Assembly: GCA_009924135.1 (NCBI GenBank)
Contig: RFSE01000052.1
Location: forward strand, 1 to 32,182
Length of the DNA: 32,182 nucleotides
Direction of reading: 5' to 3'
From: Pseudomonadota bacterium
GTDB lineage: Bacteria > Verrucomicrobiota > Verrucomicrobiia > Limisphaerales > SXTU01
Part shown: piece by piece, positions 1 through 32,182 of the stretch
Layout: each line of letters starts with the position of its first letter
Numbering within the stretch: position 1 is the first letter of the stretch
Notes under the pieces: model-generated
The model's database searches: none
What the model was told of the DNA's origin: nothing
The model's input: only the letters and a program-made list of their open reading frames with translations
Translations under genes and position numbers: made by a program

Positions 1-1674
1 CCCGAAATGCGTCGCAGCGTTCAGGACCGGATCGGCGTACCTGCGGCCGACCACAAGATCAGCGGCCGCCACCTGGCCATCCACCAGGCGCGCTGGCGTG
101 AGGATCGCCTGTGGCTCGCCTGGCGGTACCACTCGGTGGATTACCTGGGCAGGGTCGGGGCCGGAGACTGGGTGGAAACTTGCAGCCATATCGCGCCCGT
201 GAGCCTGCCTGACTTGCGGAGCGATCCGACGCCCGCCGACTTGCCGGCCGCAGTTGAACTTGGACTGGGTTCTCCGTTGCCCGCCCCCGCGCTGCTTTTT
301 GAGGTCATGGATGGCAGCGTCTATGTGTCCGCAGCGGATGCGGTGTATCGGCTGCGGGGCAAGGCGGCGGATAAACTGCCGGTCTCAGTCAAAGGCCATG
401 CCCGGCTGCAGGCGGTCAACGGCCGTCTCGTGATTTGCGCGGCGGACACGATTCTGGCTTACGACCCACAACGTGACCGGGTGGAGACGCTGGCCAGTGC
501 CCGTCGCCGCCCGGCCACCAACCTGCTGGATGCCCGCAACGGCCTGGGGCTGCCGGTGCCGGCCCCGTCCGGATGCCTGCGCGTCGCCGTGGCGGGCGAA
601 GTGTTTGAGTATGAGTTCGTGTTGCGCGCGTGGCGTGCGCTGCCGAATTTCAAACTGCCAATGTTCGCCGATGAGGTCCGGGTGCACGATGATGCGGTGG
701 AATTCCACACGCCGCCCCACCGCCCCGTGGGGCTGGCCTGTCGGTTGCCAGCCAACTCCACCAACTGGTTTTTTACTGCCCTGCGACTGCCACCGACCCC
801 CATGATCGGGTTCATGACTTCCATCGGTCCGAGTCTGCCTGGCTTGCCCGAGTGGATGCCGGCGGATCCCGACTTGTCGCCGGCGGTGATCGCAACGGCT
901 TCGGGTTCCAATTTGGTCTGGGCCATTATGGGCCTCCAATTTGACGTCGTGGGCAACCACGAATATGCGAGCCTGCGCAGTACCAACGGTTGCCACACCC
1001 GGCTCGCGGCGTTTCGCCGCGGAGTGACGCAGCCGGCCGTGATTCCCCTGTGGCTGGATCTGCCCACGAACACGCTGCATCGCACCGGCTTTGGCGGCCT
1101 CTCGGCGGGCGGCCTGGCGCCGGGCGAGCAGTTGGTCAGCACGCCGCATGGCTTGGTATATCTGGTTCCAGGAGTGCCCGGCTTCTGGCTCGTGCCATGG
1201 AACGACCTGTTGCCGCGCGTGGAGGCGGAACTGGCCCGGCTGGCTGCCGTGCAGGATTTGCCAGCGCCGCCGCCGCGCGGCAGTGACCGGACCGCCCTTT
1301 GGTTGCGGAAATACGATGGCAATGGCGATGGTAAACTGGATTACCGTGAGTTTCACCTGTTCGCGCTGGGCGAGCGCATGGTGGGTGAGGGGGCGAATTC
1401 CCATGGCTGGATGTCCGTGCCGACGGTTTTCAAAATGGCCGACAAAAATCAGGATGGCGGTTTGGATGCGGCGGAACTCGTCACTTTGAAAGGCGTGCCC
1501 GGGGCCCGTCCCGCCGGCCAGACCACGGTGCCGGGCAGCCTGTTGCTCAAATACGACAAGAACAAGAATGGCCGCCTAGATCCCGAGGAGATGGAGGCGT
1601 TTATCGCCGATCGCAAGAAGGCCGGCCAGCCCTTGCCCGGGGAGTCGGCACCCAAACCCAAACCCCAACCGTGA
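1..1674 (+). CDS. EF-hand domain protein, 5' end outside the window
   Basis: The frame is already open at base 1, so the true start lies upstream; the first ATG in the window is at 7 (555 codons from there, numbering below from that Met). The C-terminus holds three canonical 12-residue calcium loops of the DxNxDGxLDxxE type: residues 437-448, 479-490 and 517-528, the last with an Asn at the fifth position (DKNKNGRLDPEE). The first 420 residues have no motif I recognise; the spacing of hydrophobic and Gly/Trp-rich strands would suit a beta-propeller, but this is a guess. The tail is Lys/Pro-rich (PKPKPQP). Proteins of this build in Planctomycetes and Verrucomicrobia are usually exported, but the N-terminus is not visible. 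It ends 7 bp before the Sel1 gene and probably shares its transcript. Calcium binding is well supported; the role is unknown. Confidence 0.8.
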   Translation, partial: PEMRRSVQDRIGVPAADHKISGRHLAIHQARWREDRLWLAWRYHSVDYLGRVGAGDWVETCSHIAPVSLPDLRSDPTPADLPAAVELGLGSPLPAPALLFEVMDGSVYVSAADAVYRLRGKAADKLPVSVKGHARLQAVNGRLVICAADTILAYDPQRDRVETLASARRRPATNLLDARNGLGLPVPAPSGCLRVAVAGEVFEYEFVLRAWRALPNFKLPMFADEVRVHDDAVEFHTPPHRPVGLACRLPANSTNWFFTALRLPPTPMIGFMTSIGPSLPGLPEWMPADPDLSPAVIATASGSNLVWAIMGLQFDVVGNHEYASLRSTNGCHTRLAAFRRGVTQPAVIPLWLDLPTNTLHRTGFGGLSAGGLAPGEQLVSTPHGLVYLVPGVPGFWLVPWNDLLPRVEAELARLAAVQDLPAPPPRGSDRTALWLRKYDGNGDGKLDYREFHLFALGERMVGEGANSHGWMSVPTVFKMADKNQDGGLDAAELVTLKGVPGARPAGQTTVPGSLLLKYDKNKNGRLDPEEMEAFIADRKKAGQPLPGESAPKPKPQP

Positions 1675-1681
1675 ATCTGCG

Positions 1682-3064
1682 ATGAAGCCGTTCCTGTTTT
1701 GTTTCCTTGGGCTCCTGCTCCTTGTTGACGCGGCGGCCCCGCCGCCCGCCGGGATGTCCGGCTACTACGGATTGCGCGCGCGTTGGAGTTCCCGCCCGGT
1801 CAAAGAGATTCAGGCCGACGCGGAGCGGGGGCAGGTGGACGCCCAGTTTTATCTGGGCAGGCTTTTGATCGATGGGGTCGGGGTGCCGAAGGATCCAGCC
1901 CGCGGCGTCAGTTGGCTCCGCAAGGCCGAGGCCCAGGGGCATCTGGAGGCGCTCGCCGATCTGGCGGGCTGTCTCGCTCAGGGACTTGGCTGTCCCAAGG
2001 ACCCGGCGGCGGCGTTGCAGGCGGCCCGTAACGCCGCAGCGCGGGGCAGCGCGGCGGGGAAGAACGTCCTCGCAGTCATGTATTCCACCGGTGCTGGCGT
2101 GCCGCGCAGCGACGCCGAAGCCCTGCGGCTTTGGCGGGAAGCTGCCGAAGCCGGGAATGCCCACGCCCAGTGGAATCTTGGTTACGCTTATTCCAGCGGA
2201 AACCATGGGCTGGCCCCGGATGATGCCGAAGCCGGGCGCTGGTTCCAACGGTCGGCCCAGGGGGGATTTTCCAAAGGGATGACTTCGTATGGTTGGGCGC
2301 TGCTCTTCGGCCGCGGGGTGGCGACGAACCGCATTTCGGCCTTCGACTGGTTGCAGCGGGCGGCTGCGCTGGACGACGTGTATGCCTGGCGTCTGCTCGC
2401 CGAAAATGGCGGCACCGCCGCCGGAGACGATCCGGTCGCCGTGCTGCGCGCGTTGCGGCAGGCGGCCCGCTTGGGTGATGCTGATGCGCAGTTCCATCTC
2501 GCGCGGTTGATTGCGGCCGGTGAGGTTGAAGCCGAGTCGGCGGAGCAAACGGTCAATGGACTGTTACAAGCCGCCGCCGAAGCCGATCAAATAGATGCGG
2601 CGCTCGTGTTGGGAGACCGGTATCGCTGGGGCTATCGCGTGCCGCGTGATCTGGTGGCCGCCGCCCGCTGGTTTCTCCTGGGCCATTCCCGCGCCCGCTT
2701 CACCAGCAGCACCACCTCTTTTGATCCCGTCCACCGGGGCGCACTGGCCCATTGGTTCGATGCGCAGGGCAACCTCCGGCCGCCGCCCGAGCCCGAGGAC
2801 CAGTCCTTTGGCATCGCTCTGGGCTGCTATTCCCGGGCTGCCTGGCAACGGGATGCCGGGGCCATGCGGGAAATTGCCCGCCTCTATCAGCGTGGTCATT
2901 TGGTACCGTTGGACTTGGTGGAGGCAGCGGCCTGGCATTTGCTGGCGCAAAACAATGGTTCCGCCCTGGACGCCGAGGGCGAGGCCCTGATCAAAAGGCT
3001 TTCGGCCGAGCAACAGCAATGCGCCCGCGACCGGGTGAAACACCTGCTCAAGCGGGCGTCCTGA
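1682..3064 (+). CDS. Sel1-like repeat (TPR-like) secreted protein
   Basis: 460 aa. The N-terminus is a signal peptide (Met, Lys, then a Leu/Phe-rich core ending near AAAPPPAG). From about residue 35 on there are repeated Sel1/TPR-like helical pairs with the A-x-x-x-LG-x-x-Y/L-x-x-G-x-GV-x-x-D pattern, e.g. AQFYLGRLLIDGVGVPKD, LAGCLAQGLGCPKDP and LAVMYSTGAGVPRSDAEA. At least six units are visible up to about residue 430. Such repeats are protein-interaction scaffolds; no catalytic motif is seen. It starts 7 bp after the EF-hand gene, so the two are probably co-transcribed. No Shine-Dalgarno is visible before the ATG, as for most genes here. Partner and function are unknown. Confidence 0.85.
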   Translation: MKPFLFCFLGLLLLVDAAAPPPAGMSGYYGLRARWSSRPVKEIQADAERGQVDAQFYLGRLLIDGVGVPKDPARGVSWLRKAEAQGHLEALADLAGCLAQGLGCPKDPAAALQAARNAAARGSAAGKNVLAVMYSTGAGVPRSDAEALRLWREAAEAGNAHAQWNLGYAYSSGNHGLAPDDAEAGRWFQRSAQGGFSKGMTSYGWALLFGRGVATNRISAFDWLQRAAALDDVYAWRLLAENGGTAAGDDPVAVLRALRQAARLGDADAQFHLARLIAAGEVEAESAEQTVNGLLQAAAEADQIDAALVLGDRYRWGYRVPRDLVAAARWFLLGHSRARFTSSTTSFDPVHRGALAHWFDAQGNLRPPPEPEDQSFGIALGCYSRAAWQRDAGAMREIARLYQRGHLVPLDLVEAAAWHLLAQNNGSALDAEGEALIKRLSAEQQQCARDRVKHLLKRAS

Positions 3065-3082
3065 CCGGTCCAATGCCCCTTT

Positions 3083-3190
3083 TCACCTGCGCAACCGCAG
3101 CCGCACCCAGCCCGCCAATCCCACGAACAACAGCGCCGTGACGCCGTAGGCACCGGCGTGGGCTTGCGCCGGGGCGAGGAAGAGCGCACC
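3083..3190 (-). pseudogene. 3' fragment of an MFS transporter gene
   Basis: Read on the minus strand, this piece encodes the last ~36 residues of the same MFS protein found intact at 7089-8255 (AGALFLAPAQAHAGAYGV onward to VRLRLRR and stop), with one visible change (Leu to Trp near the end). Bases 3120-3187 are identical to 7126-7193, whereas 3083-3119 differ at many positions but keep the protein almost unchanged. That mixture suggests a paralogous MFS gene whose end was partly converted, not a simple recent copy. The rest of the gene is missing: RHS sequence begins at about 3190. Confidence 0.8.
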
Positions 3191-5359
3191 GGCACCCGCG
3201 CCTGCAACGCCGCCGGACAGCTCTTGGGCGAATCCTGCACCGGCGGCGTCCTCGATGGCCTGAGCCTCACCTACGCCTACGACGGCTACCTGCGTCGCAC
3301 CAATCTGGTGACTCTCAACTCTCAACTCACCCCACTATCAACTGCGTTTTACAGTTACGATTCCGCCTCCCGCCTCGCCACCGTTTCCGACGGCACGAAC
3401 AACGCCACCTACGGATACCTTGCCAATTTGGCGCTGGTGGATTCTATTGTGTTCAAACAGAACAGCACCACCCGCATGGTCCGGACCAACCGCTACGACT
3501 ACCTCAACCGCCTGACACTGATTCAGACTCTCAATTCTCAACCTTCAACTATCAACTCCTTCACCTACGCGTACAATGATGCCAACCAAAGGATAGCCGT
3601 GACCAATGCCGACAGCAGCCGCTGGTCATGGGGCTACGACAACCTCGGCCAGGTGACGGGCGGCAAGCGGTACTGGAGCGACAACAGCGTCGTGGCCGGG
3701 CAGCAGTTCGAGTATGCGTTCGACACCATCGGTAACCGGACAACCGCTTCCTCCGGCGGGGATCAGTATGGCAGCAGCCTGCGGACGCAGACCTACGGGG
3801 CGAACACCTTGAACCAGTACACCAACCGCACCGTCCCCGCCTACCTGGAGGTGCAGGGCAGCGCCAACAGCAGCGCGACGGTGACGGTGAACAACGACAC
3901 CGTCTATCGGAAGGGTGAGTACTTCCGCAAGGAACTGTCGACTAACAACAGCAGCGCGGCCATCTGGCAGGGCATCACCAACGTGGCCGTGCTCGCCGGA
4001 GCCGGGACCAACGGTTCCGACATCGTGACGACGCAAAGCGGCAACCTGCTCGTGGCCCAAACCCCGGAGACGTTCACGTATGATGCCGACGGGAACATGA
4101 CCTCCGACGGCAAGTTCAACTACACATGGGATGCCGAGAACCGGCTGCTCGCAGCCGAAAGCCTGACGAATGCTCCCGCCGCCTCCCGCGTACGCACGGA
4201 GTGGATCTACCAGCCTGACGGCCGCTGGAGCCAACGTATCGCAGCGACATGGGACGGCAGTACCTACGCTGCGCAGTCCACCAACCGGTTTCTGTGGGAC
4301 AACAAAGTGTTGCTGGCAGTGCTGGATGGAAACGACGAAGCCACTCAAGCCTACCTGCGCGGCAGCGACCTGAGCGGCTCCATGGCCGGAGCCGGTGGCG
4401 TGGGCGGCCTGCTGGCCGTAAGCGCCCGAACCAATGGCGTCCACTTCGCTGCTTTCGACGGCAACGGCAACGTCTCCGCCCTGCTAAGCGCCAACAACTC
4501 CACGCTAACCGCGTCCTACGAATACGGCCCCTTCGGTGAGACTCTCCGCTCCACTGGTCCTGTGGCTTTGGTGAACTCAATCCGCTTCAGCACGCAATTT
4601 GCGGACGATGCCACAGGTCATTCAAAATACTTGAACAGGGATTGCTTCCCGGGCTGTGGAAGATGGTCGAGTAGAGATTCAATTGCAGAAACTGGCGGCA
4701 ATAATCTCTATCGCTTTTCTAACAATCAGCCAGTTACCAGCATCGACATCTACGGTAATTTAGTGTTTTCACTGTTCAGCAGTGCATTTGGAAATTGTGG
4801 TGGTCTATCTCAGCAATATCTGGTGAAATTGGATAATGCCCACCCGCCCGGTGGATACGTTGTCCAAAAGATAACTTTTACTTATTCAATTACAACGGCA
4901 GCAGGAATCACAAAGACTGGATCTATTACTTATTACGAATCGATACCATTTACAACATCGATATTTGCTAGTACGAGCGTCATTCCCCCTGCGGTACCGG
5001 CAGGGCCAGCAGGTTTTGACAAATGGTATTTTGATGACCACCCACTGACAAAGGGAAGCTTTACTTTGACCGGTGAAGCAAAGTTTTTTCCGCTGAACAC
5101 TGCTGGCAACACTCTTGGTGGAGTCAATCAAAATGGGCCTCTCGCACCACAGAATCCGTGGATTGCAGGAGGTACTTATGGAGATCCCAATACGGGACCC
5201 ACCGTGGGATCGGGAACATGGGCATCCTCCTCTCAGTCCCCGTCATTTTGGAATGGTCCAGCTTTGGAGAGTGCCAATCACGGTCCAGTCACCAGGAATT
5301 GGAATTGCCTTTACGGGATTCCAACTAGTCCAACACCTCAACCACCGTTCGCTCCTTAA
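3158..5359 (+). CDS. RHS/YD-repeat protein, 5'-truncated, with AT-rich variable tail
   Basis: 733 codons from the first ATG, but the first ~14 residues (MGLRRGEEERTGTR) are antisense of the MFS fragment. Recognisable RHS sequence begins at AAGQLLGES, so the gene has lost its 5' part and no natural start is visible. YD-type repeats follow (YAYNDANQR, WGYDNLGQVTGG, FTYDADGNMTSDGKFNYTWDAENRL). The RHS core runs from about residue 454 (YEYGPFGETLR) to about 530 (GRWSSRDSIAETGGNNLYRF, then DIYG). Residues ~530-733 are a variable tail, visibly AT-richer than the rest, ending in Pro-rich sequence. Intact RHS proteins are large secreted or surface shells whose tails vary and may be toxic. The tail shows no nuclease or protease motif I can name. 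Two short stretches (TLNSQLTPLST, TLNSQPSTINS) are encoded by 7-bp repeats. It may be a remnant or a recombination reservoir. Confidence 0.75.
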   Translation: MGLRRGEEERTGTRACNAAGQLLGESCTGGVLDGLSLTYAYDGYLRRTNLVTLNSQLTPLSTAFYSYDSASRLATVSDGTNNATYGYLANLALVDSIVFKQNSTTRMVRTNRYDYLNRLTLIQTLNSQPSTINSFTYAYNDANQRIAVTNADSSRWSWGYDNLGQVTGGKRYWSDNSVVAGQQFEYAFDTIGNRTTASSGGDQYGSSLRTQTYGANTLNQYTNRTVPAYLEVQGSANSSATVTVNNDTVYRKGEYFRKELSTNNSSAAIWQGITNVAVLAGAGTNGSDIVTTQSGNLLVAQTPETFTYDADGNMTSDGKFNYTWDAENRLLAAESLTNAPAASRVRTEWIYQPDGRWSQRIAATWDGSTYAAQSTNRFLWDNKVLLAVLDGNDEATQAYLRGSDLSGSMAGAGGVGGLLAVSARTNGVHFAAFDGNGNVSALLSANNSTLTASYEYGPFGETLRSTGPVALVNSIRFSTQFADDATGHSKYLNRDCFPGCGRWSSRDSIAETGGNNLYRFSNNQPVTSIDIYGNLVFSLFSSAFGNCGGLSQQYLVKLDNAHPPGGYVVQKITFTYSITTAAGITKTGSITYYESIPFTTSIFASTSVIPPAVPAGPAGFDKWYFDDHPLTKGSFTLTGEAKFFPLNTAGNTLGGVNQNGPLAPQNPWIAGGTYGDPNTGPTVGSGTWASSSQSPSFWNGPALESANHGPVTRNWNCLYGIPTSPTPQPPFAP
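3314..3343 (+). repeat. Heptamer repeat inside the RHS frame (CTCAACT type)
   Basis: Two perfect tandem copies of CTCAACT (3314-3327) are followed by a third ATCAACT at 3337, two bases out of phase. It is translated as part of the NSQLTPLST stretch. The unit resembles the array at 3531-3558. Confidence 0.6.
3531..3558 (+). repeat. Heptamer repeat inside the RHS frame (TCAACYN type)
   Basis: Four TCAA cores lie exactly 7 bp apart (3531, 3538, 3545, 3552). The unit is TCAA followed by three variable bases. The reading frame passes through it as NSQPSTINS. 28 bp is not a multiple of 3, so changes in unit number would break the frame. Confidence 0.7.
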
Positions 5360-5361
5360 TT

Positions 5362-5802
5362 ATGCAATTTACATTACTCACAGTAATAATTACACTAATA
5401 GTTAATAACTACGAAGCGAATGCAGCGATCAAATCCACAATTGATCACTCAGTTTTGTACTGTGATAACAGAACATACGAATCAGAAATCACTAGTGAAC
5501 ATTTAACCGAACACAGTAAATGGGATCATCGCAATTCTAAATTGCCGCTCTATCCGGGAGAAGCTGAAATAATCGCGGTTGATTATGCGACAACAAATTT
5601 GGGTAAAATTGGATCTGGATTCATAAACGGGCGATCATGGGTGGCGACTGTGGTAAGTCTCAAGAATGTGCGAGGAACAGATTATTGGTATTATGATGTC
5701 GCAATTGAGCCAGTCATAGCAGGCACAGGCGGTCGCAATTCAATCAGTGTTTTTGTAAAAATGGATAGAAAAGTAATTCCAATACGCATACTGAAACCGT
5801 AG
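5362..5802 (+). CDS. Small secreted protein of unknown function following the RHS tail
   Basis: 146 aa, starting 2 bp after the RHS stop codon, so probably translationally linked to it. The N-terminus is hydrophobic (MQFTLLTVIITLIV, then NNYEANA), consistent with a signal peptide cut near Ala21. The mature part looks beta-rich with many Tyr/Trp (YWYYDVAIEP) and one Cys. No known domain is recognised. It is strongly AT-rich, like the RHS tail and unlike everything else in the window, so tail and partner probably arrived together. By position it could be an immunity or accessory protein for the RHS tail; this is inference only. Confidence 0.7.
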   Translation: MQFTLLTVIITLIVNNYEANAAIKSTIDHSVLYCDNRTYESEITSEHLTEHSKWDHRNSKLPLYPGEAEIIAVDYATTNLGKIGSGFINGRSWVATVVSLKNVRGTDYWYYDVAIEPVIAGTGGRNSISVFVKMDRKVIPIRILKP

Positions 5803-5873
5803 AATTAGCCTTACACGAAGTGAACCCCGCACGCCAACCATAGCACGCGCAGCATCGGCACAAGCGGATTCAA

Positions 5874-5947
5874 GGCAAAAGTAAAAAGGTAAAAGGCAAA
5901 AGTAAACTGCCTGCGGCAAGGCAAAAGGCAAAAGTAAAAAGGCAAAA
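5874..5947 (+). repeat. Direct heptamer array (GGCAAAA / GTAAAAA)
   Basis: Five heptamers at 5874-5908 (GGCAAAA, GTAAAAA, GGTAAAA, GGCAAAA, GTAAACT) and four at 5920-5947 (GGCAAAA, GGCAAAA, GTAAAAA, GGCAAAA) are separated by 11 bp. Both blocks have the same orientation; no inverted partner was found nearby. The array lies 71 bp after the stop of the small secreted gene. Confidence 0.8.
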
Positions 5948-6354
5948 ATGAATTGTGCCGTTCACTCAAGCTGCCTGGTTCGCCTTCGGAGCGCTGTCCT
6001 GGTTCACCAAGGACGTGGTTTCGCGAGGGTGTTTCATCTCAGCAAGCCCAGTTCGCCTTCAGTCAGGGATGCGACTGCCCCAGCTATTGTCCCGCTCTTT
6101 GTGCGCCGAGCTGTCGCAGGCGTCAAACCACCGCATGCGTTACGCGGAGCGCCACTTGACGAGTCTGCCGGAGGTGTCAGCGAATTTGTAGCAGAGCTGC
6201 TATGACGTTTATACTGCGAGCCGCTGGAGTGGTCGGAGGCATTGCCCTTTGCCCAGGTGGCCGGGGTGACTTCCGGGACTTGCCTGCGGGCCATCCGGGG
6301 TAGCCGTCGTGGCCGCCTCGATCAGGGCCTGAGACGTCCGTGCGACCGTGCCCA
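5948..6354. other. Gene-free stretch, probably degraded DNA
   Basis: No convincing gene is present in 5948-6354. Short open frames on both strands lack any recognisable domain and have low-quality composition. The base composition returns to high GC after the AT-rich island. Confidence 0.5.
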
Positions 6355-6570
6355 GTCCCGCCGGGACGACCGAGCCTGCCCCAGCGATTCATCGCTGGGT
6401 TCGGCACCGCTGGCCTCCAAGTCCCGGCCGGGACGAAAGAAACGCGCCTCTAACTGGTGTGGTGGCAAGCGGCCCTTCTGTCGTCCTCCGGGACTCAGGC
6501 GCGCTTACCCGCTCGTACCCAGCGATGAATCGCTGGGCTAACGTCTTTCGCCCGCCGGGCTGGCTGGCTG
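6355..6570 (-). repeat. Paired-palindrome repeat element, copy A
   Basis: This contains two copies of the 20-bp near-perfect palindrome CCCAGCGATTCATCGCTGGG (6380-6399) and its complement form (6518-6537), 118 bp apart. They are bordered and separated by further palindromes of the GTCCCGSCGGGAC type (6355-6367, 6421-6434) and a CCCGCCGGG motif near 6550. The reverse complement aligns along its whole length with 31387-31596, including the spacing of the two palindromes. No coding capacity; it looks like a REP/MITE-class mobile repeat able to form several hairpins. Confidence 0.85.
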
Positions 6571-6576
6571 GCATTT

Positions 6577-6700
6577 GGCTTACGCCGTCTCTGATGGAAC
6601 AAACAAGGCCACCCATGGATACCTTGCAAATTCGGCCTTGGTGGATTCGATTGTGTTCCAACAGAACCGCACCACCCGCATGGTCCGCCCCAAACGGCGT
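6577..6700 (+). pseudogene. Second RHS gene fragment
   Basis: About 40 codons read YAVSDGTNKATHGYLANS and then ALVDSIVFQQNRTTRMVR, closely matching ATVSDGTNNATYGYLANL and following residues of the RHS gene (near 3385-3490). Similarity ends abruptly on both sides, the left edge touching repeat copy A. It is a relic of another RHS copy or of recombination between RHS modules. Confidence 0.8.
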
Positions 6701-6949
6701 AGGGTCCGGCCATCGTCGGTCACAGACCGCCGCTACAACATTGCAGTCGGAGATCCGCAGTTATATTAACCCGGCAAAGTGACAGCGGCAGATATTATCG
6801 CCCAAGGTCTCAAAAAGCATTAGAAGAAAAAATATAAAGCATGCCGATTGCCCCATGATTTTGCCTCTCATGATTTTGTAAAACCGTCTTTCACACCGAG
6901 CACGGTGTTGCTCCGGCGCTATCCAATTGCCGGATTAATAGAGAGCCGA

Positions 6950-7070
6950 ACCACGGACCAGCACCGATGGACACCGTCGGGAATTTGCCTGAAATTTCAG
7001 GGTGCCCTCTGAACGGAACGATGGCTGGTTCACTTTGCCCATCCGTGTTTGTCCGTGTTCATCTGCAGTT
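6950..7070. repeat. Inverted repeat with ~10-bp internal period, downstream of the MFS gene
   Basis: The left arm 6950-6980, reverse-complemented, shows units CGGTGTCCAT and CGGTGCTGGT. The right arm 7038-7070 has CCGTGTTTGT and CCGTGTTCAT. The arms face each other across ~57 bp. It lies just past the MFS stop codon. Period and core differ from the heptamer arrays. Between 6701 and 6949 I see no gene. Confidence 0.55.
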
Positions 7071-7088
7071 GAAGAACAGTTTCTGGTT

Positions 7089-8255
7089 TCAACGCCGCAA
7101 TCTAAGTCGCACCAACCCTGCCAGCCCCACGAACAACAGCGCCGTGACGCCGTAGGCACCGGCGTGGGCTTGCGCCGGGGCGAGGAAGAGCGCCCCCGCG
7201 CCGACGGCCGGGCCGAGGCAGATGCCCAGGCCGATGGCGGCTTCGTGGATGCCGCCATGTTCGCCTTTGGTCTCTCCCACATCCATCGAGTAGAAGAGCG
7301 AGGAGTAATAGAGCAGTCCCGTGGCGAGGCCGAAGAGCACCTGACCGGCGAGCAGCAGCGGCAGCGAATGGCCGAGCTGCAAGATGGTGTAGCTGAGGAT
7401 GAGCCCGAGGAACGCGGCGAGCATCCACCGGAAGCGGTAGTGCCAGCCGCTCCAGCGCCAGAGCACGGCGAACGTGCCCAGCCGCACCAGAAACCAGACG
7501 GCCCAGAACCACCCGCTCTGCGCGATGTCCAGCCCCAGTTCCGCCGAGCGGCCCGGCACCACGGCGAGGAATGAGTGGATGGCAATGTAGGAAAACGGGT
7601 TCGCGAGCCACGCCATCTTGAGAAAGGTTCCGGGCGGCACGGGCTGGTGCAACGCGGCTTCCTCGGGGTGGTGCGGTTCCGTCGGGGCGGGCGGTGGGGC
7701 CGGGGAGTGCGGCAGGGTTTCCAGCCACAGCGTGAGCAGCAGTTGCCCCGTGAAGATGACCGCTGGAATCCAGAACAGGCTGCGGGGTCCCAGCCACACG
7801 AAGAGCGAGCCGCCGGTGAAATACATCAGCGCCGCGCAGCCGGACCACGTGAGGTTGTAGATGCCGACCATGCGCTTGGTGCCCGCCTCGGTCTCGCCGT
7901 GTGTGGCGTGGGCTTCGAGCGCGGGCCAGGTGAAGCACATCCCAATGGTCCACCCGAACAAGGTGACGAACACCCCGGTGAGGGAGTGCAACAACCCTCC
8001 CACCAGCATCGCGGCGGCCATGGTGAGGAACCCGACCTTGAACGACGTGGTCAGTCCGTGCCGCTCGGCGAAGCGTCCGCCCACCCACGACGCGGGGACG
8101 TAAATGAGGCCATGCACGGCGCACGTGAGGAGGTTGTCCCGGTTGCCGAACCCGTACTGCTGCTGGAGCAGGAAGAACAGGTAGGTGCCGAAGTAGGAGC
8201 ACCCGAGCGTGTTCAACCCGGCGAGCAGGAAACCGATGACCTTGCGACGAGACAT
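7089..8255 (-). CDS. MFS transporter
   Basis: 388 aa from the ATG at 8255 (MSRRKVIGFLL). Longer readings from 8330 would add 25 residues encoded by the heptamer array and are rejected. The protein is almost entirely hydrophobic helices, about 12 spans, with a charged Pro/His-rich loop near the middle (PHSPAPPPAPTEPHHPEE), the usual central loop between two six-helix halves. A GGRFAERHG stretch after the second helix is like the MFS loop 2-3 motif. It is an inner-membrane secondary transporter; the substrate cannot be read from sequence. The start codon follows the heptamer array directly, leaving no room for a normal ribosome binding site. Its C-terminal codons are duplicated at 3083-3190. 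Confidence 0.85.
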   Translation of the reverse strand: MSRRKVIGFLLAGLNTLGCSYFGTYLFFLLQQQYGFGNRDNLLTCAVHGLIYVPASWVGGRFAERHGLTTSFKVGFLTMAAAMLVGGLLHSLTGVFVTLFGWTIGMCFTWPALEAHATHGETEAGTKRMVGIYNLTWSGCAALMYFTGGSLFVWLGPRSLFWIPAVIFTGQLLLTLWLETLPHSPAPPPAPTEPHHPEEAALHQPVPPGTFLKMAWLANPFSYIAIHSFLAVVPGRSAELGLDIAQSGWFWAVWFLVRLGTFAVLWRWSGWHYRFRWMLAAFLGLILSYTILQLGHSLPLLLAGQVLFGLATGLLYYSSLFYSMDVGETKGEHGGIHEAAIGLGICLGPAVGAGALFLAPAQAHAGAYGVTALLFVGLAGLVRLRLRR

Positions 8256-8256
8256 G

Positions 8257-8340
8257 GGAATGCGGGGTGCGGAATGGGGTATTTGGTCAGGCGGCTGCCA
8301 TCGGCGGATTCCGCATTCCGCATTCCCCACTCCGCATTTC
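8257..8340. repeat. Inverted heptamer hairpin (GGAATGC / GCATTCC)
   Basis: The left arm has GGAATGC, GGGGTGC, GGAATGG, GGTATTT (8257-8284). The right arm has GGATTCC, GCATTCC, GCATTCC, CCACTCC, GCATTTC (8306-8340), all with exact 7-bp period. The arms are reverse complements across a ~21-bp loop. The left arm ends 1 bp before the MFS start codon; the right arm supplies the last ~12 codons of the Nudix frame. Confidence 0.85.
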
Positions 8341-8784
8341 TTCCAGCGCTTTTCGGCAATACCACTTCACGGCGTTGGTCATGGGTGGTTGCAGGGTTTC
8401 CAAGTCCGCTGCGCTGCACCAGCGGATGTCGTGGTGCTCCTCGGTGGCGAGGGTCACGTAGCCGCTGAGAGGCCGCGCCCAGTAGATCATGCCGATGTGT
8501 TCGTGGGTGTCGCTGATGCGGTGGATGTCGAGGAAGCGCGGGGCGATGAGGGCGCGGGTGCCGGGTTCGGTCGTGGGCGGGCGTTCGCCAAAGAGTTCGA
8601 CGTCCAGGCCGCTTTCCTCCTTGGCTTCGCGCAAGGCGGCGATCTCCGGGTCTTCATCGAGTTCGATGTGGCCGCCGAGGGGCAGCCACTTGCCGAGCTT
8701 GCGGTGCAGGATGAGCAGCACCTTCGCCTCGTGGACGACGAAGATGGCGACGGTGAAATCGATTTTGTCATGGATGTGTGCCAT
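8287..8784 (-). CDS. Nudix hydrolase
   Basis: 165 aa from the ATG at 8784 (MAHIHDKIDFTV); an upstream start at 8862 would overlap the parB promoter region and adds no conserved sequence. The Nudix box is complete: G38-x5-E44-x7-R52-E53-x2-E56-E57-x-G59-L60, with the Glu residues that bind metal. The family cleaves nucleoside diphosphates linked to another group; substrate unknown. The C-terminal residues (MRSGECGMRNPPMAAA) are encoded by the heptamer hairpin, so the natural end was probably near KALE and has been replaced or extended. It is divergent from parB with 107 bp between the starts. Confidence 0.9.
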   Translation of the reverse strand: MAHIHDKIDFTVAIFVVHEAKVLLILHRKLGKWLPLGGHIELDEDPEIAALREAKEESGLDVELFGERPPTTEPGTRALIAPRFLDIHRISDTHEHIGMIYWARPLSGYVTLATEEHHDIRWCSAADLETLQPPMTNAVKWYCRKALEEMRSGECGMRNPPMAAA

Positions 8785-8891
8785 GGGGCGCGAAGCGTGT
8801 CGGGGGACGCGCCGGGTGTCAACCGACGTGCGGGTGACTTCCGGGCACTCCTCGCTCGACAAGCCCGCGTGGCTTCCACACTCTCACCGGC

Positions 8892-9905
8892 ATGTCGAAG
8901 CCTGCTTTGGGACGCGGTTTGAGCGCGTTGCTGGGGGGTGGAGCAGCCGCTACGAGGCCCGCTTCCGCCCCTGCGTCCGCGCCTGCGGTTCCCGCCCCGA
9001 AACCCGCCGCGCCGGTTGTGCCCGCTGCGCCTGCTGCGGTGCCAGCGGTGGCGGTGGTTCCCTCTGCCCCCGCTTCGGTGCCGGTGCCGCCCGTGGGAGA
9101 TGTGGTGCAAAAGGTCGCGGTCACGCGGGTGCGGCCCTGTGCCTTCCAGCCCCGCAAGGATTTTGCCGAGGATGCCATTGCCGAGCTGGCCGATTCGATC
9201 AAGGTGCAGGGCATCATCTCCCCGCTCATCGTCCGGGTGCGGGGCGATGGTTTTGAACTCATCGCCGGCGAACGCCGGTGGCGGGCGGCCCAGAAGGCCG
9301 GGTTGACCGAGGTGCCGATCATCGTCCGCGAAGCCGATGACCGGGCGGTGCTGGAACTTGCGCTCATCGAGAATCTGCAGCGCGAGAACCTTAATCCGAT
9401 CGAAGAAGCCCTGGGCTACGCGCAGCTCATCGAGCAGTTCCAGCTCACGCAGGAGACCGCCGCAGTGAAAGTTGGCAAGAGCCGGACTGTGGTGGCGAAT
9501 GCGTTGCGCCTGCTCAAGCTCGCGCCGGAACTGCAAGGTTACCTGCGGCACGGCCAGCTTTCCGTCGGTCATGCGAAAGTGATCCTCGGGTTGACCGGTG
9601 CGCCCGAGCAACGGCTGGCGGCCGAACGGGTGCTCAAGGACGGCCTGAATGTCCGCCAGACGGAGGAGCTGGTTACCCGGCTCCAGCAGTCCAGCACGCA
9701 GGCCCCGACGAAGGCCGCGAGTGGCGGCAAGCCGGCTGCGCCCCGCGACGTGCATGTGGCCAGCCTCGAAAACAAGCTGCAGGAACGCTTCGGCACCAAG
9801 GTCGCGGTGCGTTACCGCAAGGGCAAGGGTGCGGTGGAAATCCGATTTTTCAATGACGACGATCTCGACCGCATTTTGCAAATTGCCGGGGTCAAAGTGG
9901 ATTGA
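8892..9905 (+). CDS. parB: ParB/Spo0J-family chromosome partitioning protein
   Basis: 337 aa. It begins with the typical SKPALGRGLSALLGG, followed by a long Ala/Pro/Val-rich linker (~residues 18-70) longer than usual. The ParB N-terminal domain follows with RKDF, the IxPLIVR segment and GERRWRAA (126-133, CTP-binding box 2). Then come the ENLQRENLNPIEEA segment, a helix-turn-helix region (ETAAVKVGKSRTVVANALRLL) and a C-terminal dimerisation part (KVAVRYRKGKGAVEIRF). It binds parS and loads SMC for chromosome segregation. No parA adjoins it in this window: the upstream neighbour is a divergent Nudix gene. Its stop codon is immediately followed by the first heptamer of the next repeat. Confidence 0.95.
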   Translation: MSKPALGRGLSALLGGGAAATRPASAPASAPAVPAPKPAAPVVPAAPAAVPAVAVVPSAPASVPVPPVGDVVQKVAVTRVRPCAFQPRKDFAEDAIAELADSIKVQGIISPLIVRVRGDGFELIAGERRWRAAQKAGLTEVPIIVREADDRAVLELALIENLQRENLNPIEEALGYAQLIEQFQLTQETAAVKVGKSRTVVANALRLLKLAPELQGYLRHGQLSVGHAKVILGLTGAPEQRLAAERVLKDGLNVRQTEELVTRLQQSSTQAPTKAASGGKPAAPRDVHVASLENKLQERFGTKVAVRYRKGKGAVEIRFFNDDDLDRILQIAGVKVD

Positions 9906-9940
9906 CGTGACACGTGACAGGTGGCAGGTGACAAGGGTTA
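9906..9940 (+). repeat. Left inverted heptamer arm (CGTGACA) after parB
   Basis: CGTGACA, CGTGACA, GGTGGCA, GGTGACA, AGGGTTA in exact 7-bp steps, beginning at the base after the parB stop codon. It is the reverse complement of the array at 10182-10216. Confidence 0.85.
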
Positions 9941-9971
9941 GTCACTGCGCCAAAGTCCAACCGAGTGCAAT

Positions 9972-10175
9972 GTGAGCATGGATGGCAAAGCAAACTTGAA
10001 CGACCGGCTTGAAGAATTTCGCGTCTATCAGGCGGCGCGGCAGTTGTTTGAACCATGTGCTCGTCTTCTGCCCGCCGAAGTCTCCGATCAACGGGTCGCC
10101 GCGCTCAACCAAATCATTGGCGGGCTGACCAAAATCATCCAAACTGGGGAACGCAAACTGTCCGCCAAACGCTGA
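9972..10175 (+). CDS. Very small helical protein within the CGTGACA cassette
   Basis: 67 codons from GTG 9972, or 65 from the ATG at 9978 (MDGKANLNDRLEEF). It is predicted mostly helical and charged (RVYQAARQLFEPCARLL, NQIIGGLTKIIQTGERK). The first helix faintly resembles the start of four-helix-bundle proteins (a short hydrophobic/aromatic helix after a charged lead), but key motifs of that family are absent, so this is weak. It sits alone between inverted heptamer arms, like the four-helix-bundle gene at 26809-27210. It could be a degenerate relative, an unrelated passenger, or a chance frame. Confidence 0.5.
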   Translation: MSMDGKANLNDRLEEFRVYQAARQLFEPCARLLPAEVSDQRVAALNQIIGGLTKIIQTGERKLSAKR

Positions 10176-10181
10176 CGAACC

Positions 10182-10216
10182 AACCCCCTGTTACCCGCCA
10201 CTTGTCACCTGTCACG
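10182..10216 (+). repeat. Right inverted heptamer arm (TGTCACG) before def
   Basis: AACCCCC, TGTTACC, CGCCACT, TGTCACC, TGTCACG in exact 7-bp steps, ending 5 bp before the def ATG. It is the mirror of the arm at 9906-9940, including the final AGGGTTA against AACCCCC. Confidence 0.85.
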
Positions 10217-10221
10217 CTTTC

Positions 10222-10797
10222 ATGAAACTTCCCGTTTGCAAATACGGTGATCCGATTCTGCGCAAGAAAGGCGCGCACGTATCCAAGGTCACCCCGGAAA
10301 TCATCCAGCTCATCGCTGACATGTTCGAGACGATGGAGGCGAACCACGGCGTGGGCCTGGCCGCGCAACAGATCGGGCAGGCGCTGCAACTCACGGTCAT
10401 CGACATCCGCCCCATCGAGGACCGGCCCTCCACGCTCGAACTGGACGGCCAGCCGGCTGACCCCAAATCGATCATGCCCTTGGTGCTGCTCAATCCGGTC
10501 GTGAAGCCCGTCGGAGAAAAAGTGGCCGGCAGCGAAGGGTGCCTCAGTTTTCCGAAGCTCTACGGCGAGATCGAGCGCCCTGAATCCGTGGACGTGACCG
10601 CAACCAACGAAAAGGGGGAGCACCTGGCCTTCCGCTGTGGCGGCCTGCTGGCGCGTTGCGTGCAACACGAGACTGACCACCTCAACGGCATCCTCTTCAT
10701 CGACCGCATGGACCGGCAGACGAAGGAGGAACTGAAGCCCGATTTGGAAGACTTGCAGGCGGCGACGAAGGCGGCGTTGAAGAAGGCGAAGAAGTGA
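10222..10797 (+). CDS. def: Peptide deformylase
   Basis: 191 aa. All three deformylase motifs are present: GVGLAAQQ (43-50), EGCLS (105-109) and QHETDH (148-153). By family knowledge C107, H149 and H153 bind the Fe/Zn ion and E150 is catalytic. It removes the formyl group from the N-terminal Met of new proteins in the cytoplasm. The insert around residues 65-82 (EDRPSTLELDGQPADP) and the Lys/Ala-rich tail are normal for this class. No fmt gene follows, unlike many bacteria. The ATG lies 5 bp after a heptamer array, and its stop codon lies 3 bp before another, so the gene is enclosed by repeats. Confidence 0.96.
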   Translation: MKLPVCKYGDPILRKKGAHVSKVTPEIIQLIADMFETMEANHGVGLAAQQIGQALQLTVIDIRPIEDRPSTLELDGQPADPKSIMPLVLLNPVVKPVGEKVAGSEGCLSFPKLYGEIERPESVDVTATNEKGEHLAFRCGGLLARCVQHETDHLNGILFIDRMDRQTKEELKPDLEDLQAATKAALKKAKK

Positions 10798-10800
10798 GAA

Positions 10801-10895
10801 GCGGTTAGCGGTTAGCGGTTAGCGGTTAGCGGTTAGCGGTTAGCTATCCACGGCGGCTTTCAGCTGATGGCTAAATGCTAAAGGCTAATCGCTAC
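10801..10895. repeat. Inverted heptamer hairpin (GCGGTTA x6 / NNGCTAA x4)
   Basis: Six perfect copies of GCGGTTA (10801-10842), a 25-bp loop, then TGGCTAA, ATGCTAA, AGGCTAA, TCGCTAC (10868-10895). In phase TTAGCGG, the left arm pairs with the right. The hairpin fills the gap between the def stop (10797) and the heme-protein stop (10896), so it is also placed where a bidirectional terminator could be, but no T-run follows. Confidence 0.9.
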
Positions 10896-13800
10896 TTACT
10901 TTCCCCGCCTCACGGGCATTAGCCACTGTTCGCCATTCTGCGCTTGGAGGAACGCCAGCAGGTCCAAAAGTTCGTCCTTCGACAATCCTGCGGCCAGGCC
11001 TTCGGGCATGATGGACACGGTGCCGGGTTTGATGCTCTTGATGTCAGTACGGGGGATGCGTTGTTCCAGCACGGCGTTGAGTTTCACCACCACGGCGGTG
11101 CTGTCTTCGCGCACGATGTTGCCGGTGATCACATCATCCTTGGTCTCCACGCGCATCGGTTCGTAACCGGGGACGAAACTCGCGCTCGGGAAGACGATGG
11201 CTTCCAGGATGTCCCGCCCGGAACGGATCGCGCCGATAGAGGTCAGGTCCGGCCCGAGCGTGCCGCCTTCGCGGCCGATGGCGTGGCAGGCGGAGCACTG
11301 TGACTTTTGGCTGTAAAACACAGCGCGCCCCCGGCCGACGTCGCCGCCGGAGAGGAGCGGTTCAAGTTCCGCGAGCCGTTTGATGCGTTCAGCCTGCCGT
11401 GCTTCGATGCGTCCGATCAGGGGCTTGGCCGCGGTTTGAACGGCCTCGGGATAGCTCGCCAGCAACTCTCCTAGCTGGCCGGTGCTGAGAATTTCGGTGG
11501 CGGCCTCGTTGGCGGTCAAGGCCGCGACCAGGGCCTGGCCGGCTGGCTCGCTTTTACCCCCGCGAAACGCCTCGGCCAGGGAAAGCAAGGTGACGCTTTC
11601 AGCCTTGGTGAGCTGACGCGATGCCAGCGAGTTCAATTGGGGTTCACTCAACTTCGACTTGCCCAGGATCTGCGCTGCGGCACTGCGGACGGAATATTCC
11701 GGCGCCACCAGTGAGTCAGTCAGGAAGGCGAAATGGTTGGTTTCCAATTGAGTGCTGCGGGCGGCGAGCGCGCCGATGGCTCCGAGCCGGACGGTGTTCA
11801 ATTCCCGGTCGTAACTGGCAAACCGGCGGAGCAGGGGATCGAAGTCGGCCAAGCCCCGGGCGCGGATGAGCGCCAGGGCGCGCAGGCGGAGCGTTGGATT
11901 CTGGCCGTCCAGCAGCAGACCAAGCACTTGAATCCACGGGCTGGGGAACTTTTTGACCGGGCTGCGTTCCATCAGGTCCAACAGGAAGAGCCGCCGCTCC
12001 TCCTTGGCCAGCGGGCTGTTGAGGACCTCGGCCACGACGCTTTGTACGGCAGCATCCTCGGCGAAGTTCTGAAGCGTTTCTCGCAGGAGCTGCTCTTCGG
12101 CGGCATCCCAGCCATCCGTCCGCAAGCGGGAGGCCAGATAGTCCCGCACGCCGGTGCCCCAGTCGCTGTGGCGGCTGAAGACCCACAGCGCGGTGCGGCG
12201 CAGGTCAGCATCCTTGCTGCGCAACAGGGGCGTGACGTGGCCCATCACGAGCTGGCTCGGCTCCATCTGGTCAAACGCGATGAGCGCGGCCTTCGCACTG
12301 CGCGGGGGCAGGGTTGGAAGCTGGTCGGTCGAGCTGCCGATGTTCTGGTTGGTCATGCGCGAGAAGTTCTGGATCAGCGCATAGGTGATGGCGTGCTCCT
12401 CGAAACGGTCGGCGGCGCGCGCGGCGGCGGTGACGAGCGGGCCGTTGCTGCGCTTCTCGCCGATGCGGCCCAGGGCGGTGGCGGCTTCGCGGCGGACCGG
12501 AGCCTGATCCCGCGCGAGAAGCTTGTGCAAGGCGTCGAGCGCATCCCGGTCGCCGGCCAGCCCGACCGCCTGCGCTGCGGCGATGCGGACTTCGAGGGCG
12601 CTGTCTTCCAAGGCCGCGCGGACTGCGGCCTGACCTTTCGCCGTATCGGCGCGGAAGAGGGTCCACACGGCGGCACACTTGGCATCCGCACTGGCGGACT
12701 TCCGGCGCAACTCCGCCACCGGGCCGACGGCCGCGTCGTCCATGGTAGCGAGGATGGACACGGCTCGATCCACGACCACCGGGCGCGGATCTTCGAGCAG
12801 CTTCGCCAGGGCGGCCGGGTTCATTTGTTTCCAGTTCAGCGATTTGCCCCGGGGATCGTTGACCTTGGGGGCATCGGTGCGGCGGACGCGGTAGATGCCG
12901 CCCTTGAACTCCGGCCGGCTGATGCGCGATAGCGGGCACTGGTCCACGTACCAGCCGCCGGTGTCTACCACCAGCAGGCTGCCGTCGGCGTCTTCCAGCA
13001 CGTCACAAGGATGGAAATTCGGATCGCTGGAAACCAGGAAGTCCGAGTCTTCCGTGGTGAACGTGGCTCCGTGGCGCGTCATGATGTGGCGCTGGACGCG
13101 GTGCGGATTGAACTGCGCGCTGAACAAGTTACCGCGAAACTCCGGGCCGAAGCTGGTGCTCCGGTATCCGGCAAGGCCCGCCGGGGCGATGCGCGCGAAC
13201 TTCGTCATCGGTGGCATGAGATCGCCGGTGAGCTTGAACTCGGCCACGCTCTCGTGCCACTTGCTGTACACGCCGCCATGCAGGAAGTGCATGAGCGCAT
13301 CACGCTGGCCGTGCTGCGGGTTCACGAAGTAAGTCATCGTGCCGATCATCTCGCCGGCCGGAGTCCAGACCACTTCAACCGGATTGTCGAAGCCGCCGCC
13401 CGCAAACGACTGGAGCTGCGAGCCATCCGGGCGCATGCGCCAGATGCGGGCAGCGAGACCTTTCAGGTTCGTTCCTTCCTTCGTGTTGATGTCGAAACCG
13501 TGCCGGCCATCCGTCAAATACAACCAGCCATCGGGTCCGAGAAACGGCCCGTGCAGGCTCGCCGTGCCCCGCACATTCCACCCGCTCAAGAGCACGGTGC
13601 GCGAGTCGGCCTGCCCGTCGCCATCCAGATCATCGAAGCGCAGCAGTTCGGGCGGAGACGCCACGAACAGCGCCCCGTCGTGCCACAGCACGCCCATGGG
13701 GATGCCGACGCGTTCCACGAAAATCGTGCTTTTGTCGTAAACCCCGTCGCCATCCGTGTCCTCCAACATGCGGATGCGGCACTCAGGGGTCTGCGACATC

Positions 13801-14051
13801 GCGAGCCCCCGGATGTTCTTCCCGGAGGATTCGGCGAGGAAGAGGCGGCCCCGTTCATCCAGGGCGGCAAACATCGCGTACGGTGCGAGTTCCGGTCCGG
13901 CGGCCAGTTCGACGGTAAAGCCCTCCGGCACCCGCAAGGCGGCCAGCCCGGTGAGGGGTATCGGGGCCCGGCCGAGTGCCGGGGTGAGGACTGCGCCCGC
14001 CAACAGGGCGGCGGCCAGGAGAAAACGGATGGCAAGCTTGACGGCTTTCAC
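10896..14051 (-). CDS. PVC-type membrane-bound dehydrogenase/HEAT/CxxCH heme protein
   Basis: 1051 aa. A signal peptide (MKAVKLAIRFLLAAALLAGA) leads into an N-terminal beta-propeller-like dehydrogenase domain of the Pirellula/Verrucomicrobium type (about 30-390; note PEGFTVELAAGPELA, LFLAESSGKN, DTDGDGVYDKSTIF). HEAT-like helical repeats follow (about 410-620, e.g. DALDALHKLLARDQAPVRREAATALGR). The C-terminus has one c-type heme site, C919-SA-C922-H923, with GPDLTSIG after it. Such proteins are periplasmic and are thought to oxidise sugars or alcohols and pass electrons to cytochromes; the substrate is unknown. Being downstream of pyrG and a sulfatase on the same strand (48 bp from pyrG), it may be co-transcribed. 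Confidence 0.92.
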   Translation of the reverse strand: MKAVKLAIRFLLAAALLAGAVLTPALGRAPIPLTGLAALRVPEGFTVELAAGPELAPYAMFAALDERGRLFLAESSGKNIRGLAMSQTPECRIRMLEDTDGDGVYDKSTIFVERVGIPMGVLWHDGALFVASPPELLRFDDLDGDGQADSRTVLLSGWNVRGTASLHGPFLGPDGWLYLTDGRHGFDINTKEGTNLKGLAARIWRMRPDGSQLQSFAGGGFDNPVEVVWTPAGEMIGTMTYFVNPQHGQRDALMHFLHGGVYSKWHESVAEFKLTGDLMPPMTKFARIAPAGLAGYRSTSFGPEFRGNLFSAQFNPHRVQRHIMTRHGATFTTEDSDFLVSSDPNFHPCDVLEDADGSLLVVDTGGWYVDQCPLSRISRPEFKGGIYRVRRTDAPKVNDPRGKSLNWKQMNPAALAKLLEDPRPVVVDRAVSILATMDDAAVGPVAELRRKSASADAKCAAVWTLFRADTAKGQAAVRAALEDSALEVRIAAAQAVGLAGDRDALDALHKLLARDQAPVRREAATALGRIGEKRSNGPLVTAAARAADRFEEHAITYALIQNFSRMTNQNIGSSTDQLPTLPPRSAKAALIAFDQMEPSQLVMGHVTPLLRSKDADLRRTALWVFSRHSDWGTGVRDYLASRLRTDGWDAAEEQLLRETLQNFAEDAAVQSVVAEVLNSPLAKEERRLFLLDLMERSPVKKFPSPWIQVLGLLLDGQNPTLRLRALALIRARGLADFDPLLRRFASYDRELNTVRLGAIGALAARSTQLETNHFAFLTDSLVAPEYSVRSAAAQILGKSKLSEPQLNSLASRQLTKAESVTLLSLAEAFRGGKSEPAGQALVAALTANEAATEILSTGQLGELLASYPEAVQTAAKPLIGRIEARQAERIKRLAELEPLLSGGDVGRGRAVFYSQKSQCSACHAIGREGGTLGPDLTSIGAIRSGRDILEAIVFPSASFVPGYEPMRVETKDDVITGNIVREDSTAVVVKLNAVLEQRIPRTDIKSIKPGTVSIMPEGLAAGLSKDELLDLLAFLQAQNGEQWLMPVRRGK

Positions 14052-14099
14052 GCGCGGAGAATAACAGCCCGCGCACGAATTGCCATAGCGGAACCGCGC

Positions 14100-15713
14100 C
14101 TACAGCGACTTGTTGTGCATCCGCTGATGGGCGGCGGCGATGAAGCCGCGGAAGAGCGGGTGCGGCGCGTTGGGCTTGCTGAGGAACTCAGGGTGGGACT
14201 GCGTGGCGAGATAGAAGGGATGGTCAGGCAGTTCGATCATTTCGACGAGCTTCCCGTCCGTCGAGGTGCCCGCGAAGGCAAAACCCGCCGCTGCGTAACG
14301 GTCCCGATACGCGTTGTTGAACTCGTAGCGGTGCCGATGGCGCTCGTTTACAACGAACGCGCCGTAGAGTTGCTGGGCCTTGCTGCCCATCGTGAGCTGG
14401 CAGGGCTGTGAGCCGAGCCGCATCGTACCGCCCTTCTTGGTCACCTTCCGTTGCTCATCCAGCAGGGCAATGACCGGGTGCGGTGTGGCGGCATCGAATT
14501 CGGTCGAGTGCGCACCTTTCAGGCCGAGGACGTTGCGGCCAAATTCGATCGTGGCGATCTGCATGCCCAGGCACAGCCCGAGGTAGGGAATCTTGTGTTC
14601 GCGGGCGTACTTGGCCGCGATGATCTTGCCCTCGATGCCGCGTTCGCCGAAGCCGCCGGGAACCAGGATGCCGCCAACGCCTTTGAGGATCTTTTCCGGA
14701 CCGAACTTCTCGATGTCCTCGGCGTCGAGCTTTTCAATTTCCACGCCGCAATCGTTGGCCACGCCCCCGTGGATGACGGCCTCATAGACCGATTTGTAGG
14801 CGTCCTGCAGTTCGATGTATTTGCCGACGACGGCGATGCGGACGCGGTGCTGCGGGGCGATGAGCTTGCGGATGATCTCCTGCCAGTGCGTCATGTTCGC
14901 CTGCGGGACGGTCAGGTTCAACACGCGGCAGACGAGGTCGTCCAGGCGCTCGCGTTGCAGCATGAGCGGCACTTCGTAAATGGAGTGGTCCACGTCCTTG
15001 TGCTCGACGACGGCCTCGAAGGGGACACTGCAAAACATGGCCATTTTCTGGCGGAGTTCCTTGTCGAGGGACTTCTCACAGCGGCAGACGAGGATGTGCG
15101 GGCTGATGCCGATCTCGCGCAGCTTGGCAACGCTCTGCTGGGTGGGCTTGGTCTTGAGTTCTCCGGCCGCCTTGATGAAGGGCACGTAGGTGACGTGGAT
15201 GAAGCACACGTTGTGCTGTCCGACTTCCTGGCCGAACTCACGGATGGCCTCGAGGAACGGCAGCCCCTCAATGTCGCCGGTCGTGCCGCCGACCTCGGTG
15301 ATGATGACATCCACCTTCGCGTCGTCGGCCAGCACCTGGATGCGGCGCTGGATTTCGTCGGTGACGTGGGGGATGACCTGGACGGTCTTGCCGAGGTACT
15401 TGCCGGCGCGTTCGTTGTCGAGCACCTGCTGATAGACCTGGCCGCTGGTGGTGTTGTTCTTGCGGGTGAGCTTGGTGCTGGTGAACCGCTCGTAGTGGCC
15501 GAGGTCGAGGTCCGTCTCCGCGCCATCGTCGAGCACATAAACCTCGCCGTGCTGGTAGGGCGACATGGTGCCGGGATCGAGGTTCAGGTAAGGGTCGAAC
15601 TTTTGGAGCGCGACCTTCAGCCCGCGGTTCTCGAGCAACGTGCCCAGCGCGGCGGCGGTGAGCCCTTTGCCCAGGGAACTGACCACGCCGCCGGTGACGA
15701 AAATGTATTTCAT
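14100..15713 (-). CDS. pyrG: CTP synthase
   Basis: 537 aa from the ATG at 15713 ([18 protein letters not shown]); an upstream extension to 15791 is not conserved. The N-terminal synthetase domain has the P-loop-like [10 protein letters not shown] and the segment [19 protein letters not shown]. The class I glutamine amidotransferase domain has nucleophile C381 (LGLCLGMQ) and the H507/E509 pair (SHPEF). It makes CTP from UTP with ATP and glutamine, in the cytoplasm. Length is that of the family (~540). It lies between a sulfatase and the heme protein on the same strand, an unusual neighbourhood with no link to nucleotide metabolism. Confidence 0.97.
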
Positions 15714-15820
15714 AAAAACGCAACGGCGGACGCTGCAACAGTTGAACGTCCGCCGGGGCGGAACTTTAAGAAGCCGCTCCGCGCCGGGCAATGGTTAAAA
15801 CGGAGAATCTCCAGCCGCCG

Positions 15821-17272
15821 TTACTTCGCTGCCTTCTTCGCTTTGCCCTTCCCGGCCGGCGGAATGTACGGGGTGGCCCAGTTCTTCGCTACCAACGCCT
15901 TCAGCTCCTTCACGGTATCCGCGTGCTTCGGGTCGTCCGCGAGGTTGGTGAACTCCTTCGGATCGGCGTCGTGGTCGTAAAGTTCCGCGCCTTGCTTGCC
16001 GTCGTCCCACTCGGTGTAACGCCAGCGTTCGGTGCGGACGCTGTGCCCGGGGAAGCCGCCGCGCCATACTTGCGTGAAAGCCGGCTTGGTCCAGGCGGCG
16101 GCGGGATGATCGAGCAAGGGCTTGAGGCTGGCTCCAGCCAGGTTCTTGGGCGGCGTCAGACCGGCGAGGTCAGCGAGGGTGGGATACAAGTCCACGAACT
16201 CCACCGTGCGAGCGCAGGGTTGGCCGTTGCCTTTCGCGCCGGGGGCCACGATCACCATCGGCACGCGGGCGCTTTCCTCGAAGAGGCTTTGCTTCATCCA
16301 CAGCCCGTGCTCGCCAAGGTGGTAGCCATGGTCGCTCCAAAACACGACCACCGTGTTGTCCCAGAGTTTCAGCCGGTCCACGGTGTCCAGCACGCGGCCG
16401 ATCTGCGCGTCCACGAACGAGATGGCAGCGTAGTAAGCCTGTTTGCACTCGCGGGCCTGGTCAGGCGTGACGCCGAAGTAGGGCTGGGGCGAGGACATGA
16501 GCGAGGCCTTGGGTTTCGACTCCCGGTTGCCCGCCGGTTCCGTGGGCAGTTGGATGCTGGGCATCGGATACGGGTTCCAATATTTCGCCGGGGCGACGTA
16601 GGGTGTGTGCGGCTTGTAAAACCCGATGGCGAGGAAGAAGGGCTTGTCCTTGTTCGCTTCGAGCAGCTTGATGCCCTCGGTGGCGACCTTGCCGTCGGTG
16701 TGCTCCTCGTCCTTGCCCGTCTTGTCGGCGAGGAAACTCATCGCACTGCCGAGGCCGCGCTTGGGGGTGTAGTTGGTGATGTCCGGTTCCAGCGTGGTCT
16801 TGTCGCGTCCGGCGGGGTTTACGAAATGCTGCCACGACGCCTTGTCATCCAGACCACTGGTGCCGATGTCGCCGGGGTTGCCGTAGTGGTAAATCTTCCC
16901 CACGCGGGCTGCGTAGTAGCCGCTGTTGCTGAACATCTGTGGCAGCGTCACCACGTCTGGCAGGTGGGTGCGGAAATGGTATTGAAGATCGAAGACCCGC
17001 GTGGTGTCCGGACGCAGGCCGGTCATCAGGGACGACCGGCTGGGCGAGCAGAGGGGGAACTGGCAATATGCGCGGTCGAAGCGCACGCCCAGCTTCGCGA
17101 GCCGGTCGATGTTCGGCGATTTGACCTGCGGATGGCCGTAACAGCCGAGGTCGCTGTTCATGTCGTCCACGGCGATGAACAGGACGTTGAGTTTCGGCGC
17201 GGCTGAGAGAGGTGCGACCAGCGCCAGCACCATGGCCAGGCCGGTACCCCAGCAGGTTAGAAGCGATTTCAT
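15821..17272 (-). CDS. Secreted sulfatase (iduronate-2-sulfatase-like)
   Basis: 483 aa. The signal peptide spans ~25 residues (MKSLLTCWGTGLAMVLALVA, then PLSAA). The sulfatase signature is C75-S-P-S-R79 followed by SSLMTG, so C75 would become formylglycine with a maturase encoded elsewhere. Metal ligands are suggested by VDDMN (early) and SDHGYHLGEH (late). The pattern VDDMNSDLGCYGH, FYKPHTP and HGYHLGEHGLW is typical of iduronate-2-sulfatase-like enzymes of Planctomycetes and Verrucomicrobia. It would release sulfate from sulfated polysaccharides in the periplasm or outside. The tail is Lys/Ala-rich. It lies 107 bp before pyrG on the same strand. Confidence 0.94.
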   Translation of the reverse strand: MKSLLTCWGTGLAMVLALVAPLSAAPKLNVLFIAVDDMNSDLGCYGHPQVKSPNIDRLAKLGVRFDRAYCQFPLCSPSRSSLMTGLRPDTTRVFDLQYHFRTHLPDVVTLPQMFSNSGYYAARVGKIYHYGNPGDIGTSGLDDKASWQHFVNPAGRDKTTLEPDITNYTPKRGLGSAMSFLADKTGKDEEHTDGKVATEGIKLLEANKDKPFFLAIGFYKPHTPYVAPAKYWNPYPMPSIQLPTEPAGNRESKPKASLMSSPQPYFGVTPDQARECKQAYYAAISFVDAQIGRVLDTVDRLKLWDNTVVVFWSDHGYHLGEHGLWMKQSLFEESARVPMVIVAPGAKGNGQPCARTVEFVDLYPTLADLAGLTPPKNLAGASLKPLLDHPAAAWTKPAFTQVWRGGFPGHSVRTERWRYTEWDDGKQGAELYDHDADPKEFTNLADDPKHADTVKELKALVAKNWATPYIPPAGKGKAKKAAK

Positions 17273-17633
17273 GGTGTAGAAGATGCCGAAACCGTCGCGC
17301 GCGGAACAGTTTTTTGAACTGGTGCGGGAACGCGGCCGTTTTGTTCGTTGCTGACATGCTTAGAGTGGCCAGGGCTTTGAACAGGAACTCATGGGGGCGT
17401 CATCAACAAATCAGAGGTGAGAGTTTCGGGCGATCTTTGTCTCGCATTCCTGAGCATCTCGCTGGCGGCGCGAACAGGATACGCTGTGGCCATAGCTGCT
17501 ACGCGGGTATTACCACATTGCTTTCACGGCCAGAGACCAGCAGCGATCTCTGTGCCGCGAAAAGCTCTGGCGGGTCTGACATTGACAGTCAGGCCCGGTC
17601 CGCCCGAAATACCCCGTCTCTTTTGACCACCAC
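17273..17633. other. Divergent intergenic region
   Basis: 361 bp between the divergent sulfatase and FAH genes. It must hold both promoters, but I cannot point to a convincing -35/-10 pair. Short open frames here show no domain. No heptamer array or palindrome of the types seen elsewhere is present. Confidence 0.5.
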
Positions 17634-18497
17634 ATGAAACTCTGCCGCTTCAAGCTTCCCACGAACTGCCACGCTGTCCACGTCGGCCTGATCACCGATG
17701 ACGCTACTGTGCTCGACCTTTCCGCTGCCGGGGTGCAGCGGCTCACCCCGTTGCTGGAACGGGACAATCTGGTCGCGGTCCTTCAGGCGCTCGTGACGTT
17801 GCCGTTGCCCCGGCTGAAGCTCGAAGAAATCATCCTGCTCGCGCCCGTGGAGCAGCAGGAAGTTTGGGCGGCGGGAGTTACCTACCTGCGCAGCAAGAAG
17901 GCGCGGATGGATGAGTCCGAGTTCAGCGCCAGTGCCTATGACCGCGTTTATGACGCCGAGCGCCCGGAGATTTTTTTCAAATCCCTGCCTGAGAAAGTCG
18001 TTGCGACCGGTGGCGATGTGGGCATCCGCAAGGACGCAAAGTGGAACGTCCCCGAGCCGGAACTGGCCCTGGTATGCAACTCGCACGGGCGTGTGGTGGG
18101 GTACACCATCGGCAATGACATGAGTTCGCGGGACATCGAGGGGGAGAACCTGCTGTACCTGCCGCAGGCCAAGACCTACCTGAAGTCCTGTGCCGTGGGC
18201 CCGTTCATCACCGTGGGCGTGAGCGAGGCTGAGGCGCGGGCGTGGAGCATCTCCATCGAGATTCTTCGGGGCGGCCAGCCGGTTTTCAGCGGCGAGACCT
18301 CGGTGGAGCAGATCAAGCGCACGTTCGATTCGCTCGCCGAGTTTCTCTTCCGGAGCCAGAGCTTTCCGCACGGGGCGGTCCTGCTCACCGGTACCGGCGT
18401 GGTGCCGCCGGATAACTTCACCCTCGCGGCGGGTGACCGGGTGCGTATCGGCATCTCCGGCATCGGCACGCTGGAGAATCCGGTGGCGGTTGTTTGA
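17634..18497 (+). CDS. Fumarylacetoacetate hydrolase family enzyme
   Basis: 287 aa, with the FAH fold in its C-terminal ~210 residues. Probable metal ligands are E141 and E143 (VPEPELAL) and D162 (GNDMSSRDIEGEN). The N-terminal ~70 residues form the small domain. The close spacing of the ligands and the GENLLYLPQAK segment resemble FAH-family 2-keto-3-deoxy sugar acid dehydratases more than true fumarylacetoacetases. A role in sugar-acid breakdown after sulfatase and dehydrogenase action is a reasonable inference but not shown. No Shine-Dalgarno lies before the ATG. The downstream neighbour, 87 bp on, is the LTxxQ protein. Confidence 0.88.
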   Translation: MKLCRFKLPTNCHAVHVGLITDDATVLDLSAAGVQRLTPLLERDNLVAVLQALVTLPLPRLKLEEIILLAPVEQQEVWAAGVTYLRSKKARMDESEFSASAYDRVYDAERPEIFFKSLPEKVVATGGDVGIRKDAKWNVPEPELALVCNSHGRVVGYTIGNDMSSRDIEGENLLYLPQAKTYLKSCAVGPFITVGVSEAEARAWSISIEILRGGQPVFSGETSVEQIKRTFDSLAEFLFRSQSFPHGAVLLTGTGVVPPDNFTLAAGDRVRIGISGIGTLENPVAVV

Positions 18498-18584
18498 TGT
18501 AACCGCCGGGGCGCACCGGCGTCTCTCCCATTGGTGGGCGGGATTCCGCCTGTCCTTTAGAAACAACCAACAGCAAACAAGATC

Positions 18585-18953
18585 ATGAAGAAGTCATTGT
18601 GGTTCGCGCTCGCGTTGAGCGCCATCGTCGCGTTCACCTCCTCCGTCTTCGCGGCGGAAAAGACTGAAGGCAAAGGCCGGGGGCCGTCCGTCGAGGAACG
18701 GCTCAAGAACATGGCCGAAAAGCTCAAGCTTACGGACGAGCAGAAGGCCAAGATCGAGCCGATCATGAAGGAAGAAGGCACGAAGCTCGCCGCCTTGCGC
18801 GAAGACCCGGCCCCCCGCGAAGAAAAGGTCAAGAAGATGCTGGAGATCCGCAAGGAGATCGCCGCCAGGATCAAGCCCATCCTCACGGCGGAACAGGCCG
18901 AGCAGTATGAGAAGTATCAGGCGGAGATCGCGGCCAAGCGCAAGAAGCAGTAA
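18585..18953 (+). CDS. Spy/CpxP-like LTxxQ periplasmic protein
   Basis: 122 aa. A signal peptide (MKKSLWFALALSAIVAF, ending at SSVFAA) precedes a highly charged, all-helical mature part. Two LTxxQ motifs are present: LTDEQ in KLKLTDEQKAKIEPIM and LTAEQ in ILTAEQAEQYEKY. The spacing fits the small Spy/CpxP-like family of periplasmic chaperones or sensors, although Verrucomicrobia carry many such short LTxxQ proteins with unknown roles. The gene is followed by a strong intrinsic terminator, so it ends its transcript. Confidence 0.85.
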   Translation: MKKSLWFALALSAIVAFTSSVFAAEKTEGKGRGPSVEERLKNMAEKLKLTDEQKAKIEPIMKEEGTKLAALREDPAPREEKVKKMLEIRKEIAARIKPILTAEQAEQYEKYQAEIAAKRKKQ

Positions 18954-18978
18954 GCGCGGGCTGACCCGACCCATTTGC

Positions 18979-19018
18979 AAGGCGGCGGTGGCTTGGCCAC
19001 CGCCGCCTTCGTCTTTTT
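18979..19018 (+). terminator. Intrinsic terminator after the LTxxQ gene
   Basis: A perfect 13-bp GC-rich stem (AAGGCGGCGGTGG with CCACCGCCGCCTT) around a 5-base loop (18979-19009) is followed by GTCTTTTT. It lies 25 bp past the stop at 18953. This is the clearest rho-independent terminator in the window. Confidence 0.9.
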
Positions 19019-19059
19019 CGGGGTGAATGACGCGCCGCGTTGTCCGTCCATCTCCCCTC

Positions 19060-20667
19060 ATGAAGTTTAACATGCCCGTTCGTCTCGTGACCGCCCTTTG
19101 TGCGTGGTCCGCCTTGAATATTGCTTCCGCCCAAAACCAGCCGGTTCCGTCCGGGCCGCAGACCGATGGCGCGTTCCGCAAGGTCGTCCTCGAAGCCGAC
19201 GCCGAAGTGGATGGCAAGCTGGCGGATACCTTGAAAGACCCGATGGAACTCGCCGTGGCCCCCGACGGCCGGGTGTTCTATGCCCAGCGCGATGGCACGG
19301 TGAAGATGATCAAGCCGGGGGCGAAGGCGGGCATCGTCATCGCCACGCTGCCGGTGTTCACCGGGCTGGAAGACGGGCTGCTTGGCATTACGCTGGACCC
19401 CAATTTTGACAAGAACGGCTGGGTCTATCTGAACCGTTCCCTGCCCGAGATCATCAAGGACGCGAAGACCGGCGGGAAAGCCGGCATCATTCGCGTCGCG
19501 CGCTTTACCCTCAAGGGTGATGCCCTTGATCTCACCTCCGAGAAGACGATTCTCGAAGTGCAGACCCAGCGCGAGACGTGCTGCCACGTCGGCGGCTCGC
19601 TGGCTTTCGACAAGGACGGCAACCTCTACATGTCGGTGGGTGACAACACCAATCCTTTTGACTCCGATGGCTATTCCCCCAGCGATGAACGGGCCGGCAA
19701 GTATCCTTGGGACGCGCAACGCTCCACGGCGAATGCCAACTCGCTCGTCGGCAAGATTCTCCGCGTAACGCCCAAGGCGGACGGCGGCTACGATATTCCC
19801 AAGGGCAACCTCTTCCCACCCGGCACGCCCGGCACGCGCCCGGAGATTTACGTCATGGGCTGCCGCAACCCGTTCCGCATCTCGCTCGACGCCAAGACGG
19901 GTTATTTGTATTGGGGCGAAGTTGGCCCCGATGCCGGCAGTTTCAGTGAGAGTCGAGGCCCGGGGGGACACGACGAGGTCAACCAGGCGCGCAAGGCGGG
20001 CTTCTTCGGCTGGCCCTATTTCGTCGGCGACAACAAGGCCTATTCAAAGATCGATTTCGATGCGCGCGCCAAGTTCAATGAGGCCAAGGCGAATCAGGAA
20101 AAGGCCCGCAAAGCGGCCGTGGCTGCCGGGGTGCCTCCGCCTCCCGGCATGAAGTTCGTGGAGCCGTGGGTGAAGGAAGCCCCGAAGTTCCACGACCCGC
20201 TCAAACCCGTGAACAATTCGCCCAACAACGACGGCATCAAAGAACTCCCGCCCGCGCAGCCGGCCTTCATCTATTACACCGGGGCTCCGTCCACGCGTTT
20301 CCCGGCGGTCAATGGTGGTGGCGGACGCACGGCCATGGCCGGGCCGGTTTACTACTTCGATCCGAAGAACCCGAACCCGCACAAGCTGCCCAAGGAATAC
20401 GATCACACGCTGTTCATCTACGAGTGGTCACGCAACTGGGTGGTCGCTGTGAAGCTCGACGCGCAGGATAACATCGCGCGCGATGCGGCCGGCCAGCCGC
20501 TCATGACCAAGTTCTGCCCGGCCATGTCGTTTAAGCGTCCGATGGACATGGAACTGGGTGCGGATGGCTGCCTGTACATGATCGAGTGGGGCACCGCCTG
20601 GGGCAACAACAAGGACACCCAGATCGTCCGCATCGAGTTCAACGGCACGACGACGGCCGCGAAGTAA
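19060..20667 (+). CDS. PQQ-dependent glucose/sorbosone dehydrogenase-like protein
   Basis: 535 aa from the ATG at 19060 (MKFNMPVRLVTALCAWSAL); an ATG at 19027 gives an unlikely N-terminus overlapping the terminator zone, and 19072 is also possible. The signal peptide ends near IASAQ. The body is a GSDH-type beta-propeller: DPMELAVAPDGRVFYAQRDG, GLLGITLDPNF, CCHVGGSLAFDKDGNLY, GCRNPFRISLD, GFFGWPYFVGDN, NGGGGRTAMAGPVYYF. It probably oxidises a sugar in the periplasm and passes electrons onward; unlike many relatives it carries no CxxCH heme motif of its own. Residues ~330-380 hold a charged insert rich in Lys/Ala. It stands as a single transcript after the terminator. Confidence 0.88.
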   Translation: MKFNMPVRLVTALCAWSALNIASAQNQPVPSGPQTDGAFRKVVLEADAEVDGKLADTLKDPMELAVAPDGRVFYAQRDGTVKMIKPGAKAGIVIATLPVFTGLEDGLLGITLDPNFDKNGWVYLNRSLPEIIKDAKTGGKAGIIRVARFTLKGDALDLTSEKTILEVQTQRETCCHVGGSLAFDKDGNLYMSVGDNTNPFDSDGYSPSDERAGKYPWDAQRSTANANSLVGKILRVTPKADGGYDIPKGNLFPPGTPGTRPEIYVMGCRNPFRISLDAKTGYLYWGEVGPDAGSFSESRGPGGHDEVNQARKAGFFGWPYFVGDNKAYSKIDFDARAKFNEAKANQEKARKAAVAAGVPPPPGMKFVEPWVKEAPKFHDPLKPVNNSPNNDGIKELPPAQPAFIYYTGAPSTRFPAVNGGGGRTAMAGPVYYFDPKNPNPHKLPKEYDHTLFIYEWSRNWVVAVKLDAQDNIARDAAGQPLMTKFCPAMSFKRPMDMELGADGCLYMIEWGTAWGNNKDTQIVRIEFNGTTTAAK

Positions 20668-20808
20668 GTGGCTTTCCGCCACCCAGTGGGTTTTGCGCCG
20701 CCTCTGGGCGGGTGGGGTTCCGTGCACATTTGTGGCGGGTTCCGGGGCAAATAGTGTTGCCAATGGCGGCAGGAGTCTGCGATGACAGCACGCGACTAAC
20801 CTAACGCG

Positions 20809-23121
20809 ATGAGCCACTTTTCGCCCAAGCACGCCCTGTGCATCCTGCATCTCGAAGACAGCTCCACCGACCGGGAACTGGTTCAGGAGATGTTCCGCGC
20901 CGAGGGATTGGCCTGCCAGATACAACCCGTCGAGACGCGCGCCGCATTTGAGGCCGCGCTGGAGCAGGATCAATGCGACCTCATCCTCTCTGATTACTCG
21001 TTGCCGGGCTTTGATGGCATGACCGCTTTGGGGCTGGCGCAACAGCGTCGGCCGCACATTCCGTTCATCTTTATTTCCGGGGTGATGGGTGAGGAGCGTG
21101 CTATTGAGAGTCTCAAGAACGGGGCGACTGACTACGTGCTCAAGGGACGCATCGAGCGGTTGGTCCCGTCCGTGCGCCGGGCGTTGCGCGAGGTGGTCGA
21201 ACGCGAGCAATTGCGGGAGACGGAAACGCGTCTTCGCCAGAGCGAGGAGCAGTTGCGCCAGATCACCGAAAACGTCAGCGACTGGATTCTGGTCTTTGAT
21301 GCGGAAGGCCTTTGCACTTACGCCAATCCCGCCTGCATGGCGGCGTGCGATCTGGCTCCGGGCGCACCCAGTCCTGATTTCTGGAGTCATTTGGACGGCG
21401 ACGAAGTGACCCGGATGCGGGACGAATTCAGGCAGGCCATCCGCACGGGCCTGGTCCGCCGCGTTGAGTTTCGCCTGCGTTCCGGGGCTACCCATCGCAG
21501 CATCGAGTCGCAGATCAACCTCGCCTGCGACGAAAAGGGAGCCCGCACCGGCGTGATCCTGGTCTGTCGCGACATCACGGAGCGCCGCCAGGCCGAGGAG
21601 CAACTCCGGGCGCAGGCGGCCCTCCTGGACAAAGCCCAGGACGCCATCATTGTTTGCGGCCCGGAGGAGGAAATTATTTATTGGAACAAGAGCGCAGAAC
21701 GGCTGTACGGCTGGAGTGCCACGGAAGCCCACGGTCGCAGTCTCCACACGCTGCTGCATCCCGCTCCGCCGCCGCAGCTCAACGAGGCACGGCATGCGGT
21801 GAAGCAACGCGGCGAATGGCTGGGCGAATTGCGGCAGTCGGCCAGGAACGGCAGCGTGGTGGTCGTGCAGAGCCGGTGGACCCTGTTCCGGGACGACGCG
21901 GGCCGCGCCCAGTCCCTGCTCGTGGTGAACACGGATGCGCGCAATCTGCAGATGAGCGAGGCGCAGTTCCTGCATCATCAGCAAACTTCCAGCCTGGTCG
22001 CACTTGCCGATGTGATGGCCCGCGAGTTGCGCGCGGCGGTCGAGCCCATGCTCCTGGCTTCGCAGTTGCTGCGTGTGCGCCTGCACACGGATTCGCCGCA
22101 CTGGCCGGCCACGCCCGATGCTCAGCCGGGCCGCGTTGCCGAGCTGATGCAGCAGGTCGAGGCGTTTACCCGGCCCGCCCGCGCCACGCGCATGGAAATC
22201 ACCATCGGGTCTATCGTTGCCGAAGTGGGCCGGCAGGTTCGCCAGGCGGTTTCATCCGGGGTCGAAGTCAGCGTGGTTGTGGCCGAGGATTTGTGGGCGG
22301 TGGCGGGCGATCCCGATTCGCTGCGTCAAGCGGTGATGAACCTGTGTGTGAACGCGCGCGAAGCCATGCCCAACGGGGGACGCCTCGAAATTGTCGCCGA
22401 AAATGTGGTGCTCAAAGATGTCGATCCCCGACTTCGCCACGGCGGACGGCCCGGTCTGCAGGTTGTGATCACCGTGGCTGACACGGGTTGCGGCATTCCG
22501 CCGCAAAACCTGGAGCGGCTGTTCACCCCGTTCTTCACCACCAAGGATCATGGCCAGTGTGTCGGAGCCGGTTTGACCACCGTGCAGGCCATTGCCCGGG
22601 CCCACGGGGGATTTGTAACGGCGGATAGTGAAGTCGGACACGGCAGCCGCTTCCGGCTTTATTTGCCCGCAGCGACCGGTTCACCCATCGGCCAAAAGCC
22701 GCAGCCCAGCCGCTCTTTTGCCCGGGGCAACGGCGAGTGTGTACTGCTCGTGGACGACGAGGCGGCCTTCCGCGAGATCACCCAGGTGACGCTGGAAAAA
22801 TACGGCTATCGCGTCATCACGGCCTGCGACGGCTCGGAAGGGATGACCCTGTACATGCGGCATCGGGCGGAAATCCAGCTCGTGCTAACAGATATCGTCA
22901 TGCCGGTGATGGACGGTGCGTCACTGATCAAGTCGCTGCACAAGATGGGCGCGCCAGTCCGTTACCTCGCGGTGAGCGGTTTGGTGGAACGGGAAAAAGT
23001 CATGGTCGCCACCGCGGCACCCGGCGTGCAGGTGGATTTTCTCGCCAAGCCTTTTTCAACGGAGAAGCTGCTGCTGGCGGTGCACGAGGTGTTGCAGCGA
23101 CCGCTGGCGGTTGCCAGCTAG
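20809..23121 (+). CDS. Hybrid sensor kinase REC-PAS-PAS-HisKA(degenerate)-HATPase-REC
   Basis: 770 aa, no transmembrane segment, so cytoplasmic. Order: receiver (about 8-125, phospho-Asp D62 in LILSDYSLPG), PAS 1 (149-265), PAS 2 (269-382), a dimerisation helix region (about 388-440), HATPase (about 470-625; N-box N511/N515, G1 DTGCGIP from D558, F-box LFTPFFTTK, G2 GAGLTTVQAIA) and a second receiver (about 645-765, D695 in LTDIVMPVMDG). The dimerisation helix aligns without gaps to the usual LAGGIAHDLNN box, but the phospho-accepting His is Arg (R405, in ADVMARELRAAV). Both receivers keep their Asp. It may therefore act on receivers without autophosphorylation at the normal site, or be a non-kinase sensor. 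Confidence 0.93.
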   Translation: MSHFSPKHALCILHLEDSSTDRELVQEMFRAEGLACQIQPVETRAAFEAALEQDQCDLILSDYSLPGFDGMTALGLAQQRRPHIPFIFISGVMGEERAIESLKNGATDYVLKGRIERLVPSVRRALREVVEREQLRETETRLRQSEEQLRQITENVSDWILVFDAEGLCTYANPACMAACDLAPGAPSPDFWSHLDGDEVTRMRDEFRQAIRTGLVRRVEFRLRSGATHRSIESQINLACDEKGARTGVILVCRDITERRQAEEQLRAQAALLDKAQDAIIVCGPEEEIIYWNKSAERLYGWSATEAHGRSLHTLLHPAPPPQLNEARHAVKQRGEWLGELRQSARNGSVVVVQSRWTLFRDDAGRAQSLLVVNTDARNLQMSEAQFLHHQQTSSLVALADVMARELRAAVEPMLLASQLLRVRLHTDSPHWPATPDAQPGRVAELMQQVEAFTRPARATRMEITIGSIVAEVGRQVRQAVSSGVEVSVVVAEDLWAVAGDPDSLRQAVMNLCVNAREAMPNGGRLEIVAENVVLKDVDPRLRHGGRPGLQVVITVADTGCGIPPQNLERLFTPFFTTKDHGQCVGAGLTTVQAIARAHGGFVTADSEVGHGSRFRLYLPAATGSPIGQKPQPSRSFARGNGECVLLVDDEAAFREITQVTLEKYGYRVITACDGSEGMTLYMRHRAEIQLVLTDIVMPVMDGASLIKSLHKMGAPVRYLAVSGLVEREKVMVATAAPGVQVDFLAKPFSTEKLLLAVHEVLQRPLAVAS

Positions 23122-23171
23122 TCGCCACGACTGGGGGGCCAGGGCAGGGGCCTCAAGAGGCCAAAGCCACC

Positions 23172-24071
23172 CTACATCATTTTCAAGAGCGTGTCCGCCA
23201 TGTCGCTCGGCGTGGCAGCGATGCCGATCCCGGCGGCCTTGAACGCGGCGATCTTCGCCTCCGCTGTACCTTTGCCACCGCTGACAATCGCGCCGGCGTG
23301 ACCCATGCGGCGTCCCGGAGGTGCGGTCGCACCCGCGATGAAGCCGGCCACGGGCTTGGTGCCGTGTTTCGCAATCCACTCGGCCGCCTCTTCCTCGGCG
23401 CTGCCGCCGATCTCGCCGATCATGATGATGCCCGTGGTCTCGGGGTCGGCCATGAAGAGCTGGATGACATCCAGATGCGAGGTGCCGTTGACGGGGTCAC
23501 CGCCGATGCCGACGCAGGTGGACTGGCCGACGCCACGCGAGGTGAGCTGCCAGACCGCCTCGTAAGTGAGCGTGCCGCTCCGGGACACCACGCCGATGTT
23601 GCCCTTCTTGTGGATGTAGCCGGGCGCAATGCCGATACGGCAGCCGCCGTGCGAGTCCTTGCCCGTGCCGGGCGTCACGATGCCAGGGCAGTTCGGACCG
23701 ATTAAGCGGGTCTTGCTGCCGGCCAATCCCTGCTTGGCGCGGATCATGTCGCGGACGGGAATGCCTTCCGTGATGGCGACGACGAGTTCGAGACCGGCAT
23801 CCGCGCCTTCCAGGATCGCGTCAGCGGCGAACGGCGGTGGGACGAACACGGCACTGGCGGTTGCGCCAGTCTGTTTCACGGCGTCAGCCACGGTGTCGAA
23901 GATGGGCACCTTGAAATTGCCATGTTCGAAGAACTGGCCGCCCTTGCCCGGCGTGACACCGGCGACGAGCTGCGTGCCGTAGTCGAGCGAGAGCTTGGCG
24001 TGGCGCGCACCGAATTCACCGGTGATGCCTTGGACGAGGAGTTTGGTTTGGGGGGTAACGAGGATGGCCAT
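23172..24071 (-). CDS. sucD: Succinyl-CoA synthetase alpha subunit
   Basis: 299 aa. An N-terminal CoA-binding Rossmann domain ([20 protein letters not shown]) precedes the ligase domain with the phospho-His H258 in [12 protein letters not shown]. The signature LIGPNCPGI is also present. With the beta subunit it interconverts succinyl-CoA and succinate while forming ATP or GTP, in the TCA cycle. Length is normal (~290-300). The beta gene sucC normally sits directly upstream; here ~1.5 kb of toxin-antitoxin and VOC genes separate them on the same strand. A single-arm heptamer array lies just before its start. Confidence 0.97.
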
Positions 24072-24075
24072 GGGA

Positions 24076-24110
24076 AATCAGTGGTTAGGAGTCAGTGTTC
24101 AATAATCAAT
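24076..24110 (+). repeat. Single-arm degenerate heptamer array (ANTCANT)
   Basis: AATCAGT, GGTTAGG, AGTCAGT, GTTCAAT, AATCAAT in 7-bp steps, between the sucD start and the end of the ParE-like toxin; the last unit overlaps the toxin stop codon. No clear inverted partner; a weak AGTCAGT match lies at 24646. The period is less clean than in the other arrays. Confidence 0.5.
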
Positions 24111-24414
24111 CGGTAAGCAAATCGTCGAGCGTCGGGTTGTCGCGTGCGCCGTGTCGGTCATGGGAGATTTCCACGATCCGTTCGTCATGCCGCACGCGAT
24201 AGAAAATTTTGTAGTTTCGGTGCGGAAGCACGCGTTGGGGCAGTTCGGGATCGTAAACCCGGCCGATTTCCGGATGGGTTTTCAGCACCTGGGTGCGCAG
24301 AAGCAATCCTTCTCCAAGTCGCCGTGCGGCGGACGGATTCCGGCGGCGCAGGTAACGGTCAATTCTTTCCAAATCGCACACGGCAGGTTCGGTCCAGATC
24401 AGTTCGTATTTCAG
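24106..24414 (-). CDS. RelE/ParE-type toxin (first module)
   Basis: 102 aa if translation starts at CTG 24414, which overlaps the antitoxin stop as CTGA; this gives LKYELIWTEPAVCDLERI, the expected family N-terminus. The first GTG (24381) would drop that conserved strand. Helices ERIDRYLRRRNPSAARRL and the strand pair RVLPHRNYKIFYRVRHDERIVEI with a final HDRHGARD match the RelE/ParE fold. ParE members poison gyrase, RelE members cut mRNA on the ribosome; the sequence does not decide between them. It forms a pair with the upstream 65-aa gene and lies between sucC and sucD. Confidence 0.85.
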   Translation of the reverse strand: MKYELIWTEPAVCDLERIDRYLRRRNPSAARRLGEGLLLRTQVLKTHPEIGRVYDPELPQRVLPHRNYKIFYRVRHDERIVEISHDRHGARDNPTLDDLLTD

Positions 24415-24608
24415 CTTTGCTGCCAGGAACGGAAGCGGCGGACGACTTCATCGTGCGGGACGACTTTGCCCTGAGCGGCGGCGGCGTCAGATTCCCGCAA
24501 GGCCGCAAGGATGTCCACCCGCTCACGTACCTGGCGGGCCGACGCCTTGTTTGGCATCCGGCTGATGGCCAGCAACGCCTCTTCTTTGAATGAAAGTGTC
24601 GCGTTCAT
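24411..24608 (-). CDS. Antitoxin of the first RelE/ParE module
   Basis: 65 aa, starting at ATG 24608. The C-terminal half (AAAQGKVVPHDEVVRRFRSW) is the pattern seen in partners of RelE-type toxins: a Gly then a short segment before a basic Arg/Trp-containing tail. The N-terminal half (FKEEALLAISRMPNKASARQVRERVDIL) is helical and could hold DNA-binding or dimerisation. It is too short for certain family placement. Stop and toxin start overlap by 4 bp (CTGA), so the two are translationally coupled. Confidence 0.75.
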   Translation of the reverse strand: MNATLSFKEEALLAISRMPNKASARQVRERVDILAALRESDAAAAQGKVVPHDEVVRRFRSWQQS

Positions 24609-24647
24609 GCGGGGAGTGTAAATGGCGTTGGTGGATTCGGAAAGCAG

Positions 24648-25022
24648 TCAGTGGTGCGCGCCTTTGCGCTTGTGAATGCAGAGTGTGTTGCCGTCGGGAT
24701 CGAAAACCATCGCCATGTGGCAGACGGGCGTGGGGAAGGGTTCCATGCGGAACTTCGCGTTCGCCTCCTTCAACGTGGCGATGGCGGCGTCGAAGTCTTC
24801 GACTTCCAGTGCGACCGTGCAGCCATCCGGGCTGGGCTGCCAACCGGGCGCGGAGCCGAGGGACAGCGCGTAGGGACCGAATTCGTATTCTACCCAGTTG
24901 CCGGCCGGGGTATCGGTCACGGTCGTGGGCTTGAGGCCGAGTACGCCTTCGTAAAACGCCCGCGCCCGCGCCATGTCTGTGACGGCGTAGCAGGCGAAGG
25001 CGATTTCAGTGACTTTGATCAC
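24648..25022 (-). CDS. VOC-family (glyoxalase-like) protein
   Basis: 124 aa from a GTG at 25022 that overlaps the toxin stop as GTGA. It has the vicinal-oxygen-chelate fold: beta-alpha-beta-beta-beta modules with FACYAVTDMARARAFYEGVLGL at the start and VFDPDGNTLCIHKRK at the end. Fold members bind metal and act on small molecules or sequester drugs. The coupling to a toxin-antitoxin pair suggests it travelled with it, or that it was the first cargo there. Substrate unknown. Confidence 0.85.
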   Translation of the reverse strand: MIKVTEIAFACYAVTDMARARAFYEGVLGLKPTTVTDTPAGNWVEYEFGPYALSLGSAPGWQPSPDGCTVALEVEDFDAAIATLKEANAKFRMEPFPTPVCHMAMVFDPDGNTLCIHKRKGAHH

Positions 25023-25318
25023 GTTGTTTTTCCCTTCTGACGCTCAATTAAGCGCTGCGGGTCGCGCTTGGCGTGGTAAATGGCGAGCACGGAAATCAAA
25101 TCGTCCCTCCAAATGAAGTAGATGGCGTTAGGGAAGCGCGCGAGCCGAGCCTTCCGAACCTCCCCGTGCACCGCCGGGTAACGGCCCGGGGTGCGCTGGA
25201 TGACGCCAAGCACAGACTCCACGGCAGCGATAAATTCGCCACTGAGTCCGCGTCTTTGTTCTTCATACCAGTTGTGAGCATCGGCTGTTTCGGTCTTTGC
25301 GACCGTCTTGATTATCAA
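25019..25318 (-). CDS. RelE/ParE-type toxin (second module)
   Basis: 99 aa from a TTG at 25318 that overlaps the antitoxin stop as TTGA; starting here gives LIIKTVAKTETADAHNWYEE, the normal N-terminus, while an upstream ATG at 25366 would run 52 bp into the antitoxin. The family features are clear: WYEEQRRGLSGEFIAAVE in the helix, then RFPNAIYFIWRDDLISVLAIYHAKRDP, close to the ParE group that gives gyrase poisoning or the RelE group. Its stop overlaps the VOC start (GTGA), giving a three-gene coupled set. Confidence 0.9.
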   Translation of the reverse strand: MIIKTVAKTETADAHNWYEEQRRGLSGEFIAAVESVLGVIQRTPGRYPAVHGEVRKARLARFPNAIYFIWRDDLISVLAIYHAKRDPQRLIERQKGKTT

Positions 25319-25551
25319 CTCTCGGCTCGTCTCTGCCTGAGGATTTCCCGTTTGGCTTCCGCCCACGAAACGCCTTCGCGTGGATTCCGCTCGAACTCAG
25401 CGACGCGCTGGTTGAGTTCGGTTTTCTGGGCGTCCGAGAGCGACCAGTCCTTGTCACTCGCTCCGATGTCATCCCATAGGTCTTCGACCAGTTGGATGCG
25501 CTCCGGCAGGCTCAGGCCGGCGGTTTCTTTACGGATTTCGAGCGTTGTCAT
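25315..25551 (-). CDS. Addiction-module antitoxin component (second module)
   Basis: 78 aa. It matches the TIGR02574-type addiction module component pattern: GLSLPERIQLVEDLWDDI, then LSDAQKTELNQRVAEFERNP, REGVSWAEAKREI. It neutralises the adjacent RelE/ParE toxin. The ATG at 25551 lies 12 bp after the sucC stop, so the module probably uses the sucC transcript as well as any promoter of its own. Confidence 0.93.
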   Translation of the reverse strand: MTTLEIRKETAGLSLPERIQLVEDLWDDIGASDKDWSLSDAQKTELNQRVAEFERNPREGVSWAEAKREILRQRRAES

Positions 25552-25563
25552 GACCGCAAGGTA

Positions 25564-26769
25564 TCACTGGGCCACCGTCTTGACCACCTTCTGCGCCGCA
25601 TCCGCCATCGAGTCACCGCTGATGATGGTAAGCCCGGATTCCGCCAGCGTCTTCTTGCCGGCGGCGACGTTGTTGCCTTCGAGGCGGACTACGAGCGGGA
25701 GCGTCAGGCCGGTTTCCTTCACCGCCGCGACGATGCCGGTGGCGATGACGTTGCAGTCCATGATGCCGCCGAAGATGTTCACGAAGATCGCCTTCACCGC
25801 CGGATCGCTGAGGATGATTTTGAAGGCGGCCGTGACCTGGTCCTTGCTCGCCCCGCCGCCCACATCGAGGAAGTTCGCCGGGCTGGCGCCGTAGTGCTGG
25901 ATGATGTCCATCGTGGCCATCGCGAGGCCGGCACCGTTGACGAGGCACGCGATCGAGCCGTCCAGCTTGATGTAATTCAGGTTGAACTTGCTCGCTTCGA
26001 TCTCCAACGGGGATTCCTCGGCGAGGTCGCGCATGGCCTGGATGTCCTTGTGCCGGTAAAGCGCGTTGTCATCGAGGCTGACCTTGGCGTCCACGGCCAC
26101 GAGCTGGTCCTTGCCATCGGCACCTTCGACGATGCAGAGCGGGTTGATCTCCAGCATCGCGGCGTCGGCCTCCCACCAGGTCTTGTAAACGCCCGCGAGC
26201 AGCTTGCCGCACTGGTTGGCGAGGTCGCCCTTGAGCCCGAGCGCGGCGGCGACTTTGCGGCCCTGCCACGGCTGGAATCCCAAGGCGGGGTCAACCTGCT
26301 CCTTCACGATTTTCTCGGGCGACTTCTCGGCGACTTCTTCGATGTCCACGCCGCCTTCGGTGCTGGCCATGATGAGCGGACGGCTCGTGGCGCGGTCCAG
26401 CAACACGGCGAGGTAGAGTTCCTTCTTGATGTTTGGCGCCCCGGCGACGAGCAGGGTGCTGACGAGGCGTCCATCCGGACCGGTCTGCTTGGTGACCAGC
26501 ACGTTGCCAAGCATGGCGGTGGCCAGGTCCTTCGCCTCGGCGGCGGTCTTGCACAGTTTCACCCCGCCCTTGAAGCCGCTCTTGAAGGTGCCCTTGCCCC
26601 GGCCGCCGGCGTGAATCTGCGACTTCACCACGAGCATTTTGTGCCCGGCGGCGACGAGTTTTTCAGCGGCGGCAAACGCCTCGTCCGGCGTCTTGCACAC
26701 CTCGCCATCAGGAACGGCGACGCCATATTGTTTCAGGAGCTGCTTGCCTTGGTATTCGTGAATATTCAT
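25564..26769 (-). CDS. sucC: Succinyl-CoA synthetase beta subunit
   Basis: 401 aa. The ATP-grasp domain ([40 protein letters not shown]) and the CoA-ligase domain with [18 protein letters not shown] and [12 protein letters not shown] are both complete. With sucD it forms the TCA-cycle enzyme of succinyl-CoA. Length is normal (~390-400). Its ATG lies 7 bp from the left heptamer arm of the four-helix-bundle cassette, which therefore separates it from gltA. Confidence 0.97.
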
Positions 26770-26775
26770 CGGAAA

Positions 26776-26810
26776 GTTTCGGGTTGGGAGTTTGGAGTAT
26801 CGGGTTGATT
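26776..26810 (-). repeat. Left inverted heptamer arm (GTTTGGG type) before sucC
   Basis: GTTTCGG, GTTGGGA, GTTTGGA, GTATCGG, GTTGATT in exact 7-bp steps on the + strand. The last unit overlaps the four-helix gene's stop codon (26809-26811). The reverse complement matches 27224-27258. Confidence 0.85.
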
Positions 26811-27210
26811 AAGTCGTTCGGTTTTGGAACTTTTGACCGCGAATTTCGGTGGTTTGGAGATACTTCATGAATGCGCCGATTTTGCGGGCGACGGCGGCGG
26901 CTTGATCGTGGAGGCGCTGAAATTCAGATTGGGCCAGATAGGCTGCATCGACCGCAGTGTAGAGATGGTCCTGAACTTCGCCACAGGAACCTTTCGAGGT
27001 GCTCAGAAACTGGACGAATTCGCGGTTGCCACCGCGTTCGAAGCTTTCCGCGATGTTAGCCGTAATCGAAATGGCGGCGCGACGGATTTGGTCCCGCAAC
27101 GGGTAATCCTTCGCGAAATCACCTTGCTTCGTTACTGCGTAAACGGCGCGTTTCAAATCCCGCCCCATTTGCCAGGCTTCAATGTCCTCAAATCGCGTGA
27201 TGGTGCCCAT
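26809..27210 (-). CDS. Four-helix bundle protein (S23/IVP-like)
   Basis: 133 aa from the ATG at 27210 (MGTITRFEDIEAWQ), a characteristic start of the family; the longer reading to 27522 would run into gltA and is rejected. The family's helices are visible: FEDIEAWQMGRDLKRAVYAV, RDQIRRAAISITANIAESFE (the RAA-S-I-N-I-AE signature) and NREFVQFLSTSKGSCGEVQ. Known relatives sit in 23S rRNA intervening sequences and as accessory proteins of diversity-generating retroelements; they bind nucleic acid. Here the gene lies precisely between inverted heptamer arrays within a gltA-sucC operon, so it behaves like a cargo of a small mobile unit. No reverse transcriptase is nearby. Confidence 0.93.
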   Translation of the reverse strand: MGTITRFEDIEAWQMGRDLKRAVYAVTKQGDFAKDYPLRDQIRRAAISITANIAESFERGGNREFVQFLSTSKGSCGEVQDHLYTAVDAAYLAQSEFQRLHDQAAAVARKIGAFMKYLQTTEIRGQKFQNRTT

Positions 27211-27223
27211 TTGGTGCGAGGTC

Positions 27224-27258
27224 GGAGAACCCAAAACTCCAAACCCCAAACGCGAAAC
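27224..27258 (-). repeat. Right inverted heptamer arm (GTTTGGG type) after gltA
   Basis: On the minus strand: GTTTCGC, GTTTGGG, GTTTGGA, GTTTTGG, GTTCTCC in exact 7-bp steps. It begins 2 bp from the gltA stop codon and is the mirror of 26776-26810. Confidence 0.85.
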
Positions 27259-27260
27259 AA

Positions 27261-28394
27261 TTATCTCTGTTCGATCGGCACAACCTTCAGCCCCACCGGG
27301 CCGGTGTACTGCGACTGCGGGCGGATGAGCCGGTTGTCGGCGAGCTGTTCCAGCACGTGCGCCGTCCAGCCGCTGGTGCGGGAGATGGCGAAGATGGGGG
27401 TGAAGAGGTCGGTCGGGATGCCGAGGGAGTAATAGACCGTGGCGCTGTAGAAATCCACGTTGGCGTGGAGGTTCTTCTTCGTGAGCATCAACTCGGCGAT
27501 GCGCTCGGACATCTGGATCCACTTGGGTTCGCCCAACTGGCTGCTGAGGATCTGCGCCATGCGCTTGAGGTGCGGGGCGCGGGGATCGAGCACTTTGTAA
27601 ACCCGGTGGCCGATGCCCATGATCTTCTTTTTCTGGGCGAGCGCGTCGGCGACCCAGCCGTCCACGTTCTCTAGGGAACCGATTTCATGGAGCATCTTGA
27701 TGACGCCCTCGTTCGCCCCGCCGTGCAGCGGGCCCTTGAGGGTGCCGATGGCCGTGGTGATGGCCGAATACATGTCCGACAGCGTGGCGATGGTCACGCG
27801 GGCGCTGAAGGTCGAGGCGTTCATTCCGTGGTCCGCGTGGAGCACGTAGCAGATGTCCATCGTGGCTTCCATGTCCTTGGTGGGCAGGGTGCCATTGATC
27901 ATCCAGAGGAAGTTGGCGGCCTCGCCGAGGTTATGATCCGGGGCGATGAGCGGCAGACCCTGCCGGTAGCGGTGGAAGTAGGCCGTCACGACCGGCACCT
28001 GCGAGATTAGCCGGAGCGCCTTGCGCCGTTGCGCGTGCTGCGAATCATCTTCGCTGGTGGTGTCGAAGCAGCCCAGCGCGGACACCGCCGTGCGGAGCGC
28101 GTTCATCGGCGGCGTGTCCTTGGGCAGCGTGCAGATGATGTCGATCACGCCCTGCGGGATGTCGCGGAACTGCGCCAGCGTGGCCTTTAACTCCGCCAGC
28201 TCCTTCGCATTGGGCAGGTGGTTGTGGTGCAACAGGTGGACAACTTCCTCGTACGTGACCTTGCCGGCCAGTTCGTTGATGTCGTAGCCGCAGTAAATCA
28301 ACTGTCCGATGTCGCCTTTGACATCACTCAAACGCGTCTGCGCGGCGACGACGCCTTCGAGGCCTTTGCTGGGTGATGCGGTGGGAGTGCTCAT
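27261..28394 (-). CDS. gltA: Citrate synthase
   Basis: 377 aa from the ATG at 28394 (MSTPTASPSKGLEG); a longer reading to 28466 adds an unconserved extension. The catalytic residues are visible: H224 (LHGGANEG), H263 (GIGHRVYK) and D314 (NVDFYSATVY). It has the short form typical of type I citrate and 2-methylcitrate synthases. It condenses oxaloacetate and acetyl-CoA at the entry to the TCA cycle. Placement next to sucC and sucD on one strand makes a TCA operon, interrupted by accessory cassettes. The alternative methylcitrate synthase function cannot be excluded from sequence. Confidence 0.95.
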   Translation of the reverse strand: MSTPTASPSKGLEGVVAAQTRLSDVKGDIGQLIYCGYDINELAGKVTYEEVVHLLHHNHLPNAKELAELKATLAQFRDIPQGVIDIICTLPKDTPPMNALRTAVSALGCFDTTSEDDSQHAQRRKALRLISQVPVVTAYFHRYRQGLPLIAPDHNLGEAANFLWMINGTLPTKDMEATMDICYVLHADHGMNASTFSARVTIATLSDMYSAITTAIGTLKGPLHGGANEGVIKMLHEIGSLENVDGWVADALAQKKKIMGIGHRVYKVLDPRAPHLKRMAQILSSQLGEPKWIQMSERIAELMLTKKNLHANVDFYSATVYYSLGIPTDLFTPIFAISRTSGWTAHVLEQLADNRLIRPQSQYTGPVGLKVVPIEQR

Positions 28395-28783
28395 GCTTCT
28401 GGGTTTCGGATGGTGTCGTTTAAAAAATCGTCCGGCGAATCTAAGTACCGGCCAAACTTGGGTCAACGGATTTCAACCTGCCGTCGGAATGAATCCGTTG
28501 AATGCGCCCCATGAGCCCGCCGCCTTGAAGCGCGGACGCCCACGTCCGCAGCCTGCCGTTCGCGTGCGAACGGGTTTGCTGCCTTGGTCCCGTGCCTCCA
28601 AATTTTACGTCCGAAATCACCGCCCTACGTGGGCCCAGGCTCACCTCCGCTTAGTTGCTGCCATGCGTCCGCCCCAGACCCCAGACGCCAGACCCCAGAC
28701 CCTTTCGTTCCCCGCTTCGCTGCTGGCTTGCTTCCGCCCCTTGAGACCGTAACCATCTGCCCATCACATACATCTACCGCCCC
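28395..28783. other. Intergenic region with hairpins and a heptamer array
   Basis: 389 bp between divergent gltA and sulfatase. It contains two clean hairpins: GCGGACG/CGTCCGC (28532-28549, 4-base loop) and CCGTTCGC/GCGAACGG (28556-28573, 2-base loop). It also has the heptamer array at 28673. No gene is supported. Promoters for both sides must lie here; none is clear by eye. Confidence 0.6.
28673..28700 (+). repeat. Heptamer array (CCCAGAC x4)
   Basis: CCCAGAC, CCCAGAC, GCCAGAC, CCCAGAC in exact 7-bp steps. No inverted partner is seen. It lies 84 bp before the sulfatase start. Confidence 0.8.
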
Positions 28784-30199
28784 ATGCACACCTTCTTCCG
28801 CGCGTTGACTGGTCTGGTCGCCCTGATGTTCTTAACCGTGGCTGCGGCAGCCGCGACCCGCCCGCCGAATGTCATCGTCATTCTGATTGATGACATGGGG
28901 GCGACCGACTTGGGCTGCATGGGGAGCAAATTCTTCGAGACCCCGAACATTGACCGGCTGGCGGGGCAGGGGATGAAATTCACCCAGGCTTACGCTGCCT
29001 GCACCGTTTGTTCCCCCACCCGCGCGGCGATGATGACGGGCAAGTATCCCGCCCGCCTGCACCTCACGGACTGGATCACCGGCTCGGTGCGTCCCTTCGC
29101 CAAGCTCAAGGTGCCGGACTGGACCAAGTACCTGCCGCTGGAGGAGTTTACCATCGCCGAAGCCCTCAAGACCCGGGGTTACGCCACCGCACAGATCGGC
29201 AAGTGGCACCTCGGCGGCCCGGACTATTTCCCCACGAAGCAGGGCTTCGACCTCTCCCTCGGCGGCTGCGACAAGGGCCAGCCCCCGAGCTACTTCTCGC
29301 CCTACAAGATCCCCACGCTCCCCGACGGTCCCGACGGCGAATACCTCACCGACCGCGAAGCCGCCGAGGCCTGCAAGTTCATCGCCGCGCATCAGGACAA
29401 ACCCTTCTACATCTACCTGGCCCACTACGCCGTGCACAACCCGATCCAGTCGAAGGCGGAAGTCGTCGCCAAGTACCAGAAGAAGGCCGCTGCCCAGCCG
29501 GAATACCCCCAGAAACACGCCGGCTACGCCGCCCTCGTCGAGAGCGTGGATGACAGCGTCGGGCGCGTGATGAAACAGCTCGACGACCTCAAGCTCACGG
29601 ATAACACCCTCGTCATCTTCACCTCGGACAACGGCGGCCTTATCCTGGGCGGCAACACCGTCAACCTCGGCATCCGGGCCGGCAAAGGCTCGGCCTACGA
29701 AGGCGGCGTTCGCGTGCCGCTCGTCATCCGCTGGCCCGGCGTGGTGAAACCCGGCACGACAAACGAAACGCCCGTCCTCACGCTGGACTATTACCCCACG
29801 ATCCTCGAAGCCGCCGCCCTGCCGCCCCAGCCCGGCCAGATCATCGATGGCGAGAGCCTCGTCCCGCTCCTGAAACAGACCGGCCCCCTCAAGCGCGACG
29901 CCATCTACTGGCACTACCCGCACTACCACCCCGGCGGCGCCACGCCCTACGCCGCGATCCGGCAGGGCGACTTGAAACTCATCCACTTCTACGAAGACAA
30001 CCACTCCGAGGCCTACAACCTCCGCACCGACCCGCTCGAACAACAGAACCTCCTCGCCACCGATCCCAAGGCCGCCGAACCGCTCGCCACCAAACTCGTC
30101 GCCTGGCAGAAAGAAGTTGGCGCGCAGTTTGCCTCCCCCAATCCCGAGCACGACCCGGTCAAGGACCGCGCGCCTGCCGGTGCGAAGAAGAAAAAATGA
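28784..30199 (+). CDS. Secreted sulfatase (arylsulfatase A-like)
   Basis: 471 aa. The signal peptide (MHTFFRALTGLVALMFLTVA) ends near ATRPPN. The sulfatase signature is C76-S-P-T-R80 followed by AAMMTG, with C76 to become formylglycine. Metal-site sequences are IDDMGATDLGC near the start and TSDNGG (about residue 285). GKWHLGGPDYFPTKQGFD is the second signature. Substrate: sulfate esters of polysaccharides are likely, but the specific sugar is unknown. It resembles the S1 group and differs from the iduronate-type enzyme at 15821, so the two probably act on different linkages. It ends in KKKK and is followed by a repeat-rich region. Confidence 0.94.
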   Translation: MHTFFRALTGLVALMFLTVAAAAATRPPNVIVILIDDMGATDLGCMGSKFFETPNIDRLAGQGMKFTQAYAACTVCSPTRAAMMTGKYPARLHLTDWITGSVRPFAKLKVPDWTKYLPLEEFTIAEALKTRGYATAQIGKWHLGGPDYFPTKQGFDLSLGGCDKGQPPSYFSPYKIPTLPDGPDGEYLTDREAAEACKFIAAHQDKPFYIYLAHYAVHNPIQSKAEVVAKYQKKAAAQPEYPQKHAGYAALVESVDDSVGRVMKQLDDLKLTDNTLVIFTSDNGGLILGGNTVNLGIRAGKGSAYEGGVRVPLVIRWPGVVKPGTTNETPVLTLDYYPTILEAAALPPQPGQIIDGESLVPLLKQTGPLKRDAIYWHYPHYHPGGATPYAAIRQGDLKLIHFYEDNHSEAYNLRTDPLEQQNLLATDPKAAEPLATKLVAWQKEVGAQFASPNPEHDPVKDRAPAGAKKKK

Positions 30200-30238
30200 C
30201 GGGCGGCCCTAGCCCGAGCCCAGAGGGCGGAAGAAAAT

Positions 30239-30434
30239 GGGCGCATCTTGACACTGCCCCCGGAGCACGGCTGTGTCCCGCTCGGCGCGGGATCAGCCGC
30301 AGCAACGTCGGAATGCCGTGCGGGTGCGTAACGCCGTAACGCTTCCGGCCAGGCGCAGCCGCTGCGGCTGGTCTCCGCGACACAGCCGCGCTCCGGAAGA
30401 TTTCGTCCCTCAGGCGCAGTGTCGAGATGCGCCC
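30239..30434. repeat. Long inverted-repeat element (MITE-like)
   Basis: The outer arms GGGCGCATCTTGACACTGC (30239-30257) and 30416-30434 are reverse complements with one mismatch in 19. The inner arms 30260-30277 (CCGGAGCACGGCTGTGTC) and 30379-30396 pair 17 of 18. A further CAGCCGCAGC pair lies inside. Total 196 bp, no coding capacity. It lies 40 bp past the sulfatase stop and could fold into a long hairpin. Confidence 0.85.
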
Positions 30435-30445
30435 GAAGAAAGCAG

Positions 30446-30465
30446 CCCAGCGATTCATCCCTGGG
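30446..30465. repeat. Lone palindrome of the paired-palindrome element
   Basis: CCCAGCGATTCATCCCTGGG differs by one base from the palindromes of copies A and B. The preceding GCCCGAAGAAAGCAG resembles the same position in copy B. It is a partial copy. Confidence 0.75.
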
Positions 30466-30485
30466 TAGCTGCGGGGAGTCAAACT

Positions 30486-30558
30486 CTGCAAAAACTAGCC
30501 CCGCCCTGGGCTTCAAGCTCGTTTCCACACAGTTTAGCTTGCCGATCTGCTACTCAGG
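30486..30558 (-). repeat. R repeat, copy 1, at the 3' end of the GNAT gene
   Basis: About 73 bp matching 31719-31790 at roughly three positions in four, in the same orientation. It contains a conserved hairpin (GCCC..GGGC). Both copies begin at CCTGAG (minus strand) at or beside the stop codon of a coding sequence. Confidence 0.7.
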
Positions 30559-31022
30559 TGTGCCTGGTTCGGCGTGCCGTGGCACCCAAACCAGCCGCAT
30601 GAACACCTTGTCCAGGCCTGGCTGATATCCGTCGGCAATCGTCCGGAATGCCTCGAAACCGAACGGGCGAAAAACGGTGCGGTGTGCTGGCTGGTGTCGA
30701 TCAAGACGCACCACGCATGGGTGAGCTGCCGTATCCGGTCGAGCCGGCACCGAAGCAGATTCGATCCCACCCTCTGCCCCTGCCAATGCGCCTGAACCAT
30801 GCCCCATTCCAGGAAGCCCACGCCGAAGTCATCGACGCGGAACCCGCCGCACCCGCGAACCTGCCCAGCAACCTCAGCCACGAAGAACGGCTGAGCCATC
30901 CGCCGCAAGTAGGCCGCGAAGAGATCGCGCTCCGGCGCGGTGAAATACTTCGGTCGGTTGCTGTCGAAAATGTCCAGGCAGGCCGATTCGTCGTCCGGCC
31001 GGTACTCGCGAATGTCGCCCAC
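30550..31022 (-). pseudogene. GNAT acetyltransferase, frameshifted
   Basis: From GTG 31022 the frame reads VGDIREYRPDDESACLDI, then FVAEVAGQVRGCGGFRVDD, then WGMVQAHWQGQRVGSNLL, a GNAT acetyl-CoA loop region (Q-x-x-G-x-G/S), and continues to DTSQHTAPFFAR. At about 30664 the natural continuation FGFEAFRTIADGYQPGLDKV lies in the next frame, and one missing T in the CGTTTCGG run would restore it. The second frame ends at TAG 30552-30550. The complete protein would be ~157 aa. Either a real frameshift in a decaying gene or a sequencing error. Acetyltransferase substrate unknown. Confidence 0.8.
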
Positions 31023-31385
31023 GGCAGCCTTCCCAGCCGAACCCGAAAGGGAACCCGGCGTAGGCGGCAGCGATTTGTCAGGCGACGTTTCCACTCTCAA
31101 AATGATAATGCTCCTTTCTGGCGGACCTAAAGCCCTGAATGAACTCCGCGCTATGCTGGTCCTCGCGATTCGGGCTGAAGTGTCCGGCATCAACTGCCCA
31201 ATCGTAGGTGCCAACATCGACTTGTCACCATCGAAGATTGGTTGGGTTCGGGCTCCAGCATTGGCTGGCGCTCGCGTGAGCGCGAAGACCTGGGGAGTGC
31301 CGCACGCCGCTGACCCTCGACGGCGACAACTCGCCTGCGGAAAGCGGCGAGAACTCGCCGCACTCCACCGGGCGCAACGTCTCGC
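31023..31385. other. Gene-free stretch with a small hairpin element
   Basis: No gene is supported in 31023-31385. Short frames exist on both strands but none shows a domain. It holds the hairpin element at 31294-31366. Confidence 0.5.
31294..31366. repeat. Small inverted repeat (GGAGTGCSGC arms)
   Basis: GGAGTGCCGC (31294-31303) and GCCGCACTCC (31357-31366) pair except one base. Between them are GGCGACAACTCGCC (31322-31335) and GGCGAGAACTCGCC (31347-31360), each a short hairpin. No coding capacity. Confidence 0.6.
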
Positions 31386-31386
31386 A

Positions 31387-31596
31387 GCCAGCCCGGAGGG
31401 CGAAAGAACAGAGCCCAGCGATTCATCGCTGGGTTGGGGCCGGGAAGCGTGCCTGAGTCCCGGAGGGACGACAGAAAGAGCGTTTTCCGCCCCTAGGTCC
31501 TAGGCGGTTTCTTTCGTCCCTGCCGGGACTTTGGGGCCAGTGGCTCCGATCCCAGCGATGAATCGCTGGGCTATGGTCGGTCGTCCCTGGCGGGAC
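31387..31596 (+). repeat. Paired-palindrome repeat element, copy B
   Basis: Palindromes CCCAGCGATTCATCGCTGGG (31414-31433) and its complement form (31551-31570) lie 117 bp apart; copy A has 118. Flanking GTCCC...GGGAC palindromes (e.g. 31583-31596) are also shared. It is the reverse complement of 6355-6570 with scattered changes, and the central ~60 bp is most diverged. Confidence 0.85.
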
Positions 31597-31718
31597 TTCT
31601 GCCAACACCTTGAAGGACAGGCGAGCTTGCCCCGCAATTTGATCGAGAACGGAGAAAGCCACGATGAGGCGGAAGCGTTGATTGCACGCCCAGCAGCCCG
31701 GCCCGCCGGCTGCAAAAC

Positions 31719-31790
31719 CTCCAAAAACCAGCCCACGACCTGGGCTTCCAACTCGTTCCCACTGCGTAACTTGCCAATGTGTTGCTCAGG
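31719..31790 (-). repeat. R repeat, copy 2, at the 3' end of a coding remnant
   Basis: Matches 30486-30558. Its hairpin is GCCCA..TGGGC, where copy 1 keeps GCCC..GGGC with a changed loop. A further GCAGCC..GGGCTGC hairpin lies just beyond at about 31691-31712. Confidence 0.7.
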
Positions 31791-32091
31791 AGGTCACTTG
31801 GTGTTCCCAGCTAAGGCGATCATGATAAGTCCTCCGCATCTTGTCGAGAAGCACGGTGTAACGAGAAAGGTGTTGCTGGTTTTGTTGAATTTGTCTCTGT
31901 GCGTCTTCGCGCAGCCAGGACTTCCATGGGCCTTGACCTTCGTTGGCAGTCCGCATCTCGATAAGACGCTGTTTGCCGATGCGGAAGTTCGCAAAATGCT
32001 CAAGGAGGTCCGTGAGCTGCTGATAATCGGCCGGGTGAAAGAAGATTGCGCCCGCGTTAGCTTCGGCGGTGGCGACTCGGAGTGCTAGCAG
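31786..32091 (-). pseudogene. Headless coding remnant, helical protein
   Basis: The frame is open from after the in-frame stop at 32113-32115 down to the TGA at 31786-31788, but has no ATG in its first ~50 codons. It reads LLALRVATAEANAGAIFFHP, then ADYQQLTDLLEHFANFRIGK, then DAQRQIQQNQQHLSRYTVLL and ends in WEHQVTS. Composition and helical pattern look like true coding, so I think this is the C-terminal part of a gene that lost its start. No family is recognised. A CTG start cannot be excluded. Confidence 0.5.
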
Positions 32092-32182
32092 CCCGTCAAA
32101 AAACGCCCCGTTTCAGAATTTGACTTCCGTTTTCGCCGCCGCGCCACGGAGGCGCCCGCAAACTTTCCTGAAGCGCCCCGAA
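32092..32182. other. Right edge of the window
   Basis: No gene or repeat is supported in the last 91 bp. An upstream in-frame stop for the remnant lies at 32113. Confidence 0.4.

Follow-up and report, generated by a model that had tools for sequence, protein, structure and literature searches.

In REP/RAYT systems, the gene of a Y1 transposase lies between inverted repeats, and gene-less copies of these repeats are found in the genome. S23/IVP proteins have been described in another setting, the intervening sequences (IVSs) in the 23S rRNA of Leptospira and Coxiella, in which an S23p ORF is bordered by complementary sequences and whose distribution is patchy (PMC4990558). According to the same paper, proteins of this family have solved structures and no known function. 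Heptameric repeats have been described in Xanthomonas and Nostoc (Rehm et al. 2015, PMC4692102). They are intergenic and tend to have about four units; convergent pairs number 70 and 75 in Xanthomonas, with positions mostly kept between two species. Among the simple repeats of many bacterial genomes, heptamers are reported to be over-represented. The repeats are discussed there as G-quadruplexes, and the word S23 is absent from the main text. The TAACTGA repeats of Beggiatoaceae (MacGregor 2015, PMC4679880) are also abundant intergenic heptamers, but they are direct repeats of one unit, and the available sections of that paper mention neither "S23" nor "four helix". No paper linking the S23/IVP family with heptamer arrays was found in the open-access literature, a scope which makes this absence weak.

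Here we analyzed a gene of this family in a stretch of 32,182 nucleotides from a genome of the Verrucomicrobiota (the window, i.e., the whole stretch of DNA that was analyzed). The gene lies between two host genes which we take to be gltA and sucC, names recognized from the sequence and also given by the initial annotation. The features of the element and its surroundings are as follows:

27261..28394, minus strand: upstream host gene, presumably citrate synthase gltA (name by recognition, without family search)
27259..27260: 2-bp gap from the gltA stop codon (27261-27263) to the 5' arm
27228..27258, minus strand: 5' arm, upstream of the four-helix gene, GTTTCGC GTTTGGG GTTTGGA GTTTTGG GTT (minus-strand reading, 27258 down to 27228)
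26809..27210, minus strand: S23/IVP-type four-helix-bundle gene, 133 aa, ATG start, TAA stop, with PF05635 and TIGR02436 profile matches
26776..26806, plus strand: 3' arm, GTTTCGG GTTGGGA GTTTGGA GTATCGG GTT (plus-strand reading), inverted relative to the 5' arm
26770..26775: 6-bp gap from the 3' arm to the sucC start codon (26767-26769)
25564..26769, minus strand: downstream host gene, presumably succinyl-CoA ligase beta sucC (name by recognition, without family search)

The initial annotation had placed an S23/IVP-type gene between inverted GTTTGGG-type heptamer arms at these positions, and the sequence, the profile scores and TRF, which detects the 5' arm at 27228-27258, bear this out. It had counted five heptamers per arm; each arm is 31 nt long, that is, four heptamers plus three bases, and a fifth, partial unit of the 3' arm extends into the stop codon of the four-helix gene. 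The distance of 2 bp from the gltA stop to the right arm stands, and the gap before sucC is 6 bp rather than the 7 bp proposed. GTTTGGG describes the arms of the window element but is no family signature, since units vary between elements.

Like the 23S rRNA IVS, the window element has an S23/IVP ORF in an insert bordered by complementary sequences and a patchy distribution, but it lies between two protein genes, outside 23S/16S rRNA, and elements of this kind are found at stop-start junctions of protein operons. They further differ from the IVS in that the arms are made of short tandem units varying by element, that gene-less relatives exist, and that selection for pairing in sense RNA finds no support. 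With REP/RAYT, the elements share a dedicated gene between inverted repeats and, elsewhere in the genome, inverted copies of these repeat families that lack the gene; however, they have no Y1 transposase, their repeat sequence varies within one genome, and their ends are tandem arrays. Presence or absence at orthologous sites resembles that of insertion sequences and MITEs. The four-helix-bundle fold is common to Avd of diversity-generating retroelements (DGRs), but no reverse transcriptase was matched in the window genome.

Profile searches assigned the window protein to PF05635 (107.6 bits, cut-off 33.8), the sole Pfam family matched at E 0.001, and to TIGR02436 (105.1 bits, cut-off 24). Its AlphaFold2 monomer model (mean pLDDT 87.6) has 2gsc and 2rld as top Foldseek matches (best E 1.2e-5; TM 0.79 for the query and 0.90 for the target), followed by Avd (4dwl) and a DGR complex (8ub7) with TM about 0.7 but E of only 0.07-0.2. 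The 2gsc protein, from Xanthomonas, is described as a toroidal homopentamer in PMC4990558. The four-helix gene is the only cargo of the element, which encodes no enzyme. No match was obtained in Rfam up to E 1 for positions 26500-27500, nor in a phage collection by tblastn at 1e-3.

Period-7 segments with a score of at least 12 number 37 in 432 kb of the window genome and 0 in second-order Markov shuffles, and of the periods from 4 to 15, 7 and its double 14 (25 segments) alone exceed the background. As such arrays occur genome-wide, one array beside one gene means little, and it is the matched pair flanking the gene that has to be tested.

PF05635 genes are present in 10 of 11 genomes of the genus, and 100 of 145 genomes of a phylum sample have a match. 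We examined 127 such genes: genus loci (those listed by the search and, in 20 additional stretches, 21 of another 27 match rows, the six left out being partial or weak), 30 phylum loci (the best match of each of 30 genomes, which leans to strong family members), the loci returned from six named genomes, and 15 loci from 21 plasmid records. With a shared period of 6 to 9 required in both arms, matched inverted short-unit arms were called at 113 of the 127 genes (48/57 and 65/70 in two batches), the period being 7 in 86, 8 in 22, 6 in four and 9 in one. The same call was positive in 19 of 885 control ORFs (5/305, 9/305 and 5/275 in the separate sets), all at 6 or 9, which codon periodicity would give. 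Mispaired flanks were called armed in 54 of 500 cases, a rate attributable to the recurrence of repeat families. Within a distant subfamily, arms were called in one of four genes.

The question raised with the initial annotation, whether four-helix genes are flanked by inverted period-7 arrays more than by chance, is answered by unit 7 at 86/127 genes versus 0/885 control ORFs. The possibility that most such genes of the phylum have no flanking heptamers was considered there as well, and the opposite was found: most of those examined have arms. An earlier score, a Smith-Waterman alignment of one 200-bp flank to the reverse complement of the other, reaches 21 for the window gene. At a threshold of at least 16, it was positive at 54/64 genus and first named loci, versus 26/400 mispaired flanks and 12/298 control ORFs of the window genome, which include the window gene itself and an ORF overlapping another four-helix gene. 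Later loci gave 60/74 with duplicates, or 55/68 with most duplicates removed, versus 31/400 mispaired flanks and 23/287 control ORFs from ten other genomes.

The window genome (G000) has 16 PF05635 matches, 14 of them above the cut-off; the two weak ones resemble the distant subfamily. By eye, inverted short-unit arrays flank 13 of these 14 genes, with L007 doubtful, and the automatic call gave 12, missing L007 and L008. Their units vary by element (GTCCAAA, GTGAAAA, GATTGCC, GATTTAC and others). Misses of the call are partly methodological, as L037 and L040 each have two arms identical by eye with mixed 7- and 8-nt steps. The same layout, with its own repeat each time, at most examined genes of the family in several bacterial phyla points to a widespread, little-noticed genetic element. 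Armed four-helix genes were also seen inside CRISPR operons of cyanobacterial plasmids, between cas10 and the gene for Cmr3 in Picosynechococcus (L222) and between cas6 and cas4 in Anabaena sp. 90 (L218).

Comparison of gene junctions revealed that the element is present or absent as a unit. gltA was matched in nine of the ten other genus genomes (91-97% identity). In six, a spacer of about 75 bp containing a small hairpin separates it from sucC, with no gene between, and in three a longer, different sequence follows it. The same element, arms included, lies at gltA-sucC in two genomes outside the genus sample, with the same arm type and proteins 78-80% identical. The empty gltA-sucC junctions that the initial annotation had suggested looking for exist in six of the ten other genus genomes, and the two further carriers of the gene at this place have arms.

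The description of the locus as a tidy inserted cassette is supported by these comparisons, and other elements have cleaner empty sites. At gltA-sucC, however, as also between two genes which we recognized as presumably urtA and urtB, the element takes the place of the usual spacer instead of splitting it. The urtA-urtB element occurs in five genomes, where the urtB frame has CTG in place of the ATG found in five empty genomes; the eleventh (G007) has GTG with other sequence in front. Behind these elements (L139-L142, L144), the start of urtB may lie elsewhere or be CTG.

Cleaner comparisons come from L051 (against genome G003), L072 and L014 (both against G010), where an empty stop-start junction of 1-9 bp corresponds to a whole element in the other genome. 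TGA flanks L014 on both sides (compared with the empty L272), which may be a target-site duplication; none is evident at L072 or L051. One junction has a full element in G007, a gene-less hairpin of the same family in G000 and a hairpin of another family in G003; at another, common neighbors surround elements of unit 6 (L074) and unit 8 (L068). Among the elements fetched, no near-identical copies lie at two sites of one genome, the closest within-genome pairs having 36-78% protein identity when an assembly duplicate (L209 of L203) is excluded. No recent movement is thus seen, and movement, if any, would be old or slow.

The two arms of an element change jointly. When each flank was searched for arrays separately, both-sided arrays were found in 42 of 52 elements at 20 shared sites, which gave 30 same-site pairs. 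The 5' arrays differ in 13 of these pairs (5 sites), and in 13/13 the similarity within elements exceeds that across elements. The 3' arrays differ too in 10 of these 13 pairs, versus 5 of the 17 in which the 5' arrays agree. This independent-flank test supersedes an earlier version which defined arms by mutual match and thereby favored its result (16/19 diverged pairs; by site, six of eight positive, one of them near zero, and two negative). Among pairs with differing arms (L006, L045, L052, L069, L071), units turn over at one site and the proteins are 70-76% identical.

Both arms of an element have one common unit, and heptamer arms contain a median of 4.4 units, 89 of 162 having 4 to <5. 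A separate unit call on 131 elements gave 7 in 81, 8 in 20, 9 in one and 6 in one, with seven ambiguous and 21 below score; three of the ambiguous elements (L010, L074, L189) were assigned unit 6 by hand. On a protein tree made by a quick method from few columns, with many open forks, six unit labels ("none" and "ambiguous" included) require 31 changes versus 47 when shuffled, a value as low in 0/200 shuffles, and near-copies contribute to this clustering. The corresponding values for single labels are 25 versus 40 (unit 7), 12 versus 18.9 (unit 8) and 2 versus 4 (unit 6). Since unit length clusters on the protein tree, these elements offer a case of unit-length control.

The sequence of the unit behaves otherwise, being conserved only among close relatives: mean similarity is 0.73 at protein identity of at least 70% and 0.44-0.48 below 50%. 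That the protein clade dictates unit sequence was rejected, the correlation among 40 representatives (Mantel rho 0.105, p 0.07) not being significant beyond close relatives, and this weak correlation does not favor a sequence-specific reading. In the 5' arm, G exceeds C in 98 of 110 elements. Elements with six-nt units (L010, L074, L206) form a group on the protein tree that spans genomes, and their 5' arms are rich in C, unlike those of most other elements. G-quadruplex formation as the cause of unit number was rejected for most arms: a G4-capable arm is present in 16/110 elements, and the unit number is about the same in arms without G4 capability. The G4 pattern (four G-tracts) is absent from both arms of the window element (L005).

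In about 1.6 Mb from four genus genomes, we found 42 gene-less hairpins. When matched genus-wide rather than element by element, 12 of these reach a similarity of 0.8 or above to an arm of some four-helix element of the genus, versus 2/210 unit-permuted hairpins and 2/42 against arms from outside the genus; 14 of the 42 fall below 0.6 similarity to genus arms. One hairpin of G003 matches the window element at 0.75. The hairpins lean to G over C as the 5' arms do (33/42, with 8 opposite). Loci L021, L024, L025, L029 and L030 belong to an 8-mer CAGGAAGG hairpin family in G000, which none of the arms of genus four-helix elements matches closely. The four genus samples contain six inverted pairs whose loop measures 370-440 nt, and each of the six encloses a four-helix gene; eight other inverted pairs (loops of 155-928 nt) contain no called four-helix gene, one of them being a decayed copy.

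The single genus genome without a PF05635 match (G010, 82% complete) has 8 period-7 segments in 400 kb, versus 37 (432 kb), 36 and 31 in three others, with some arrays and hairpins still present. Phylum-wide, the link between gene and arrays is weak: 9 segments in genomes with the gene versus 1 in those without (400 kb each; 3/10 versus 1/10 genomes), 6 of the 9 coming from one genome.

The best explanation, to which we give a probability of roughly 0.55, is that the element is a self-contained, transposase-less cassette whose ends are inverted short-unit arrays and whose sole cargo is the four-helix gene, with the arms matched at the DNA level and bound by the protein. It builds on the observed architecture, its generality among the loci examined, presence and absence, joint arm change and shared repeat families; from these, we infer arm binding, movement and a DNA-level route. 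Such a cassette would be gained or lost as a unit at stop-start junctions of operons. Template switching between the arms of a hairpin or cruciform is a known host process, and arm matching might most simply be maintained by such switching at the replication fork together with slippage on the tandem units. The four-helix protein may be the cassette's own nucleic-acid-binding factor which binds the arms, perhaps with about one subunit per unit. Bound protein could hold the arms together as a hairpin, thereby stabilizing them and helping their spread, and the gene-less hairpins of the same repeat families would be non-autonomous copies spread with its help.

As routes through RNA, reverse transcription and a Y1 transposase in trans were tested and disfavored, the DNA route is the best of what remains. 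A Y1_Tnp helper in trans is not required as far as seen, with no match in the four-helix carriers G004 and G009 (92% and 80% complete). At 13 of 16 Y1_Tnp places tested in the genus, most loci have strong inverted flanks, and 4 were called periodic.

The route through RNA would make the element an mRNA version of the 23S rRNA IVS: pairing of the arms in the transcript of the operon would form a stem that RNase III cleaves, which would excise the four-helix gene or set it apart, and selection for RNA pairing would keep the arms matched. The protein family and the layout, an ORF bordered by complementary sequences, are those of the 23S IVS (PMC4990558). The window arms pair around the gene in both the predicted minimum-energy and centroid RNA folds, with an arm-arm duplex of -38.7 kcal/mol, and own-arm duplexes have a median of -37.5 kcal/mol versus -11.8 for mispaired arms. 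A crude count also has the longest open frames on both sides sharing the strand of the gene in 51 of 104 elements. However, selection on a sense-RNA stem is rejected by the asymmetry of wobble pairs, which goes in the opposite direction: arm differences in 110 elements keep G.U in sense RNA in 168 cases and leave A.C in 220 (p 0.0095), or 30 versus 50 by element. The whole-element RNA fold is not unusual either (z -1.23), and the gene-less hairpins have no ORF to release. We consider this explanation unlikely.

Heptamer hairpins might instead be passive host repeats, arising from replication slippage and quasi-palindrome correction, where the four-helix gene tends to land. Although arrays are common in the window genome, most of them without a gene, and heptamers are reported to be widespread in bacteria with no link to a protein (PMC4692102), such passivity is quite improbable given the specificity for one gene family (unit 7 or 8 at 108/127 genes versus 0/885 control ORFs), the six 370-440 nt loops of the four genus samples, all of which hold a four-helix gene, and the clustering of unit-length labels on the protein tree.

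Similar to iterons, the arms could also be operator arrays through which the four-helix protein represses its own operon, with no mobility involved. Tandem units of rather constant number adjoin the gene start, and the fold family is one of oligomers. An operator, however, would require no inverted copy matching it behind the gene, and no hairpins that lack the gene elsewhere. Units also turn over at one site although the proteins there remain 70-76% identical, which speaks against autoregulation as well, and we regard it as very improbable.

A retroelement accessory role, in which an Avd-like protein works with a reverse transcriptase copying the arms, is hardly tenable despite the place of Avd and the DGR complex in the fold list, as RVT_1 (PF00078) was matched in only 1/11 genus genomes and not in the window genome (90% complete), which largely refutes such a partner unless a divergent reverse transcriptase or an assembly gap reopens the case. 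Thus, of the "nucleic-acid role in making or moving the arms" proposed by the initial annotation, the role itself remains what we infer, and its link to retroelements is weakened.

If the cassette explanation is extended, the S23/IVP family, so far classed as rRNA intervening-sequence proteins or as unknown, might tentatively be viewed as the dedicated protein of phylum-spanning, transposase-less elements with matched arrays whose unit length leans by clade (6, 7, 8, perhaps 9 nt). Together with the gene-less hairpins, such elements could then be the source of the heptameric repeats that many bacterial genomes (Xanthomonas, Nostoc, Verrucomicrobiota) have in excess, and rRNA IVSs would be a special case landed in rRNA. 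No agent had been found for heptameric repeats and no function for S23/IVP proteins, and tying the two together makes both testable: the reading names a protein to purify and the DNA to test it on, with unit-permuted arms as a clear control.

Several other features were observed in the window. In the spacer before def (9905-10215; gene names by recognition), heptamer arms surround an apparently decayed four-helix-bundle gene, at the same place as L082 in another genus genome. A gene-less hairpin at 10800-10894 has six perfect AGCGGTT units in one arm, facing a degenerate partner in inverted orientation. Other heptamer arrays lie at 3311-3558, 5872-5947, 8305-8338 and 28672-28702, with the families ACTCTCA, AAGGCAA, ATTCCGC and CCCCAGA. 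Between sucC and an apparent sucD (24106-25366) lie three genes: one for a ParE-type toxin (PF05016), one recognized as glyoxalase-like and a small one without Pfam match; the operon is thus interrupted more than once.
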